Source: Dongia mobilis (GTDB lineage: Bacteria; Pseudomonadota; Alphaproteobacteria; Dongiales; Dongiaceae). Taken from it: 64,000 nucleotides of DNA. Location of the stretch: contig NZ_SNYW01000008.1 in the NCBI RefSeq assembly GCF_004363235.1, forward strand, positions 310,001 through 374,000, read 5' to 3'. The notes beneath the pieces are model-generated. The model was not told the origin of the DNA. It ran no database searches and saw only the letters and a program-made list of their open reading frames with translations. Positions within the stretch are counted from its first letter, which is position 1, and each line of letters starts with the position of its first letter. Positions 1 through 64,000 of this stretch are shown piece by piece. Position numbers and translations under genes: made by a program.

Positions 1-933
1 TCAAACCTCGACCTGGCGCTGGAGCTGGATCCGCGCCGACTCGACGCCGCCTTCATCGAGGCGATGCAGGATTGCGGTGCGACGCGGGTCTCCCTCGGTG
101 TGCAGGATTTCGATCGCGAGGTCCAGTTGGCGATCAACCGCCTCCAGCCCTATGACATGGTGGCGCGGGCGGTCGAGCAATTGCGCGCTTCCGGCATTCG
201 CGCGATCAATTTCGACCTCATCTACGGCCTGCCGCGGCAATCGGTCCGCAGCATCGCCCATACCGCCCAGGCGGCGGCGGAATTGCGGCCCGACCGGGTG
301 GCGCTCTTCGGCTATGCGCATGTGCCCTGGATGAAGGCCAACCAGCGGCTGATCGTGGAAGCCGACCTGCCCGATGCCACGCTCAGGGCGCAGCAATTCG
401 AGGTGGCGGTCGATGTCCTGGTCACCCATGGCTACGAGCAGGTCGGCCTCGACCATTTTGCGCTTCCCGGGGACGGCCTTGCCCGTGCCCTGCATACGCG
501 CCGCCTGCGCCGCAATTTCCAGGGCTATACCGACGACCGGGCGGAAACGATCCTCGGTCTCGGGCCCAGTGCCATCTCGGCGACGCCCCTGGGTTATGCG
601 CAGAACCAGACCGACAATTCGCCCTGGGCGCGCGAGATTCGCGCCGGGCGCCTTGCGACCGCGCGCGGTATCGCGCTCAGCGACGAGGACCGTCGCCGCC
701 GCGCCCTCATCGAGGAGGTGATGTGCTACGGCACCGCCGATCTCACCGTCCTGCCGCTCAACGCCAAGTCGGAACTTGCCCGCCTGGCGCCGCTTATTGC
801 CGACGGGCTGGTGACGCTGCAAAGGGGGCAACTGGCGCTGACGCCGCGCGGCGAGCCGTTCCGCCGCGTCGTGGCCGCAGCCTTCGACGCCTATCTCCAG
901 CCCGATGGGCAGCGGCACAGCCGCGCGATCTAG
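1..933 (+). CDS. hemN: Oxygen-independent coproporphyrinogen III oxidase HemN (5' end missing)
   Basis: Radical-SAM enzyme that oxidatively decarboxylates coproporphyrinogen III to protoporphyrinogen IX in the cytoplasm when oxygen is scarce. The frame is open from base 1, so the N-terminal part with the CxxxCxxC cluster motif lies outside the window; 310 residues are present. Visible family blocks are TRVSLGVQDF, FDLIYGLPRQ, GLDHFALPGD, RRNFQGYTD and ILGLGPSAIS. The NFQGYT and GLGPSAIS blocks point to true HemN rather than the related heme chaperone HemW. It converges on rdgB with only a few bases between stops. An anaerobic heme enzyme fits a genome that also carries the nap operon. Confidence 0.93.
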   Translation, partial: SNLDLALELDPRRLDAAFIEAMQDCGATRVSLGVQDFDREVQLAINRLQPYDMVARAVEQLRASGIRAINFDLIYGLPRQSVRSIAHTAQAAAELRPDRVALFGYAHVPWMKANQRLIVEADLPDATLRAQQFEVAVDVLVTHGYEQVGLDHFALPGDGLARALHTRRLRRNFQGYTDDRAETILGLGPSAISATPLGYAQNQTDNSPWAREIRAGRLATARGIALSDEDRRRRALIEEVMCYGTADLTVLPLNAKSELARLAPLIADGLVTLQRGQLALTPRGEPFRRVVAAAFDAYLQPDGQRHSRAI

Positions 934-939
934 CGGCCT

Positions 940-1539
940 CTAGCCGAAACAGGCGGCGATGAACTTGCGGAAAGCGACGGCGCGGTGGCTGATCTCGTGC
1001 TTCTGCGCGGGATCCATCTCGCCGAAGGTGACATCGTGGCCGTCCGGCCGAAAGATGGGGTCGTAGCCGAAGCCGCGCGATCCCCGCGGCGCATCGACGA
1101 TCGCGCCCCAGATATCGCCCTCGAAGGCATCGCAATGTCCGTCCGGCCAGGCCAGCGCCAGCGCCGAGACGAAGCGCGCGCGGCGATCCTGATGGCCAGC
1201 CAGAAGGGCGAGCACCTTGCCCATGGCAAGACCGAAATCCTTGGCCGGCCCCGCCCAGCGCGCTGAATAGATGCCGGGGTCGCGGTTGAGGGCCATCACC
1301 TCGAGCCCCGAATCATCGGCGAAGGCGGGCAGGCCGCTTGCTCGAGCCGCCGCCAGGGCCTTGAGGCGCGCATTGCCGATGAAAGTCGTTTCCGTCTCCT
1401 CCGGCTCGGGCAGGCCGATCGCCCCGGCCGACACGATCTCGACCTGATGGGGCGCCAGCAGATCGGCCATTTCCCGCAGCTTGCCCGGATTGTGGCTGGC
1501 AAGGACCAGTTTGCCGCCGCTGAAGTGCCGCGCCATCAC
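940..1539 (-). CDS. rdgB: RdgB/HAM1 non-canonical purine NTP pyrophosphatase
   Basis: Hydrolyses dITP, dXTP and XTP to monophosphates and so keeps deaminated purines out of DNA and RNA. The 199-residue protein has the expected length, the N-terminal substrate-binding block [12 protein letters not shown] (near residues 13-24) and the family signature FADDSGLEV near residues 74-82. Its start codon overlaps the stop of rph by four bases, so the two are probably co-translated as an rph-rdgB unit, a common bacterial pairing. No anomalies seen. Confidence 0.95.
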
Positions 1540-2264
1540 CTGGCCGCAGCCGCTGCCAGGGCTGCCCGCTGCAGGCCAAAGAGTTCACCCGTGCCATGGC
1601 GGGCGAGATTCAGCAATTCGGCGAACTGAGCGTCGGTGAAGGCGCGTTTTTCGGCAGTCGCCTGCACCTCGACCATGCCGCCTTGCGCGGTCAGGACGAA
1701 ATTGGCATCGGCCTCGGCATTGGAATCCTCGGCGTAATCGAGGTCGAGGACGGCCTGGCTGTTGTAGAGGCCGCAGGAAATGGCCGCCACCTGGTCGATG
1801 AGCGGGATTGCCCGGATCGCGTTCATCTCCTTCATCAGGCGGAAGCATTCATGGAGCGCGATATAGGAGCCGGTGATGGCCGCCGTGCGCGTGCCGCCAT
1901 CGGCCTGGATTACGTCGCAATCGATCTTGATCTGGCGCTCGCCGAAGGCGGTCAGATCGGTGACGGCGCGGAGCGCGCGGCCGATCAGGCGCTGGATTTC
2001 CTGGGTGCGGCCGGATTGCTTGCCCTTGGCTGCCTCACGCTCGCCGCGGGTATGGGTGGCGCGCGGCAGCATGCCGTATTCCGCCGTTACCCAGCCCTTG
2101 CCGGAGCCCTTCAGGAAGGGCGGCACCTTCTCGTCCAGCGAGGCGGTGCAGATGACATGGGTATCGCCGAACTTGACGAGGCAGGAACCCTCGGCATGGC
2201 GGTTGAAGCCGACATTGAATTCGACATTGCGCAGGGCATTGGCGGCGCGGCCGGATGGACGCAT
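1536..2264 (-). CDS. rph: Ribonuclease PH
   Basis: Phosphorolytic 3'-to-5' exoribonuclease that trims the 3' ends of tRNA precursors. The start at 2264 ([12 protein letters not shown]) was chosen because known RNase PH proteins begin with this block; the frame stays open 22 codons further upstream but that extension has no family character. The product is 242 residues, normal length. Motifs seen include [24 protein letters not shown], the [16 protein letters not shown] block, and [19 protein letters not shown]. First gene of a two-gene unit with rdgB. Confidence 0.95.
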
Positions 2265-2336
2265 GGCGGTGCTGTCTCCAGGATTGGACGAGTTGGGGCG
2301 GACCCTACACGCGCGCGCCATATCCGGCAAGAATGG

Positions 2337-2642
2337 CTAGCTGCCGCGGCGCGCCCGTGTCCATTTGCTGCGATCCTGGTAGTCGGCCGGCCGTCTTGCC
2401 ACCCAGCGAATGAAGCGGGCGATACCCGGATGCGCCCGGAGTGCCTCGATGGTGGCGAAATCGCGCGCCAGTTCTGCTTCGCTGAGATGAGCATGGATCG
2501 CCTGGTGGCAGATCTTGTGCAGGCGCAGCTGAGCCTTGCCGCCATGGCTGCGTGGCACCAGGTGATGCCAGTCGGTCGCCGGCCCCGCCGGCAGGGGACG
2601 GCCGCACAGGGGGCAAGGGTCGGACCCGTCGATCTCAGCCAT
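2337..2642 (-). CDS. HNH endonuclease-fold protein
   Basis: Small 101-residue protein with a compact HNH zinc-finger nuclease fold. CPLCGR near residues 10-15, WHHLVPRSHGG near 25-35 and the later KICHQAIH supply the zinc-binding cysteines and the histidine core. Family members are metal-dependent nucleases, but many chromosomal single-domain copies have no known substrate. It lies just upstream of rph on the same strand, about 70 bases away, so it may share transcription. Nothing nearby suggests a phage or restriction system. Confidence 0.82.
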   Translation of the reverse strand: MAEIDGSDPCPLCGRPLPAGPATDWHHLVPRSHGGKAQLRLHKICHQAIHAHLSEAELARDFATIEALRAHPGIARFIRWVARRPADYQDRSKWTRARRGS

Positions 2643-2768
2643 CAGGATCGTCTCGCGGCAATGCCGGCCGGCAGTTCCCGCTGCTCCGCGGCGGCACAGG
2701 AAACCATGACTAAATTCGGGTTATTATAAGATTTTGTGCCGTGACAAATACAGCCCCGCATAAATCGA

Positions 2769-2783
2769 CTAACCGATCGTTAG
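2769..2783. promoter_or_regulatory. Inverted repeat in AT-rich gap upstream of histidine kinase
   Basis: A CTAAC-N5-GTTAG inverted repeat lies in the AT-rich stretch (about 2700-2810) between the HNH gene and the kinase gene, roughly 80 bases upstream of the kinase start. The gap is the likely promoter for the kinase and possibly the HNH gene. The symmetry suits a dimeric repressor but no regulator can be assigned. Confidence 0.3.
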
Positions 2784-2861
2784 CATTTCGCACCCTAACG
2801 TAAAGAATCGCCGCAAAGGCTCTGCCGCCAATCGCCGGAAAAGGTATTACCGGGCAGCAGC

Positions 2862-4910
2862 TTGAACGGTCCGGTGGCCGCTGGCGGCGCGGCCGGCATC
2901 GCGGAAGGGAATTGGGCGCAGCATGGGACACCCCGATTGACCAAAGCAGCGCAGGTGACACAAGGCCATACCCAGTTGGGCGATGATGGCGACTCGCTGT
3001 TTCGTGCCATTTTCGAGCAGGCGGCGGTCGGCATCTGCTATTCGGATTTCGCCGGCAATTTCATTCGCGTCAACCAGCGCTTCTGCGACATCACCGGCTA
3101 TTCCGCCGAGGAATTGCAGGGGCGCAATTTTGCCACCATCACGCATCCCGACGATGTCGCCCGGGACGAGCAGCAAGGCAACGCGCTGATCGCCGGCCAG
3201 CGCGGCCCCTACACGATGGAAAAGCGCTATCTGAGGAAGGATGGCGGCGTGATTTGGGGGCGCATGACGGTGGCGCTGGCGCGCACCCGCAGCGGCGCGC
3301 CGCACCGCCTGATCGGCGTTGTCGAGGACATCTCGGACGTGATCCGCACCGAACAGGCGCTGAAACGCAGCGAGGCCCGGCTGCAGGAGGCCCAGCGGAT
3401 CGCCCGGATCGCCGCCTGGGAAATCGACCATCAGGACGGCAGCCGGGTCTGGTCCGACGAGGTTTTCGCCATCCTCGAGATCGAGCGGCCGGGCGACGGC
3501 AATTTCTACCTCGCCTTCGAGGAGGCGATCCATCCCGCCGACAGGGAGCGGGTGGCGCGCGTCTATGCCAAGGCGATCGAGGAGCACGCCCCCTTCGACA
3601 TGACCTATCGCATCGTCATGCCGGACGGCCGCGTCAAGCATGTCGAGGTGCATGGCCGTACCTTCTACGATGACGACGGCCGGCCGGCGCGCTCGATCGG
3701 CACGGTGCAGGACGTCACCCAGCAGAAGCTGAACGAATTGGCGCTGCGCCAGGCCAAGGAGGCGGCCGAGACGGCGAACCGCGCCAAATCGGATTTTGTC
3801 GCCAATATGAGCCATGAATTGCGTACGCCGCTGAATGCCGTGCTGGGCTTTGCGCAGCTGCTGGAGACCGAGATTGCCGGGCCGGTGACCGAACGGCAGC
3901 GCTCCTATCTGGCCTCGATCAAGGCTGGCGGCGAGCATCTCCTGGAGCTGATCAAGGACATCCTGGAATTTGCCAAGATCGATGCCGGGCGTATCGGCCT
4001 CAAGATCGACGCGACCGATACGCATCAGGTCATCGCCGCCGTGCTGCCGCTGATCGAGCGCATGGCGCAGGCACGCGACATCACGCTCAACATGCCGGCG
4101 CCCGATGCGGCCGGCTGGGTCATGGCCGACAATGTGCGGTTGCGGCAAATCCTGCTCAACCTGGTCAGCAATGCGATCAAGTATAATCGCCGTGGCGGCC
4201 ACGTGGACATCGCCTGCCGGGACGTCGGCGGCGGTTTCATGCGCATCAGCGTTGCCGATAACGGCCAGGGCATTCCGCCGGAGCGCCAGGCCGAGCTATT
4301 CACGCCCTTCAACCGCCTCGGCGCCGAAACCCAGGCGATCGAGGGCACCGGCATCGGCCTCGCTTTGGCCAAGCGCCTGACCGAGCTGATGGGCGGCCGC
4401 ATCGGCTATCGCAGCGTGTTTGGCGAGGGCAGTACCTTCTGGGTCGAACTGCCGGCGGCACGTCAGGTGGTGCCGGGCCGGCCTGTTGCCGAGGCAAGAG
4501 CTCCAGGCCATCACCCTGCCGACCGGCGCCTTCCCGACACGCGCCCTGCCACGCCCGACCGCGCGGCGGCCCCGGGCAAGCGCCGGCGCATCCTTTATGT
4601 CGATGACAACCCGGCCCATGTCCGCCTGATCGAGGAGGCGCTGGGTGCCCGGGACTGCCTCGACCTCAATGTCGTGCATACGCCGGAACTGGCCCTCGAG
4701 GCCCTGCGCACGCTGCGGCCGGATCTGATCCTGATCGACCTCGGCGACCCGACACTGACCGAGGGTGCCTCGCACCGGCGCCTGCTCGCCATGGCCGGCG
4801 CGCGGCAGATCCCGGTACTCGATCTCGGTGCCAATCCAGCGGGCGGTGATGGCCTCGACCGCATCGATCTGCCGCGCCTGCTGGCCGAGATCGCCAGGCT
4901 GACAGCCTAG
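2862..4910 (+). CDS. Hybrid sensor histidine kinase (PAS-PAS-HisKA-HATPase-degenerate receiver)
   Basis: A 682-residue kinase with no membrane segment, so probably a cytoplasmic sensor. Two PAS domains occupy about residues 45-165 and 170-295. The HisKA helix carries the phospho-acceptor H318 in FVANMSHELRTPLNAV. The HATPase_c domain follows with the N box (NLVSNAIKYN), G1 (VADNGQGIPP), F box and G2 (GTGIGLALAKRL). A C-terminal receiver starts at RILYVDDN with candidate phospho-acceptor D626 in LILIDLGDP, but the usual conserved lysine near the end is not recognisable, so this domain may be a weak phosphate sink. The TTG start lacks a clear ribosome-binding site; in-frame TTG 2937 or GTG 2955 are alternatives. 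No response-regulator partner gene is adjacent. Confidence 0.9.
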   Translation: MNGPVAAGGAAGIAEGNWAQHGTPRLTKAAQVTQGHTQLGDDGDSLFRAIFEQAAVGICYSDFAGNFIRVNQRFCDITGYSAEELQGRNFATITHPDDVARDEQQGNALIAGQRGPYTMEKRYLRKDGGVIWGRMTVALARTRSGAPHRLIGVVEDISDVIRTEQALKRSEARLQEAQRIARIAAWEIDHQDGSRVWSDEVFAILEIERPGDGNFYLAFEEAIHPADRERVARVYAKAIEEHAPFDMTYRIVMPDGRVKHVEVHGRTFYDDDGRPARSIGTVQDVTQQKLNELALRQAKEAAETANRAKSDFVANMSHELRTPLNAVLGFAQLLETEIAGPVTERQRSYLASIKAGGEHLLELIKDILEFAKIDAGRIGLKIDATDTHQVIAAVLPLIERMAQARDITLNMPAPDAAGWVMADNVRLRQILLNLVSNAIKYNRRGGHVDIACRDVGGGFMRISVADNGQGIPPERQAELFTPFNRLGAETQAIEGTGIGLALAKRLTELMGGRIGYRSVFGEGSTFWVELPAARQVVPGRPVAEARAPGHHPADRRLPDTRPATPDRAAAPGKRRRILYVDDNPAHVRLIEEALGARDCLDLNVVHTPELALEALRTLRPDLILIDLGDPTLTEGASHRRLLAMAGARQIPVLDLGANPAGGDGLDRIDLPRLLAEIARLTA

Positions 4911-5026
4911 CGGGGGGCGGCCGGGTCGGCGACCATCCCGGAACCACCCCGCAACCTCGACAAAGCGGCAGCACTTCCTATATCTGTGGCTCGACCCTTT
5001 TCGCCCGTTTCCGGAGGCCCCGCGCC

Positions 5027-6466
5027 ATGTCCAGTCTTGCCACCACCGATACGTTGTTCTTCGAGCGTGCCGGCCTCGACCTCAAGAAGACCGAGCGACT
5101 GGTGGCGGATTCCCTCAACGGCGCCGATGACGGCGAGCTCTATCTGGAATACGAGCAATCCGAGGCGCTTGCCTTCGACGACGGCAAGCTGAAGAGCGCC
5201 AGTTTCGACACCACCCAGGGCTTCGGCCTGCGCGCCATTGCCGGCGAGGTTTCCGGCTATGCCCATGCCAGCGACCTGTCCGAGGCGGCCCTCGGTCGCG
5301 CCGCGCAGACGGTGAAGGCAGTCCATGCCGGCCATGACGGCCGCATGGATGTGGGCCCGGTCGGCACCAACCGGCAGTTATACGCCCCCGACAATCCGCT
5401 TAACTCGCTTGCCTTCGGCGCCAAGGTGAAGCTGCTGGAGGAAATCGACGCCTATCTGCGCGGCAAGGACCCCCGCGTGCGCCAGGTGATGGCCTCGCTT
5501 TCCGCCTCGTGGTCGGCCATCCAGATCATCCGCGGCGACGGCCAGCGCATGGCCGATGTGCGCCCACTGGTGCGGCTCAACATCTCGGTGATGGTCGAGG
5601 AGGCTGGCCGCATGGAAACCGGTTCCTTCGGCTGCGGCGGCCGCGTCTCCTATGAGGGCGTCGTCGCCGAGGGCAATTGGAAGCAGGGCGCCGACGAGGC
5701 GCTGCGCCAGGCAATCGTCAATCTCTCTTCCGTGCCGGCGCCTGCGGGCGAGATGCCGGTGGTCCTGGGTCCCGGCTGGCCCGGCATCCTCCTCCACGAG
5801 GCAATCGGCCACGGCCTCGAGGGCGATTTCAACCGCAAGCAGACCTCGGCCTTTGCCGGACTGCTCGGCCAGCGCATCGCGGCACCGGGTGTCACGGTCG
5901 TCGATGACGGCACGCTCACCGACCGCCGCGGCTCGCTCACCATCGATGACGAAGGCACACCGACCCAGTGCACCACCTTGATCGAGGATGGCATCCTCAA
6001 GGGCTATATCCAGGACCGGCAGAATGCGCGCCTCATGGGGATGAAACCGACCGGCAACGGCAGGCGCCAGAGCTTCGCCCACAACCCGATGCCGCGCATG
6101 ACCAACACCATCATGCTGGCGGGGAAACATGATCCGGCCGAGGTCCTGGCCAGCGTGAAGAAGGGCCTCTATGCCGTCAATTTCGGCGGCGGACAGGTCG
6201 ACATCACCTCGGGCAAGTTCGTCTTCTCGGCCTCGGAAGCCTATCTCATCGAGGACGGCAAGCTGGGCCCGGCGGTCAAGGGGGCCACCCTCATCGGCAA
6301 CGGTCCCGACGTGCTCACCAAGGTCGGCATGATCGGCAACGACATGAAGCTCGATACAGGTGTGGGCACCTGCGGCAAGGAGGGCCAGGGTGTGCCCGTG
6401 GGTGTCGGCCAGCCGACGCTCCGTGTCGACGCGCTCACCGTGGGTGGCACGGCGGCGCAGGGTTAA
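5027..6466 (+). CDS. tldD: Metalloprotease TldD
   Basis: Zinc metalloprotease subunit that with TldE/PmbA forms a barrel-shaped heterodimer degrading unfolded peptides; in enterobacteria it matures microcin B17 and degrades CcdA. The 479-residue length is typical. The HExxxH zinc motif is H257-E258-x3-H262 in LHEAIGHGLEGDFNRK, followed by the C-terminal conserved blocks including GVGTCGKEGQGVPVGVGQP. No tldE gene is in this window. The downstream gene is compositionally foreign, so the normal neighbour of tldD may have been displaced. Confidence 0.95.
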   Translation: MSSLATTDTLFFERAGLDLKKTERLVADSLNGADDGELYLEYEQSEALAFDDGKLKSASFDTTQGFGLRAIAGEVSGYAHASDLSEAALGRAAQTVKAVHAGHDGRMDVGPVGTNRQLYAPDNPLNSLAFGAKVKLLEEIDAYLRGKDPRVRQVMASLSASWSAIQIIRGDGQRMADVRPLVRLNISVMVEEAGRMETGSFGCGGRVSYEGVVAEGNWKQGADEALRQAIVNLSSVPAPAGEMPVVLGPGWPGILLHEAIGHGLEGDFNRKQTSAFAGLLGQRIAAPGVTVVDDGTLTDRRGSLTIDDEGTPTQCTTLIEDGILKGYIQDRQNARLMGMKPTGNGRRQSFAHNPMPRMTNTIMLAGKHDPAEVLASVKKGLYAVNFGGGQVDITSGKFVFSASEAYLIEDGKLGPAVKGATLIGNGPDVLTKVGMIGNDMKLDTGVGTCGKEGQGVPVGVGQPTLRVDALTVGGTAAQG

Positions 6467-6611
6467 AACATTGAAGCGAATACTATTTGACGGGGCGAAG
6501 AGCGGAAACGTGCTTCTATACTTCTAATTTGTAGAAAAAGTCACTCTACCATAGATTGCTACCAGCGCGATCAGTGGCTAGGCTTCTGCCAGTCCTGCGG
6601 TGGAGCGTGCA

Positions 6612-7802
6612 GTGTTCGAGAATATAATTTTTCGCCAAGCGATGAGGTCGGAAGATCAGTTGGATCTGGGGGCGATCGCTGAAGCACTGTTGTTTTATCG
6701 GCAAGTCCATCTCTTTGCTGATCAACGAATTCTGAGACAACTCGTCGACGGAATGGGAATCGACAATATTGTCGAGTTGATCGACGAGGGGAGCTTGCTT
6801 TTGTCTTTTCTCACGGATCTTCCCGCCATAGAGACTCGTACTAAAGGCAACACCCAAACCTATAAGCCGATACTAACTAGCCTAGTTGGTCATCAGGGCA
6901 GGGGAGAATACTCCCCCGATGAACTATTTGATCGTGCCCTCAACGGGAAGACTAACGTTCTAAAAATTCACGAAGATGATCAGGCGCAATTGATCAAAAG
7001 AGTCCCTCACGAAAAGCTAATCAACTGCGCATTTGGAAATAGTAACCCATTTAACGCTTTCGTGGATGAACTCAAGAATCGAGAATATGGCTCCCCAATT
7101 GCGATAAGTACCATTCTGCATACGGCCCCCTATATCCAGCTTCCGCCGAATCTTTATTTTAGATGGCTGCGGGAGCGTGATGATTACCGTATCGACAGTA
7201 ATATTCCGTTCTCTAAGCTTAGCGAGCTTACCGGTGGCAAAGTTACAGAATCAAAAATACTTTCTAGCGCATTCGAAGCATACTGTGACACGGTACTAGC
7301 ATCCTTTCACGTGTCAGAATTAGCAACTGGTGCACTTACCTCAAGTCTTTTTTCAAACCGGATTCACAACATTCAGGAAAAGCGTGAGCGAAACTCTCGG
7401 CAGATTTCTTCATTTCAACAAATGACAATCGGTGGATCATTTGCAATTCGCGAATGTATTAATTCTCGAGAACAATCATTTCACGACTTTATGCCAATCC
7501 TTAGGAAGTCGCGGTCATTTAGATCGTGGTTGCAAGCAAGTAATCCGAGCATCGACCTAGTGACGGAGTATTTGACGAGAACGGCAGAGCAAACTTGGCT
7601 TACAAAACTACCTGCAAAATCTGCGCGTTTCTTAATAGCCACTGGAGTCGGCGTCGGTATTGAGGCTGCCATTCCTGGTGGGCTGGGAATGGCGGTAGGA
7701 ATCGGAGCCAGCGCATTAGACAATTTCTTGTTAGATCGCATTCTGGGCGGTTGGAAGCCAGGACAGTTCGTTCAGGGGCCATTAAAGAAATTCGTGACGT
7801 AG
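6612..7802 (+). CDS. Uncharacterised AT-rich protein, probably horizontally acquired
   Basis: I do not recognise this 396-residue protein. The GTG at 6612 was chosen because GGAG (6602-6605) sits six bases upstream; an in-frame GTG at 6600 has no such site. Codon use is strikingly AT-rich (for example AAT ATA ATT TTT at the start), unlike every neighbour. The first 330 residues look soluble, acidic-basic mixed and largely helical, with segments such as LHTAPYIQLPPNLYFRWL. The last 60 residues turn hydrophobic and glycine/alanine-rich (around LIATGVGVGIEAAIPGG and GMAVGIGASALDNFLLDRI), ending in GGWKPGQFVQGPLKKF. The tail could insert in or associate with a membrane. It stands alone between tldD and a convergent DUF599 gene, with an AT-rich leader from about 6470. 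A single-gene defence or stress function is possible but only a guess. Confidence 0.8.
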   Translation: MFENIIFRQAMRSEDQLDLGAIAEALLFYRQVHLFADQRILRQLVDGMGIDNIVELIDEGSLLLSFLTDLPAIETRTKGNTQTYKPILTSLVGHQGRGEYSPDELFDRALNGKTNVLKIHEDDQAQLIKRVPHEKLINCAFGNSNPFNAFVDELKNREYGSPIAISTILHTAPYIQLPPNLYFRWLRERDDYRIDSNIPFSKLSELTGGKVTESKILSSAFEAYCDTVLASFHVSELATGALTSSLFSNRIHNIQEKRERNSRQISSFQQMTIGGSFAIRECINSREQSFHDFMPILRKSRSFRSWLQASNPSIDLVTEYLTRTAEQTWLTKLPAKSARFLIATGVGVGIEAAIPGGLGMAVGIGASALDNFLLDRILGGWKPGQFVQGPLKKFVT

Positions 7803-7833
7803 CCGCGTCACTGATGGCAAATTCGGTGCGACA

Positions 7834-8556
7834 CTACCGCCAGCTGGCGTCGTAATATTCCGCGACGCTCTGCTGGCTGCGGCTCTTCAATTGCCGTTTC
7901 AGCAGCACCAGCACGACAATGCCGGTCGCCATGGCGAAGAGGACCGGGTGGATGAACCAGCCCAGCCAGGCCATGGCGAAATAGAAGGCGCGGATGCCGC
8001 CATTGAAGCTCACCACCGCCAATGACATGACACGCGCCGCATGATCGGCGAAGCGATCGCGGGTCGCCGGTTCCGCCGGTGCCAGCGGCGCCGCGCCGAT
8101 CAGGGTGCAGGCGAAATTGAACTGCCGGAGCGCCCAGGTGAATTTGTAGAAGGCGACGATGAAGAGGATGACGAGGCCTAGCACCTTGATCTCGAACATG
8201 ACGATGTCGGCGCGCATGACGAAGCCGAAGGACTGGATCACGGCGTGGGCCGCCGCCGCATTGCCGAGCACGCCGAGGAGGCCGGCGATGATCAGCATCG
8301 AGGTCGAGGCAAAGAAAGTGGTGGAATTCACCGAGTGGCCGGTGAGCCCGGAATCGACGATGCGGTCGTGGCGGTCGATCATGCGCCGCATCCAGGAGCG
8401 ACGCAGGTGATGCATCATCTGGTTGAGGTTCCTGGGCGCCACGTCGTCGGGCGGCAGGAAATCGGCAAAGCGGCCATAGACGAACCACAACAGCAGCATC
8501 CAGAGGAGTGCGAGGCCGTCGGGCCAGGTCCAGTGCTGCAACAGGATATCCGGCAT
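7834..8556 (-). CDS. DUF599 family membrane protein
   Basis: 240-residue inner-membrane protein of unknown function. Hydrophobic segments lie near residues 10-28, 85-110, 120-140, 180-200 and 205-225. Family-like blocks are RRSWMRRMIDRHDRIVDSGL, NSTTFFASTSMLIIAGLLG, FAFYKFTWALRQFNFA-type sequence and FNGGIRAFYFAMAWLGWF. It reads away from the PilZ gene on the same strand, about 30 bases downstream of it, so the two may be co-transcribed. No enzymatic motif is visible. Confidence 0.85.
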   Translation of the reverse strand: MPDILLQHWTWPDGLALLWMLLLWFVYGRFADFLPPDDVAPRNLNQMMHHLRRSWMRRMIDRHDRIVDSGLTGHSVNSTTFFASTSMLIIAGLLGVLGNAAAAHAVIQSFGFVMRADIVMFEIKVLGLVILFIVAFYKFTWALRQFNFACTLIGAAPLAPAEPATRDRFADHAARVMSLAVVSFNGGIRAFYFAMAWLGWFIHPVLFAMATGIVVLVLLKRQLKSRSQQSVAEYYDASWR

Positions 8557-8585
8557 CGGTTCAGCAGGGGGTCAGCGGGAGGGGG

Positions 8586-8957
8586 TCAGCGGGTCGAGGC
8601 CTTGGCGCGCTGGAACCGGCGGTTGAAGCCGCGCTCGAAGAAATCGTAGATGGCCGGGCTCAGTTCGTCGAACTTCACCGCCAGCAGCTTCTTGGTTCGA
8701 TCGTTGCGCACCACCTTGGCGTTGATCTTCATCGAGAACTCGGCCGATTCGTCCTTGATCTTGATGGCAATCTCGACCGGCATCTCGACCAGCAGGTGGC
8801 CGTCGTAATTGCCGATCAGCAGACCGCCCAGTGACCAGTTCACCGTGTCGGCTTCCTGGCCGTCGACCATCACCGTGAAGATCGGCAGAGGCAGGCGCTT
8901 GTCGCGGCGGTGCTCGGGACCGCGCACGTGGCGAAAGCCCATGGTAAAGCTGCTCAT
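8586..8957 (-). CDS. PilZ domain protein (putative cyclic-di-GMP receptor)
   Basis: 123-residue single-domain protein. The PilZ signature is present as an arginine cluster HRRDKRLPLP near residues 17-26 and NWSLGGLLIGNYDG (the [D/N]xSxxG motif) about 20 residues later, so both parts of the c-di-GMP site are kept. The start at 8957 (MSSFTMGFRHVRG) was preferred over the ATG 13 codons upstream because GAGG lies about 9 bases before it. No flagellar or secretion gene is nearby, so its output is unknown. Confidence 0.85.
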   Translation of the reverse strand: MSSFTMGFRHVRGPEHRRDKRLPLPIFTVMVDGQEADTVNWSLGGLLIGNYDGHLLVEMPVEIAIKIKDESAEFSMKINAKVVRNDRTKKLLAVKFDELSPAIYDFFERGFNRRFQRAKASTR

Positions 8958-9077
8958 GCCCCCAAACCTCACAATTTCCGGCTCAATCGCGAGCAATGTA
9001 ACAGATGCCGCGGCACCTGTCCCGGCCCTTTGCCAGCATGCTGGCGCGATCGCCGCCGCCCGATGTCAAGGATGCCG

Positions 9078-10958
9078 TCAGAAATGTTGCCCGAGCGCGC
9101 CACCCTCGGTCGCCAGCACGGCGCTCGCCGGCCATACCGCGACCCAGCGGTCGCGCGCGACGCCGCGGTAATAGGGCAGGGCTGGCAGGCGCAGCGGCGA
9201 ACCGTCAAAGTAGGAAACGATGATGCCGGCGGGATGCGCGCGCGCCCAGGCAAGGGCGGCGGCTTCGTCGGGCAGGCTGGTCGGTGCATCGCCGAGTCGG
9301 CCGTAGAAGTCGAACTCGCCGCGATAGCGGCCATAGACGGCGATCGGCTGGCCGGCATCCTGCAACTCGCGCAGCCGCTCCGCCACCGGCTTCAGATCGA
9401 AGAACTGGCGCAGGTTGTTGGGAAATTCCAGGTTGATCGAGGTCAGCACCAGGACCGGCAGGATCGCCACCTGGATGGTGCGTGACAGCAATTGCATGGG
9501 TGACAATTGCGCGATGCCATAGCCCGCCACCAGCAGCACCAGGCCCGACGTCATGCCCATGCCGCCCAGCCAGATCGGCAGCGAGACGTCGAACAAGGCA
9601 CGCCACAGCACATCGAGATGCGCAGTCGGGATGATGTTCATCAGGAAGAAGCAGAGGCCGAGCAGCAGCGCCCAGAGAGCCGGCACGACGGCATGGAAGT
9701 CGCGCGCGCGGATCTCCTGCGTCGCCAGCAGGCGGGCACCCAGCAGGGCCAGCGGCAGCACGACGCAGATCTGGCCCTGCATCTGCCAGCCGCTCAGCAG
9801 ACCGGCAATCACGCTGGCCATGAGCAGGGCGAGGCAGAGGCGGAAGCCGCGCCCGACCGGCTGGCGCATCTGTCGCCCGAGGGCCCGCCACAACGTCTTC
9901 CAGCAGATCCAGGGATAGAGCAGCAGCGGCACCAGCAGCAGCGACCACCATTCGCGCCGGCTGGCCTCGGTCGCCGGGTCGAGGAAGCCGTTGCCGAAGG
10001 CGAGCAGGCTGGCCTGTGCGCCCTGCGCTTGCATGTACTGCGCCCAGAGGAACCAGGCGGCGAGCGTGGGCAGGGTGGCAAGGAAGAGGGCGACATGCCA
10101 ATGCGGCACGAAGCGCAGGCCGAAGCGCAGGCTGCCGCCGCGAACCGGGCCCTTGAACGGGCCGGCAGTCAGCTGCGGGCCGATGCCGTCGGCATGATAG
10201 GGCGGCAGCAGGGCGGTGAGCGGCAGCAGCAACAGGGCCGTGCTGCCCTGGGTGAAGAAGGTTGCCAGCAGGCCAAAGGCGAAGGCGCCCCACCAGCCGA
10301 CATAACGCAGCCGGCGACCGGGGCCGGGCGGCGGCCCCTGCCAGAGATGTGCGAGGCCATGGAAACCCAGCGCCGCGAACAGCAACGCTAGCGGCTCCGG
10401 CTGTACCATGGTGGTGACCAGGGCGAAGCCGATCGTCCCGATGAGCAGGATGCGGACATATAGCTCGGTCAGCCGCCGGTGCGGCCACAATTGCAGGGCG
10501 GTGCGACCGACCAGCAACAATGTGCCGACACTGGCCAGCACCGAGAGCAGCCGCGGCCACAACTCGCCGAGGCCGAACAGCTTCCAGCCGGCCATGATCG
10601 CCCAGAGATGCAATGGCGGCAGGCTGCCCATGGCATCGTGGCCGCGCTGCGGCACCAGGCTGGAATCCTGCCACATATGCCAGGCGGCGGCGAGGCTCTC
10701 GAGTTCGATGGGTGCTGTCGGCGGCCGGCCGGTGAGGGCGCCAGCGACGATCACCAGCCACAACAGGAAGGGCACCACCAGCGCCCAGCGCAGGAGTGCC
10801 GCTCCCGGCGGCACGCTTGCCGCGGCCTGGATATTCGCCTCCGCCTCGGCAATCTGCGCCTCGAGCAGCCGCACCTCCGGATTCTCCGGCAGCGGATCGA
10901 AGCCGCGTTCCGTCGCGGCCGGATCGGTTGCCGCAAATCTGCCCGGTGGCGACGCCAC
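9078..10958 (-). CDS. GT39/ArnT-like membrane glycosyltransferase
   Basis: 626-residue multi-pass membrane protein of the dolichyl/undecaprenyl-phosphate-sugar glycosyltransferase superfamily (PMT/ArnT). The first large periplasmic loop after TM1 has the pattern PIELESLAAAWHMWQDSSLVPQ, where an acidic residue sits at the expected catalytic place, followed by the PPLHLWAIMAGWKLFGLGELWPR segment typical of ArnT-like enzymes. At least ten further hydrophobic helices follow, then a C-terminal soluble domain of about 120 residues. The GTG start at 10958 lies two bases after the GST stop; an upstream open frame runs antisense-like into the GST gene and was rejected. A short predicted coiled coil precedes TM1. 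The acceptor (lipid A, protein or polysaccharide) cannot be told. Confidence 0.8.
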   Translation of the reverse strand: MASPPGRFAATDPAATERGFDPLPENPEVRLLEAQIAEAEANIQAAASVPPGAALLRWALVVPFLLWLVIVAGALTGRPPTAPIELESLAAAWHMWQDSSLVPQRGHDAMGSLPPLHLWAIMAGWKLFGLGELWPRLLSVLASVGTLLLVGRTALQLWPHRRLTELYVRILLIGTIGFALVTTMVQPEPLALLFAALGFHGLAHLWQGPPPGPGRRLRYVGWWGAFAFGLLATFFTQGSTALLLLPLTALLPPYHADGIGPQLTAGPFKGPVRGGSLRFGLRFVPHWHVALFLATLPTLAAWFLWAQYMQAQGAQASLLAFGNGFLDPATEASRREWWSLLLVPLLLYPWICWKTLWRALGRQMRQPVGRGFRLCLALLMASVIAGLLSGWQMQGQICVVLPLALLGARLLATQEIRARDFHAVVPALWALLLGLCFFLMNIIPTAHLDVLWRALFDVSLPIWLGGMGMTSGLVLLVAGYGIAQLSPMQLLSRTIQVAILPVLVLTSINLEFPNNLRQFFDLKPVAERLRELQDAGQPIAVYGRYRGEFDFYGRLGDAPTSLPDEAAALAWARAHPAGIIVSYFDGSPLRLPALPYYRGVARDRWVAVWPASAVLATEGGALGQHF

Positions 10959-10960
10959 GT

Positions 10961-11641
10961 TCAGTCGGCCTTCTGGAACACGTCGAATTCGATCACCGCC
11001 GTCTCGGTCAGGGCCGCAGCCTCCCATTCCTTGAAGGCGGGCCAGGCCAGGATCGCCTCGCAATAGGCGGCGGCCTGTGGATCAAGGCGTACCCCATAGG
11101 TGCGGAAGCGCGTCGCCACCGGCGCATACATCGCATCGGCAGCCGAGAAGCCGCCATAGAGGAAGGGACCGGTGCCGTGCGCCGCCTTCTCGCCGAAGCG
11201 TGCGCGCGTGTCATGCCAGATGGCGAGGACACGGTCGATGTCCTCCTTGGCCAAATGGGCGCGCGATTCCGCATGGCGGTCATGGGTGATGTCCATCGGC
11301 AGGTTGCGCCGCAGGCTGGCGAAACCGGCATGCATCTCGGCGGAGATGGCCCGGGCGTGGGCCCGCGCGGCGCGATCCTTTGGCCAGAGGCCCGCCTCTG
11401 GCGCCAGTTCGGCCAGGTATTCGCAGATGGCGAGGCTCTCCCAAACCACGATGTCGCCGTCGACCAGGGCCGGTACCCGGCCCGAGGGCGAATGCGCCAG
11501 GATGCGGCTGCTGGTGTCGCCCATGCGCAGCGGGATGACCACCTCCTTGAAGGGCAGTCCGCTCGCCTTGGCGGCGAGATAGCCGCGCAGCGACCAGGAG
11601 GAATAATTCTTGTTGCCCAGGATCAGGGTCAATCTCGACAT
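10961..11641 (-). CDS. Glutathione S-transferase family protein
   Basis: 226-residue cytosolic GST. The N-terminal thioredoxin-fold half contains ILGNKNYSSWSLRGYL, which supplies the usual catalytic Ser/Tyr region, and the conserved cis-Pro and glutathione-gamma-Glu site in GRVPALVDGDIVVWESLAI. The C-terminal helical half runs from about residue 85. Start at 11641 has a strong purine tract (GGGAGGGAG) eight bases upstream; the ATG eight codons earlier does not. Followed within two bases by the glycosyltransferase gene. Substrate unknown. Confidence 0.9.
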   Translation of the reverse strand: MSRLTLILGNKNYSSWSLRGYLAAKASGLPFKEVVIPLRMGDTSSRILAHSPSGRVPALVDGDIVVWESLAICEYLAELAPEAGLWPKDRAARAHARAISAEMHAGFASLRRNLPMDITHDRHAESRAHLAKEDIDRVLAIWHDTRARFGEKAAHGTGPFLYGGFSAADAMYAPVATRFRTYGVRLDPQAAAYCEAILAWPAFKEWEAAALTETAVIEFDVFQKAD

Positions 11642-11852
11642 CGCGCTCGCACTCCCTCCCCTCATTTTCCGTCGGGGCTATCCGCCGCAAATACCTCGCG
11701 CACCTTCACATCATAGGCAATTGTACCTTCTTGCCAACTATCCTGGCCGGCAAAGCCCCGCTAAAATCCGTGCTGCGACCATCCATTCCAGGAACCATCG
11801 ACGCCAGCTTCCAATACCAGCTTCCAATGCCAGACCCCCGAGGAAAGCCATC

Positions 11853-13391
11853 GTGCTCGACCATCTGATTGCCCGCGCCACCCGACCCACCCGCATCCTG
11901 GTGCTTACCGACAAGACCTTCGCAGCCTGGCTGAAGGATCGCCCGGCCGCCCTGCAGGCCTGGATCAAGGCCTCCGGCTTCAGCGCCAAACCCGGCTCCT
12001 GGTTGCTGCTGCCGGCAGCAGCCGGGGCCGGCGGCGACACCGCCCGGGGCCAGATTCGGACCCAGAGTCAGGCCCATATCCTTGCTGGCGCCGAACCCGG
12101 TATCGACCGCTGGTCGCTGGCCGCCCTGCCTTCCGCCCTCCCCGAAGGCAATTATGCCCTGATCGAGGACGACCTCACGCCGGCGCAATGCGACGCCCAT
12201 GCCTTCGCCTGGGCCATGGGTTGCTACCGCTTCGCCCGCTACCGCAGCGACAAGAAAACCTTTGCCCATCTGGTCTGGCCGAAAAGCGCCGATCGTGCCG
12301 CGGTCGAACGGATCGTGCGCGGGATCGCACTCGGCCGCGACCTCATCAACACGCCGGCCGAGCACATGGCGCCGGCCGACCTCGCCAAAGCGGCGCATGA
12401 CATTGCCCGCGCCCACAGGGCCGGCTATCGCGAGGTGATGGGTGACGACCTGCTGAAGCAGAACTATCCCACCATCCACGCGGTCGGCCGCGCCGCCGCG
12501 ACCGCGGGGCCGCGCGCGCCGCGCCTCGTCGACATCGTCTGGAAAAGCCCCGCCAGCAAGAAGGGTGGCGGCGACAAGCTGCCGTTGCTGGCCCTGGTCG
12601 GCAAGGGAGTCTGCTTCGACACCGGCGGCCTCGATCTGAAGCCGCGCGGCGGCATGATGATGATGAAGAAGGACATGGGCGGTGCCGCCACCGTGCTGGC
12701 GCTTGCGCAGATGATCATGGAGGCCGACCTGCCCCTGCGCCTGCGGGTGATGATTCCGGCGGTGGAGAATTCCGTCTCCGGCAATGCCATCCGCCCCCTC
12801 GACGTGGTGAAGACCCGCAAGGGCATCACGGTCGAGATCAACGACACCGATGCCGAGGGGCGCTTGATCCTCTGCGATGCCATGGCCGATGCCGATGACG
12901 ACAAGCCGGATCTGATGATCGACATGGCGACGCTGACCGGTGCCGCGCGCGTGGCGCTGGGCCCGGATCTGCCGGCGCTCTTTGCCAATGACGATGATCT
13001 CGCCGAGGCGCTGCTGCGCCACGGCCGCAACGAGGGTGACCCGTTCTGGCGCCTGCCCTTGTGGAAGCCCTATCGCAAGATGCTGGACAGCAAGGTGGCC
13101 GACATCGCCAATTGCGAGCCCGGCAGTTTCGCCGGCGCCATCACCGCGGCGCTCTACCTGCAGGAATTCGTCAGCCCCGCGACCCGATGGCTCCATATCG
13201 ACACCTGGGGCTGGACCCAGGGCAAGGGCGCCGGCCGCCCCGATGGCGGCGAGCCATTGGGTCTCAGGGCACTCTTCGCCTTCATCATCGAATGGGCGGC
13301 AAAGGGCGGCAAATCCGGCGCCAAGATCCTGGCGAAACGTCCCGCGCCGCGACCGCGCCCGACGCCGAAGCGGCCAAGGGGAAGAAGATAG
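11853..13391 (+). CDS. Leucyl aminopeptidase family (M17) protein
   Basis: 512-residue M17 aminopeptidase that removes N-terminal residues from peptides using two metal ions. The catalytic domain shows GKGVCFDTGGLDLKP, MKKDMGGAATVL and the family signature NDTDAEGRLILCDAM, with metal ligands Lys, Asp and Glu all in place. The GTG at 11853 is preceded by GAGGAAAG; the frame is open about 80 codons upstream but that part is low-complexity and has no ribosome-binding site. A basic Pro/Arg/Lys tail ends the protein. It diverges from the GST gene and converges on the Smr-domain gene. Confidence 0.92.
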   Translation: MLDHLIARATRPTRILVLTDKTFAAWLKDRPAALQAWIKASGFSAKPGSWLLLPAAAGAGGDTARGQIRTQSQAHILAGAEPGIDRWSLAALPSALPEGNYALIEDDLTPAQCDAHAFAWAMGCYRFARYRSDKKTFAHLVWPKSADRAAVERIVRGIALGRDLINTPAEHMAPADLAKAAHDIARAHRAGYREVMGDDLLKQNYPTIHAVGRAAATAGPRAPRLVDIVWKSPASKKGGGDKLPLLALVGKGVCFDTGGLDLKPRGGMMMMKKDMGGAATVLALAQMIMEADLPLRLRVMIPAVENSVSGNAIRPLDVVKTRKGITVEINDTDAEGRLILCDAMADADDDKPDLMIDMATLTGAARVALGPDLPALFANDDDLAEALLRHGRNEGDPFWRLPLWKPYRKMLDSKVADIANCEPGSFAGAITAALYLQEFVSPATRWLHIDTWGWTQGKGAGRPDGGEPLGLRALFAFIIEWAAKGGKSGAKILAKRPAPRPRPTPKRPRGRR

Positions 13392-13394
13392 GCC

Positions 13395-13991
13395 CTATTT
13401 CTCCCGCTTCAGCAGTACATAGAGCGCGCCGGCACCGCCATGTTCGGGGCGCGCCTCGGAGATGGCGAGGATATGCCGGCGCAGCGATGGCTCGTTGAGC
13501 CAGCGCGGCACGTTGGCCTTCAGAATGCCGCCTTCAGATTTCATCGCACCCTTGCCGGTGATCACCAGCAATTGCCGCTTGCCGGCCTTGTGGGCACGCT
13601 CGATGAAGCGGTGGAGCGCGTCATGGGCCTCGGCCTGGGTGCGGCCATGGAGGTCAATCCGGCCCTCGATCGGAATCTGGCCGCGACGGAATCGCTCGGC
13701 CTGGCGCTTGTCGATGCCGGGGAGCGGCCCCGGCGCAGTGATGAGGGGGGCGGGCGGTTTGACGGCTGGTGTCTTCGCTGTCGGCGGCGGTGCCGGTGCC
13801 TTGCTGGCCCTCGGGCGTTTCGCCGGCGGCGCGGCGGCCTTCTTTTCCGGTGCGGGTGACGGCTCTGTCGCTGCCGGCGCCTTCTTGCGGCGCCGGCGCT
13901 TCAGCGGGGTGACCGATTTGGCGACGGCCTGCCACAGGGCCAATTCGTCGGCACCGAGGCCGCGTCGGCCGATCTTGTCACCCCCAGCCAT
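13395..13991 (-). CDS. Smr-domain protein (MutS2-like nuclease domain)
   Basis: 198-residue protein with a stand-alone Smr domain. The N-terminal half (about residues 25-95) is an Ala/Pro/Lys-rich, probably disordered linker. The Smr domain runs from about residue 105: IDLHGRTQAEAHDALHRFI, QLLVITGKG and the HGGAGALYVLLKR end, giving the DLHG, TGKG and HGG(A/G) motifs. Family members are nicking or RNA endonucleases in repair or translation quality control. In many alphaproteobacteria this gene follows mltA; here it lies beyond secB. Confidence 0.9.
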   Translation of the reverse strand: MAGGDKIGRRGLGADELALWQAVAKSVTPLKRRRRKKAPAATEPSPAPEKKAAAPPAKRPRASKAPAPPPTAKTPAVKPPAPLITAPGPLPGIDKRQAERFRRGQIPIEGRIDLHGRTQAEAHDALHRFIERAHKAGKRQLLVITGKGAMKSEGGILKANVPRWLNEPSLRRHILAISEARPEHGGAGALYVLLKREK

Positions 13992-14013
13992 CTGCGGCGC
14001 TGCCGCGCGGCGG

Positions 14014-14556
14014 TCAGGCGTTGCCGATTGTGGCGGCGCCCTGCGCCGCCTTCTGGGCCTCGGCCTGCTTCAGCAATTCCTCGCGCTTGTCGCGATAGAG
14101 CGCGACGAAGTCGATCGGGTTGATGAGGAGCGGCGGGAAGCCGCCGGCCTGCACCGCATTCGAGATGAACTGGCGCGCGAAGGGGAACAGCAGGCGCGGC
14201 GCCTCGATCATCACCAGCGGCAGCACATGCTCCTGCGGCACGCGACCGAGGCGGAACGAGCCCGAATATTCGCATTCCACCAGATAGACCGACTTCTCGC
14301 CGATCTTGGCATCGACCGACAGGAACAGCGTCACCTCGATATCGGGGGGCGTCAGCGGCTTCACCTTGACGTCCACCCGGATCATGCCGGTGGGCGCTTC
14401 GGTCATGCCCTGGGGGGTATCGGCACCCAGCGGGTTCTCGAACGAGAAATCCTTCAGGAACTGGTGCAAAACAACCAGCGCCGGGCCGGCTTCGCCCTGA
14501 TTCTGCGCCTGATTCTGGTCGGAACCGGCTGTACCGGCCTTGTTCTCTTCAGCCAT
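14014..14556 (-). CDS. secB: Protein-export chaperone SecB
   Basis: Cytoplasmic tetrameric chaperone that keeps presecretory proteins unfolded and delivers them to SecA. 180 residues, with the conserved FLKDFSFENPLGAD, VDVKVKPL, FLVECEYSG-like and EAPRLLFPFARQFISNAVQAGGFPP blocks and the C-terminal NPIDFVALYRDK. The start at 14556 (MAEENKAG) has AGGAG seven bases upstream; the longer frame lacks one. An acidic, Gln-rich first 25 residues are typical of alphaproteobacterial SecB. Divergent from the SDR gene. Confidence 0.95.
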   Translation of the reverse strand: MAEENKAGTAGSDQNQAQNQGEAGPALVVLHQFLKDFSFENPLGADTPQGMTEAPTGMIRVDVKVKPLTPPDIEVTLFLSVDAKIGEKSVYLVECEYSGSFRLGRVPQEHVLPLVMIEAPRLLFPFARQFISNAVQAGGFPPLLINPIDFVALYRDKREELLKQAEAQKAAQGAATIGNA

Positions 14557-14690
14557 TCTACTGCTCCTGGTGCTCCTGGAAATGGGTTGCGGTTCCGCTA
14601 TCACCCTTCCCGGCGCTTGGCAACCGGCTAGCCGCCCCTTCAACCGCCGCACAGGCGGGTCGGCTGCGCGCCCGCTTGACCATGCTCAGC

Positions 14691-14758
14691 GCGCATGGGC
14701 AATCTGCGCTTCGCGCGCATGGGCAATCTGCGCTTCGCGTGCAGGGGCAATCTGCCGC
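14691..14758. repeat. 24-bp tandem direct repeat (two perfect copies plus a degenerate third)
   Basis: Units begin at 14691, 14715 and 14739. The first two are identical (core ATGGGCAATCTGCGCTTC); the third diverges (AGGGGCAATCTGCCGC). They fill the space between divergent secB and the SDR gene, ending about 30 bases before the SDR start. The 24-base period keeps an upstream reading frame open, but the SDR start at 14787 has its own GGGGGA ribosome-binding site. Confidence 0.85.
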
Positions 14759-14786
14759 AGCCTGTCAGCGGCAGATCGGGGGAAAC

Positions 14787-15467
14787 ATGAGCCGTTATGC
14801 GATCATCGTCGGGGCCGGTGCCGGCCTTAGCGCAGCCCTGGCCCGGGCCTGTGCCGCCGACGGCATGAAGCTGGTCCTGGTGGCGCGCGATATTGCCAAG
14901 CTCGCCCCCCTGGTGGCTGAACTGGGAGCCCGCGCCATGGCTTGCGATGCCGGCGAGGCCCAGGCCGTCGACCGCTTGTTCAGCGTGGCCGAGCGCGATT
15001 TCGGCATTCCCGAACTGGTCGTCTTCAATGCCGGCTACCGCGCTCGCGGCCCGATCGCGGAGATCGACCCGCAGGAAGCGGAACTGGCGCTGCGCAACAA
15101 TGCATTGGCCGGCTTCCTGACCGGGCAGGGGGCGGCGCGGTTGATGCTGAAGGCGGGGGCGGGCTCGATCTTCTTTACCGGCGCCACCGCCGGGGTGAAG
15201 GGGTTCGCCGGCTCGGCGCCCTTCGCCATGGGCAAGTTCGCGCTGCGCGGTCTTGCCCAGAGCATGGCGCGCGAATTGGGGCCAAAGGGAATCCATGTCG
15301 CCCATATCGTCATCGATGGCGGCATTGCGACGCCGCGCAATGCCGGCGAGGGAGACAAGCTGCTCTCGGCCCAGGCCATCGCCGCCGCTTATCTCACGCT
15401 GCACAAGCAGCCGCGCAACGCCTGGACCCAGGAACTGGACCTCAGGCCCTGGTCCGAGACGTTCTAG
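14787..15467 (+). CDS. SDR-fold protein lacking the catalytic tyrosine
   Basis: 226-residue Rossmann-fold protein of the short-chain dehydrogenase/reductase superfamily. The dinucleotide site is VGAGAGLSAALARA near residues 7-20, with VLVARD after beta-2. The active-site strand FFTGATAGVKGF is followed by FAMGKFAL, where the usual Tyr-x3-Lys reads Phe-x3-Lys, so the classical proton donor is absent. The C-terminal block LGPKGIHVAHIVIDGGI is of a recurring SDR subgroup. It may bind cofactor without normal reductase activity, or use another donor. Ends four bases into the convergent GNAT gene. Confidence 0.87.
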   Translation: MSRYAIIVGAGAGLSAALARACAADGMKLVLVARDIAKLAPLVAELGARAMACDAGEAQAVDRLFSVAERDFGIPELVVFNAGYRARGPIAEIDPQEAELALRNNALAGFLTGQGAARLMLKAGAGSIFFTGATAGVKGFAGSAPFAMGKFALRGLAQSMARELGPKGIHVAHIVIDGGIATPRNAGEGDKLLSAQAIAAAYLTLHKQPRNAWTQELDLRPWSETF

Positions 15468-15970
15468 CGGCGCGCCAGCGTCAGGTAGACGCTGTCGAAC
15501 CACTTGCCGCCGATCTCCAGGGTCTTCTCGGCAAAGCCGGTGCGGACGAAGCCGAGGCGTTCCAGCACCCGGAGGCTCGGCGCATTGTCGGGATCGACAT
15601 CGGCGCGGATCTCGTCGAAGCCCAGCTGGTCGAAGCCGAAGCGGCAGAAGGCGGCCAGGGCCTCGGCGGCATATCCCCTCCCCTGATGTTCCGGCCCGAA
15701 GAAGAAGCCGATCTCGTTGCCCTGCCAAAAGGCGACGCGACCGATCACCGTCTGGCCCTTCAGCACGACATAGTCCCGGGCGCGACCCGCGGCACCTTCC
15801 TGGAGGCTGAGTTCCACCCAGCGCACGGTCTCCTCGAGGTCGCGATGCGGCAGGGTCGACCAGTAGCGCATGACGAGGGGGTCGGAGAGCCAGGCGTGCA
15901 GCGCCGCGGCATCATCGCGTTGCATCGGTCGCAGGCGCAGGCGTTCGGTTTCCAGTTCGGGCCGGGTCAT
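15464..15970 (-). CDS. GNAT family N-acetyltransferase (RimJ/RimL type)
   Basis: 168-residue single GNAT domain. The opening ETERLRLRPMQRDDAAALHAWLSD is typical of the RimJ/RimL-like group. The acetyl-CoA-binding loop is EHQGRGYAAEALAAF near residues 92-106, followed by NAPSLRVLERLGFVRTG, the usual asparagine-helix motif. The acceptor is unknown; such proteins modify ribosomal N termini, antibiotics or metabolites. Lies ten bases beyond the histidine phosphatase on the same strand. Confidence 0.9.
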   Translation of the reverse strand: MTRPELETERLRLRPMQRDDAAALHAWLSDPLVMRYWSTLPHRDLEETVRWVELSLQEGAAGRARDYVVLKGQTVIGRVAFWQGNEIGFFFGPEHQGRGYAAEALAAFCRFGFDQLGFDEIRADVDPDNAPSLRVLERLGFVRTGFAEKTLEIGGKWFDSVYLTLARR

Positions 15971-15980
15971 CCTGCCGATG

Positions 15981-16535
15981 TCATCCCGTCTTGCTGACGC
16001 GGCGCGGGCGGGTGGGGTCGAAGGGCACCAGTTCCGCGTTCTGCGCCGAATGGCCGGTCAGTTGCAGAATGAAGGCCCAGTGGCTCGCCACCACCACATG
16101 CGGCCAGTCCGGCATCGCCGCGGCACGCGCCTGGAAATTGACGCAGCGCTCTTCCACCTGCTCGTGGGTTTCATCAAGGTCCGGCCACCATTTCTCCGGC
16201 AGGTGTTCGAAGGCAAGGGCCGGCCAGGTCTGGGCCAAGTGGCTCCGCGGGCTGCCGATGTCGCATTGGTAGAAGGCGCGCTCATGCACCAGCGGCTCTA
16301 CCTCGATCGGCAGGTCGAGGATGCGGGCCACGATCTCGGCCGTCTCGATGGCGCGGGTGTAGGGGCTGGTCAGCACGCGCTTCAAGGGTGTCGGATGGTC
16401 CTTGAGGCGCGTCGCCGCATCCGTCACCTGGCGCCGGCCGAGGGATGTCAGGCGCGGATCCGGGATGCCGGGATCGCGCCCGGTGCGGTCGTGATGGGCG
16501 TTGAATTCGGATTGCCCGTGGCGAATCAGGATCAT
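15981..16535 (-). CDS. Histidine phosphatase superfamily protein
   Basis: 184-residue phosphoglycerate-mutase-like protein. The catalytic LIRHGQSEFN motif is at residues 3-12, with the second arginine in SPYTRAIETAEIVA and the late catalytic histidine in VVASHWAFILQLTG. The SHW-type C-terminal motif and short length suggest a small-molecule or protein phosphohistidine phosphatase rather than glycolytic mutase. Start overlaps the fxsA stop by four bases, so the two are translationally coupled. Confidence 0.88.
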   Translation of the reverse strand: MILIRHGQSEFNAHHDRTGRDPGIPDPRLTSLGRRQVTDAATRLKDHPTPLKRVLTSPYTRAIETAEIVARILDLPIEVEPLVHERAFYQCDIGSPRSHLAQTWPALAFEHLPEKWWPDLDETHEQVEERCVNFQARAAAMPDWPHVVVASHWAFILQLTGHSAQNAELVPFDPTRPRRVSKTG

Positions 16536-17083
16536 GTCTTCTGGTCTTTCGATGAATCGTCTGCCGTGAGGTCGATGATTTGCGGCGGCTTGCGCCAGGG
16601 TGAGTCGGTTCCGGCGGTCCCGGTGCGGCGTGGCTCCGCCTGATTGCCGCTTTCCGGCTCTACCACCTCGAATTCGCCTTCGATGATGGTGGTGCGCCGG
16701 CCGGCTTGCCGGTTGCCGGTATAGACCCGGGTCTCGAAATGGTGCGCCATGCGCCGCAGCAGAAGACCCCGCGTCCAGGGCAGCAGCAGGACCAGGGCCA
16801 GGAAATCGCTGACGAAGCCCGGCACCACCAGCAGCAGCCCGGCCACCACCAGGACCGCGCCGTCGATCAGGCTGTGGCCGGGCTCGCGCCCCTCGCGCAT
16901 CTCCAGTTGCAGCTTAGTGACGGCGTTGAGCCCGCCCTGGCGGATGAGGGCAATGCCGCCCAGGGCGGCCGCCAGCACCCAGAGCAGGGTGAAACCCAGC
17001 CCAATGCGCCCGCCGATCACCACGAAACCGGCGATCTCCAGCAGCGGCAGGAACAGGATGAGGATGGCGAGGAGGCGCGTCAT
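16532..17083 (-). CDS. fxsA: FxsA family membrane protein
   Basis: 183-residue inner-membrane protein. Three or four hydrophobic segments occupy the first 110 residues (LLAILILFLPLLEIAGFVVI, the LGFTLLWVLAAALGGIALI block ending IRQGG, and AVLVVAGLLLVVPGFVSDF), which match the FxsA pattern including PGFxSD. In E. coli FxsA relieves F-plasmid exclusion of phage T7; the native role is unclear. The hydrophilic C-terminal 70 residues are Pro/Arg-rich. Divergent from the TimA-like gene, with a 245-base gap. Confidence 0.9.
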   Translation of the reverse strand: MTRLLAILILFLPLLEIAGFVVIGGRIGLGFTLLWVLAAALGGIALIRQGGLNAVTKLQLEMREGREPGHSLIDGAVLVVAGLLLVVPGFVSDFLALVLLLPWTRGLLLRRMAHHFETRVYTGNRQAGRRTTIIEGEFEVVEPESGNQAEPRRTGTAGTDSPWRKPPQIIDLTADDSSKDQKT

Positions 17084-17328
17084 CGGTCGATATTCCCTGG
17101 AATCATGCCCTTACCCCTCGCCCGCGACCCCGCCCGGGCCGCTCACCCGGCGTTCTGGCCAGCAAGTTCCGCGCCACCGGCCGGATGGCGACGATGCCTT
17201 GCTGACATGCGGCGCTCTTCCTATGTAGAATGCCGGATCAAGGCTTTAGCGCATGGGATGGGGCAGGTCCAGCAGCCCCCCGGGCTCATGGCGGGTAACC
17301 ATGGGCGCATAACCAAGGATTTGGCTTC

Positions 17329-18120
17329 TTGCAGCATCTCGACATCGTCTTTTTCGCCATCGTTGCCGTCATCCTGGGCTGGAAGCTCTATTCCATCCTG
17401 GGGCGCCGCACCGGCCACGAACGCCAGATCGACCCCTTTGCCCGCCGGTCCCGGCCGGACAAGGCCGGCGAGGGCGAGGCGCCCCAGCGCGGCCGCACCA
17501 TCGAACGCGACGAGCCGGAGGCGCCGATCCAGATCGGCAGTCGCCGGCCCGATGGGCGCCCCAATCTGCGCCCCGTCGAGACGCGACCCGAACCGACCGG
17601 CCCGGGTGCCGCGATGCAACCCCGCGACCGCCGCCAGTTGGAAGCCGAGATCGCGGCGGCCCCGCAAAGCCTGCGCGACGGGCTGGAGGCCATCCGCCGC
17701 GCCGATCCGGCTTTCAATCCGGTCGATTTCGTCGCCGGCGCCAAGATCGCCTTCGAGATGATCCTGATGAACTTCGCCGAGGGCGACGCGAAGTCGCTGC
17801 AGCCGCTGCTGGGTCCCGAGGTGCTGCAGAGCTTCACCGCCGCCATCGAGGAACGTCGCCGGCAGGGTCATCGCCTGAAGACCAATCTGGTCGGCATCAC
17901 CCATGTCGAGATCATCGAGGCGGCGCTGAAGGGTTCGCAGGCCCTGGTGACGCTGAAATTCACCAGCGAGCAGATCGACGTCACCGAGGACGCCGCCGGC
18001 CAGGTGATCGACGGTGATCCGACCCGTGTCGATACGCTGGTCGATATCTGGACCTTCGCCCGCGACTCGCGCTCGCGCGATCCCAACTGGCAACTCGTGG
18101 CGACACAGAGCCCGGCCTAG
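17329..18120 (+). CDS. Tim44/TimA-like membrane-associated protein
   Basis: 263-residue protein with an N-terminal membrane anchor (LDIVFFAIVAVILGWKLYSIL), a charged disordered linker (about residues 25-100) and a C-terminal Tim44 (NTF2-like) domain from about residue 120 (FDPVDFVAGAKIAFEMILMNFAEGD-like region through WTFARDSRSRDPNWQLVAT). Alphaproteobacterial homologues are bacterial relatives of the mitochondrial import factor Tim44. The TTG start has AAGGA nine bases upstream. Followed by mltA 55 bases on, an arrangement common in alphaproteobacteria. Confidence 0.9.
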   Translation: MQHLDIVFFAIVAVILGWKLYSILGRRTGHERQIDPFARRSRPDKAGEGEAPQRGRTIERDEPEAPIQIGSRRPDGRPNLRPVETRPEPTGPGAAMQPRDRRQLEAEIAAAPQSLRDGLEAIRRADPAFNPVDFVAGAKIAFEMILMNFAEGDAKSLQPLLGPEVLQSFTAAIEERRRQGHRLKTNLVGITHVEIIEAALKGSQALVTLKFTSEQIDVTEDAAGQVIDGDPTRVDTLVDIWTFARDSRSRDPNWQLVATQSPA

Positions 18121-18175
18121 GGCATTCCGGGCCTTTCGACCGCATCAGGAGAGCGAGCATCGGGGGATGCAGGGG

Positions 18176-19354
18176 ATGATCGGGGATGAGCGCAAGCGGT
18201 ATCGGTGCCGGCCCTTCCTGGCCGCGCTGTCGCTGGGCGCTCTCGCCCTCGCCCTGGCCGGCTGCGCGCCACCACCGACGCCCAGCGGCCTCAAACTGCG
18301 GCCCGCCGCCTATTCCATGCTGCCCGGCTGGGAGGACGATGCCCTCGACGGCACCCTGCCGGCCTTCCTGAAATCCTGCCAGGTGATCGGCAAGAAGGCA
18401 CCCACGGAACCGATCGGTCCCGAGGGCCTCGGCGGCACCGCGGCCGATTGGCAGGCGCCCTGCGCCGCCGCGCGGGAGATGGGTGCCGTCGATACCTTGC
18501 GGGCGCGTGCCTTCTTCGAGCGCTGGTTCGTGCCCTTCGTGGCAGAGAATGACGCAGGAAATGAGAGCAGCCAGCAGGGTCTCTTCACCGGTTATTACGA
18601 GGCCGAGATCACGGCGGCCCGCGCGCCGGACGCGGCGCACCGCTATCCGCTCTATCGCGCGCCGGAGGGTGGCACCAATCTGACCCGCGCCGAAATCGAG
18701 GCGGGTGGCCTCAAGGGGCGTGGCCTCGAATTCCTCTGGCTCAAGGATCCGGTCGATGCCTTCTTCCTGCAGGTCCAGGGGTCCGGCGTGGTGACACTCA
18801 ATGACGGTGGCATGATGCGGGTCGGCTATGCCGGCAATAACGGCCATGCCTTCGTCGCCATCGGCAAGCTGATGATCGAGGAAGGCATCATCGAGCGCTC
18901 GTCGGCCTCGATGCAGTCGATCCGCGACTGGCTGCGCGCCAATCCGGAAAAGGGGCGCGAGTTGATGAACCGAAACCCGCGCTTCATCTTCTTCCGCGAG
19001 GTGAAGGATGGGCCGATCGGCGCCATGGGGGTGACGCTGACCGCCGGGCGCAGCCTTGCGGTCGATCCCGCCTTCGTGCCGCTGGGCTTGCCGCTCTGGC
19101 TCGACACCACCTGGCCGATCGATCATCCGCCCTATCGCCGCGGCGATCCGCTGCGCCGCCTGATGTTGGCGCAGGATACCGGCTCCGCCATCAAGGGGCC
19201 GGTGCGCGGCGATTTCTTCTGGGGCAGCGGCGAGGAGGCGCTTCGTTTCGCCGGCGCCATGAAAAGCCCCGGCCGCTGGTATCTGCTCTTGCCTGTGGCA
19301 GCCGCGGCGCGCAAGACTCTCGACGTGACCGATGTCGTGAGTTCCCTCCAGTAG
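18176..19354 (+). CDS. mltA: Membrane-bound lytic murein transglycosylase A
   Basis: Outer-membrane lipoprotein that cleaves peptidoglycan glycan strands to 1,6-anhydromuropeptides. The signal peptide ends in a lipobox (LALAGC). The MltA domain follows with GLFTGYYEAEI, RGLEFLWLKDPVDAFFLQVQGSG, GNNGHAF and the C-terminal 3D domain LAQDTGSAIKGPVRGDFFWGSG, whose aspartates form the active site. About 392 residues, normal length. ATG 18176 follows a CGGGGG tract; ATG 18167 is an in-frame alternative three codons earlier. Confidence 0.93.
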   Translation: MIGDERKRYRCRPFLAALSLGALALALAGCAPPPTPSGLKLRPAAYSMLPGWEDDALDGTLPAFLKSCQVIGKKAPTEPIGPEGLGGTAADWQAPCAAAREMGAVDTLRARAFFERWFVPFVAENDAGNESSQQGLFTGYYEAEITAARAPDAAHRYPLYRAPEGGTNLTRAEIEAGGLKGRGLEFLWLKDPVDAFFLQVQGSGVVTLNDGGMMRVGYAGNNGHAFVAIGKLMIEEGIIERSSASMQSIRDWLRANPEKGRELMNRNPRFIFFREVKDGPIGAMGVTLTAGRSLAVDPAFVPLGLPLWLDTTWPIDHPPYRRGDPLRRLMLAQDTGSAIKGPVRGDFFWGSGEEALRFAGAMKSPGRWYLLLPVAAAARKTLDVTDVVSSLQ

Positions 19355-19370
19355 ACATAAGGGCCCGCCC

Positions 19371-20183
19371 TTGACCAGCCAGCCCAGCAGCAAAGTCGAC
19401 ACGGTCGCCCTCTTCGTGACCTGCCTCGTCGATCTTTTCCGCCCGTCGATCGGATTTGCCGCGGTCAAGCTGCTGGAGGATGCCGGCTGCCAGGTCGTGG
19501 TGCCGCCGGGCCAGACCTGCTGCGGCCAGCCCGCCTACAATTCCGGCGATCGGGAATCCGCGATGGCCATCGCGCAAGGGACGATCCTGGCGCTCGAAGC
19601 CCATCCCGCTATTGTCGTGCCGTCGGGCTCCTGCGCCGGCATGCTGAAACGGCACTACCCCGAACTGCTGGCCGATGACATGAATTGGGGCCCGCGCGCC
19701 CGCTCGCTCGCCGACCGCGTCTTCGAACTCACGCAATACCTCGCCGCGCGCGGTCTGCGCATCGATGCGCAAGTGGCGGCGCGCGCCACCTATCACGATT
19801 CCTGCTCCAGTCTCCGCGAAATGCAGGTGAAGGAGGCGCCACGCGACCTTATTTCCCAGGTGCGTGAATTGAGCCTCGCCGAAATGGCCGAGACGGAAGC
19901 CTGCTGCGGCTTCGGTGGCACCTTCTGCGTCAAGTTTCCGGATGTCTCGGACGCCATGGCGCAGCGCAAGGTGGATTGCATCAGGGCGACCGGGGCCGAT
20001 CTGCTGCTGGCCGGCGATCTCGGCTGCCTGCTAAACCTCGCCGGCAAGCTGAAGCGTGCCGGTTCTACCATCGCCGTCCGGCATGTGGCCGAGGTGCTGG
20101 CCGGCATGACCGCGCAACCGGCCATCGGGGAATCCGGGACAGGCGATTCCCGGATGGGCGATTCCGGGGTTGGCGGCAAATGA
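19371..20183 (+). CDS. lutA: L-lactate oxidation complex, LutA/YkgE-type (Fe-S)-binding subunit
   Basis: 270-residue subunit of the LutABC L-lactate dehydrogenase complex, which feeds electrons from lactate to the respiratory chain. Two cysteine-rich CCG domains are seen: VPPGQTCCGQPAYNSGD near residues 45-60 and ETEACCGFGGTFCVKFPDVS near 176-195. A TTG start is preceded by AAGGG at seven bases. The C-terminal tail is a small Gly-Asp-Ser repeat (GESGTGDSRMGDSGVGG) not usual for the family. Stop overlaps the lutB start by four bases. Confidence 0.92.
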   Translation: MTSQPSSKVDTVALFVTCLVDLFRPSIGFAAVKLLEDAGCQVVVPPGQTCCGQPAYNSGDRESAMAIAQGTILALEAHPAIVVPSGSCAGMLKRHYPELLADDMNWGPRARSLADRVFELTQYLAARGLRIDAQVAARATYHDSCSSLREMQVKEAPRDLISQVRELSLAEMAETEACCGFGGTFCVKFPDVSDAMAQRKVDCIRATGADLLLAGDLGCLLNLAGKLKRAGSTIAVRHVAEVLAGMTAQPAIGESGTGDSRMGDSGVGGK

Positions 20184-21598
20184 CCGTTCTTCACGACAGC
20201 AACGCGTTCAAGGCGAATGCCGCGACGGCATTGCACGACGCCTCGCTGCAGGAGGCACTCGCCATCGCCCGCGAGCATTCCATCCCGACCCGTGCCCGGG
20301 CGATTGAGCGACTGCCGGAATTCGAGCGCCTGCGCAATTCCGGGCGCGACCTCAAGAACCATGTCATCGCCCATCTCGACCAGTATCTGCTGCAATTCGA
20401 GCAATCGGTCGTGGCGCGCGGCGGCCATGTGCATTGGTGCCCCGATGCCGGCAGCGCACGCGCCAGGGTGCTGGAGATCTGCCGCAGTGTCGATGCCAGG
20501 ACCGTCACCAAGGGCAAGTCGATGATCGGCGAGGAGATCGGCATCAATGCCTTCCTCGAGGCAAATGGCATCGAACCGATCGAGACCGATCTCGGCGAAT
20601 ACATTATCCAGCTGCGCCGGGAGACGCCGAGCCACATCATCGGCCCCGCGCTCCACGTGACCCAGGCCCAGGTCGAGGAAACCTTCCGCAAATCGCATGA
20701 CGGGCTTGATCCCGCGCGCAACCTCGACGATCCGGCCGCCCTCATGGCCGAAGCCCGCGCGCACCTGCGCGAGGGATTTCTGAAGGCCGATGTCGGCATC
20801 ACTGGCGCCAATTTCCTCATTGCCGACGAGGGCGCCAGCGTCATCGTCACCAATGAGGGCAATGGCGACCTGACCCAGACCCTGCCGCGCATCCATATCG
20901 TGCTCGCCTCGATCGAAAAGGTGGTGCCGGATATGCATGATGCGATGACGCTGCTGCGCCTGCTGCCGCGTTCCGGAACGGGGCAGGAACTGGCCGTCTA
21001 TGTCACCTTCTCGGCCGGGCCGCGCCGCGCGGCGGATCTCGACGGGCCGGGCGAGTATCACGTCATCCTGCTCGATAACGGCCGCTCCGCCTATCTCGGC
21101 ACCGAATTCGAGGAGATGCTGCGCTGCATCCGCTGCGGCGCCTGCCTTGATCACTGCCCGGTCTATCATTCGGTGGGTGGCCACGCCTATGGCTGGGTCT
21201 ATTCCGGGCCGATCGGATCGCTGCTCAACCCGGCGCTCAACGGCATCGAGAACGCCAAGCCGCTGCCCCATGCCTCGACGCTCTGCGGGCGCTGCGAATC
21301 CGTCTGTCCCATGCGCATCCCGATCCCGAAGATGCTGCGCCACTGGCGCGAGAGGGAATTCGCGGGCGCCATCGCGCCGATGCCCGAGCGCCGCCTCATC
21401 CGTCTCTGGGCCTTCTTTGCGCGGCGGCCATGGCTCTACCGCCTGGCGGCACGGCTTGCGGCGCGTGGGCTCCATCTGCTCGCCCGCGGGCAAGGTCGCC
21501 TGAAATCCGCCCCCTTCGCCGCCGGCTGGACCCGGCACCGCGACCTGCCGGCGCCGCAGGGTCGCACCTTCCAGGAACAATGGCGGGCGCGCTCATGA
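20180..21598 (+). CDS. lutB: L-lactate oxidation complex, LutB/YkgF-type iron-sulfur subunit
   Basis: 472-residue protein with an N-terminal LUD domain (about residues 60-290, including KGKSMIGEEIGINAFLE and GEYIIQLRRETPSHI) and a ferredoxin-like domain with two 4Fe-4S motifs, CIRCGACLDHCPVY near residues 316-329 and CGRCESVCPMRIP near 370-382. Normal length and order for LutB. ATG at 20180 overlaps the lutA stop (ATGA), and its own stop overlaps lutC in the same way, so lutABC is one tightly coupled operon. Confidence 0.94.
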   Translation: MTVLHDSNAFKANAATALHDASLQEALAIAREHSIPTRARAIERLPEFERLRNSGRDLKNHVIAHLDQYLLQFEQSVVARGGHVHWCPDAGSARARVLEICRSVDARTVTKGKSMIGEEIGINAFLEANGIEPIETDLGEYIIQLRRETPSHIIGPALHVTQAQVEETFRKSHDGLDPARNLDDPAALMAEARAHLREGFLKADVGITGANFLIADEGASVIVTNEGNGDLTQTLPRIHIVLASIEKVVPDMHDAMTLLRLLPRSGTGQELAVYVTFSAGPRRAADLDGPGEYHVILLDNGRSAYLGTEFEEMLRCIRCGACLDHCPVYHSVGGHAYGWVYSGPIGSLLNPALNGIENAKPLPHASTLCGRCESVCPMRIPIPKMLRHWREREFAGAIAPMPERRLIRLWAFFARRPWLYRLAARLAARGLHLLARGQGRLKSAPFAAGWTRHRDLPAPQGRTFQEQWRARS

Positions 21599-22278
21599 CG
21601 GATCAACCGCGACCGGATACGGGACGCGCACGCATGCTGGCTGGCATTCGCGCCGGCATGGCGCGCCAGGCGGATCGCCGCCGCGGCGCGCCACCGCCGG
21701 CGAAGCCCATCCCCGTCATCCCGGCGCGCGCGACGGCACCCGGCATTGATGTTGTCGATCTCTTCCACCGACAGGTGCTGGAGGCGAAGGCGACGCTGGA
21801 GGTTGTGGCAAGCAGGTCCGATGTGCCGGCGGCTGTTGCCCGCTATCTGACCGCCCGGAACGCGCCGGCGCAGATACGCCTCGCCCCCGACCGGCGCATC
21901 GCCGACCTGCCCTGGGCCAACGCGCCGCTGCTGGAAACCGCCACCGGCCGTTCCCATGGCATGGATGCGACCAGCGTCACCCCCGCGGTGGCGGCGGTGG
22001 CCGAGACCGGGACCCTGGTGCTGCAATCCTCGGCCGAGACGCCGACGACGCTGCATTTCCTGCCCGACCATCATGTGGTGGTGATCGGCCGCGACCAGAT
22101 CGTCGGTACCTATGAGCAGGCTCTTGCCCGCATCGTACGCGATGCCGATGGCGGCCTGCCGCGCACCATCAACTTCGTCACCGGCCCCTCGCGCAGCGGC
22201 GATATCGGCAAGGTCCTCCTCATGGGCGCCCACGGGCCGAAGCATCTCCATGTCATCCTGGTGGACGAGGCATTGTGA
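21595..22278 (+). CDS. lutC: L-lactate oxidation complex, LutC/YkgG-type LUD subunit
   Basis: 227-residue LUD-domain protein, third subunit of the lactate-utilising complex. Visible family blocks are the GMDATSVTPAVAAVAETGTL region near residues 122-140, LHFLPDHHVVVI and the C-terminal GPSRSGDIGKVLLMGAHGPK with HVILVDE. The four-base overlap with lutB fixes the start; an upstream-extended frame runs antisense-like through lutB and was discounted. The stop overlaps the GTG start of the AraC-type regulator. Confidence 0.93.
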   Translation: MTDQPRPDTGRARMLAGIRAGMARQADRRRGAPPPAKPIPVIPARATAPGIDVVDLFHRQVLEAKATLEVVASRSDVPAAVARYLTARNAPAQIRLAPDRRIADLPWANAPLLETATGRSHGMDATSVTPAVAAVAETGTLVLQSSAETPTTLHFLPDHHVVVIGRDQIVGTYEQALARIVRDADGGLPRTINFVTGPSRSGDIGKVLLMGAHGPKHLHVILVDEAL

Positions 22279-23135
22279 CGAAGCCTGTCCCAGACACAGT
22301 CCGGCACAGCGCGGGCGAAAGCCCCGGCCATCGCTGGCAGGCCGCGACCCGCGTGCCCGATCCGCGCCTGGCCGCCTTCGTCATCGGCGATTACCAGGGC
22401 TGGCGCGAATGGTCGGCCGCCCCGGTCTTCCGGCCGCAACTGCCGGTCATCATGGTGCCGGTCATCCTCAATCTGGGACCCGGCTGGCGTATCGGCGCGC
22501 CGGACGTGCCCTGGGGCGCACCGCAGGCGTTCGATTCCTTCACCGCCGGCCTCCATGACGGCATCGCCACCACCTGGTCGGGCGGCGATGCTGCATGCCT
22601 GCAGATCAATCTGACGCCGCTGGCGCTGCATCATCTCGCCCGTCAGGACATGCAGGGACTTGCCAACCGCACCTGCGATCTTGCCGATCTCCTCGGCCCC
22701 GATGTCCTCGACCTGGTCGCGCGCCTGCGCGGTACGCCTGACTGGCCGGCGCGCTTTGCGCTGGTCGATGGCTGGCTGCTCCCACGCCTTGCGCCGCATG
22801 CGCCGGAGAACGAGGTGACCTGGGCCATCCGCCGCCTCCGGCGCAGCCATGGCCGCGCCGCCATTGGCGATCTCGCCGCGGATCTGGGGTGGAGCCGCAA
22901 GCGCCTCATCCAGCGCTTCCGGACGGAAGCCGGCCTGCCGCCCAAGGTGATTGCGCGCATTCTGCGCTTCAACCGCATGCTGGCCTTGCTGGAGGATGCG
23001 AAGGGCCGCTCCCTCGCCGAACTGGCCGACATTGCCGGCTATTGCGACCAGGCGCATTTCAACCGCGATTTCCGCGCCTTCGCCCGCACCACACCTGGCG
23101 AATATCTCGCCGCCCGCCGCCCGATGGCCCATTAG
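22275..23135 (+). CDS. AraC family transcriptional regulator
   Basis: 286-residue regulator. The N-terminal 170 residues form an uncharacterised effector domain (VFRPQLPVIMVPVILNLGP). The C-terminal AraC DNA-binding domain has two helix-turn-helix parts, IGDLAADLGWSRKRLIQRFR and ELADIAGYCDQAHFNRDFRAF, followed by TPGEYLAAR. The GTG start overlaps the lutC TGA, so it is expressed with lutABC and may regulate it, although the domain resembles the group that regulates diverse catabolic genes. No operator could be identified. Confidence 0.9.
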   Translation: MTKPVPDTVRHSAGESPGHRWQAATRVPDPRLAAFVIGDYQGWREWSAAPVFRPQLPVIMVPVILNLGPGWRIGAPDVPWGAPQAFDSFTAGLHDGIATTWSGGDAACLQINLTPLALHHLARQDMQGLANRTCDLADLLGPDVLDLVARLRGTPDWPARFALVDGWLLPRLAPHAPENEVTWAIRRLRRSHGRAAIGDLAADLGWSRKRLIQRFRTEAGLPPKVIARILRFNRMLALLEDAKGRSLAELADIAGYCDQAHFNRDFRAFARTTPGEYLAARRPMAH

Positions 23136-23220
23136 GGAAAATTCCGTCCAAGACCCGGCAACCGGCCGCTGCCTAGACTGTTGCCGTTCCGATGATGACA
23201 ACGACAGGGAGGCAGGTCCC

Positions 23221-23616
23221 ATGAGCGAGACGAAAATTTATCCCGCCCTCAAATATGACGACGCCCCGGCGGCGATCGACTGGCTGGAAAGGGTCTTCGG
23301 CTTCTCGAAGCATATGGTGGCCGAGGGCGAGCATGGCAGCATCGCCCATGCGGAACTGCGCCTGGGCGGCGCCATGGTCATGCTGGGGTCGTTGGGCAAA
23401 CCGGATCCAGCCAATCCCTGGGCCGATGCGCGGGCGGGGACCTATGTGCAGATCGCCGACATCGAGGAACATTATGCGCGGGCGCGGGCAGCCGGGGCCG
23501 AGATCGTGCGGCCGCTGGCCGACACGCCCTATGGCGCGCGGGAATATTCGGTGCGCGATCCCGGTGGCCATCTCTGGTCGTTCGGCACCTATGATCCCTT
23601 CGCGCCGCAGGAATAG
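23221..23616 (+). CDS. VOC/glyoxalase-fold protein
   Basis: 131-residue protein of the vicinal-oxygen-chelate superfamily, in the glyoxalase/bleomycin-resistance-like group. Blocks seen are YPALKYDDAPAAIDWLERVFGF at the N terminus and ADTPYGAREYSVRDPGGHLWSFGTYDP at the C terminus, the latter with the usual Glu/His metal ligands. Such phnB-like proteins often bind metal without a known reaction. Separate start with AGGGAGG upstream, 85 bases after the AraC gene; probably its own function. Confidence 0.88.
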   Translation: MSETKIYPALKYDDAPAAIDWLERVFGFSKHMVAEGEHGSIAHAELRLGGAMVMLGSLGKPDPANPWADARAGTYVQIADIEEHYARARAAGAEIVRPLADTPYGAREYSVRDPGGHLWSFGTYDPFAPQE

Positions 23617-23621
23617 GGCGC

Positions 23622-24464
23622 CTAAAGCGTCCAGCCGAGGCGGCGCAGGAAGGCCTCGACCGCCTCGGTATAGGCGCCGGGCAGGCCCAGTTCCGAATTG
23701 ATTTCGCCATGCGTCTTGGCCTGCGGCAGGATCTCGACGCTGTTGCCGATACCCTTGGCCCGGGCGTTGTAGGCGCGGGCTTCGAGGCAGGGGCTCTTTC
23801 CCTCGCGGCAGACAATGAGGGCGGGTGGCACCGCGCCTTTCAGGCGATGATAGGGCGAGGCGGCTTCCCAGGCTGCGGGATCATCGCCGAAGGCCTCGTC
23901 ATAGAGCTTGAAATGGCGCTTTTCCATGATCGCCGGCACGTTGAGCGCGCCTGAATCCAGCGACACCGTGCCCTTCCACAACCTCGCGCCCTGTGCCGTC
24001 GCCAGGGTCGGATCGGAATTCAGCAGCATGACCAGATGCGCCCCCGCCGAATGCCCCATCAGCACGACATTGTCGGCATCGCCGCCGATCTCGGGCGCCA
24101 TTTTCTGGAGTGCCGCCAGGGCCCGCGCCACATCCTCGGCCTGGGTCAGGGGTGGTGCTTCCGGCTGCATGCGGTAATTGACCGAAACGAAGATGATCCC
24201 CTTGGGCGCCCAGCGGGCCAGCTTGTTGTCGACCACGCGGTCCATCGCCTTGTCGCCGCGCTTCCAGCCGCCGCCATGGGCCATCAGCAGGATGGGCGCA
24301 TTGGCGGCATTCGCCGGCAGATAGATGTCCATCCTCTGGTCGTCATCCGGCCCATAGGCGACATTTCTCTTGAGGGTCACACCGGGCGGGAGGGAATCGG
24401 CCGCAGCCGTGAACGGAACCGCGAGGAACAGCAGGCAGGCAAGTGTCTGCAAAAGGCGCGTCAC
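23622..24464 (-). CDS. Secreted alpha/beta hydrolase (carboxylesterase type)
   Basis: 280-residue hydrolase with a signal peptide (RLLQTLACLLFLAVPFTAAADS), so likely periplasmic. The oxyanion loop is MAHGGGWKRGD near residues 75-85 and the nucleophile elbow is VVLMGHSAGAHL near 145-156; the late HGEIN supplies a candidate catalytic histidine. The GTG at 24464 has GGAG eight bases before it and begins directly at the signal peptide; the longer frame to 24500 lacks support. Related to BD-FAE-like esterases; substrate unknown. Confidence 0.87.
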   Translation of the reverse strand: MTRLLQTLACLLFLAVPFTAAADSLPPGVTLKRNVAYGPDDDQRMDIYLPANAANAPILLMAHGGGWKRGDKAMDRVVDNKLARWAPKGIIFVSVNYRMQPEAPPLTQAEDVARALAALQKMAPEIGGDADNVVLMGHSAGAHLVMLLNSDPTLATAQGARLWKGTVSLDSGALNVPAIMEKRHFKLYDEAFGDDPAAWEAASPYHRLKGAVPPALIVCREGKSPCLEARAYNARAKGIGNSVEILPQAKTHGEINSELGLPGAYTEAVEAFLRRLGWTL

Positions 24465-24533
24465 GGCAGGATCTCCAGGTCTGGGTTCCCCAACTTGCAC
24501 GCAGGACCCGTGCCAATCCTGCGCGGCACCAGC

Positions 24534-25043
24534 TCAGCTCCGCAAGCTCAAGTCCATGAGGATCTCGCGGATCATGCGACCGTCATCCGGCAAGTGCCGC
24601 GACTGGCTGCCGGTCTCCCGGAAGCCGTGGCGCTCATAGAGCGCCCGCGCCCCGTCATTCTCGGCGACGACACTGAGGCCAAGGGTCTCGACCAGGTCGC
24701 GCGCATGATCCATCACCGCCGCCAGAAGCCTGGCGCCGATGCCCTGCCCCTGCCGGTCCGGCCGCACATACATGCCCCAGACCAGACCCCGGCCCGGGTT
24801 CTTCTCCGAGAGGGAAAACCCGGCCATCCCGATGACGTCGTCACCGGCGAAGGCGCCGAACACGGCATTGCGCTGAAGTCGTCCAGCGAATGCCGCTGCG
24901 GGTTCCGCCGCCTCGACATCATGGCTGGCGCAGAAGGCGAGCGGGGTCGTGCGCAGCGCCTCCAGCCGGATCGTGCGGAAAAGGTCGGCGTCATCCGGAG
25001 TCAGGCGCTGGATGCGGATCGTCTGGTCGTTCCGCCCCGGCAT
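24534..25043 (-). CDS. GNAT family N-acetyltransferase
   Basis: 169-residue GNAT domain. The acetyl-CoA motif RPDRQGQGIGARLLAAVMDHA is near residues 92-112 and NDGARALYERHGFRETG follows. The last gene of an operon whose other members are a PhyH-type dioxygenase, a LacI regulator and an SDR; only three bases separate it from the SDR stop. Function within that pathway is unknown; it may acetylate the pathway product or be a passenger. Confidence 0.9.
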   Translation of the reverse strand: MPGRNDQTIRIQRLTPDDADLFRTIRLEALRTTPLAFCASHDVEAAEPAAAFAGRLQRNAVFGAFAGDDVIGMAGFSLSEKNPGRGLVWGMYVRPDRQGQGIGARLLAAVMDHARDLVETLGLSVVAENDGARALYERHGFRETGSQSRHLPDDGRMIREILMDLSLRS

Positions 25044-25046
25044 GGT

Positions 25047-25817
25047 TCATACCGCCGTATTGCCGCCATCGACCAGCAGCGAGGTGCCGGTGATGAAGCT
25101 GGCCTCGTCGCTGGCCAGGAAGGCGACGGCCGCGGCGATCTCGCGCGGCTGGCCGACCCGGCCCATGGGAATGGCCGCGCCATTCTTCTTGAGGCCTTCC
25201 TCGGCCGTATCGCCGCGGTGGAGAATGCCGCCCAGCAGCATCGGCGTCTCGACATCGCCGGGGCAGACCGCGTTGACGCGGATGCCCTGTTTGGCGTGAT
25301 CGGCCGCCATCGCCTTGCCCATCTGCACGATGGCCGCCTTCGAGGTGCAATAGGCAAGCTCGCCGAGGCCCGCCACCACCGCCCAGTCCGAGGCGATGTT
25401 GACGATCGACCCGCCGCGCCCGTCCTCTTCGAACTGCTTCACCATCTGGCGGATGGCGGCGCGGGCAAAGCGGAAGGGGGCGTTGACATTCACCTCCATG
25501 ACGCGGGCGAAATCGGCGTCACTTGTTTCCAGCGCATTGCCGCGATGGATGATGCCGGCATTGTTGACGAGGATGTCGAGCCGGCCGAAGGTTGCGACCG
25601 CCTGCGCCACCAGCGAATCGGCCAGTCCCGGCGCCGTCACGTCGCCCGGCACGAATACCGCCTTCAATGCCTTGGCAACGGCATTGCCCTCGGCTTCGTT
25701 ACGCCCGGTGATGAAAAGCTGCGCCCCCTCGGCCGCGAATTTCTCGGCAATCGCCCTGCCGATCCCCGAGGTCGCCCCGGTGATGAGCGCCACCTTGCCT
25801 GCCAATCGTCCCGCCAC
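25047..25817 (-). CDS. Classical SDR family oxidoreductase
   Basis: 256-residue NAD(P)-dependent dehydrogenase. Cofactor motif TGATSGIG near residues 14-21, NNAG near 86-89, the catalytic Ser in NIASDWAVV and the catalytic Tyr/Lys in AYCTSKAAI are all intact; the C-terminal VDGG is present. Sequence type is that of sugar or polyol dehydrogenases. It lies in the PhyH-LacI-SDR-GNAT unit, suggesting that the dioxygenase and SDR act on the same small molecule. Confidence 0.93.
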   Translation of the reverse strand: MAGRLAGKVALITGATSGIGRAIAEKFAAEGAQLFITGRNEAEGNAVAKALKAVFVPGDVTAPGLADSLVAQAVATFGRLDILVNNAGIIHRGNALETSDADFARVMEVNVNAPFRFARAAIRQMVKQFEEDGRGGSIVNIASDWAVVAGLGELAYCTSKAAIVQMGKAMAADHAKQGIRVNAVCPGDVETPMLLGGILHRGDTAEEGLKKNGAAIPMGRVGQPREIAAAVAFLASDEASFITGTSLLVDGGNTAV

Positions 25818-25875
25818 CGCCGCCTCCCTTTGCCAACCGAATTGCCGGTGGTCTTAGCACTGCTTCGCGCACCTG

Positions 25876-26895
25876 TCAGGTACCGACGTACGACTTCCGC
25901 GCCACGGATTCCCGGACCACCAGTTCCGGGGCGAGGGTGATCGCTTGCGGGGCGCCGGGCGCTTCGCCCGACCAGCGGCGGCGCAGCAAATGGAAGGCCT
26001 GCGCCGCGAATTCCGCGACCGGCTGGCGGGCAACGGTGAGGGCGGGGCGGAAGGCCTCGGCCCAGGGGAAATCGTCGATCGAGGCGACCGAAATGTCGTC
26101 GGGCACGCGGAGCCCGGCATCATGCAACGCGCGCATCGCGCCGATCAGCATGTTGTTGTTGGCGACGAGGAAGGCGGTCGGGCGCGGCGACGAAGCGGCC
26201 AATATCTCCCGTGCCGCCCGGTAGCCGCCTGCCTCGCGGAAATCGGCGTGGCGCAGGCGCGTCTCCTCGAGGGCGATGCCGGCCGAACGCAGGGTGTCCG
26301 CGATGCCGGCGAGGCGCCGGTCGCTGGTGCTGTTGCCCCTGGGACCCGCGATCACGGCGATGGCGCGATGGCCGGCTTCGAGCAGGTGGCGGGCAAGCGC
26401 CTGTCCCGCCGCCGCATTGTCGAGGCTGACGGAATCGAAGGGGGCGCCGGCCCAGACATTGTCGACCAGCACGATGGGCGGGTCCTGCGGCCAGCGGCGA
26501 TGGGCATAATCGGCGGCATTGCCGGCGGGGCAGAGGATGATGCCGTCGACGCGCTGGGTGCGCATCAGGTTGAGCATCCTGAGTTCCGTCGCGACGTCGA
26601 AATGGCTGTCGGCCAGCATGGTGGCGAAGCCCTGGGCGCGCGCCAGCGCCTCCACGTCGCGCACGAATTCGGTGAAGAACGGGTTGCCGATATCGGGAAT
26701 GACGAGGCCGACGAGATCGCTCGAGCCCTTGCGCAAGCTGCGCGCGACGCCGTCGAGGTGATAGCCGAGATCCTCGATCGCGCGTTCGATGCGGGCCTTC
26801 AGTTCCGGGCTGACATAGCGCTTGCCCGTGACGAAGGCCGAGACCGTCGCCACCGAGACCTCGGCCGCCGCCGCCACGTCCCGCATCGTGGTCAT
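25876..26895 (-). CDS. LacI family transcriptional regulator
   Basis: 339-residue repressor. The N-terminal LacI helix-turn-helix is TMRDVAAAAEVSVATVSAFV with the hinge helix around YHLDGVARSLRKG, followed by a periplasmic-binding-protein-like effector domain (LVGLVIPDIGNPFF, DGIILCPAGNA, ISVASIDDFPWAE). Start at 26895 follows GAGGGG; another ATG three codons later is in frame. The palindrome upstream of the first gene of its own operon is the probable target, giving autoregulation. The effector is likely a sugar-like molecule. Confidence 0.93.
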   Translation of the reverse strand: MTTMRDVAAAAEVSVATVSAFVTGKRYVSPELKARIERAIEDLGYHLDGVARSLRKGSSDLVGLVIPDIGNPFFTEFVRDVEALARAQGFATMLADSHFDVATELRMLNLMRTQRVDGIILCPAGNAADYAHRRWPQDPPIVLVDNVWAGAPFDSVSLDNAAAGQALARHLLEAGHRAIAVIAGPRGNSTSDRRLAGIADTLRSAGIALEETRLRHADFREAGGYRAAREILAASSPRPTAFLVANNNMLIGAMRALHDAGLRVPDDISVASIDDFPWAEAFRPALTVARQPVAEFAAQAFHLLRRRWSGEAPGAPQAITLAPELVVRESVARKSYVGT

Positions 26896-26908
26896 GGCTG
26901 GCGGCCCC

Positions 26909-27790
26909 TCACCGCCACCAATCGTTGGTCGTGCCCGGCGCTCTGGCCGATTGCAGGATCGCGGCGCCATCGGGCAATGGCTCGATGTCGAGGAGATAGC
27001 GGTGGACGGGGCCGAGGCGGTTATAGGTCGCTTCCGTCAGATATTGCCGCTGCACCAGCTGCTGCGGCAGGTCGCGCCTGGTATAGGTGAGGTGCAGCAC
27101 GCGGCGGCGGTCGCCGGAAAGGTTGCGCGTGCCGCCGTGCCAGATGGCGGAATTGCAGATGATGAGCGAGCCCTTCGGCGCCTCCACCAGCACCTCGCCG
27201 GGAAAGGAGGTGGCGAGGTCGTCGGGCAGCATCGCCTTCTCGGCCTCGCTGAGCGAATCCGGCGACCAGTCGAAGCGGTTTACGGCGGCGACATTGAGCG
27301 GCGGCCAGTGATGCGAGCCGGGCACGACGCGCGTCGGGCCGTTGTCGCGGCGCATGTCGTCGAAGGTGATGATGACGTTGAGGACCCACCAGTCCTCCGG
27401 GAAATGCTTCGGCACGTCGACATGGAGGTCCTGGTGCCCCTGGCCCCTGGCCGGCTCGCGCAGATTGGCGCCATGCACCTTGATCTCGCCCAAGAGGTAA
27501 TGCGCGGCGGCCAGCACCGGCCTGGCTTCCAGGCAGCGATCGAAGGCCGATGATTTGTTGAAGATATTGGAGACGCGCGGGGCGCCGGGCTCGACATGGA
27601 CCTCATGGCCACCCCGGTCACCCTCCAGTGCGGAGAGACGGTCGAACTCCGCTGCCATCTCGGCGCAATCGGCGGTCGAAAAATAGCCCGGCCGCACGAA
27701 AAACCCATCCCGATCGAGCCTTTCCCGTTCGGATTGGGTGAAATCGGCGCCGGTGACACCCAATTCGAACAGAGCCCGCTTGGTGTACAT
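26909..27790 (-). CDS. Phytanoyl-CoA dioxygenase (PhyH) family oxygenase
   Basis: 293-residue Fe(II)/2-oxoglutarate-dependent dioxygenase. The iron-binding His-x-Asp is in DLHVDVPKHF near residues 122-131; the distal histidine is in SAIWHGGTRNLSG and the 2-oxoglutarate-binding arginine lies in the following GDRRRVLHLTY. Bacterial PhyH proteins hydroxylate varied small molecules, including ectoine and sugar-like compounds. First gene of the operon behind the LacI-type operator; start has GGAGG about seven bases upstream. Confidence 0.9.
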   Translation of the reverse strand: MYTKRALFELGVTGADFTQSERERLDRDGFFVRPGYFSTADCAEMAAEFDRLSALEGDRGGHEVHVEPGAPRVSNIFNKSSAFDRCLEARPVLAAAHYLLGEIKVHGANLREPARGQGHQDLHVDVPKHFPEDWWVLNVIITFDDMRRDNGPTRVVPGSHHWPPLNVAAVNRFDWSPDSLSEAEKAMLPDDLATSFPGEVLVEAPKGSLIICNSAIWHGGTRNLSGDRRRVLHLTYTRRDLPQQLVQRQYLTEATYNRLGPVHRYLLDIEPLPDGAAILQSARAPGTTNDWWR

Positions 27791-27832
27791 GGCATTTCCT
27801 CCAGAAAACGGCCTTCAAGGGCCGACTAATCG

Positions 27833-27854
27833 TTTAGCTAATCGATTAGCTAAA
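27833..27854. promoter_or_regulatory. 22-bp perfect palindromic LacI-type operator
   Basis: TTTAGCTAATC followed by its exact reverse complement, with the central CpG typical of LacI-family sites. A further CTAATCG copy at 27826-27832 gives a direct repeat with 12-base spacing. It is 43 bases upstream of the PhyH start and 157 bases upstream of the divergent MFS start, so repression of the PhyH operon is the simplest reading. The LacI gene in that operon is the likely binder. Confidence 0.85.
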
Positions 27855-28010
27855 TTGAACACCGCATTCGCGCGGGTGGCAAGGCGGATTCCGCCGGCTG
27901 ACCGGACAAGCGTCATCGAACAGCGCTATGCACGGGTTTCATGTGCCCCGGCGTTTCTGGTCTGACTTATTAACTTTTGCGATTTTGCTGCATGTGCGAG
28001 ATTGCCTGAC

Positions 28011-29213
28011 ATGAACCAGCCCTCTACCCAAATGCCCCCCACCAGAATGCCCGTCGCGATCCTGGCGCTTGCCGCTGGCTGTTTCGGCATCGGCACCACC
28101 GAATTCGTGGTGATGGGCCTCTTGCCCGATGTCGCCGGCGATCTCGGTGTCACCATCCCGCAGGCCGGCCTGCTGGTCACAGCCTATGCGGTGGGGGTCG
28201 TGATCGGCGCGCCGCTGATGGCGATGGCGACGGCGCGCCTGCCGCGCAAGGGCGCTCTCCTTGGCCTGATGGGGGTCTTCATCCTCGGCAATCTTGCCTG
28301 TGCGGCCGCACCCACCTACGGGCTGATGATGGCGGCGCGAATCTTCACCGCCTTCGCGCATGCGGCCTTCATGGGAATCGGCGCCGTGGTGGCGGCCGAT
28401 CTCGCCCCACCCAACAAGCGCGCCCAGGCCATGGCGCTTACCCTGACCGGCCTCACCATCGCCAATGTGCTGGGGGTTCCCGGCGGCACCGCCTTCGGCC
28501 ACTGGGCCGGCTGGCGCATGACCTTTGTCGGCGTGGCCGGCATCGGTGCGGTGGCCGGCCTTGCCGTGCTGCTGCTGGTGCCGAAGATGCCGGCCTTGAA
28601 GGTGCAGTCGATGGCGCGCGAATTCGCGGTGCTGAAGCGGCCCCAGGTGCTGCTCGGCATGGCGATGAGCGCCATGTCGGCGGCCAGCCTCTTTTCCGTC
28701 TACACCTATATAACGCCCCTGCTTGCCAGCAATGCCGGCATGGCGGCCGCCGCCATCACCGCGGCGCTGGTGCTGTTCGGCGTCGGTTTCACCCTGGGCG
28801 GCCTCATCGGCGGGCGGCTCGCCGACTGGCACCAGATGCGCGCCATGCAGGGCGGCTTCGTCGTCGTGGCGCTATTGCTTGTCCTCTTCACGGTGAGCTC
28901 CGGCCATATGGTCACCGCGATCGCCACCATGATCCTCTGGGGCATCGCCTCCTTCGCCGTGGTGGCGCCTTTGCAGATGCGCGTCATCGACAAGGCCCAT
29001 GGTGCGCCCAACCTTGCTTCCACCATCAACCATGCCGGCTTCAATATCGGCTGCGCCTCGGGTGCCTTCCTGGGCGGCATCCCGCTCAGCCTCGGTGCGG
29101 ACTACACCACCGTGCCCTGGGTCGGTGCCGGCATTGCCCTGCTGGCCTTCGTGACGGCACTGCTCGCCGAACGCAGCGACCGCGCCGCGCCATTGCCGGC
29201 CGCGGCCGAATAG
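28011..29213 (+). CDS. MFS transporter (AraJ/NepI-like efflux group)
   Basis: 400-residue, 12-helix major facilitator. Near the N terminus GCFGIGTTEFVVMGLLPDVAGDL is the TEFVxMG signature of the sugar/purine-nucleoside efflux and AraJ-like group, followed by AARIFTAFAHAAFMGIGAVVAADL and the VPGGTAFG loop. The ATG at 28011 lies three codons after a TTG in the same frame; no strong ribosome-binding site marks either. Divergent from the PhyH operon across a 220-base gap holding the LacI-type palindrome, so it may export a compound of that pathway. Confidence 0.9.
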   Translation: MNQPSTQMPPTRMPVAILALAAGCFGIGTTEFVVMGLLPDVAGDLGVTIPQAGLLVTAYAVGVVIGAPLMAMATARLPRKGALLGLMGVFILGNLACAAAPTYGLMMAARIFTAFAHAAFMGIGAVVAADLAPPNKRAQAMALTLTGLTIANVLGVPGGTAFGHWAGWRMTFVGVAGIGAVAGLAVLLLVPKMPALKVQSMAREFAVLKRPQVLLGMAMSAMSAASLFSVYTYITPLLASNAGMAAAAITAALVLFGVGFTLGGLIGGRLADWHQMRAMQGGFVVVALLLVLFTVSSGHMVTAIATMILWGIASFAVVAPLQMRVIDKAHGAPNLASTINHAGFNIGCASGAFLGGIPLSLGADYTTVPWVGAGIALLAFVTALLAERSDRAAPLPAAAE

Positions 29214-29214
29214 T

Positions 29215-30390
29215 TCAATCCCGGGTGACGATCCGCGCCGTCAGCGGCACGACGATCATGGCGGCACCGACCAGCGCGAAGGCGATGGAAAGGCTGGTGG
29301 CATGGGCGATGAAGCCGATGAAGGCGGGGCCGATCAGGATGCCGGCATAGCCGAGCGCCGTCACCGCCGCGATGGCGTGGCCCGGATGCATCGCCTGCTG
29401 CCGGCCGATGGCGGTATAGAAGACCGGCACGATATTGGCAGCACCCAGACCGATCGCCATGAAGCCGGCCAGCGCCGCCCAGGGCGATTCCACCAGCACG
29501 GCCAGGGCAAAGCCCGCCATCACCACAATCCCGCCAAAAACCAGGATGCGCCGGCCGCCGAGTGAGGCGACGACGCGGTCGCCAGTGAGGCGTCCCACCG
29601 TCATGGCAAGCGCGAAGGCGGCATAGCCGAGACCGGCGAGGCCCTTCTCCAGCCCGCGTGCGTCGATAAGGAAGAGGGCGCTCCAGTCCAGCAGCGCACC
29701 CTCCACCAGGAACGCGATGAAGCAGAGGCCGCCGATGAAAAGCACGAAGCCCCGGGGCAGGTGGAAGAGCCGCACGCGCCCGCCCGCCTCGCCCGGATGG
29801 TCGCTGCCATAGGGCAGCAGATGCGGCGCGGCGAGTGCGACCTGCAACAGGATCAGCGCCACCACGATGGCGGCGGCGCCGACCGGATCGAGGCCCAGCT
29901 GGATGAGCAGGCTGACCCCGCCGGCGCCCGCGATCCCGCCGACGCTGAAGAGGCCGTGAAAGCCGGAGAGCAGCGGTTTGGGTGCCGCCTTCGCGACGAT
30001 GATGCCCTGCACGTTGACGCCGACTTCGGCCAGACCGATGACAAAGCCGAAAAGAAAGAGCGCAGCACCCAGCAGGAAGGGGCTGGCGACGAAGCTCAGG
30101 AACGGAAAGACCAGGGCCGTCGCCAGGGCGGAAAGCACAATGGCAAAGCGGCAGCCGAGGCGCGCGGTGACGGCGCCGGCGATCGGCATCGAGGTCAGCG
30201 AGCCGAGGCCGAAGGCCAGCAGCAGCAGGCCGAGACCCGCATCGTCAAGCCCGGTGCGCTCCTTGGCAAAGGGAATGAGCGGCGCCCAGGAGGAAAGGGC
30301 GAATCCCAGAAAGAAGAACATGACGCGGGTCGCATGCTGCTGCGCGCGGCCGGGAATTGGGTGGGAGATTTGCGGGGCGGATGCGGACAA
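29215..30390 (-). CDS. MFS transporter (YbjJ-like)
   Basis: 391-residue major facilitator with about 12 hydrophobic helices. Features include MFFFLGFALSSWAPLIPF near the start, the loop GLGSLTSMPIAGAVTARLG, and FGFVIGLAEVGVNVQGI, a pattern of the sugar-MFS-like YbjJ group. The TTG start at 30390 is not preceded by a clear ribosome-binding site, so the start is uncertain by some 20 residues. It converges with the other MFS gene, stops separated by one base. Confidence 0.87.
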   Translation of the reverse strand: MSASAPQISHPIPGRAQQHATRVMFFFLGFALSSWAPLIPFAKERTGLDDAGLGLLLLAFGLGSLTSMPIAGAVTARLGCRFAIVLSALATALVFPFLSFVASPFLLGAALFLFGFVIGLAEVGVNVQGIIVAKAAPKPLLSGFHGLFSVGGIAGAGGVSLLIQLGLDPVGAAAIVVALILLQVALAAPHLLPYGSDHPGEAGGRVRLFHLPRGFVLFIGGLCFIAFLVEGALLDWSALFLIDARGLEKGLAGLGYAAFALAMTVGRLTGDRVVASLGGRRILVFGGIVVMAGFALAVLVESPWAALAGFMAIGLGAANIVPVFYTAIGRQQAMHPGHAIAAVTALGYAGILIGPAFIGFIAHATSLSIAFALVGAAMIVVPLTARIVTRD

Positions 30391-30459
30391 GGGGAATCTG
30401 TTCGTGCGATCTGAAGGGAGCGGCGGCGCAGTCTAGTGGTGCCCACCGCGCCGGGCAAT

Positions 30460-31749
30460 CTACGTCAACGGTTCCCGGTGCGCCCCGGCCTTCGCGCGCC
30501 GTCTGGCGCCGATGAAGGCGGCCCACAGATCGCGCAGCACCGCGCGCCAGCCGAAGCGACGTGCCGCCATGCGCAGCATGGGGCCAATCTCGAAGCCAAC
30601 CAAACGCATCACCGGCTGCCCGGCCGCGCGCAGGCCGAGAAGGCGCGCCGGCGCGCCCAGGCGCCGGTCGAGATGGTCGCCATGCATCGCGTAGAGTTCC
30701 TCGACGCTGAAATCCTCCAGTACCAGGGCGCCGGAACCGGCCGCCGATCGCAGCAGCGCTGCCCCTTTTTCCGTGCGCGCGATCGCAATATTGACCCCCG
30801 GCGCCTCGTCATGGACCGGCTGGCCGTCCCGCATCACCCAGCCATCGGGGGCGGCGATATCGGCCACCGAGCCGATGGCATCCGCGCAGATCTTGCAGCG
30901 GAACTGCATGTCATAGGTCCAGGGCACATCCGGCGTATAATAGAGCTGGTCATAGGTGAGGTCGGCCACGCGGCCGTCCGTCGTCTCCAGATGCGTGGGG
31001 CCGGGCCAGCCATTGCCGCGCCAGCGGAACAGGCTGAGCTCCTCGCGCCTGAAGCCCACATGGCGGGCGACCACTTCCGGAAAGATCGTCGAGGGCACGC
31101 CGCCGCAGAAGATGGTGAGGCAATATCTGATCTGCGCCCTGGCCCGCGCATCCACCTGCTGCAGGTGCCGGATGGCGGCGATGTCGCAGGGCTTGGCAAT
31201 GACCGCGAAGACCGTGCCGGTATCCAGCAACTCGGCAACCCGGGTGAGGGCAGCACCCGGGCCATAGCGCGATTGCGCGGCGGCGATCACCTCCTCCGGC
31301 GAGCGGCTGACCTGTGCTTCCGTGTGCAGCGGATCGGCGGCGCTTGCCTTCACATGCAAGATCGCCTCGACTTCGCCCGACCGCAGCAGATGACAGCCCA
31401 GCGCGGTCAGCGTCCCGCCCGCCGCCGCCCACTGACGGATGGCGGAATCGCCCGACCAGGACCGATGGATGGCCGCGACCGGTCCCCAGATCGGGTCATG
31501 GGGTTTCGCCGTCTCGTCGGGCAGCATCGCCAGCGGCCCGCCCAGAACGGCGCCGGGGCAGACCGCCATGATCTTCGCCAGCGTGTCGGCATCGGGTGCT
31601 GCCGTCACCTGCGGGCGCAACTGCCCGATGGCGGTGTAATGCATCGCGATCCGGTCCCGTCCGCCCAAGCTCTCGCACAGCCCGCAACCGGTGCACAATC
31701 CGTTGGCGATGATGGAGTGGACATCCTGCGGTTGACTGACGGCTGGCAT
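30460..31749 (-). CDS. FrhB-like iron-sulfur flavoprotein (coenzyme F420 hydrogenase/dehydrogenase beta-subunit family)
   Basis: 429-residue protein. An N-terminal cluster motif NGLCTGCGLCESLGG is followed by the FrhB domain with AKPCDIAAIRHLQ, IFCGGVPS and a second cysteine group FRCKICADAIGSVADIA, the usual cluster and FAD/F420-binding pattern. The family also includes 7-hydroxymethyl-chlorophyll a reductase and proteins of polysaccharide clusters, which do not use F420. No F420 biosynthesis gene is visible here, so the electron donor is probably ferredoxin or flavin. Neighbours give no pathway. Confidence 0.87.
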   Translation of the reverse strand: MPAVSQPQDVHSIIANGLCTGCGLCESLGGRDRIAMHYTAIGQLRPQVTAAPDADTLAKIMAVCPGAVLGGPLAMLPDETAKPHDPIWGPVAAIHRSWSGDSAIRQWAAAGGTLTALGCHLLRSGEVEAILHVKASAADPLHTEAQVSRSPEEVIAAAQSRYGPGAALTRVAELLDTGTVFAVIAKPCDIAAIRHLQQVDARARAQIRYCLTIFCGGVPSTIFPEVVARHVGFRREELSLFRWRGNGWPGPTHLETTDGRVADLTYDQLYYTPDVPWTYDMQFRCKICADAIGSVADIAAPDGWVMRDGQPVHDEAPGVNIAIARTEKGAALLRSAAGSGALVLEDFSVEELYAMHGDHLDRRLGAPARLLGLRAAGQPVMRLVGFEIGPMLRMAARRFGWRAVLRDLWAAFIGARRRAKAGAHREPLT

Positions 31750-31793
31750 GGCGTTGGCCTGGAAGGGAAAACCGAAGGATGCCCGGTCGCTGT

Positions 31794-32117
31794 TCAGGCG
31801 GCAACCGGCTTGATCGACTTCAGATCGGCGGCAATTTCGCGCCGCCGTTCCATCAGGTCGAAATCGCGCTGCAGGTTCAGGAAAAAGCCCTCCGATACCC
31901 CAAAGGCGCGTGCCAGGCGCAGATCGGTGTCGGCGGTGATGCCGCGCTTGCCCAGCACGATTTCGTTGATGCGCCGAGGCGGTACGCCGATGGCACGGCC
32001 CAGCGCATTCTGCGACAGATCGAGGGGGCGCAGAAACTCTTCCAGCAGGATTTCGCCGGGATGCGGGTTGCGCAGCCCTACGCCGGATTTGCTAGTGGTA
32101 ATCGACGATTTCGACAT
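31794..32117 (-). CDS. higA: HigA family antitoxin (XRE type)
   Basis: 107-residue antitoxin. The XRE helix-turn-helix ([26 protein letters not shown]) is preceded by [14 protein letters not shown], the typical HigA opening. Start at 32117 has AAGGAGG eight bases before it. It overlaps the 3' end of higB by 26 bases, toxin first, which is the normal HigBA order. With its partner it should bind the tandem operators at 32414-32447. Confidence 0.92.
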
Positions 32118-32379
32118 CGCCCGGCCCTCCTTGTTCGGCATTCCACTGGAAGCAGATGCGCCACTGGTCGTTGATGCGGATGCTGTAGCGCCCGCGCCGA
32201 TCGCCCTTGAGCGCTTCCAGCCGGTTGCCCGGCGGCACCCGCAGATCCTCCAGTCGCAATGCCGCATTAAGCAGGCGCAGCTTGCGCAGGGCGATATCCT
32301 GCATCGTGGGCGGAAATCGCCGCGAGCGGACACCTTCCCATATGCGCGCCGTCTCGCGACAGGCGAAGCTGACAATCAT
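32092..32379 (-). CDS. higB: HigB family mRNA interferase toxin
   Basis: 95-residue RelE-superfamily toxin that cleaves mRNA on the ribosome. Characteristic blocks are [16 protein letters not shown] at the start, [29 protein letters not shown] in the middle and QWRICFQWN near the end. The start at 32379 was chosen by family length; the frame runs 20 codons further up into the operator. Promoter and operators directly upstream. Confidence 0.92.
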
Positions 32380-32410
32380 CCGGGCGGCACCACATCCGTC
32401 ATTCACGATC

Positions 32411-32447
32411 TTTATAACGAAATTCGTTATATAACGCAATTCGTTAT
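32411..32447 (-). promoter_or_regulatory. higBA promoter inside two abutting 17-bp operators
   Basis: Two inverted repeats abut exactly: ATAACGAAATTCGTTAT at 32414-32430 and ATAACGCAATTCGTTAT at 32431-32447, differing at one base. On the minus strand a -35 TTGCGT (32434-32439) and a -10 TATAAA (32411-32416) are 17 bases apart, so both hexamers overlap operators and binding should block transcription. The distal end overlaps the stop codon of the upstream VOC gene. Confidence 0.87.
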
Positions 32448-32842
32448 GATCGGGGGTTGTTGATCACCGCTTCCAGCCGGTGGCCATCGGGATCGATCAC
32501 AAAGGCGGCGTAGTAATGGGGGCCATAATCCGGCCTCATGTCGGGCCTGCCGTTCGAACGTCCGCCATGGGCCAGCGCTGCCGCATGGAAGGCGTCGACG
32601 GCAGCCCGGTTCGGTGCCGCGAAGGCGACGTGCTGGCCATCGCCCGGTGCCAGTGCATCGTCGCACTGCTTGAGGGCCAGCTTGTCGTGACCGCCCGGCG
32701 GGCCGTAGCCAACTGCCTGACCCGCCTCGCCCGGCCGGATGTCGGACCAGACCCGGGCATAGCCCAGCGGTTCCAGGATCGCATCGTAGAAATCCGTCGC
32801 CCGAGCGATGTCGCGGACGGCGAGCGAGAGATGGTGGAGCAA
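32444..32842 (-). CDS. VOC/glyoxalase-fold protein
   Basis: 132-residue vicinal-oxygen-chelate protein. [20 protein letters not shown] at the start and [18 protein letters not shown] at the end carry the metal-binding histidine and glutamate. The TTG start lies one base past the DUF427 stop and follows a GAGGTGAG tract, so the two genes are co-transcribed. Reaction unknown. Confidence 0.88.
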
Positions 32843-32843
32843 C

Positions 32844-33227
32844 TCACCTCACCTCGATGGAATCCACCCGGTCCGCATAGAAAGCCATGAAATCCTTGAT
32901 CTCGGCCATGGCCGCCGGCGGCTCTTCATAGGTCCAGACCGCGTTCCGGCCCTTCTCGCTGCCCTTGATGCTGTAGTAGTGGCAGACGCCCTTGTAGGGA
33001 CACCAGGTGGTGTGGTCGGAGCGTTCGAGGGCGCCGAGATCGACATCCTTCCTTGGCACATACCAGACCGCCGGGTATTGCGCCTCGTGCAGCAGGATGG
33101 GATGCGTCGTGTGGGCGACGACATGGCCCTCCGCCGTCACGACGATGCGCTCGCGCGGGTGCTCGATCGAGATCGGGTGTTCGGGGCCGGGGTCGCGGGC
33201 GGTGCGGGCTTCGGCGGCATTGGACAT
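32844..33227 (-). CDS. DUF427 domain-containing protein
   Basis: 127-residue protein of unknown function. The family core is recognisable in PAVWYVPRKDVDLGAL, HTTWCPYKGVCHYYSI and AVWTYEEPPAAMAEIKDFMAFYADRVD. DUF427 proteins are small beta-rich proteins found widely in actinobacteria and alphaproteobacteria. It follows the sugar-transport operon by about 130 bases and precedes the VOC gene. Confidence 0.9.
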   Translation of the reverse strand: MSNAAEARTARDPGPEHPISIEHPRERIVVTAEGHVVAHTTHPILLHEAQYPAVWYVPRKDVDLGALERSDHTTWCPYKGVCHYYSIKGSEKGRNAVWTYEEPPAAMAEIKDFMAFYADRVDSIEVR

Positions 33228-33330
33228 GGCGTTCCTCCCGGTTTCTTGTGCTTATCCGGGAATGCTGCACCTTTTGCCGGCGCCGGGGAAGGGGGATTCC
33301 GGCGCCCCCGCAATCGGGTGACGCTGCCTG

Positions 33331-33380
33331 TGCCTTGACGGCCCCTTGTGCCTTGACACCGCCTATTCCTTGACGGCGCC
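33331..33380. repeat. Degenerate 15-bp direct repeat at the 3' end of a permease gene
   Basis: Three copies begin at 33331, 33349 and 33366 (TGCCTTGACGGCCCC, TGCCTTGACACCGCC, TTCCTTGACGGCGCC). The third is the coding end of the permease (residues GAVKE); the first two lie just past its stop. They look like local slippage duplications of the gene end. Confidence 0.7.
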
Positions 33381-34253
33381 CGTCATGGAGGAAACGTAAT
33401 GCTCGACGAAGAAGGAATAGAGGATGACCACGGGCAGCGAGCCGATGAGGGCGCCTGCCATGAGCGAGCCCCATTCGTAGACGTCGGAGCGGACCAGTTC
33501 GGTGAGCACGCCGACCGGCACCGTCTTCACCTCCGAAGACTGGATGAAGGTGAGGGCATAGATGAACTCGTTCCAGGAGAGGGTGAAGGCGAAGATGCCG
33601 GCGGAGATCAATCCAGGCACCGCCAGCGGCAGCACGATCCGGGTCAGGATCTGCCAGCGCGTCGCCCCGTCAATGAGCGCGCATTCCTCGAGCTCGAACG
33701 GGATCGAGCGGAAATAGCCCATCAGCAGCCAGGTGCAGAACGGCACCAGGAAGGTGGGATAGGTGAGGATGAGGGCAAAGCGCGTATCATAGAGGCCAAG
33801 CTGGAACACCATGACGGCCAGCGGAATGAACAGGATCGAGGGCGGCACCAGATAGGCAAGGAAGATGGCAAGGCCCACCTGGCGGGCACCCTTGAAGCGC
33901 AGGCGCTCGATCGCATAGGCGGCAAAGACCGAGGCCGCCAGCGAGAGGAAGGTGGCCGCAACGGAAATGAGGATCGTGTTCCACAGCCAGCCGGGATAGG
34001 AGGTCTCGAAGATCAGGTATTTGATATGGTCGAGGGTCGGCTCCACCACCCAGAAGGGGCTGAAATCCTTGTAATTGGTGAGCTCGTTATTGGGCTTCAC
34101 CGCCGTGACCGCCATCCAGTAGAACGGGAACAGCAGCACGAAGACGAAGACCAGCAGCGGCAGGTAGATCGTCACCACCCGCCGCGGCAGGCGATTGAGA
34201 TATTTCATCCCGCCTTCGTCGCCGGCCTTCGCGTCGACATGTTCGACCGCCAT
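33363..34253 (-). CDS. Carbohydrate ABC transporter permease (MalG type)
   Basis: 296-residue inner-membrane permease with six hydrophobic helices. The EAA loop that docks the ATPase is seen in ELEECALIDGATRWQILTRIVLPLAVPGLIS near residues 190-220. MalG-type features include FPFYWMAVTAVKP near the start and LSWNEFIYALTF. Start lies one base after the stop of the partner permease. Partner of genes at 34255, 35296 and 36704. Confidence 0.93.
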   Translation of the reverse strand: MAVEHVDAKAGDEGGMKYLNRLPRRVVTIYLPLLVFVFVLLFPFYWMAVTAVKPNNELTNYKDFSPFWVVEPTLDHIKYLIFETSYPGWLWNTILISVAATFLSLAASVFAAYAIERLRFKGARQVGLAIFLAYLVPPSILFIPLAVMVFQLGLYDTRFALILTYPTFLVPFCTWLLMGYFRSIPFELEECALIDGATRWQILTRIVLPLAVPGLISAGIFAFTLSWNEFIYALTFIQSSEVKTVPVGVLTELVRSDVYEWGSLMAGALIGSLPVVILYSFFVEHYVSSMTGAVKE

Positions 34254-34254
34254 C

Positions 34255-35202
34255 TCAGTTGTCTCCCCCCTGCTGCCAGCGCCGCCGCTGCAGGCCGAAA
34301 TAGCTGAACAGGATGGCCGCCAGCAGGAAGGGGATCATGGCGACGGCGATCGCCGCCCCCTCGCCCAGATTGCCGCCCGAGATGCCGCGCTGGAAGGAAA
34401 GGGTCGCCATCAGATGGGTGGCATTCACCGGCCCGCCCCGCGTCAGCACATAGATCAGCTGGAAATCGGTGAAGGTGAAGAGGACCGAGAAGGTCATCAC
34501 GATGGCGATAATGGGGGTGAGCAACGGGAAGGTGACGAAGCGGAAGCGCTGCCAGGAGGTGGCGCCGTCCAGCGTCGCCGCCTCGTAGAGCGAGGGCGGG
34601 ATGGTCTGCAGCCCGGCCAGCAGCGTGATGGCGACGAAGGGAATGCCGCGCCAGACATTGGCGGCGATGACGGAAGCGCGGGCATTGGTTGGATCGCCGA
34701 GGAAGTTGATCGGCTGCTCGATCCAGCCCCATTCGATGAGGACCCAGGAGAGGATCGAGAATTGCGCGTCATAGATCCACCAGAAGGCGATGGCGGACAG
34801 CACGGTCGGCACCACCCAGGGCAGCAGCACGATGGCGCGGAAGAAGGCCTTGAACGGCAGATGCTCGTTGAGCAGCAGCGCCAGCCACAGGCCTAGGCCG
34901 AATTTGAGAATCGAGGCGACACTCGTATAGAGGATGGTGTTGAAGACCGACAGCCAGAAGACGTCGTCGTCCCAGAGGTAGGCGTAGTTCTCGAGGCCGA
35001 TGAAGATGCCGTCGCGGCCGATGCGCTCGTCGGTGAAGCCGAGCCAGACGCCGAGCCCCAACGGATAGGTCAGGAAGAGCAGCAGCAGCACCGCAGCCGG
35101 CAGCATGAACAGAAAGGCCAGTGCCCCCCGGCTCTCTTCAATGCGGGCGAGAAGGGGGCGGCTGCCGCCAATGCTGCTGCTGGTGGTCCGGTTTGCCGTC
35201 AT
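34255..35202 (-). CDS. Carbohydrate ABC transporter permease (MalF/UgpA type)
   Basis: 315-residue permease with six predicted helices. The EAA loop is in SLYEAATLDGATSWQRFRFVTFPLLTPII near residues 210-240. Features such as YPLGLGVWLGFTDERIG and PTVLSAIAFWWIYDAQF match the MalF-like half of sugar ABC importers. Downstream of the binding-protein gene and a strong hairpin; almost certainly one operon with the second permease. Confidence 0.93.
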   Translation of the reverse strand: MTANRTTSSSIGGSRPLLARIEESRGALAFLFMLPAAVLLLLFLTYPLGLGVWLGFTDERIGRDGIFIGLENYAYLWDDDVFWLSVFNTILYTSVASILKFGLGLWLALLLNEHLPFKAFFRAIVLLPWVVPTVLSAIAFWWIYDAQFSILSWVLIEWGWIEQPINFLGDPTNARASVIAANVWRGIPFVAITLLAGLQTIPPSLYEAATLDGATSWQRFRFVTFPLLTPIIAIVMTFSVLFTFTDFQLIYVLTRGGPVNATHLMATLSFQRGISGGNLGEGAAIAVAMIPFLLAAILFSYFGLQRRRWQQGGDN

Positions 35203-35243
35203 CGCGAAGGAATGCCTCGATTGATCCAGATCCTGCCGAAAGG

Positions 35244-35274
35244 CCCCCTCACCCCTTGAGGCAGGGTGAGGGGG
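35244..35274. repeat. Intercistronic 11-bp perfect hairpin
   Basis: CCCCCTCACCC and its exact reverse complement flank a nine-base loop in the 93-base gap between the sugar-binding-protein gene and the first permease. No U-run follows, so it is less a terminator than an RNA-stability or attenuation hairpin, which would raise binding protein above permease. Confidence 0.8.
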
Positions 35275-35295
35275 ATCCGCCAGTCAAGCGACAGG

Positions 35296-36603
35296 TCAGA
35301 CGCGGTAGTAGCGGTTGATGCGCTTCTCGGCCTTATCGATCGCCTCCTGCGGCGTGGCGGCGCCGGTCACCGCCTCGGCGAACATGTCGACGAGGACGTA
35401 ATCGGCCATCACTGCAGCCGAGGCATAGCCCAGCGGCCCGGCATAGCCGTTCGGACGCAGGGTGGCCGAGGCCTGGGCATATGGCGCGTAGTTCGGATCC
35501 GAGGTCCAGATCGGATTCGATTCGTAGGCCTTCAGCGTCTGGCAGCAATAGGCCGAGGAGCCGGAGATCCAGTTGTCCATCTGCGCCGCCTCGAACATGA
35601 AGCGCAGGTATTCGCGCGCCGCGTTGGGGTACTTGGTGTACTTGAAGATCACCGTCGAGGTCACCTGGAACAACTCGATCTGCTTGCCGACCGGGCCGAC
35701 GGGTAGCGGGCAGGTCCTGATATCGGCTGCCAGTTCCGCCTGCGCCGGGTCGTTCTTCGGCGTGTAATAGGCCGAGACGCCATTGGCGATGACCGAGAGT
35801 TCCCCGGCCAGGAAGGCGCGGTTGTTGTTGACGTCAAGCCAGCCCTCGGTGCCCGGGATGAAGGTCTTGTAGAGCGCCTGGGCGTATTCGATCGCCTTCA
35901 TCGTCTCCGGGCTGTTGATGGTGCACACCCCGTTCTCGTCCACCATCTGCCCGCCATGGCTCCACAGCAGCCAGTGGGCATAGTTGTTGCCGTCGCCGAC
36001 GCCATGGCCATGGGTGAAGCCGACCGGATGGCCGCTCTTCTGCATCGCCTTGCACAGTTCCAGGAAATCGTCGGTCTTGGTCGGGAATTCCGACCAGCCC
36101 GCCTCGCGCACCCAGCTGTCGCGATAGACGATGGCATTGCCGATGGTGGCGGTGGGCAGGCCGATGAACTGGCCGTCCTTCGAGGCATAGTTCTTCGGCC
36201 CCTCATACCAGCCGCCGTATTTGTTGCCGAGATAATCGGCAAGCTCGGTCACGTCGAGCAGCTTGTCCGGATATTGATGCGGGTCGTCGAACCAGACCAT
36301 CATCAGATCGGGACCGGAGCCGACATTGGCGGCCACCGCCGCCTTCGGCCGGATGTCCTCCCAGCTTTCCTTGTCGACCCGCACCTCGACGCCGGTCGCC
36401 TCGGTGAACTTCTTGGTATTGGCGAGCCAGGCATCCTCGTCGCCCTTGACGAAGGGCGACCAGCGCAGCAGGCGCAGGCTGGCGCCTTCCTCGGGCTTGT
36501 AGGACAGTTCCTGGCCGAACGCCTTGTTGGCGCCCAGGGGCAGCATGCTGGCAGCACCGATGCCGGCGCTGGTCTTCAAAAGGTCGCGTCTGGTAAAGCT
36601 CAT
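35296..36603 (-). CDS. Sugar-binding protein of ABC transporter, Tat-exported
   Basis: 435-residue extracellular solute-binding protein, family 1. The N terminus TRRDLLKTSAGIGAASM carries a twin-arginine signal, so the protein is likely folded before export. The mature part shows PDLMMVWFDDPHQY, AFLAGELSVIANGVSAYY and other SBP_bac_1 blocks resembling maltose, glycerol-3-phosphate or polyol binders. The substrate cannot be fixed from the sequence, and no sugar catabolic gene is adjacent. Start at 36603 begins at the signal peptide; the longer frame does not fit. Confidence 0.93.
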   Translation of the reverse strand: MSFTRRDLLKTSAGIGAASMLPLGANKAFGQELSYKPEEGASLRLLRWSPFVKGDEDAWLANTKKFTEATGVEVRVDKESWEDIRPKAAVAANVGSGPDLMMVWFDDPHQYPDKLLDVTELADYLGNKYGGWYEGPKNYASKDGQFIGLPTATIGNAIVYRDSWVREAGWSEFPTKTDDFLELCKAMQKSGHPVGFTHGHGVGDGNNYAHWLLWSHGGQMVDENGVCTINSPETMKAIEYAQALYKTFIPGTEGWLDVNNNRAFLAGELSVIANGVSAYYTPKNDPAQAELAADIRTCPLPVGPVGKQIELFQVTSTVIFKYTKYPNAAREYLRFMFEAAQMDNWISGSSAYCCQTLKAYESNPIWTSDPNYAPYAQASATLRPNGYAGPLGYASAAVMADYVLVDMFAEAVTGAATPQEAIDKAEKRINRYYRV

Positions 36604-36703
36604 CTGTCGTTTCCTCCGTCTGTCGCGTTTCCCGCCTGTTGATCTTGTTGTGATCGCCCGGTCCGCTCCCCCGCGGCTGGTTCCCTGCGGCGCCGGGCCG
36701 TGG

Positions 36704-37762
<1,059 letters not shown>

Positions 37763-38083
37763 CCGTTCCCTGTCCTCCCTCGTCCGGCGCTTCTTGCGTC
37801 GCCGGCTCGTATTCTTGCCGCCCCTGATTCTCACCACCCCCGACGCGGGTGGAAACCCCGTTTCAGGTTCGACGGCTGAATGTTAAGTATGACAATAGGA
37901 ACGAAAGAATGACAGCGCAACCAAAGAAGGGATTGACGGCGAATTTTGCTGCAGCGCGGCAAGGACGGCCGAAACGGCCTTCGACCGATGCCCTTGCTGC
38001 GCATACCCATTTGCCGACAAGCGATCCTGCTTTTGCGACGCGTTAGCATCTTGTTAAGAGATGGGCGCAGATCATCTCCGCCC
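37763..38083. promoter_or_regulatory. Divergent promoter region between sugar ABC operon and PAS_5 gene
   Basis: 321 bases without a gene I can support. It should hold the leftward promoter of the sugar ABC operon and the rightward promoter of the PAS_5 gene. Part around 37870-37920 is AT-richer. I see no palindrome like the LacI operator at 27833, so local evidence does not link that regulator to this transporter. Confidence 0.5.
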
Positions 38084-38635
38084 ATGGAGCAGATTCCGGA
38101 AACGACGCGGATACTGGAGCGGGTGCCGGCCCATGAAGGAGCCGAAGCGGCGCAGATCGGCGAATGTGATGAGCGGCTGATCTCGATCTATACCTATTGG
38201 AACGAGAAACGGGGCACCCGCGCCATGCCGGGGCGCCCCGATATCGATCCCGCCGATCTGAAGGCACATCTGCCGCTGCTTTGCCTCATCGACGTGGTGC
38301 CGGATGCGCGGCGCTATGTCTATCGCCTGGTCGGCACAAGGGAAGCCGAAATGCGCGGCCGCGATCCAACCGGCAAGGCGGTGGCCGAGGCCTATTATGC
38401 CGAGCGCGCCGGCGACACCACCGACTATCTCGATCGGGTCCTGGCGACCGGGCGGCCGCTACTCTATCGCGGCACCTATCACCCCTTGCCGACCCGCACC
38501 GAAACCGGCGAGGTGCTGTTCCTGCCGCTGTCAAGGGACGGCCATGCCGTCGACATGATCATGCTCTACAGCCACGTCCTGTGGCTGAAGGACGAGCGCC
38601 GGTCGCCGCTGGTCGCGATGCGCCGACGCGCCTGA
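38084..38635 (+). CDS. PAS_5-type (PAS-like) domain protein
   Basis: 183-residue protein with the PAS-like domain common in alphaproteobacteria (PAS_5 group). Blocks such as LISIYTYWNEKRGTRAMPGR, PADLKAHLPLLCLIDVV, YRLVGTREAEMRGRDPTGK and RGTYHPL are typical. No output domain is present. The ATG at 38084 was chosen because the domain begins soon after. It converges on the nap operon with a 10-base gap, but no functional link is shown. Confidence 0.85.
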   Translation: MEQIPETTRILERVPAHEGAEAAQIGECDERLISIYTYWNEKRGTRAMPGRPDIDPADLKAHLPLLCLIDVVPDARRYVYRLVGTREAEMRGRDPTGKAVAEAYYAERAGDTTDYLDRVLATGRPLLYRGTYHPLPTRTETGEVLFLPLSRDGHAVDMIMLYSHVLWLKDERRSPLVAMRRRA

Positions 38636-38645
38636 TCCGGCGCGC

Positions 38646-39374
38646 TCAATCCGACATGGTCGAGGCGTTCGCCGGCGGTGTCTCCCTGAGCGCCCGCGCC
38701 AGACGCTGTAGCCGGTCGCCGGCCGAGTTGTTGGGCACCTCCATATAGAAGCTGTGCACGGCATCCCAGCCGGGGACACCCTGCATGTCCGGCAATTGAT
38801 GGGCGATGCCCTTGTGGCAATCGATGCAGGTCTTCTCGCCGGCGGCGAGATAAGTGGAATGCGCCTCGGCGGCGCGCGCGTTCTGGCGCGTGAAGTCCAT
38901 GTATTCGAAATCGTGGCAGTTGCGGCATTCCAGCGAATCATTGGCCTTGAGGCGCGCCCATTCGTGCTCGGCCAGCTCGCGGCGCTTGTCGAGGAACTTG
39001 TCGCGGGTCGAGATGGTGCCGAAGATCTTGCCCCAGACCTCCTTCGAGGCCTGCATCTTGCGCGCGATCTTGTCGGTCCAGTTGTGCGGTACATGGCAGT
39101 CGGGACAGGTGGCGCGCACGCCGGAGCGGTTGGTGAAGTGGATGGTGGTCTTCAGCTCCTCATAGACGTTGTCCCGCATCTCGTGGCACGAGATGCAGAA
39201 ACGCTCGGTATTGGTGACCTCGAGCGCGGTGTTGAAGCCACCCCAGAAGACGATGCCGGCCAGGAAACCGCCGATGGTGAGGAATCCCAGGCTGAAATGC
39301 ACGCTGGGCCGCCGCAGCACGAACCAGATGTCGCGGACGAGGCCCCAGCCCCAGTGCCACAGGCGGCCGATCAT
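38646..39374 (-). CDS. napC: Tetraheme cytochrome c, NapC type
   Basis: 242-residue membrane-anchored cytochrome that passes electrons from the quinol pool to NapAB. One N-terminal membrane helix (near residues 24-45) precedes four CxxCH motifs: CISCH, CPDCH, CRNCH and CIDCH. The order and spacing are those of the NapC/NirT family. Start overlaps the napB stop by four bases, making it the last gene of napEFDABC. Confidence 0.95.
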
Positions 39375-39889
39375 GGATTGGGCTCCTCGCCATCCTGTTC
39401 ACGGAAGGCGCGCAGGATCTCCTCGATCGGCATGAACTGGTTCTCGACCAGGTCCGGGGCATCCGCCTGAGTGACATGGCATTGCGTGCAAAAATAGCGC
39501 CGCGGCGTCACGGTGGCCAGGATCTGGCTGTCGCGGTCCATGAAGTGGGTGATGCTGATCATCGGCGCCTGCGATTGCGCGGTGAACTCGCGGGTGTGGC
39601 AGGTGAGGCATTTGTTGGCGTTGAGGGTGATCGGATAGTCGCGGATATTGTGCGGGATCACCGGCGGCTGTTCGGGATAGTTGCGCGCGCGCCGCTTGTC
39701 GTCGTTGATCTCGTTGAAGATGGGCGGCGGTGCCGCCTCCTCGGTCGGCGGCACGCCGTCGCGCAGGTCACTGACCGCGACCTCCTGCGCCGCCGCGATG
39801 CCGATAAGGGCGATGCCGCCGATGAGCGGGATGGCAGCCGCCAGGAGCCCGGCGGCGAGGATCGGCGAAAACCCGCGAAGCCGGCTCAT
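39371..39889 (-). CDS. napB: Periplasmic nitrate reductase diheme subunit NapB
   Basis: 172-residue periplasmic cytochrome c. A signal peptide ([25 protein letters not shown]) precedes two CxxCH motifs, CLTCH near residue 92 and CTQCH near 132. NapB transfers electrons from NapC to NapA. The start at 39889 overlaps the napA stop (ATGA) and begins at the signal peptide; a longer frame runs back into napA and was rejected. Confidence 0.94.
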
Positions 39890-42402
39890 GACGTCACCTT
39901 TTCGATGCGCACGGCGCATTTCTTGAAATCCGTCTGTTTCGAAATGGGATCGGTCGCGTCCAGCGTCACCTTGTTGATGAGGCGCCCTTCATCGAACCAG
40001 GGGACGAAGACTAGGCCCCGCGGGGGCTTGTTGCGTCCCCGGGTCTCGACGCGCACGCGAATTTCACCCCGGCGCGAGATCACGCGGACTTCTTCCCCGC
40101 GGCGCACATTGCGCGCCTTGGCGTCATCCGGATGCATATAGCAAAGTGCGTTCGGCACGGCGCGATTGAGTTCCGGCACGCGCCGCGTCATCGAGCCGGA
40201 ATGCCAATGCTCCAGCACGCGCCCGGTCGACAGCCACATGTCATATTCGGCATCGGGGGATTCCGCTGCCGGTTCATAGGGCAGGGCGAAGATGAGGGCG
40301 CGCTTGTCCTTGTAGCCGTAGAACTGCACGGACCTGCCGGCCTCGACATAGGGGTCGTAGCCCTCGCGATAGCGCCAGCGTGTTTCCTTCCCGTCCACCA
40401 CCGGCCAGCGCAGGCCGCGCACCTGGTGATAGGTATCGAAGGGCGCAAGGTCATGGGCGTGGCCGCGGCCGAAGCCGGCATATTCCTCGAACAGGCCCTT
40501 CTGCACATAGAACCCGAAATATTCGGATTCGTGGTTGGCGTATCCTTCCTCGATATCGCTGACCGGGTATTTGTTGACCGAGCCATTGCCGAACAAGACG
40601 TCGAACAGCGATTTCCCCTTGAAGGCCGGATTGGCGTCGAGGAAATCCGCCGGCCAGACATCCTCCATGGTGAAGCGGGTGGAGAATTCCATGATCTGCC
40701 AGAGGTCCGAGCGCGACTCGCCCGGCGCCGTCACCAATTGGTGCCAGAAATGGGTGCGCCGCTCGGCATTGCCGTAGGCGCCTTCCTTCTCGACCCACAT
40801 GGCGGTGGGCAGGATGAGGTCGGCCGCCAGCGCCGTGACGGTCGGATAGGCATCCGAGACGACGATGAAGTTGTCCGGGTTGCGATAGCCCGGCCAGCCC
40901 TCCTCGTTCATGTTGGGGCCGGCCTGCATGTTGTTGTTGACCTGCACCCAATAGGCGTTGAGCTTGCCGTCCTTCAGCATGCGGTTCTGCAGCACCGCGT
41001 GGTAGCCGGGCTTTTCGGGAATGGTACCTGCGGGTACCTGCCAGATCTCCTCCGCATGCTTGCGGTGCTCGGGATTGGTCACCACCATGTCGGCCGGCAG
41101 GCGATGGCTGAAGGTGCCGACTTCGCGTGCCGTTCCGCAGGCCGAGGGCTGGCCGGTCAGCGAGAAGGGCGAATTGCCCGGCTCGGCAATTTTTCCGGTC
41201 AGCAGGTGGATATTGTAGATCATGTTGTTGGCCCATACGCCGCGCGTATGCTGGTTGAAGCCCATGGTCCAGAACGACACCACCTTGATGCCGGGATCGG
41301 CATAGAGCTCTGCCAATTCGATGAGGCGTTCCTTCGGTACGCCGGAAAGTTCGGCCACCTTGTCGACGTCGTATTCGGCGACAAAGGCGGCGAATTCCTC
41401 AAAGGTCATCGGCTCGGAATCATTCGCCTTGTCGGCATTGGCCGCCGCCGCCTCGCGCGGGTGCTCGGGCCGGAGGCCATAGCCGATATCGGTGGCGCCC
41501 CGCCGGAAACTGGTATGCGCATCGACGAAGGCGCGGTTGACGCGGTTGGTCGAAATGATGTGATGGGCGATGAAATTGAGGATCGCAAGATCGGTCTGCG
41601 GCGCGAATACCATGGGGATGTCGGCCAGGTCGAAGCTCCGATGTTCGAAGGTCGACATGACGCAGACCTTGACATGCGCCGCCGACAGACGGCGATCGGC
41701 GACGCGGGTCCACAGGATCGGATGCATCTCGGCCATGTTGGAGCCCCAGAGCACGAAGGCATCCGCCACCTCGATATCGTCATAGCAACCCATCGGCTCG
41801 TCCATGCCGAAGGTACGCATGAAGCCACCCACGGCCGAGGCCATGCAATGGCGCGCATTGGGATCGATGTTGTTGGAGCGGAAGCCGGCTTTCATCAGCT
41901 TCAGGGCGGCATAGCCTTCCCACACGGTCCACTGGCCGGAACCGAACATGCCGACGGCCGTCGGCCCCTTTTCCTTGAGCACACGCTTCCACTGGACCGC
42001 CATCTCGTCGAAGGCCTGTTCCCAGGTAACCGGCGTGAACTCGCCGTCCTTGGCGTATTTGCCATCCTTCATGCGCAGCAGCGGCTGGGTCAGGCGGTCG
42101 GCGCCATACATGATTTTGGAAAGGAAGTAGCCCTTCACGCAATTGAGGCCGCGATTGACCTCGGCATGGATGTCGCCATGGGTCGCCACGACGCGGTTGT
42201 CGCGCACCGCCACCATGACGCCGCAGCCGGTGCCGCAGAAGCGGCAGGGCGCCTTCGACCAGTCCAGCCGCGCCTCATCGCCGGGGATGATGCCGTTGGC
42301 AGCCTCGGCCACCGGGATGCCGGCGACGCCCGCAGCGATGGCGGCGGCCTTCGCCTTGATGACCTGGCGGCGGGTGAGCTTCAGCGAACCGGATTCAGGC
42401 AT
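39886..42402 (-). CDS. napA: Periplasmic nitrate reductase catalytic subunit NapA
   Basis: 838-residue molybdoenzyme reducing nitrate to nitrite in the periplasm. A Tat signal ([13 protein letters not shown]) is at the N terminus. The 4Fe-4S motif [10 protein letters not shown], with the distal cysteine in LNCVKGYFL, follows near residues 53-95. The molybdenum-ligand cysteine is in [10 protein letters not shown] near residue 190. The C-terminal molybdopterin-binding part ends with [21 protein letters not shown], so the protein is full length. Start overlaps the 3' end of napD by eight bases. Confidence 0.97.
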
Positions 42403-42691
42403 CGGTTACCTCCTCTTGATCCGGGCTTTCAATCCCGTGCCCCGCGTCGGGGCGATCGATTTCGTGATAGATGAGCGATGTGGCGATGATACCGGGGATG
42501 TCGTTGATCGCTGCGATATGGCCGAGGATCTCGGCTTCCGACGGCGTCTCCAGCACCAGCACCATCTTTCCTTCGGCGTCGTCGCCATGGATCTCGACGC
42601 CGTCGCGCGCGGCGATATCGGCGCGCGCCGCCTGATGGCATTCCGGCCGGACATGCACGATCAAGCTGGAGATGTGCACCTCATCCGGCAT
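42395..42691 (-). CDS. napD: NapD chaperone for NapA
   Basis: 98-residue cytoplasmic protein that binds the NapA Tat signal until maturation is complete. The N-terminal [13 protein letters not shown]-type block and [17 protein letters not shown] match NapD, and [21 protein letters not shown] is the usual end. It overlaps napF by 11 bases and napA by eight. Present in normal order. Confidence 0.92.
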
Positions 42692-43271
42692 CGGCCATCT
42701 CCCCTTGCGGCGCCTCCATGCGCTGGAACGAGACGGCCCCCGCGGGACAGGGTGCCTGGCAGGCGCCGCAGCCGGTGCATCCGGTCAGGTCGATGACCGG
42801 CACCGCGACACGGCCGCTTTGATAGGCGAAGCGAATGGCGCCATCGCCGCAGGCATCCTTGCAGCTCTGGCACATGATGCCCTGCCGCGCCAGGCAGGCA
42901 TCGCTGATGGTCGCGGCGAAACTCCAGGGCGCCGACGTCGCGCGGGCCTCGGAAGCCAACAGGGCGCCGGTGCTGCAGGCATCGGCGCAGCGGCCGCAGA
43001 ATGTACAGGCACCGCCGCCAGGTTCCATCTGGCCGTGGGCGAAATCGACCACGGGCATGGCGCGCGCATCGGCGACAAGGATTCCCTCGGGGCAGGCGTC
43101 AACGCAATCGCCGCAGCCGCTGCAGGTTTCGAGGAATGTTTTTTCCGCCAGCGACCAGGGCGGGCGCTGCGGTGCCGGGGATTGCGTTTCCGGACGCGTC
43201 CGGCCCGCGCCCAACAGAAAGGCGCGCCGCGACGAATGGGAGGCCTGACCAGCCAAGCTGCCGCACCTCAC
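42681..43271 (-). CDS. napF: NapF ferredoxin-type maturation protein
   Basis: 196-residue cytoplasmic iron-sulfur protein thought to help load NapA. It has four cysteine groups: CSGCGDCVDACP, CTFCGRCADAC, CQSCKDACGDG and CTGCGACQAPCP. The GTG start at 43271 overlaps the napE stop (GTGA), which settles the start against a frame open further upstream. The N terminus has an SSRRAFLLGAG stretch that resembles a twin-arginine motif, as in some NapF proteins. Confidence 0.92.
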   Translation of the reverse strand: MRCGSLAGQASHSSRRAFLLGAGRTRPETQSPAPQRPPWSLAEKTFLETCSGCGDCVDACPEGILVADARAMPVVDFAHGQMEPGGGACTFCGRCADACSTGALLASEARATSAPWSFAATISDACLARQGIMCQSCKDACGDGAIRFAYQSGRVAVPVIDLTGCTGCGACQAPCPAGAVSFQRMEAPQGEMADAG

Positions 43272-43462
43272 GCTGCCGGCGGGCCCGGCGGCCCGGCGAT
43301 CATCTGATAGATCCAGATGAGGAACCCGTAACTGCCCACGACCGCCACCGCGATCATCGGCGCCAGGATCACGGTCAGGAACAGGAAGGTCAGCCATTCA
43401 CTGCGCTGGCGCGGACGTCCGCTCGGCATCGCGGTGTCGCTGTCTGATCGCGTCTGCTGCAT
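43268..43462 (-). CDS. napE: NapE small membrane protein
   Basis: 64-residue single-helix protein. The hydrophobic core WLTFLFLTVILAPMIAVAVV and following GSYGFLIWIYQMI match NapE, whose role is not settled. AGGAG lies six bases before the ATG. First gene of the napEFDABC operon, so the promoter is immediately upstream (43463-43700). Confidence 0.88.
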   Translation of the reverse strand: MQQTRSDSDTAMPSGRPRQRSEWLTFLFLTVILAPMIAVAVVGSYGFLIWIYQMIAGPPGPPAA

Positions 43463-43705
43463 CCGGCTCTCCTGATTCGTCAGGTTGGCTTTGTCAGGCT
43501 GGCGTAGTGAAGATTGCCCACATCCCTTAAATAGGCATGCTACATGACTCTATTAGGTTTATCCCTACATAATTTGGGGTGGTGCGACGATTTGGCTGTT
43601 TGGTCAGATACCGACTCTAACAAGCAACCATGACGTTCGAAAGACCCATGGCCGCAATCCGGTTAACTTGACTTGGCAGGATTCCGCGCCCTATTCCTTT
43701 GCCCG
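43463..43705. promoter_or_regulatory. Divergent control region between nap operon and cobalamin riboswitch
   Basis: About 240 bases with no supported gene. It should hold the leftward nap promoter and the rightward promoter of the riboswitch transcript. The middle (43520-43580) is AT-rich. I looked for a canonical FNR box (TTGAT-N4-ATCAA) and found none; a short TAGG-N6-CCTA inverted repeat is present around 43550-43567 but is not assigned. Confidence 0.5.
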
Positions 43706-43895
43706 ATGGTTCCCCGACGGATGAAGTCCAGGGGATTAATAGGGAACACGGTACGGACGACCCAGAAGGGGCCAAAGCCGTGACTGCCCCCGCAACTGTG
43801 AGCGGCGAGCGACCCGTCATTGAAGGCCACTGGAGGCGAAGGCTCCCGGGAAGGCCGACGGCATGCAGCGACCCGCAAGTCAGGAGACCTGCCAT
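43706..43895 (+). ncRNA. Cobalamin (B12) riboswitch aptamer
   Basis: Hallmarks in order: the AATAGGGAACACGGT segment (near 43738-43752), the GCCGTGACTGCCCCCGCAACTG core with loop L5 (near 43777-43798), and the B12-box AGCGACCCGCAAGTCAGGAG plus ACCTGCC at 43867-43893. The paired GGTTCCCC upstream closes the P2/P3 region. Adenosylcobalamin or a related corrinoid binding represses expression. It lies upstream of a BtuFCD-like importer, in agreement with control of corrinoid uptake. Exact 5' end is estimated. Confidence 0.95.
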
Positions 43896-43914
43896 CGCGA
43901 CGTGATGATGCAAA

Positions 43915-43931
43915 CCGGGCGGGGTGCCCGG
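43915..43931 (+). promoter_or_regulatory. Probable riboswitch expression-platform (kissing-loop) hairpin
   Basis: CCGGGC-GGGGT-GCCCGG forms a perfect six-base-pair stem. The loop GGGG can pair with the CCCC of aptamer loop L5, as the P13/L13 hairpin does in translational cobalamin riboswitches. An AAGGAG ribosome-binding site starts at the very next base (43932-43937), so L5 pairing should affect its access. Function is inferred. Confidence 0.6.
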
Positions 43932-43945
43932 AAGGAGCATGCAGG

Positions 43946-44032
43946 ATGGCCAGTTTCATCTGGGGCCGGACGACCGGCCGTCTCACCGGTATTCCATCAG
44001 AACGACGCGCGCGGCCGGGCTGCCGCCCGTGA
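43946..44032 (+). CDS. Putative 28-residue leader peptide in riboswitch leader
   Basis: A short ORF starts at ATG 43946, eight bases after AAGGAG, and encodes a 28-residue Arg-rich peptide beginning MASFIWGRTT. Its TGA stop lies in the left arm of a hairpin (44027-44058, CCGTGA...TCACGG). It is the nearest start codon to the riboswitch and well before the transporter gene. It resembles no family I know, so it may be translated mainly as a regulatory leader. Confidence 0.4.
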   Translation: MASFIWGRTTGRLTGIPSERRARPGCRP

Positions 44033-44092
44033 TCCGGCACGACAGCCGCGTGTCACGGCCATGCAGCCGGTTGAAATTGTTTAATCTTATAT

Positions 44093-44110
44093 GTAATGTT
44101 ATAACATTGC
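44093..44110. promoter_or_regulatory. Zur/Fur-like palindrome upstream of the transporter gene
   Basis: AATGTTATAACATT, a perfect 14-base palindrome at 44095-44108, resembles binding sites of Fur-superfamily metal regulators, especially Zur. It ends 25 bases before the ATG of the substrate-binding protein and overlaps a possible weak promoter (TTGAAA at 44071, TAATGT at 44094, 17-base spacing). The regulator is not in the window. Confidence 0.5.
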
Positions 44111-44132
44111 ATTCTGCAAAAGGGGACTACCG

Positions 44133-45152
44133 ATGACAAAACGTCTTCTTGGCGCCGGCGCGCTCGCCGCGCTCTTTGCGCTGTCCGTGGCCGATGCCGC
44201 AGCCGACGCCACCCAATATCCGCTGCAGATTGAGAATTGCGGCGAGACCCTTACCTTCGAAAGGGCGCCCGCGCGCGTCGTCTCGGTCGGGCAGAACAGC
44301 ACCGAGATCCTGCTGGCGCTGGGTCTTGCTGATAAAATTGCCGGTACCGCCGTCTGGTTCTCCGACGTGCCGCCCGCGTATCAGGCGGCGAATGTGAAGA
44401 TCGAACGCCTGGCCGACAACGACCCCAGTTTCGAGAGTGTCGTCGCCAAGGAACCCGAATTGGTGACCGCCCAGTTCGAATGGCATATCGGCCCCAATGG
44501 CAGTGTCGCAAAGCGCACGCAGTTCCACGATCTTGGCATTCCCACTTATGTCTCGCCGGCCGATTGCGTCGCCAAGGACAATTCGGTGAGCGGCGACGGC
44601 GTGCGGCTCGAGCTTTTCACCATGGACCTCGTCTATCGCGAGATCGCGGAGTTGGCTGCCATCTTCGACGTCAAGGATCGCGGCGACGAACTGGTCGCCG
44701 ACCTGCGGGCGCGCGAGGCGGCCGCGAAGGAAAAGGTGAAGGGGGCGGGTGAGGGCCTCACCCTGGCCTTCTGGTTCTCCAGCCCCGAGGTCAAGGGCGA
44801 TGCCTATATCGCCGGCCGCAACGGCCCGCCCGCCTGGCTGATCCATGCCCTGGGGGCGAAGAACGTGATTGAGACCAATGAGGAATGGCCGCTCGTCGGC
44901 TGGGAGACCATCACCGCCGCCGATCCGCAGGTTCTGGTGTTGGCCGACATGACACGCCGCCGCTACGGCGCCGACGATGTCAATGTGAAGATCGACTTCC
45001 TGCAGACCGATCCCGTGGCCATCCACCTCACGGCTGTCGAGAAGCGCCATTGGGTGATCCTCTCGACCCAGGAGATGGATGCCGGCATGCGTACCATCGA
45101 CGGGCTGGAAAAACTCGCCAATGCGATCGCCGGATTCGGGCTGGTGAATTGA
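44133..45152 (+). CDS. btuF: BtuF-like ABC transporter substrate-binding protein
   Basis: 339-residue periplasmic protein of the FecB/BtuF family with a signal peptide (LGAGALAALFALSVADAAAD). Blocks include ENCGETLTFERAPARVVSVGQNSTEILLALGL and YVSPADCVAKD, of the cobalamin/siderophore binding group. The cobalamin riboswitch upstream suggests a corrinoid substrate, but the family also carries iron and zinc chelates. ATG follows AGGGGACTACCG. First gene of the importer operon; overlaps the permease start. Confidence 0.85.
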   Translation: MTKRLLGAGALAALFALSVADAAADATQYPLQIENCGETLTFERAPARVVSVGQNSTEILLALGLADKIAGTAVWFSDVPPAYQAANVKIERLADNDPSFESVVAKEPELVTAQFEWHIGPNGSVAKRTQFHDLGIPTYVSPADCVAKDNSVSGDGVRLELFTMDLVYREIAELAAIFDVKDRGDELVADLRAREAAAKEKVKGAGEGLTLAFWFSSPEVKGDAYIAGRNGPPAWLIHALGAKNVIETNEEWPLVGWETITAADPQVLVLADMTRRRYGADDVNVKIDFLQTDPVAIHLTAVEKRHWVILSTQEMDAGMRTIDGLEKLANAIAGFGLVN

Positions 45153-46210
45153 CCGGCCTTGTCGCAGGCATGGAGGCGAGGGGCCGGTGGCGGCAGCGCA
45201 TGCCGCTGGCCCTCGTCGTCGCGGCATCGCTCGCGGCGCTCATCCTCGCCGTGGCACTCGCAGTCGGCATCGGCGAACTGGCGGTCTCGTTCGCCGATGT
45301 CTTCCGCGCCATTGCCAACCGCCTGTTCGCGGCGGGTTACCCCGTGCCGCCGATCCAGGAAGGTGTCATCTGGGATTACCGCCTCGCCCGCGCGCTGGTC
45401 GCTGCTTGCTGCGGCGCCGGCCTTGCCCTCTCCGGCGTCATTCTGCAGGCACTGCTCAGGAATCCGCTCGCCGATCCCTATGTGCTGGGCATTTCGGCCG
45501 GCGCCTCGACCGGCGCCGTCGCGGTCGCGATCCTGGGGCTGGGCGCCGGCGCGCTCACGCTGTCCGGCGGGGCTTTCTGCGGTGCCGTGCTTGCCTTCCT
45601 GCTGGTGGCATTGCTGGCCGCCGGCACCGGCGGCGGCACCGAGCGCATTATCCTGGCCGGCATTGCCGGCTCTCAGCTCTTCCATGCGCTGACCGCCTAT
45701 ATCGTGACCGCCTCGGCCAATGCCGAACAGTCGCGCGGCATCATGTTCTGGCTGCTGGGCAGTCTGGGTGGGGTGCGCTGGGGCGATGTCGGCCTCGCCG
45801 CCCCGGTGGCGCTGCTGGGATTCCTCGTCTGCCAGTTCCATGCCCGCGCCCTCGATGCCTTCGCCTTCGGTACGGATGCGGCGGCCAGCCTCGGCGTGCC
45901 TGTGACGCGCGTCCGCCTGGTCCTCTTCGCCGCCACGGCGGCGATGACCGCGACCATGGTCAGCCTGGTGGGCGCCATCGGTTTCGTTGGTCTGGTGATT
46001 CCCCATGCGGCGCGCTTTATCGTCGGCCCGCATCACGCGCGTCTGCTGCCGGCCGCCATGTTGGTGGGTGCCGTCTTCATGGTGCTGGCCGACATTGCCA
46101 GCCGCATGATGGTGCCGCAGCAGGTGCTGCCGATCGGCGTGGTGACTGCCCTTATCGGCGCGCCGGCCTTCGCCCTGCTGCTCTACCGGGCTCGAAAAAA
46201 AGGAGTGTGA
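45149..46210 (+). CDS. btuC: FecCD/BtuC-like ABC transporter permease
   Basis: 353-residue multi-pass permease. The FecCD signature is seen in RLARALVAACCGAGLALSGVILQALLRNPLADPYVLGISAGA, split over residues 60-105, and late VGAIGFVGLVIPHAARFIVGPHH, the ATPase-docking region. The TTG at 45149 overlaps the stop of the binding-protein gene (TTGA), giving coupling; ATG 45170 is an alternative start. About ten hydrophobic helices, as expected. Confidence 0.88.
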   Translation: MTGLVAGMEARGRWRQRMPLALVVAASLAALILAVALAVGIGELAVSFADVFRAIANRLFAAGYPVPPIQEGVIWDYRLARALVAACCGAGLALSGVILQALLRNPLADPYVLGISAGASTGAVAVAILGLGAGALTLSGGAFCGAVLAFLLVALLAAGTGGGTERIILAGIAGSQLFHALTAYIVTASANAEQSRGIMFWLLGSLGGVRWGDVGLAAPVALLGFLVCQFHARALDAFAFGTDAAASLGVPVTRVRLVLFAATAAMTATMVSLVGAIGFVGLVIPHAARFIVGPHHARLLPAAMLVGAVFMVLADIASRMMVPQQVLPIGVVTALIGAPAFALLLYRARKKGV

Positions 46211-46215
46211 CGACC

Positions 46216-47025
46216 ATGAGCATCGCCACCCATAACCTGCGCTGGGAAGCGGGCGGCCGCCTGATCGTCGACGGCGTCACCCTCAACGCCGTGCCGGGCC
46301 GTATGCTGGGCCTGGTTGGCCCCAATGGCTCGGGCAAGTCCAGCCTGCTGCGTCTCATCGGCGGCCTGCGTCGGGCCAGCGCCGGCCTGGTGACATTGGG
46401 TGATTGCGACATGCGCACGCTGCCGCGCCCGGCCATCGCCCGCCGCATCGCCTTCGTGGCACAGCAGGCAGCGACCGAGGAGGATGTGACGGTCGAGGAT
46501 GTAGTGCGCCTCGGCCGCACGCCCCATCGCGGTCCGCTCGCCGGCTGGACCGGCCGCGACCAGCAGGCGGTCGACCAGGCGCTGATGCAGACCGGCCTCG
46601 CGGCGAAGCGCCGGCAAAGCTGGCACACGCTCTCGGGCGGCGAGAAGCAGCGCGCCCAGATCGCCCGCGCACTGGCCCAGGCGCCCACCGAATTGCTGCT
46701 GGACGAGCCCACCAACCATCTCGACGTGCAGCACCAGCTGGAAATCCTGGAACTGGTGTCGCATCTGCCGCTCACCAGCATCGTCGCCCTGCACGATCTC
46801 AACCTCGCCGCCCTCTATTGCGACGAAGTGGTGGTGCTGATGGCCGGCCGCGTGATGGCGGCGGGCGCGCCCCTCAAGGTGCTGACCCCCAGTCTGATTC
46901 GCACCGTGTTCGGCGTTGCCGCTGCGATCGGCCGCTCGCCGATCGACGGGCGCCCGCATCTTTACCTGGCGCCCGTCGCGGCTGCGGTCCAGCCTGTCTC
47001 CGAGCATCTGCGTCAATCAGCCTGA
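46216..47025 (+). CDS. btuD: BtuD/FecE-like ABC transporter ATP-binding protein
   Basis: 269-residue ATPase. Walker A GPNGSGKSSLLRLIGG near residues 35-50, signature TLSGGEKQRAQIARALAQ, Walker B LLLDEPTNHLDV and the H-loop ALHDLNLAALY are intact. Immediately follows the permease gene; AAGGAG lies ten bases before the ATG. Last gene of the importer operon, ended by the hairpin terminator at 47043. Confidence 0.9.
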   Translation: MSIATHNLRWEAGGRLIVDGVTLNAVPGRMLGLVGPNGSGKSSLLRLIGGLRRASAGLVTLGDCDMRTLPRPAIARRIAFVAQQAATEEDVTVEDVVRLGRTPHRGPLAGWTGRDQQAVDQALMQTGLAAKRRQSWHTLSGGEKQRAQIARALAQAPTELLLDEPTNHLDVQHQLEILELVSHLPLTSIVALHDLNLAALYCDEVVVLMAGRVMAAGAPLKVLTPSLIRTVFGVAAAIGRSPIDGRPHLYLAPVAAAVQPVSEHLRQSA

Positions 47026-47042
47026 CGGTGGAAAAGGTCGTA

Positions 47043-47067
47043 CCGCTGCTGTAGGCAGCGGGTTTTG
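47043..47067 (+). terminator. Rho-independent terminator after the BtuFCD-like operon
   Basis: CCGCTGC-TGTAG-GCAGCGG forms a seven-base-pair GC-rich stem with a five-base loop and is followed by GTTTT, 18 bases after the ATPase stop. It ends the rightward operon. Confidence 0.8.
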
Positions 47068-47168
47068 TCGACATCCTGACCGGGAGCCGCGACGCCATTG
47101 CGCGTGCGCAGCGGCGCGAAGCGGACCTTCGCAACCGGCTGCGCACGCTGGTCTTTCGCCGCTTCACC

Positions 47169-47372
47169 CTACGGGCGTCGAAACCCTGACGCGTCGCCGC
47201 CGATTTCCGCCGCCACGCGCTGCGGGGTCAGGGCCGAGAGGAAGTCGAGCAGGCCGCCCGGCTGCTGCCGGCGGTGCTGCCGCTCTGCCTTTAGGTTATT
47301 CGCCAGTTCGCGCACCATTTCGGCCTGTCTGGCTTCGGCGGCGCGGATTTCCGGGATGCTTCGTCTGCTCAT
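47169..47372 (-). CDS. Small uncharacterised protein
   Basis: 67-residue charged protein (MSRRSIPEIRAAEARQAEMV start, Gln/Arg-rich middle, C-terminal LDFLSALTPQRVAAEIGG). The ATG has GAGGAG eight bases before it, which supports translation. The N-terminal 40 residues are likely helical and highly charged. No family recognised. Its neighbours, the btuD terminator and an SMR gene, give no clue. Confidence 0.5.
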   Translation of the reverse strand: MSRRSIPEIRAAEARQAEMVRELANNLKAERQHRRQQPGGLLDFLSALTPQRVAAEIGGDASGFRRP

Positions 47373-47488
47373 GCTCCGATCTCCTCTGTTGAGGATGGAG
47401 ATGGGGCAGGGGTGGCATTCGCGGAATACCGGGATCTCGGCAATGCTTGCCTGATCCTCCCGACGGTTGGGATTCCGGGCAAAGCGCG

Positions 47489-47806
47489 TCAGGCGGCACT
47501 CAGCTTCAGCCCCGCCACACCGGCGACGATGGCGACGGCCGAGACCAGCTTCACCGCCGTGAGCGCCTCACCCAGCATCAGCCAGCCGAACGCCACCGTG
47601 CCCAGCGTGCCGATGGCGGTCCAGACGGGATAGGCGATGCTGACCGGCAGGGATTTCAGGGCCAGCGTCAGGAAGCCCACCCCGCCCACAACCGCGACCA
47701 CGGTAACGAATGTCGGACCCAGCCGCGTGAAGCCCTCGGCATATTTCATCGACAACGCGAAGATCACCTCGAAGATCGCGGCGGCACCCAGATAGACCCA
47801 GGCCAT
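47489..47806 (-). CDS. Small multidrug resistance (SMR) family exporter, Gdx/SugE-like
   Basis: 105-residue, four-helix inner-membrane exporter. The conserved glutamate of helix 1 is in GAAAIFEVIFALSMKYAEGFTRL, the typical SugE/Gdx opening rather than EmrE. Gdx proteins export guanidinium; others export quaternary ammonium compounds. Divergent from the LysR regulator at 47936. I looked for a guanidine riboswitch in the 130-base gap and did not see one. Confidence 0.9.
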   Translation of the reverse strand: MAWVYLGAAAIFEVIFALSMKYAEGFTRLGPTFVTVVAVVGGVGFLTLALKSLPVSIAYPVWTAIGTLGTVAFGWLMLGEALTAVKLVSAVAIVAGVAGLKLSAA

Positions 47807-47935
47807 GGAAGGTTCCTTTCTGATGAATGAACTACATTGATGTATGATTCCGATATGGCCTTGACCAATGCGCAGACAAACGCGAACTTCTCAGCCGATG
47901 ACTGAGTCAGATTCATTCATGGGATATTCTGTCGG

Positions 47936-48856
47936 ATGAGCCGGCGCCTGCCGCCGCTGGCCGCCCTGCGCGCCTTCGAGGCGGCGGCACGCCTCATGAG
48001 CTTCAAGCGCGCGGCGGCCGAGCTTGCCGTCACCCCGACCGCGATCAGTCACCAGATCCGCCAGCTCGAGGACGGCCTGGGCGTCGCCCTGTTCCAGCGC
48101 CGTACCCGCCAAGTGGTGCTGACCGAAGCCGGCCGCGCCCTCCATCCCGACCTCGTCCGGGCCTTCGACCTGATGGGCGACGCGGTCGCAAAAGTGCAAG
48201 GCGGGTCCCGCCGCCAGGTGGCCACCCTTTCCGCCACCCTTGCCTTTACCGCGAAGCTGCTGGTGCCGCGCGCCGGCGCCTTCCCCTTGCGCAATCCCGG
48301 CTGGGATTTACGCCTCCATGCCTCCGACGATCCGGTCGATCTCGCCGGCGGCGAGGCGGACGCCGCGATCCGCTACGGCCTCGGCCGCTATCCGGGCTTG
48401 ACCACGCAACCGCTCCTCGCCGATCACTTCGCGCCGATGGCGAGCCCGCAACTCGGCCCGCTAGCAATCGCGGATCTGCGGCGACTGCCGCTGATCCATT
48501 TCGAATGGGGCGCCCAGGCGACGAAGATCAGCGTCCCCACCTGGCGCGCCTGGATCGAGCATGCGGCGGCCGCCGGATTCGATGTCGCCGGTCTCGACCC
48601 GCAAGGCGGCATCACCTTCAATGACGAGAACAGCGCCATCCAGGCAGCCATCGCCGGCCAGGGTGTAGCCCTCCTCAGTACGGCTTTGGTCGCTGCCGAA
48701 CTGAAGGCGGGCCTGCTTGCCCAGCCCTTCGGCCCGGTGCTCGACGGCCTCCGTTTCGATTTCGTGCATGTGGCCGGCCAGCAGGACCGCCCTGCCATCG
48801 CCGCCTTGCGCAACTGGATCGTGGCAGACGTGGCTCCGTTCTTGCCTCAAGCGTGA
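47936..48856 (+). CDS. LysR family transcriptional regulator (GcvA-like)
   Basis: 306-residue regulator. The N-terminal winged helix (LAALRAFEAAARLMSFKRAAAELAVTPTAISHQIRQLEDGL) has the GcvA-like opening and is followed by the LysR effector domain (WDLRLHASDDPVDLAGGEADAAIRYGLG). It is divergent from the SMR gene and likely autoregulates through the intervening gap, where ATGAATGAA (47823-47831) and TTCATTCAT (47912-47920) form a widely spaced inverted pair. Confidence 0.92.
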   Translation: MSRRLPPLAALRAFEAAARLMSFKRAAAELAVTPTAISHQIRQLEDGLGVALFQRRTRQVVLTEAGRALHPDLVRAFDLMGDAVAKVQGGSRRQVATLSATLAFTAKLLVPRAGAFPLRNPGWDLRLHASDDPVDLAGGEADAAIRYGLGRYPGLTTQPLLADHFAPMASPQLGPLAIADLRRLPLIHFEWGAQATKISVPTWRAWIEHAAAAGFDVAGLDPQGGITFNDENSAIQAAIAGQGVALLSTALVAAELKAGLLAQPFGPVLDGLRFDFVHVAGQQDRPAIAALRNWIVADVAPFLPQA

Positions 48857-48860
48857 ACCG

Positions 48861-49754
48861 CTATCCGAATTCCCTTTGCAATCTCGCCAGCTTGTCGGGA
48901 TTGCGCACGATATAGAGGCGGGTGATGCGGCCATCCTCGATTTCGAAGGCGGTGGTCTGGATGAGGCCGTCCTTCTCCAGGCTGACAAAGCCGGGCAGGC
49001 CATCGATCATGACGTAGCGCAGGAAGGTCGATGGCCCGCCCTTCTCCGGCACGGCGATGCCGGCGAAGAAGCGGGCGATCTTCTCCGCAGTTGCGATCGG
49101 GTTCAGGGCCGCGTTGCGCTTGCCGCCACCATCGGTATAGAGAATGGCGCTTTCCGCCAGCAGGGCCTTGAGAGCGGCGACGTCGCCGCTGCGTGAGGCG
49201 GCGAAGAAGGCGCCGGCGATAGTCTCGCCCTCGCCGGCGGGCAGCGTATATCGCGGCTTCTCGGTACGCACATGGCTGCGGGCGCGGGAAGCCAGCTGGC
49301 GGGCGGCGGCGGCGTCGCGCTCCAGCGCCTCGGCGACCTCCGCGAAGGAGAGGCCGAATACGTCGTGGAGCAGGAAGGCAGCGCGTTCCAGCGGGGTAAG
49401 CCGCTCCAGCGCCAGCATCAGCGTCACGGTAAGGTCGTCCTCCGCCTCCATTGCTGACTCCGGCAGCACGATCGGCTCCGGCAGCCAGGGGCCGATATAG
49501 GTCTCGCGCCGGGCGCGGGCCGATTTCAGCTGGTCGAGGCAGAGCCGCGTCACGATCCGGGTGAGGAAGGCTGCGGGCTCGCGCACGGCCGTGCGATCCG
49601 CGCCCAGCCAGCGGAGGAAGGCGTCCTGAACGATGTCCTCGGCCTCGGCCATCGATCCCAGCATGCGATAGGCGATGCGCTGCAGGCGTTGTCGATGCGG
49701 ATCGAAAATGGCCGCAGCTTCGGTCGCCGCCCGCCCCTGCTCTTCCTCAGCCAT
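48861..49754 (-). CDS. ECF41-type RNA polymerase sigma factor (SigJ-like)
   Basis: 297-residue ECF sigma factor. Region 2 (RIAYRMLGSMAEAEDIVQDAFLRWLG) and region 4 (LTPLERAAFLLHDVFGLSFAEVAEAL) precede a SnoaL-like C-terminal extension of about 100 residues. That extension has the two hallmark ECF41 motifs, YTDGGGK and the terminal NPDKL. In ECF41 systems this extension controls sigma activity in place of a separate anti-sigma. The start at 49754 overlaps the partner gene by eight bases. No anti-sigma gene is nearby. Confidence 0.93.
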   Translation of the reverse strand: MAEEEQGRAATEAAAIFDPHRQRLQRIAYRMLGSMAEAEDIVQDAFLRWLGADRTAVREPAAFLTRIVTRLCLDQLKSARARRETYIGPWLPEPIVLPESAMEAEDDLTVTLMLALERLTPLERAAFLLHDVFGLSFAEVAEALERDAAAARQLASRARSHVRTEKPRYTLPAGEGETIAGAFFAASRSGDVAALKALLAESAILYTDGGGKRNAALNPIATAEKIARFFAGIAVPEKGGPSTFLRYVMIDGLPGFVSLEKDGLIQTTAFEIEDGRITRLYIVRNPDKLARLQREFG

Positions 49755-50214
49755 GTTGCCGCTGGTCGTCCTTCCTGACCGGGTGCTGGGCGCGGAAACC
49801 GACGGCGAAGCGGTTCCAGCCATTGATGGTGACAATGAGAAGCATCAGTTCCACCTGTTCCTGGGGACTGAAATGCTCGGCCATCGCCGCGTAATCGGCA
49901 TCCGGCGCCCCCGTCTCGGCCAGCCGCGTCATCGCCTCGGTCCAGGCCAGTGCGGCGCGCTCGCGCGGGCTGTAGAGCGGCGATTCGCGCCAGGCGGGAA
50001 GGAGGTGGATCCGCGCCTCGGTCTCGCCGGCCTTGCGGGCATCCTTTGTGTGCATGTCGAGGCAATAGGCACAGCCATTGATCTGCGAGGCGCGGATCTT
50101 CACCAGTTCCTGCAGGCTGTGTTCGAGGCCGCCTTCGTCCACGCGCTGCTGCAGCTTCAGCATCGCCTGCATGGCATTGGCATTGACCTTGAAATGGTTG
50201 AGGCGGGCTTGCAT
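49747..50214 (-). CDS. Carboxymuconolactone decarboxylase-like protein, ECF41 partner
   Basis: 155-residue AhpD-like protein. The redox motif CAYCLDMHTKDARKAGET contains the CxxCxxxH pattern of AhpD/alkylhydroperoxidase-like proteins. Carboxymuconolactone-decarboxylase-type genes are the standard genomic partner of ECF41 sigma factors and usually their target. It precedes the sigma gene with an eight-base overlap, and a matching ECF41 promoter lies just upstream. Confidence 0.93.
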   Translation of the reverse strand: MQARLNHFKVNANAMQAMLKLQQRVDEGGLEHSLQELVKIRASQINGCAYCLDMHTKDARKAGETEARIHLLPAWRESPLYSPRERAALAWTEAMTRLAETGAPDADYAAMAEHFSPQEQVELMLLIVTINGWNRFAVGFRAQHPVRKDDQRQHG

Positions 50215-50251
50215 GGCTTCATCTCCGTCGTCTGGTGGGTTGTGCCGGGAT

Positions 50252-50278
50252 GACGAGGCGGCAGGCGCCCGTGTGACG
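50252..50278 (-). promoter_or_regulatory. Predicted ECF41-dependent promoter
   Basis: On the minus strand CGTCACA (50272-50278) is followed after exactly 16 bases by CGTC (50252-50255), one base off the published ECF41 promoter TGTCACA-N16-CGTC. It is about 38 bases upstream of the decarboxylase-like gene, so the sigma factor should autoregulate this operon. Confidence 0.8.
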
Positions 50279-50295
50279 CCACGTGCGAAAAAAAT

Positions 50296-51513
50296 TCAGG
50301 CCCCTGCCATGCGCAGGGCCCGACGGCTCATCAGCAGCCAGGCGGCGATCCCCATATTCAGGAAATTCCAAGCGATCCCGTGGGCGAAGGCTGCCTGGTA
50401 GGAGCCGGTCCAGTCGAAAATGAGCCCCGACAGCCAGCCGCCCAGCGCCATGCCGACCACCGTTGCGGTGAGGCAGAGCGAGATGCGGGTGCCGGCCTCC
50501 CTGGCCGGGAAATAGTCGCGCACGATAAGGGCATAGGAAGGCACGATGCCGCCTTGCGACAGGCCGAACAGGGCCGAAACGATATAGAGCGACATGAGCC
50601 CGTCGAAGGGCAGATAGAAGAACAGGGCGAGACATTGCAGCCCGGAGCCGAGAATAAGGGTGCCGACGCCGCCGATCCGGTCGGCGATCAATCCCGAGAC
50701 GAGGCGGCTGACCACGCCGAATCCCAGCATCAGCGACAGCATCTCGGCGCCCCGTGCCGGGCCGTAGCCGAGATCGCCGCAATAGGCGATCATATGGACC
50801 TGCGGCATCGCCATGGCGACGCAGCAGGCCAGCCCCGCCAGCAGCAGCATGGATTGCAGATGCGGCGACGGCAGCGGCAGCAGGGCCGCGGCCGTCCGGC
50901 TTCCATCGGCCGATACCGGCTCCTCCGGCAGGCGTTGCCGCAGCACGAGTGCCAGCGGCAGCATGGTGATGAGGCAGAGCAGGCCGATCGACAGATAGGT
51001 CTCGCGCCAGCCGATCGTCGTGACCAGATGCGTGATGACCGGCGGCCAGATCGTGCCGGCCAGATAGTTGCCCGAGGCGACGATGGCGATGGCGATGCCG
51101 CGCCGCCGCTTGAACCAGTGCGAGATGTCGGCGACCAGCGGGCCGAAGGTTGGCGAGCAGCCGAGGAAGCCGATGAGCCCGGCCTGGATGGCGACGAATT
51201 GCCAGTAGCTCGTCGAGAAGGAGGCGAGCACGAAGCCGGCGCCGAGCAGCAATGTACCGAAGACGACCGGGCGGAAGATACCGAAGCGGTCACTGAAGCG
51301 GCCCATCAGGACGCCGCCCAGGGCGAAACCGATCATGGTCGCCGTATAGGGCAGCGAGGCGCCGCCCCGTCCGGTGCCGAATTCCGCCTCGATCACCGGC
51401 AGCACCACGACCGGCGACCACAGCCCGATCCCGCCCATCACGGCGATGCCGAGTGCCGCCCAGAGGCGCGTCCAGGCGCGCGGTGAATCCAGCAGGGCGT
51501 GTGCGCTCGTCAT
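50296..51513 (-). CDS. MFS transporter (oxalate/formate antiporter-like)
   Basis: 405-residue, 12-helix major facilitator. The stretch LGIAVMGGIGLWSPVVVLPVIEAEFG and the later GRFSDRFGIFRPVVFGT loop, WFKRRRGIAIAIVASGNYLAGTIWPP and GLSQGGIVPSYALIVRDYFP resemble the monocarboxylate/oxalate-formate antiporter group. Upstream of the ECF41 promoter region on the same strand. Substrate unknown; an organic acid is plausible. Confidence 0.88.
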   Translation of the reverse strand: MTSAHALLDSPRAWTRLWAALGIAVMGGIGLWSPVVVLPVIEAEFGTGRGGASLPYTATMIGFALGGVLMGRFSDRFGIFRPVVFGTLLLGAGFVLASFSTSYWQFVAIQAGLIGFLGCSPTFGPLVADISHWFKRRRGIAIAIVASGNYLAGTIWPPVITHLVTTIGWRETYLSIGLLCLITMLPLALVLRQRLPEEPVSADGSRTAAALLPLPSPHLQSMLLLAGLACCVAMAMPQVHMIAYCGDLGYGPARGAEMLSLMLGFGVVSRLVSGLIADRIGGVGTLILGSGLQCLALFFYLPFDGLMSLYIVSALFGLSQGGIVPSYALIVRDYFPAREAGTRISLCLTATVVGMALGGWLSGLIFDWTGSYQAAFAHGIAWNFLNMGIAAWLLMSRRALRMAGA

Positions 51514-51519
51514 TTCGGT

Positions 51520-51933
51520 TCAGGGCTCGAGGTAGGGTGTGGTGTTGACCGGATTGGCGCCCTGCGGCTCGTTCTCTTCGGCAAGGTCGTCGGCATGGAG
51601 GATCGGCAGGGGGGCGCCCAGCCAGAATGCCCTTTCCAGGTGATCGTCCCGTTCCGCCGCCGTGTTGGGATGGATCAGGATCGAAAGACCATCCCGATTG
51701 AGCATCAGCCAGGGAATGAGGGTGGCGAAGACCGGCACGGCAAAGCTCACCTGGTACATCGGCCTGGCATGCGGGCCGACCAGCCGGTCATGGACCCGCC
51801 CCATGGCCACCGGAAAGCGCGCCGCGATCTCCTCGCGCAGCCGCAGTGCCGCCGCGCGCTGCGCCGTCCCGTCGAAATAGACATGGGCGTGATAGGAGAC
51901 GATGCTCGCCACCGGCAGGGTCGATTTCGCCAT
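51520..51933 (-). CDS. DOPA 4,5-dioxygenase family protein
   Basis: 137-residue protein of the extradiol-type DOPA dioxygenase family. The histidine-rich pattern YHAHVYFD, VGPHARPMYQV and ILIHPNT would provide iron ligands. Bacterial members cleave catechols or have no known substrate. Sits six bases after the MFS gene upstream, so the two are likely co-transcribed. Confidence 0.87.
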   Translation of the reverse strand: MAKSTLPVASIVSYHAHVYFDGTAQRAAALRLREEIAARFPVAMGRVHDRLVGPHARPMYQVSFAVPVFATLIPWLMLNRDGLSILIHPNTAAERDDHLERAFWLGAPLPILHADDLAEENEPQGANPVNTTPYLEP

Positions 51934-51939
51934 CAGAGG

Positions 51940-52551
51940 TCAGCGCGCGGCGATCGCGGCGGCGACGCCGGCCAGCAATCCGCCGGTGGCACGGTTCACG
52001 ATCCGCATCTGCCGGGGTGAGGCGATGATGCGCCGCGCCCGGTCAGCGAGGATGGCATAGCAGAACATGATCGCGGCCAGGATTGTCGCCATCAGCACGC
52101 AAAGCTCGGCAATGGTGAGCCCGCTCATGCGCTCGACGCTCACTACCTGCGGCAGGATGGCTACGAAGAAGATCATCGTCTTCGGGTTGCCCAGCGTCAT
52201 GGAGAGGCCGGCGAAGACCAGGCGCAGCCCCTCGCCCTTCACATAGGTCTGGTTCTCGGGCATGGCGGCCGGTGCTGTCCACAGCTTCCAGGCGAGGAAG
52301 GCAAGATAGGCGGCGCCGGCATACTGGATGACGCGGAAAACGATCTGGAAATTCTGCGCCACTGCGGCAAGGCCGCCTACCACGAAGCCGAACCAGACGA
52401 GGTCACCCAGCACGATGCCGAGGATGAAGGGCAGGGTGCGGCGGGTGCCGGTTGCCATGGCCCGCGCCACCACGGCGGCGACACCGGGCCCCGGCGAGAA
52501 GACCGCGACGGCATAGATCCCGGCAAAGACAAGCAAGGCGGCAAAGGTCAT
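51940..52551 (-). CDS. LysE family amino-acid exporter
   Basis: 203-residue, six-helix exporter of the LysE/RhtB group. The start FAGIYAVAVFSPGPGVAAVVARAMATG carries the SPGP motif of the family, and GNPKTMIFFVAILPQ is the typical central block. Start at 52551 begins at the first helix; the longer frame is not supported. Substrate could be an amino acid or similar small molecule. Confidence 0.9.
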   Translation of the reverse strand: MTFAALLVFAGIYAVAVFSPGPGVAAVVARAMATGTRRTLPFILGIVLGDLVWFGFVVGGLAAVAQNFQIVFRVIQYAGAAYLAFLAWKLWTAPAAMPENQTYVKGEGLRLVFAGLSMTLGNPKTMIFFVAILPQVVSVERMSGLTIAELCVLMATILAAIMFCYAILADRARRIIASPRQMRIVNRATGGLLAGVAAAIAAR

Positions 52552-52814
52552 GACGGCGTTTCCCCGGCTCGGATGCCCGAGAGAATGCCGCAAAGCGCCC
52601 GCCGCGACCATCGCAGGGGAAGCATGGGGGTCATGCAGGCGGGCAGCCGAGCCGCAGATTTCCTGGCCCGATTGTCGCAAGACATTGCGTCGGGCAGCAT
52701 CGGCACGTTTCCGGGACCGACCCGTGTGAACCCCTTCACAGCCGGTTTGAACCGAAAGCGGCATATCCCTTCCGACGCGCCGCTCTGGCGCCCGATTCGA
52801 TTGGGAGATCAACC

Positions 52815-53051
52815 ATGACCGAGCTTGTCCAGGGGAAGTCCCGCCTCGCCGCCGCCGCCGCCGCGGCGCAGCCATACCTCTGGCGCCTGCTCTGGCGCCG
52901 CTGGCGGCAATGGCGCGATGCGCGCCTGACGCGCCGCGCGCTTGAACACCTGGATGCGCGCATGCTGAAGGATATCGGCATCGAGAGATGGGAGATCGAC
53001 AGTCGCGCCCGCCAGCTGGCCGATCGGCGCAGCGGCTGGTGGCGGTCCTGA
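52815..53051 (+). CDS. DUF1127 domain-containing small protein
   Basis: 78-residue Arg-rich protein. The C-terminal DUF1127 motif, LTRRALEHLDARMLKDIGIERWEID, is clear. DUF1127 proteins such as CcaF1 in Rhodobacter and their Agrobacterium relatives affect RNA and phosphate or carbon regulation. Stands alone on the plus strand, converging on ktrA. Confidence 0.92.
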   Translation: MTELVQGKSRLAAAAAAAQPYLWRLLWRRWRQWRDARLTRRALEHLDARMLKDIGIERWEIDSRARQLADRRSGWWRS

Positions 53052-53085
53052 CGGTCGCCTCCCCTGACGGTCGTCACCCCGATCA

Positions 53086-53757
53086 TCAGGTCAGCGCGGC
53101 GAAGGCCTCGACCAGCTGGGTGGGACCGGAGACGATGAGGAGATCCCCGGCCTCGATCATGGTGTCGGGCTTGGCATAGGTGAAATCGGTCCTCGGTCGT
53201 TTCACGCCGACGATGGTGATGCCGTACCTGCTGCGCAGGGCCGATTCCGCCAGCGTCTTGCCCGCCGCATCGCGCGGGGCGCGGGTCTTGGCAATGGCAA
53301 AGCCGTCATCGAATTCGATGAAGTCGATCATGCGGCCGGTCACCAGATGCGCCACCCGCTCACCCATCGCCATCTCGGGATAGACCACGTGATGGGCCCC
53401 GGTGCGCTCCAGAATGCGACCGTGGCGCAGGCTCAGCGCCTTCACCCAGATATCCCGGATGCCGAGTTCCACCAGGCTGAGAACTGTCAGCACACTGGCC
53501 TCGAGGTCGTTGCCGATGCCGACGACGGCGCTCTCGAAATCGGCGACGCCGAGCCGGCGCAGCGTATCCGTGTTGGTCGCATCGGCCTGCACCACATGGG
53601 TAAGTTGGTCGGCCCAGCGCTGAACCAGTTCCGCGTTTTCGTCGATGCCGAGCACATCATGGCCGAGGCGGACGAGCGAGTCGGCGACCGCGCCGCCGAA
53701 GCGGCCGAGGCCGATCACCACCACGCTGTTGCTGGTGGGCGTGAATGACTTAGCCAA
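53086..53757 (-). CDS. ktrA: KtrA/TrkA-type potassium channel regulatory subunit
   Basis: 223-residue RCK protein. The N-terminal Rossmann motif VVVIGLGRFGGAVADSLVRLGHD binds NAD(H) or ATP, and a C-terminal RCK_C domain follows (FTYAKPDTMIEAGDLLIVSG). It gates the KtrB/TrkH channel. The TTG at 53757 overlaps the ktrB stop by eight bases and has AGAGGAG about ten bases upstream. Single-RCK layout suits KtrA. Confidence 0.9.
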   Translation of the reverse strand: MAKSFTPTSNSVVVIGLGRFGGAVADSLVRLGHDVLGIDENAELVQRWADQLTHVVQADATNTDTLRRLGVADFESAVVGIGNDLEASVLTVLSLVELGIRDIWVKALSLRHGRILERTGAHHVVYPEMAMGERVAHLVTGRMIDFIEFDDGFAIAKTRAPRDAAGKTLAESALRSRYGITIVGVKRPRTDFTYAKPDTMIEAGDLLIVSGPTQLVEAFAALT

Positions 53758-55081
53758 CGATCGGGCGCTCCTCTGGATAACGATAGGGCCGGGCACGCGC
53801 GCGCAGCGCCAGGCCGGTTGCGATGGTGATGGTGCCGATGCGGCCGACGAACATCAAGCCGATGATGATCACCTGCGCCGCCGCCGGCAGCTGGCCGGTG
53901 ATGCCGGTCGAGATGCCGGTGGTCGAGAAGGCCGAGATCGCCTCGAACATCAGGAAGGTTAGGCTGAAATCGCTGAGGCCTAGCAAGGCGAGGATGGCGA
54001 GGCTGACCAGGCCGATGGCCAGAAGCACGACGGTCACGGCCTGGCGCAGGACATCGCCCGAGACCCGGCGGCCGAAGGCGTTGACATCTGCATCGCCGCG
54101 AATCTCCGCCCAGACGGCGAGGCCGAGGATCAGGAACGTGCCCACCTTGATGCCGCCGGCCGTGCCGGCGCTGCCGCCGCCGATCATCATCAGCACATAG
54201 GATACGACGAAGGAGGAGGGCGTCATGGCGGCGACGTCGACCGTGTTGAAACCGGTGGTGCGCAAGGTGACGGAATGGAACAGGGCATTGAGGAACTTTC
54301 CGCCGATCCCGAACTGGCCGAGGGTCGCCACATTGTTCCATTCATAGAGAAGAATGGCCACGAACCCGGCCGGCAGTAGGATCGCCGTTCCCAGCAAGGT
54401 GAGCTTCGTGTGCAGCATCCAGCGCCCAGGGCGCCAGGTTTCGCGACGCAGGTCGTGCAACACGGGAAAGCCGACCCCTCCGACCAGGATGGCGAACATC
54501 ATCGGCACCAGGATCATGGGGTCTAGGGCGAATCGGATCAGGCTGTCGGAATAGCTGGAGAAGCCGGAATTGTTGAAGGCCGATGCGGCCTGGAATATGC
54601 CGTGCCACAGCGCCGTGCCCCAGTCCTCGCCATAGCCGTAGTGAAGCCGGAGGGTGAGGATAACGGCGACGATCGCCTCGACCGAGAGAGTGACGGCGAG
54701 AACCATGCGCAGGATGCCGAAGACATCGCCCATGACCAGGCCCCGGTTCTCGGTCTGTGCCAGCAGGCGCGTGGCAAGTCGCAGGCGCCGCGTTACCAGG
54801 ATGCCGAGCAAGGTGGCGCCAGCCATGATGCCGAAGCCGCCGACCTGGAACAGGAGCAGGATCACGACCTGGCCGAAGCCCGACCAATAGGTCGGCGTGT
54901 CGACAACAATGAGACCGTTGACGCAGGCCGCCGAGGTGGCGGTGAAGAGGGCGACCAGGAAAGGCGCCGAGCCATCCCCGGCTCGGGCCATGGGCAGCAT
55001 CAGCAGCGCTGTGCCGATGGCAATGGCGACAAGGAAGGCAAGCGGAACCAGGCGGGTCGGGTGCTGCAGCGAATCGCGCAA
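53750..55081 (-). CDS. ktrB: KtrB/TrkH-type potassium transporter
   Basis: 443-residue integral membrane protein with four repeats of the M1-P-M2 type. The selectivity-filter regions include TSAACVNGLIV, NSGFSSYSDSL-like, TLRTTGFNTVD and FSTTGISTGITG, each with the glycine of the filter. Forms a K+ uptake system with the gated subunit KtrA. TTG start follows GGAG at eight bases. Confidence 0.93.
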   Translation of the reverse strand: MRDSLQHPTRLVPLAFLVAIAIGTALLMLPMARAGDGSAPFLVALFTATSAACVNGLIVVDTPTYWSGFGQVVILLLFQVGGFGIMAGATLLGILVTRRLRLATRLLAQTENRGLVMGDVFGILRMVLAVTLSVEAIVAVILTLRLHYGYGEDWGTALWHGIFQAASAFNNSGFSSYSDSLIRFALDPMILVPMMFAILVGGVGFPVLHDLRRETWRPGRWMLHTKLTLLGTAILLPAGFVAILLYEWNNVATLGQFGIGGKFLNALFHSVTLRTTGFNTVDVAAMTPSSFVVSYVLMMIGGGSAGTAGGIKVGTFLILGLAVWAEIRGDADVNAFGRRVSGDVLRQAVTVVLLAIGLVSLAILALLGLSDFSLTFLMFEAISAFSTTGISTGITGQLPAAAQVIIIGLMFVGRIGTITIATGLALRARARPYRYPEERPIVG

Positions 55082-55199
55082 GGGAAATGCTCCGGATGGG
55101 CGCCGGATCGTCGCACCGGGGCCGGTTCATGTCCAGCCTGCCGACATCAAGGGCATGACGCCTGTAACGTCCGGCCGGTGGCCAGCGAAAGCGCTAGAG

Positions 55200-55244
55200 A
55201 TCAGTCGAGCACAGGTCATTCGAGCACTGGTCAGTCGAGCTGGG
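55200..55244. repeat. Three-copy 15-bp tandem repeat upstream of the DUF1223 gene
   Basis: Units at 55200, 55215 and 55230 share the core GTCAnTCGAGCA. It lies just before the DUF1223 start at 55254 and runs into its GGGAG ribosome-binding site. It may arise by slippage and could vary expression. Confidence 0.75.
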
Positions 55245-55253
55245 AGCAATGTC

Positions 55254-55964
55254 ATGGCCGGATCATGTCTTGGCGCCATCGCCGCCGTTGCGCTGGTTGC
55301 TGCCGCTTTCACCCGGCCGGCGGTGGCTGCCGACCTCACCGTCGTCGAGCTCTTCACCAGCCAGGGCTGTTCCTCCTGCCCGCCGGCCGATGCCAATCTC
55401 GGTATCCTTGCCGGGCAGGACGGCGTCCTCGCCCTCAGCTTTGGCGTTACCTACTGGGACAGCCTCGGCTGGGCCGATACCTTCGCGCAGCCCGCCTTCA
55501 CCCAGCGCCAGCGCGACTACGCGGTCGCCCTCGGCAATTCCCATGTCTATACGCCGCAGATGCTGGTCGACGGCCGCATCGAACTGGTCGGCAACCGCAT
55601 GGGGGCCATTGAGGCGGCGCTGGACCGGGCCGTCGTGGAAAAAGCCGCGGCAGTCCGGCCGTCACGTCTGGTACTCGGCGCCGACAGCGTGACGTTGGGC
55701 GACGGTGCCGGCTTGCCCGAAGGCGGCGCGGAGGTCTGGCTGGTCCGCTACACGGCCGGCCGTGTCGACATACCGGTGGCGCGCGGCGAGAATGGCGGCC
55801 GCACCCTTGCCATCACCCATGCGGTGCGCGAGCTTGCCCCTCTCGGCACCTGGACCGGCGCGGCCATCACTCTTCCCATTCCGCCCGGCGATCCGACGCT
55901 GAAGCGCGCCATCCTGGTCCAGCGGAAGGGTCCCGGGGCGATCCTGGCAGCCGTCACCGACTGA
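55254..55964 (+). CDS. DUF1223 thioredoxin-fold secreted protein
   Basis: 236-residue protein with a signal peptide (LGAIAAVALVAAAFTRPAVAA). The DUF1223 core starts with VVELFTSQGCSSCPPADANLG, holding a CxxC pair in a thioredoxin-like fold, and continues with YTPQMLVDGRIELVG. Family members are periplasmic, of unknown role, perhaps in oxidative folding. Start is fixed by GGGAG before ATG 55254. Confidence 0.9.
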   Translation: MAGSCLGAIAAVALVAAAFTRPAVAADLTVVELFTSQGCSSCPPADANLGILAGQDGVLALSFGVTYWDSLGWADTFAQPAFTQRQRDYAVALGNSHVYTPQMLVDGRIELVGNRMGAIEAALDRAVVEKAAAVRPSRLVLGADSVTLGDGAGLPEGGAEVWLVRYTAGRVDIPVARGENGGRTLAITHAVRELAPLGTWTGAAITLPIPPGDPTLKRAILVQRKGPGAILAAVTD

Positions 55965-56078
55965 TCGGGGGATGCCGTTTGGGCATGTCTGGGACCATGA
56001 AAATCCGCATTGCCGGGCGGCCGCCGGCGCGGCACCATCGGCACCGATCCTGCTTACCCCGTCGCTCGAGGTTGCGCC

Positions 56079-57077
56079 ATGGCCGAGGCCGCTTTGCTGG
56101 AATTGCCTGCCGTTCCACCCCAGGGTTACCCGCCGCTGGAAAGGGAGCCGGCATTCGACCCGGCGCGACATCTGCAACTCGAAAGGCCGGACAGGATCAC
56201 GACACTGGCCGAGCTAGGTTATGGTGCCAATGAAATCGCCGCCTGCCCGAGCGATTTCGGCATCACCAGCTGCTTCCGCATCCTGAGTGACGAGGGCGCG
56301 GCGGCGCTGCTTGAGGTCTGTCGCGCGCTGGCCCCCTATGCCACCAGCAGCGGTCGCATCCCCAGGAAGGTCCGCGGTGCGGTGTTCCAGTCGAAATTCC
56401 TGCGCGATCTCTGTCTCTCGCGAGAGGTGACCGATTTCCTCGGCGAGGTGGCGGGGCTGAAGCTGCTGCCCCATTCCATCCCGCACCACCTCGGCCATAT
56501 CAACCTCAATCCGCTCGAGGTGGGGCAGAATGTCGACAAATGGCATGTCGACACACTGCGCGTCGACTACGTCCTTTTCGTCACCGATCCGGCCACGATC
56601 CGGGGTGGCGAGTTCCAGTTCTTCAAGGGTACCAAGCACGAGATTGCGGAACTGCACCGCGATGGCAAGGCGCCGCCGCCCGAGCGCGTGGTGACGCCGC
56701 GGATTCCGGGGCCGGGCTATGCCGTCCTGCAGCAGGGGAACATGGTGGTGCATCGCGCCGCCGCCCTCAAATCCGCCGGCGAACGCATCACCATGGTCAA
56801 TGGCTATGTACCGCGCGATGCCGAGTTCCCTGATTACAACCGCTTCGACCAGATCTATCATGCTGATCCCGCCCATGTGGCGGCGTCCGAATATGCCCGC
56901 CACGTCGCCTGGACGGGACGTGAAAGGCTGCAGGCCTTCATCGACCAGGGAATCTATACCGAGGACCGCGCGGCGCTGGCCGACCGCCTGGAAAAGGTGG
57001 CCGACTACCTTGCCAGGGCCGGCGCCGATATCCGCAATGCCGGTGCCGGCAAGCTCGAGCATTTCGGCGACGGCTGA
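56079..57077 (+). CDS. Putative 2OG-Fe(II) oxygenase-like protein
   Basis: 332-residue soluble protein. KWHVDTLRVDYVLFVTD holds a His-x-Asp candidate iron site, the jelly-roll continues with GGEFQFFKGTKHE, and MVVHRAAALKSAGERITMV provides a distal histidine and an arginine for 2-oxoglutarate. This suggests an oxygenase in the ArpA/hydroxylase group, not the halogenases, which lack the acidic ligand. ATG 56079 follows GAGG at seven bases. The next two genes are lipoproteins and do not help. Confidence 0.7.
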   Translation: MAEAALLELPAVPPQGYPPLEREPAFDPARHLQLERPDRITTLAELGYGANEIAACPSDFGITSCFRILSDEGAAALLEVCRALAPYATSSGRIPRKVRGAVFQSKFLRDLCLSREVTDFLGEVAGLKLLPHSIPHHLGHINLNPLEVGQNVDKWHVDTLRVDYVLFVTDPATIRGGEFQFFKGTKHEIAELHRDGKAPPPERVVTPRIPGPGYAVLQQGNMVVHRAAALKSAGERITMVNGYVPRDAEFPDYNRFDQIYHADPAHVAASEYARHVAWTGRERLQAFIDQGIYTEDRAALADRLEKVADYLARAGADIRNAGAGKLEHFGDG

Positions 57078-57091
57078 AGGGAACGAGGTCG

Positions 57092-57778
57092 ATGCGCTTG
57101 GTTCGCCGCCTTGCCGCGAGTGCGGCACTCTTTCTGCTGGCGGCCTGCACCACTCAGGCCGAGCGGGCGGCATTGCTGGCCGAGAAGCGCGCCGCCAGAT
57201 TTGCCACTGAATCCCCTGCGCCGGATTGCGCGGGCGTCGACGGGCGGAAGTATTCGCTTGGCGCGGCGGGATTCCGATTCCCGGCAAGCATGCAACCGGC
57301 ACGTACCGGCGGCGGGGTAACAATGTCCTTCGTTTCCGATGATGGCCCCGAGAAATTTACCCTTCTGGCGCCGCATATGGGCAACGATGATGCGGACATG
57401 GTCAGATTCCATATTCCGGCGCTGAAGGAATACCGGTTCGATGGCAAGGGGCAGGCACCGAACGTGTTCTATAACCGGCGGCCCGATCGGGTTCATGAGA
57501 CTGGTCTCAGTTTAGTATCTCCCGGTACACCCACGGGTGCACCGCACGATCTTTTCTTTGCGGATATTTCCGGCGTCGAGGTCGCGACATTGATTCACTG
57601 CCCGGTCAACCCCACTGCTATTGCACCGATGCACTGGTGTACATTGCATGGCAATGACGACCGCGCCGATCTCGGCTATCAGGTTGAATTCCTTGCTGCC
57701 GACCTCAAGCTCTGGCGGCTGATCGATGACCGCGCGCGGACCATCATCGCGGATGCCAAGGCCTGCGGCAGATCCTGA
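57092..57778 (+). CDS. Predicted lipoprotein, family A copy 1
   Basis: 228-residue protein with a signal peptide and lipobox (LFLLAACTT), so probably outer or inner membrane lipoprotein. The folded domain begins near residue 50 (KYSLGAAGFRFPASMQ) and ends in IHCPVNPTAIAPMHWCTLH and LGYQVEFLAADLKLWRLIDDRA. This C-terminal pattern recurs in the next gene. No family recognised. Fourteen bases after the oxygenase-like gene, so co-transcribed. Confidence 0.8.
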   Translation: MRLVRRLAASAALFLLAACTTQAERAALLAEKRAARFATESPAPDCAGVDGRKYSLGAAGFRFPASMQPARTGGGVTMSFVSDDGPEKFTLLAPHMGNDDADMVRFHIPALKEYRFDGKGQAPNVFYNRRPDRVHETGLSLVSPGTPTGAPHDLFFADISGVEVATLIHCPVNPTAIAPMHWCTLHGNDDRADLGYQVEFLAADLKLWRLIDDRARTIIADAKACGRS

Positions 57779-57823
57779 GTCGACGGTCGGTTCAAGATGC
57801 CGCCAGGATGACGGAGAGTTGGA

Positions 57824-58579
57824 ATGACGATGCGAACAGCCGAGGTATTGCGCAAGTTGACCGGATTGGCAGCATTGCTGCTGCTGACCGCCTGTGCGGC
57901 CGGCAGCGTCGAGGAGGGGGCAGAGCCCATGCCGGCGGACGAACCGACGGCTGCGGCCTCGAATCCCCCGCCGTTCACCTTCCGGGTTGCCGGCGAGGAA
58001 TTCGCCTTTGCCGAAGGCGCGCTGCTGCAGACCTGGCCCGTGATGTTCGGCCCGCGTGGCGATTTTGCCCGCCTGGCGGTGCAGATGCCGGCCGAGCAGC
58101 TGGCGCCGGCGGAACTCGCGGGGCTTGCCGATATCATTCAGGTCGATGTCCTGCAGGCCGCATCCGTGCCTGACCTGACCCCGACTCTGGCCGGGGCCTT
58201 CGCCGATTGGACGGGGCGCGAGGCAGAGCCGGCGGGCAGTACCTACAAATTCACCATCACCTCGCAGCGTGCTGCCACCGGCACCAGGGTGGCCTATGTG
58301 CGGCAATGGCAGAAGGCGCTCGACCTGCATTCCCTGGCTCCCTTTCAAACGCTGCCGGGGGCGCCGATCTTCGTCTTCGGCCTAGATGACAAGGAGGTCA
58401 CCACGCTGATCGTCTGCGAGCCGCTGCCTCTGGGTTATGACGGGCCCGACCATTGCTCGCTGCGGCGGAAACTCGATGACGAGATCGGCTATCGCGTGCT
58501 GTTCCCGCAGGATCTGCTCGTCTACTGGCAGATATTCGACGAAGCGGCGCGTGATTTCGTCGAAAAGGCGCGGATCTAG
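57824..58579 (+). CDS. Predicted lipoprotein, family A copy 2
   Basis: 251-residue lipoprotein (lipobox LLLTACAAG). The core starts FTFRVAGEEFAFAEGALLQTWP and ends VCEPLPLGYDGPDHCSLRRK and EIGYRVLFPQDLLVYWQIFDEAAR. This end aligns in order with that of the preceding gene (cysteine, HC/HWC, GY-V-F-L-W), so the two are diverged tandem duplicates. Function unknown. Converges on engB. Confidence 0.8.
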   Translation: MTMRTAEVLRKLTGLAALLLLTACAAGSVEEGAEPMPADEPTAAASNPPPFTFRVAGEEFAFAEGALLQTWPVMFGPRGDFARLAVQMPAEQLAPAELAGLADIIQVDVLQAASVPDLTPTLAGAFADWTGREAEPAGSTYKFTITSQRAATGTRVAYVRQWQKALDLHSLAPFQTLPGAPIFVFGLDDKEVTTLIVCEPLPLGYDGPDHCSLRRKLDDEIGYRVLFPQDLLVYWQIFDEAARDFVEKARI

Positions 58580-58582
58580 CGC

Positions 58583-59221
58583 CTAGCCCTGCGCCGCGAG
58601 GTCAGCCAGGGCATCGCGCAGTTCCGCGATACCCATGCCGGTCTCCGCCGAGGTGACGAGAATCTCGGGATGTGCCGCCGGGCGGCGCCTGATCATCGCC
58701 TGGAACGTCGCCTGGTTGGCGGCAAGCTCGGCGGGTTTCAGCGTATCGGCCTTGGTCATCACGACCTGATAGGACATGGCCGATTGGTCGAGCAGGTCCA
58801 TCAGCTCCTGGTCGCTCTCCTTGAAGCCGTGGCGGCTGTCGATGAGCAGCAGCAGGCGGCGCAGATTGGCGCGGCCCTTGAGATAGGCCTCGATCAGATG
58901 CTGCCAGTGATGGATGGTCTTCTTGGAAACCTTGGCATAGCCATGGCCCGGCATGTCGACCAGGACCAGTTCGCCATGCAGGTCGAAGAAGTTGAGCTGC
59001 TGCGTACGGCCCGGATTCTGCGAGACGCGCGCCAGCGCCTTGCGGCCGGTGAGAGCGTTCAGGAGGCTGGATTTGCCGACATTGGAGCGGCCGGCGAAAG
59101 CCACCTCGATCGGCCCCATCGGCGGCAATTGGTCGATGGCGGCAGCACCGGCCACGAATTTGCATTCGCGCTGGAACAGCCTTTCGCCCGCTGACCTGGT
59201 ATCGCCCGTTCCGGCGCTCAT
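58583..59221 (-). CDS. engB: Ribosome biogenesis GTPase EngB/YihA
   Basis: 212-residue GTPase needed for large-subunit assembly and cell division. G1 FAGRSNVGKSSLLNALTG near residues 37-54, G3 LVDMPGHGYAKVSKK, G4 VMTKAD and G5 VTSAETG are intact. Start at 59221 (MSAGTGDTRSAGE) lies two bases after the yidC stop; a longer frame runs back into yidC and was rejected. Part of the conserved rpmH-rnpA-yidD-yidC-engB order. Confidence 0.95.
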   Translation of the reverse strand: MSAGTGDTRSAGERLFQRECKFVAGAAAIDQLPPMGPIEVAFAGRSNVGKSSLLNALTGRKALARVSQNPGRTQQLNFFDLHGELVLVDMPGHGYAKVSKKTIHHWQHLIEAYLKGRANLRRLLLLIDSRHGFKESDQELMDLLDQSAMSYQVVMTKADTLKPAELAANQATFQAMIRRRPAAHPEILVTSAETGMGIAELRDALADLAAQG

Positions 59222-59223
59222 GT

Positions 59224-61083
59224 TCAGGCGCCAGCCTTCTGCGCCTGCTTCTCCTTCGCCTTCTCCAGCTTCCACATGATGAATTTCTGCTGCGCGATGG
59301 AGAGGGTGTTGTTCCACGCCCAGTAGATCACGAGGCCGGCGGCGAAGGGCGCCAGCATGAAGGTGAACATGAACGGCATGATGGCGAAGAGGCGCGCCTG
59401 GATCGGGTCGGGCGGGGTCGGGTTGAGGCGCATCTGCGCCCACATGGTGAAGCCCATCACCAGCGGCCAGACGCCGATCGAGAGGAAGGAAAGAATGAGG
59501 CCGAGGATCGGGATCGAGAAATAGGCGCTGGGATCCCAGGGAATGAGGCCGAAAAGGTTGAGGACGGTGGTCGGATCCTTGACCGAAAGATCATCGATCC
59601 AGCCGAAGAACGGCGCATGGCGCATGTCGATGGTGACGTAGAGCACCTTGTAGAGCGCATAGAAGACCGGGATCTGGATCAGGATCGGCAGGCAGCCGGC
59701 GGCCGGGTTGACCTTCTCCTTCTTGTAGAGGGCCATCATCTCCTGCTGGAAGCGCTGCTTGTCGTCGCCATAGGTCTCCTTGAGCTCCTGCATCTTGGGC
59801 TGCAGGGTCTTCATCTTGCTCATCGAGACATAGGATTTGTTGGCGAGCGGGAACATCACCGCCTTCACCACGACGGTCAGCAGCAGGATGGCGATGCCCA
59901 TATTGCCGACGAAGCGGAAGATCCAGTCGAGGAAGGCATGCAGCGGCTGGGTCAGGAAGAAGAAATAGCCGAAATCGACCGCCCGCTCGAACAGCGGGAT
60001 GTTGAAGGTGTCGCGGTAGTGCTCCAGAAGTGAAACCTCCTTGGCGCCGGCAAAGATCTTGTGGTCGAAATCGACGGCCGCACCCGGCGCTACCTCGCGC
60101 GTGCCGGCGGTGTAATCGACCTGGTATGAATCGTCGATCGTGCCGTAGAACATGCGCGCCTTCACCGGCGCGTCTGCCGGGATCACCTGGGCCGCCAGCC
60201 AGTACTTGTCGGAAAGGCCCAGCCAGCCGCCGGTGGTGCTGGCGGTGACGGCGGCGGCGGCGAGATCGCCCACCGGCGCCTCCAGCGCCTGGTCGCGGAT
60301 ATCGCCATAGGTGTGCTCGTTGAGCGAGCCTTCCAGCACACCCATCGGCCCTTCATGCAGGATGTAGATGCCGTCGAGCGGCGGCAGGCCGATGCGCTTG
60401 ACGCGCGAATAGGGGGCGAGGCTGACCGCAGCACTGCCGTTGTTGGTGACGGAATCGACGATGTCGAACATGTAGTCCTGGTCGACCGTGATGCGGCGAG
60501 TAAAGACCAGCCCTTCGCCATTGTCCCAGGTGAGCGTCACCGGGCTGTCAGGCGACAGCGTGTCGCGATCTGCGGTCCAGATCGCTTCCGCATCCGGCGT
60601 CTTTACGTTGCCGACAGCAACCCAGCCGGTTTCGGCGAAATAGCCGAGATCGGCGCGGGCCGGTGAAAGCAGCACGACGTTGGGCGAGTCGAGTTCGATC
60701 GTCTCGCGGTAGTTCTTGAGGACCAGATCGTCGATGCGCCCGCCCTTGAGCGCGACCGAGCCGCGGATCTTCGGCGCGTCGATCCTGACGCGCGGACTGA
60801 GGGCCAGCGCCTCGTCGCGCGGCAGCTTGGCGGTGGCGGCGGCGAGGTCAAGGGGGGCGCCACCCGTCGCATTCCCTGCGGCGTCTGCGGCTGCCGGCTG
60901 CTGCGGTGTCGCGAGCTGCCCGGCCTCGGTCTGCTGGGCGGCCTGCTGCTCGGCCAGCAGGGCCTGCTCGGCGCGCTGGCGTTCCATGCGCGGCATTTCG
61001 AAGAAGAACTGCCAGACGAAGATGATCGCCATCGATAGGGCGATGGCGATGACCATGTTCTTCTTGTCGATCTGCGGATTCAT
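59224..61083 (-). CDS. yidC: Membrane protein insertase YidC
   Basis: 619-residue insertase that helps insert and fold membrane proteins with or without SecYEG. An N-terminal membrane anchor (MVIAIALSMAIIFVWQFFF) precedes a large periplasmic beta domain (about residues 70-340) and five C-terminal helices, including the conserved PMFLLTVVVKAVMFPL-type and VPVFYALYKVLYVTIDMRH regions. Length normal. Ends in a Lys-rich tail, as usual. Confidence 0.95.
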   Translation of the reverse strand: MNPQIDKKNMVIAIALSMAIIFVWQFFFEMPRMERQRAEQALLAEQQAAQQTEAGQLATPQQPAAADAAGNATGGAPLDLAAATAKLPRDEALALSPRVRIDAPKIRGSVALKGGRIDDLVLKNYRETIELDSPNVVLLSPARADLGYFAETGWVAVGNVKTPDAEAIWTADRDTLSPDSPVTLTWDNGEGLVFTRRITVDQDYMFDIVDSVTNNGSAAVSLAPYSRVKRIGLPPLDGIYILHEGPMGVLEGSLNEHTYGDIRDQALEAPVGDLAAAAVTASTTGGWLGLSDKYWLAAQVIPADAPVKARMFYGTIDDSYQVDYTAGTREVAPGAAVDFDHKIFAGAKEVSLLEHYRDTFNIPLFERAVDFGYFFFLTQPLHAFLDWIFRFVGNMGIAILLLTVVVKAVMFPLANKSYVSMSKMKTLQPKMQELKETYGDDKQRFQQEMMALYKKEKVNPAAGCLPILIQIPVFYALYKVLYVTIDMRHAPFFGWIDDLSVKDPTTVLNLFGLIPWDPSAYFSIPILGLILSFLSIGVWPLVMGFTMWAQMRLNPTPPDPIQARLFAIMPFMFTFMLAPFAAGLVIYWAWNNTLSIAQQKFIMWKLEKAKEKQAQKAGA

Positions 61084-61123
61084 GAGTTCGGCGGTCCCGG
61101 ATTTGAGATCTTGTCAGGCGGTT

Positions 61124-61423
61124 TCAGCGGTGCTGGTGGGCGTGATCGCGGCACTGGGCGTGCGATCTGGTCGGTTCGACGGGCGGCACCGGTTCGAAGC
61201 CGGAACCTCCCCAGGGGTGACAGCGCGCCAGCCGGCGCAAGGTCAACCAGCCGCCCTTGACCAGCCCGTGGCGCGAGATCGCCTCGATGCCATAGGCCGA
61301 GCAGGTCGGCTGGAAGCGGCAGTGATAGCCGAGCCAGGGCGAAAGCAACAGGCGGTAAGTGCGGATCAGCAGAATGCCGCAGACGGCGGGCAACCCTGCA
61401 AGGCGCCGGATCAGCCGCCTCAT
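61124..61423 (-). CDS. yidD: Membrane protein insertion efficiency factor YidD
   Basis: 99-residue small protein that associates with the inner membrane and assists YidC-dependent insertion. The family core [31 protein letters not shown], followed by [17 protein letters not shown], is complete. The C-terminal tail is extended and His-rich. Start overlaps the rnpA stop by four bases. Confidence 0.93.
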
Positions 61424-61854
61424 CGCGGCGTTCCCGCGGCGGCGGCGATGACGCCAAGCTTACTCAGCCCGCGGCGGAAATCCTGCTTCAGGCTGCGATA
61501 GTCGCGGTTGATTGTCGCAGGCCGGGCAATGAGGACGAGGTCGGCCGCTGCCGTCACCGCCTGGCCGTCCAGGATTTCGCGCAGGGTCTCGGTGGCAGCC
61601 GCGCGCAGGCGTCGTTTGGCCCGGTTGCGCAGGACCGCATTGCCGACCTTGCGGCTGGCCGTAAAACCCAGGCGCAGATCCGGCTGTGTCATGGTGGAAT
61701 GGGCGGTCGTCGCGGCTGCGGCCCCGCCCGTAACCTCCCGGGCAACGTCACGGGCGTGTGCCTGCAGCACCAGGCCTGGGGCGACCCATTTGCGGTTGGC
61801 GGCGGCGGCGGCCAGGAATTCGGCGCGCCGTTTCAGGCGGCCGATGCGGGTCAT
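61420..61854 (-). CDS. rnpA: Ribonuclease P protein component
   Basis: 144-residue basic protein that supports RNase P RNA in trimming tRNA 5' ends. The RNR motif [14 protein letters not shown] is near residues 72-85, preceded by [10 protein letters not shown]. Residues about 38-56 are an Ala/Thr-rich insert ([16 protein letters not shown]) that makes the protein longer than the usual 115 or so, a feature of some alphaproteobacteria. Located between rpmH and yidD. Confidence 0.93.
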
Positions 61855-61911
61855 CGCGCGGAAATCGAAGCGGTGGAGGCGGCGCCGGAGCTCAAGCGAC
61901 CCGCGCCCGGA

Positions 61912-62046
61912 TCAGGCGCTGAGACGCTTGCGGCCCTTGGCGCGGCGCGACGAGATGACCTTCTGGCCACCGTTGGTCGCCATGCGCGAGCGGAAGCCAT
62001 GACGGCGCTTGCGCACGAGCTTGCTCGGCTGATAGGTGCGTTTCAC
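61912..62046 (-). CDS. rpmH: 50S ribosomal protein L34
   Basis: 44-residue ribosomal protein. The whole sequence from [20 protein letters not shown] to [11 protein letters not shown] is L34. GTG start at 62046 has GGAG seven bases upstream. First gene of rpmH-rnpA-yidD-yidC-engB. Its promoter should lie in the AT-rich 62050-62260 region; I see no DnaA-box cluster there, so nothing marks an origin. Confidence 0.97.
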
Positions 62047-62302
62047 GGGTATTCTCCACGGAATTCAGTCGGTTGCGCTTTGGCGCGGCTATATAAAGAA
62101 AGCCTGCTCCAGAGTCAAATAATTGCCCGCCGGCAACCGGCGGAAGGCGCGGTTTATAGGGGATTATCGCGCTGCCGTACAGTCCCGAAGATCGAAAATG
62201 TATTAACACAATAATGTATCTTTCGAGGTAAAACATAAAACGCTGCATCGGCATGGTCCTTGACCGGGGATTGATCTAGGTTCGCCCGGCCATTCCCGGC
62301 AG

Positions 62303-63265
62303 ATGTTCTACCAGACCCGAACACTCACGCCCGTGCCCGCCGCCCCCCGTCTCACCATCATCTTCAACCCCATTGCCGGGCGCCGTCGCCGGGGCTTCCT
62401 CGAGGATGTCACCGACCGGCTGACGGCGCGCGGCTGGGCGATCGAATTACAGGCGACGGCGCGGCGCGGCGATGCCGAGCGCCTGGCCCGCGCCATCGTG
62501 CGGATGCCGAAGCAGGACCGCCCCGATCTGCTGGCCGTCGCCGGTGGTGACGGCACGATCGGCGAGGCGATCAACGGACTCGTGACCGCCGTGGATGCAG
62601 ATGCGATGCCCTTCGGCATCATCCCCATGGGGACGGCCAATGTGCTGGCGGCGGAAATCGGTCTCGCGGTCGATGCGGCGGCGATCGCCGCCACTCTTGA
62701 CGCGCGCCAGGCGCGCCGGGTCCATGTCGGTCTGGCGAATGGCCGCGCCTTCTCGCTGATGGTCGGGGCGGGATTCGACGCCCATGTCGTGGCCGGCGTT
62801 GATCCCGCAATGAAGAAGCGCCTCGGAAAGCTTGCCTATATGTGGCAGGCGCTGCGCGAGGCACGCCGCTTTCCCTACCCCACCTATCGCGTCAGCATCG
62901 ATGGCGGCGACCCGATCGAGGCGGCGTCGGTGATCGTGGCCAAGGGCCGGTATTACGGTGGCCGCCATGTGGTGGCACCGGCGGCCGACCTCGGCAAGGC
63001 GGGTTTCGAGATCTGCCTGTTCGAGCGCCGCGGCATTTTCCAGGTGCTGCGCTATGGACTGGCTCTCGCTCTCGGATGCCTGCCGCGGACGGCCGGCTAT
63101 GCCATCGCCAGCGGCAGCCGGGTGGAGATCACCGGGCCAATCGACGACCCGGTGCAGGGCGATGGCGACATCATCGGCCGCCTGCCCATGCGGATCGCCC
63201 TGGCGCCGATAAGGCTGCGCCTCATCATGCCGCGGCGGGATCCGACCGGCACCAGACCGGCTTGA
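62303..63265 (+). CDS. Diacylglycerol kinase catalytic-domain protein
   Basis: 320-residue lipid kinase family protein (YegS/DagK-like). IFNPIAGRRRRG near residues 18-29, the nucleotide loop AVAGGDGTIGEAINGLV near 77-93, GTANVLAAEIG and the later MVGAGFDAHVVAGV are all present. Such enzymes phosphorylate diacylglycerol or related lipids. The ATG at 62303 is the natural start, about 260 bases divergent from rpmH. Confidence 0.92.
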   Translation: MFYQTRTLTPVPAAPRLTIIFNPIAGRRRRGFLEDVTDRLTARGWAIELQATARRGDAERLARAIVRMPKQDRPDLLAVAGGDGTIGEAINGLVTAVDADAMPFGIIPMGTANVLAAEIGLAVDAAAIAATLDARQARRVHVGLANGRAFSLMVGAGFDAHVVAGVDPAMKKRLGKLAYMWQALREARRFPYPTYRVSIDGGDPIEAASVIVAKGRYYGGRHVVAPAADLGKAGFEICLFERRGIFQVLRYGLALALGCLPRTAGYAIASGSRVEITGPIDDPVQGDGDIIGRLPMRIALAPIRLRLIMPRRDPTGTRPA

Positions 63266-63417
63266 TCGCCCTCCCCCATATCGGCCATGCCGGCAAGCCA
63301 GGGGAGTGCCGAGATAACCCTGGTCCCAATCAATGACGCCGTGCCGTCGCGTGGCGAAATTCTAGCGTTTCCGAACCATAACAGCGCGGGCGCCGCATGA
63401 CTGCATCGCAGCGCACG

Positions 63418-63624
63418 CTAGGCCTTGGATGGGGTTCTGCTGTTGCCCTCGGTCGATGAAATCGGGTGGTCCGCAGCCTTGCTATGCGACGTTTCCGTCG
63501 CGCCTGTACCCTTACCGCGACTATCCAGAATAGCTTTCTGTGCATCGGCCAGCGAGCGCAAGGGAAGCAGCAGATAGTTGCTGACAAAGGGAACATTGAA
63601 AAGTCGACCTCGACGTTCAGTCAT
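63418..63624 (-). CDS. Small uncharacterised protein
   Basis: 68-residue protein (start MTERRGRLFNVPFVSNYLLL, C-terminal Ser/Thr/Gly-rich tail). Its ATG has GGAG seven bases upstream. The N-terminal half could form a short helix, the C-terminal half appears disordered. It follows the Crp/Fnr gene on the same strand past two hairpins. No family recognised. Confidence 0.5.
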   Translation of the reverse strand: MTERRGRLFNVPFVSNYLLLPLRSLADAQKAILDSRGKGTGATETSHSKAADHPISSTEGNSRTPSKA

Positions 63625-63731
63625 GCCAGTTCTCCGCTCGCTCCAGCAGTCCGGCGCGCAAGAAGGAGCCGTGTCAGATGAGGTAACCGTGCCAGATGGC
63701 GCATCTCAACAGGATGCATGTTGTGGCAGGC

Positions 63732-63772
63732 GCGTCTGTTCACATTTGAACAGGCGCATTCCGTATCGGAAT
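63732..63772. repeat. Two adjacent inverted repeats downstream of the Crp/Fnr gene
   Basis: GCGTCTGTTCA-CATT-TGAACAGGCGC (63732-63757) forms an 11-pair stem with one G-U-type mismatch; ATTCCG-TAT-CGGAAT (63758-63772) follows directly. They lie between the Crp/Fnr stop and the start of the small ORF, with no U-run. They may act as a terminator, an RNA-stabilising end or a binding site. Confidence 0.65.
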
Positions 63773-63788
63773 GACCAGGCACGAACAA

Positions 63789-64000
63789 TCAGTCGTGAAC
63801 GATGATATTCAGGAGGGAGGTGTGAACCTTCAAGCCGCCATTGTATTCGATGAAGCCGAGCTTCCGGAACTTGTTCATGAAAAAGTTAATGCGCGAGCGC
63901 GTGGTACCGACCTTCGCCGCAAGGATATCCTGATTTATCCGTGGAATGACGGCCTCCATCTTTCCTTCCTTGCCGAAATTGGCCAGCAGCAGGAGCAGGC
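63789..64000 (-). CDS. Crp/Fnr family transcriptional regulator (5' end missing)
   Basis: The 3' part of a Crp/Fnr regulator runs off the window. The visible C-terminal helix-turn-helix reads INQDILAAKVGTTRSRINFFMN, followed by FRKLGFIEYNGGLKVHTSLL. This winged-helix ending is common to an alphaproteobacterial Crp/Fnr subgroup. The sensory domain lies outside, so the signal (cAMP, oxygen, NO) cannot be told. It was found by translating to the window edge, since no start codon is present. Confidence 0.9.
   Translation of the reverse strand, partial: LLLLLANFGKEGKMEAVIPRINQDILAAKVGTTRSRINFFMNKFRKLGFIEYNGGLKVHTSLLNIIVHD

Follow-up and report, generated by a model that had tools for sequence, protein, structure and literature searches.

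A gene for a 396-aa protein, P0001, has been inserted between tldD and a DUF599 gene in Dongia mobilis. It is a foreign single-gene insertion, and its family behaves as rare mobile cargo that occurs in prophages, a phage-plasmid, an integron and as chromosomal insertions. On balance, and with modest conviction, we favour the explanation that the family consists of undescribed single-gene phage-exclusion proteins, probably of the abortive-infection kind, that move horizontally.

The inserted block stands out by its base composition. In the window (the whole stretch of 64,000 nucleotides analysed here), the 1.37-kb block at positions 6467-7845 has a GC content of 0.46, as compared to a mean of 0.655. 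The lowest value among all 1.2-kb segments of the 64 kb was 0.461, at position 6501 (mean 0.656, sd 0.033), and values below 0.58 were obtained only for segments overlapping the block, the sole such region. This confirmed the original prediction of a sharp drop after tldD and a recovery at the DUF599 gene. The GC content at third codon positions was likewise 0.452 in the P0001 gene versus 0.852 in tldD. The block contains one intact gene, running from a GTG codon at 6612 to a stop at 7802. The longest open reading frame in this frame is 400 aa and starts at GTG 6600; we preferred GTG 6612 because of the GGAG sequence at 6602-6605 and the N-terminus MFE..., which is conserved in the family. The features are as follows.

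5027-6466, plus strand: tldD, resident left flank outside the block, conserved in the congener locus L053; name taken from the original prediction.
6467-7845, no strand: foreign block in the tldD/DUF599 interval, placed by blastn against L053, junction alignment and the GC drop; right edge approximate.
6602-6605, plus strand: GGAG, Shine-Dalgarno-like, 6 nt upstream of the start codon, from reading the sequence.
6612-7802, plus strand: P0001, single 396-aa gene of an unnamed mobile protein family, with full-length relatives at 24-31% identity.
6669-6698, plus strand: N-terminal motif G-x-[IL]-AE-[AS]-L-[LI]-[FY]-Y, from alignments; as a search pattern it retrieved more members.
7404-7796, plus strand: conserved C-terminal module, residues 265-395, from regional conservation and hhalign with L029:1822-3057 and L072.
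7617-7769, plus strand: hydrophobic hairpin and end motif (K336, R339, Gly-rich, D370, LLDR, G380-W381-K-P383-x-Q-F386), from near-invariant residues and hydropathy.
7834-8556, minus strand: DUF599 gene, resident right flank outside the block, with relatives in 13 of 17 family genomes; name taken from the original prediction.

Comparison with the nearest congener in hand (G002, locus L053) revealed an empty site, documented in this one genome. Here, tldD and the DUF599 gene are separated by 28 bp, as compared to about 1.39 kb in the window. The two flanking genes are 86% (tldD) and 79% (DUF599) identical between the genomes, and the blastn homology ends at 6456 and restarts at 7846. In other congeners, a tandem second DUF599 copy is located in the area and the exact junction differs. 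Two tandem DUF599 genes were seen in several congeners (L054-L057), and the second DUF599 copy of the window genome lies on a separate contig (G000:C10:27992-28645). No relatives of P0001 were detected at E <= 0.01 in 96 related genomes, including all six congeners and 10 further family members; none of these 16 other genomes of the genus and family gave a match. A weak additional match elsewhere in the genome of the window (G000:C2, E 0.28) was taken as chance. Thus, the junction comparison proposed in the original prediction, together with the lack of the gene in close relatives, confirmed a single foreign gene of 396 residues. That P0001 should be a housekeeping gene that is undergoing slow amelioration and has disappeared from the relatives is barely credible; its reading frame is intact, but the empty site, the absence from the rest of the family and the deep branching of P0001 among members from other phyla argue against it. 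No integrase marking the element that delivered the gene was present at the window locus. The repeat search gave no direct or inverted repeats closely flanking the block that were convincing as a transposon mark, and a sigma-70 scan found no promoter.

The original prediction had called the gene an orphan, which was wrong, since there are dozens of relatives. Limited scans yielded about 40 of them, mostly full length, and tblastn with P0001 covered residues ~1-395 in most (full length being about 395 residues). They were found in Pseudomonadota, Nitrospirota, Chloroflexota, Armatimonadota, Bacteroidota and one Myxococcales bin. A full-length relative on a Buttiauxella phage-plasmid was 25% identical (tblastn E 3e-36), with a BLASTP alignment spanning the whole length. 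A two-row profile added two members in 398 genomes of the phylum, and a pattern scan of genomes from three rows gave 28 loci. The viral scan detected no relative with P0001 as a single sequence, whereas with an alignment it detected the family in 12 contigs; only alignment-based scans succeeded. The family is rare, with matches in 6 of 301 genomes of one betaproteobacterial family (two of the six distant), in 1 of 5,426 E. coli genomes with the query used, and with one copy in each of 13 carrier genomes.

P0001 carries both motifs of the family, the N-terminal one at residues 20-29 (GAIAEALLFY) and the C-terminal one (K-x-x-R, an invariant D and G-W-[KR]-P-x-x-F) as K336, R339, D370, G380, W381, K382, P383 and F386. 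In the tree, it forms a deep branch (end branch 1.48) within a well-supported set from Chloroflexota, Armatimonadota, Bacteroidota and Pseudomonadota. The phylum labels were not separated beyond chance, an observation that is weak alone since 21 of the 25 labelled rows come from one phylum. The gene had a lower GC content than its flanks at 38 of 40 family loci (mean difference 0.106, Wilcoxon p = 1e-10), in a comparison that includes nearly identical relatives, so that the loci are not fully independent. One contig binned as Moraxellaceae (L010) has a flank GC of 0.69 and a protein very near that of Bordetella (L009), and is probably mis-binned. A remote full-length relative (99.1%) in another genome of the same class as the window's (L005/L074:6872-8125) is located alone beside trpC and directly follows a lexA-like gene.

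At least a dozen prophage contigs carry the family gene. In six P2-like prophages (L075, L076, L077, L082, L083 and L086), BLAST against the P2 proteins placed it antisense between V and S, in the orf30 slot. The small V gene was missed by the crude ORF finder in L076 and L086, as was W in L076, the surrounding order being the same. These S-V members have a GC content of 0.37-0.38 as compared to 0.54-0.56 in the flanks. In L078, the gene is located between Q and A, which is the old/tin slot of P2, in two further P2-like prophages (L079 and L080) it comes after D, and in L023/L081 it lies between virion-gene ORFs of a prophage. In the record of P2 itself, S and V flank orf30, and old/tin comes after A. 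The RefSeq annotation of E. coli UTAK-6 shows the order baseplate V, hypothetical protein and virion morphogenesis protein (S), the family member being WP_047090168.1, a RefSeq 'hypothetical protein'; this stretch is identical to L075 and may represent the same isolate lineage rather than an independent case. Both the S-V (orf30) and A-Q (old/tin) slots have been named as moron regions in P2-like phages (PMC6823313, PMC3091744), and antiviral systems that have been tested are known to accumulate in the A-Q slot, which serves as their reservoir (PMC9122126). By position between conserved phage genes and by foreign composition, the genes in L075-L078, L082, L083, L086 and UTAK-6 are putative morons. 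The window copy is not in a phage, being flanked by tldD and DUF599 at a site that is empty in L053.

Based on its gene content (RepA, dnaE, exonuclease and CobT-like genes), we infer that the Buttiauxella plasmid is a phage-plasmid. Two unnamed genes lie upstream on the same strand (L003:8197-9809), the second with a HELSH zinc-protease-like motif. The prophage copies would also be expected if the gene served temperate phages in counter-defence or superinfection control and was captured later by chromosomes. We regard this as highly improbable, since members are mostly located outside phages, no match was found by tblastn with P0001 and three relatives in 50,697 deposited phage genomes, and the moron slots and host defence genes beside the family speak against it. 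The relatives used as queries included two prophage members, which gave no match in the phage records, P2 among them.

In Vibrio mexicanus (L013), the gene is an integron cassette. Five attC-like repeats (TAACAA...) follow successive genes, the first of them 7 bp after the stop codon of the family gene. Vibrio integron arrays have been reported to hold many anti-phage genes (PMC12409362). In a general repeat search, as distinct from one with a dedicated attC model, no attC-like repeat was found beside the window copy.

The original prediction had proposed that the neighbours of homologues be inspected for defence genes, and such genes were indeed observed. An MmeI-like type IIG restriction enzyme is located 28 bp upstream of the family gene in L015, an nSTAND NTPase ends 45 bp upstream in L020 (Pedobacter), NsnA/GmrSD-like genes are nearby in L016 and L021, and an OLD/AriA-like ATPase in L006. 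The ten neighbours scanned were chosen by eye, and these five defence neighbourhoods represent a suggestive pattern rather than an enrichment measured against matched controls. The NTPase of L020 (1302 aa) has a weak endonuclease match, and a 195-aa protein with a hydrophobic start is encoded within 6 bp downstream of the family gene (L020:6047-11783); the three may form an operon. An all-against-all blastp of the neighbours revealed no conserved partner gene, and the clusters that did recur, sensor kinases and ABC-type ATPases, lay at distances that showed no relation to one another. In two loci (L012:11334-12191 and L014:7250-8158), a nearby unnamed gene starts like a PIN-type nuclease, as judged by eye, and has no Pfam or PADLOC match. 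Many chromosomal copies, including that in the window, have housekeeping genes around them and no defence gene in the vicinity. Thus, the suggestion of a one-gene defence effector fits the moron slots, the phage-plasmid, the integron and the defence neighbours, and fits less well with these chromosomal copies.

It is improbable that the gene is a self-standing toxin or an addiction-like gene which keeps its mobile element stable without sensing phage. A single gene with a hydrophobic hairpin would agree with such a role, as would the toxin-antitoxin-like genes that adjoin the family gene, as judged by eye, in Vibrio L013 and L032. However, no small antitoxin gene is conserved alongside, and the gene is fixed singly in chromosomes where no mobile element surrounds it.

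Sequence and structure searches gave no name to the family. P0001 matched nothing in Pfam, PADLOC or NCBIfam even at E <= 10, and 26 to 34 members searched against Pfam, NCBIfam and PHROGs gave scattered weak hits that differed from member to member. No HMM of PADLOC 2.0.0 matched any of 26 members (best value 0.032, in one member); this release dates from 2023, and a defence system published later could include the family. Searches of PDB sequences returned nothing credible, and no recognised catalytic motif was found in the family. Foldseek, with two models against the PDB and one against viral models, gave no match at E <= 0.001. Its top names (Avs5 filament, cyclodipeptide synthase, malate dehydrogenase and RSV nucleoprotein) had low probabilities and low TM-scores and were considered noise. 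Two P2 proteins, Orf30 and Fun(Z), were rejected as homologues on hhalign profile E-values of 0.53 and 0.4, respectively. We conclude that the family, and probably its fold, is absent from every library used. The original view that the protein resembles no family is therefore borne out, and structure prediction with remote homology searches, as it had proposed, gave no confident match to a housekeeping family.

The main rival to phage exclusion is a cargo gene that aids the lysogen by other means (stress, surface change or competition), with a C-terminus that is structural or lipid-binding. It agrees with the lack of matches to the defence libraries, with the several chromosomal copies located alone beside housekeeping genes, and with the presence of non-defensive genes, such as partition or virulence genes, in P2-like moron slots (PMC9122126). 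Against this, the Q-A slot, the S-V slot, the integron cassette and the defence neighbours together make up the usual signature of defence genes, and the spread is sporadic with a low GC content in almost every host. We consider this rival unlikely, although far less so than the toxin and counter-defence explanations.

The AlphaFold models of P0001 (26 rows, mean pLDDT 72.7, pTM 0.71) and of member L025 (34 rows, mean pLDDT 75.5, pTM 0.68) agreed with each other. A mixed alpha/beta part is modelled with confidence as far as residue ~230-250, helices follow up to ~330, and from ~320-330 onwards the structure is no longer confident, with a pLDDT below 50 in the hairpin region. Conservation showed the opposite pattern to model confidence, being highest over the first 30 residues and over the C-terminal module (266-396) and lowest in the middle. 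Near-invariant residues include E24, Y29, F268, F303, W306, Y320, K336, R339, D370, W381, P383 and F386. The hydrophobic, Gly-rich tail of the original prediction is real in P0001 (residues about 339-375), and a hydrophobic C-terminus is conserved. The richness in glycine is restricted to the window's clade, the tail is shorter in most relatives, and the conserved part is the whole module at ~265-395. As for a membrane-active tail, the hydrophobic stretch was found, while its membrane nature is borderline and the prediction of low confidence: the maximum 19-residue Kyte-Doolittle value is 1.57 in P0001 and 1.05-1.8 across members.

Two distant sets of proteins align with the C-terminal module only, represented by L029:1822-3057 (hhalign 95.5%, E 1.4e-8) and L072 (residues 262-386, hhalign 97.3%, E 1.7e-11). 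The former, on the minus strand, is another, distant relative located 2.5 kb away from the family gene on the same Myxococcales contig, with a PLD-like ORF (by eye) between them. L072 and L073 (L072:6601-7881 and L073:6927-8240, minus strand) are Burkholderiales relatives encoded by lone AT-rich genes in GC-rich surroundings. The C-terminal-only alignments fit a module that would serve as a shared effector with exchangeable front parts.

Returning to phage exclusion, the S-V and Q-A slots, the phage-plasmid, the integron cassette, the defence-gene neighbours and the AT-rich, sporadic spread lead us to think that phage defence is probably, though by no means certainly, the function for which the family has been selected. 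In that case, the variable alpha/beta part at the N-terminus (residues 1 to ~230) would sense the phage, or would stay closed until a component of the phage is present. As the effector, the C-terminal module would act through its hydrophobic hairpin, most likely by insertion into the inner membrane, by docking to it or by oligomerisation, and the infected cell would halt before phage release. Given defence, an effector step at the membrane or through oligomers is a tentative proposal that we hold at somewhat below even confidence; it is weaker than the defence reading because of the borderline hydropathy and the disorder in the model. Less likely than not is the broadest form of the hypothesis, in which a one-gene anti-phage effector family with a new fold, present in five or more phyla and built from a conserved C-terminal hairpin module and varied N-terminal sensors, moves across the moron slots of P2-like phages as well as phage-plasmids, integrons and bare chromosomal sites. 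If the gene protects cells from phage, it would be a one-gene defence of unknown fold, for which a standard E. coli host offers an immediate test. The family also provides the S-V (orf30) slot with a single-gene occupant that recurs there and is likewise seen in the validated antiviral A-Q slot, and one cargo gene is seen to use prophage, phage-plasmid, integron and chromosomal settings.

Among known systems, the closest parallels are the orf30, TO-region (old, tin) and Z-fun morons of P2, which occupy the same slots of P2-like phages and are AT-rich genes beside the phage's own; the antisense single-gene layout in S-V is common to orf30 and the family. However, Orf30 has 261 aa as compared to 398 aa in the family, which has no sequence relation to it and is found outside phages as well. 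Single-gene abortive-infection proteins that have a hydrophobic or membrane effector part resemble P0001 in having one gene, a soluble-looking N-terminus, a hydrophobic C-terminus and a sporadic occurrence, whereas the family matches no PADLOC model, its membrane nature is borderline and its role is putative. The defence cassettes of Vibrio chromosomal integrons resemble L013, likewise a cassette with an attC-like site, and differ from the window copy, which has no adjoining integrase and beside which the general repeat search showed no attC-like repeat. The Burkholderiales proteins L072 and L073 share the C-terminal module and the lone AT-rich setting with P0001; unlike P0001, they end in what reads as a SEC-C zinc motif (RNxPCSCGSGKKYKQCCG) and have an N-terminal part that does not align. 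The single-gene exclusion moron is a kind of element that is already known, and the protein family is new to the libraries used.
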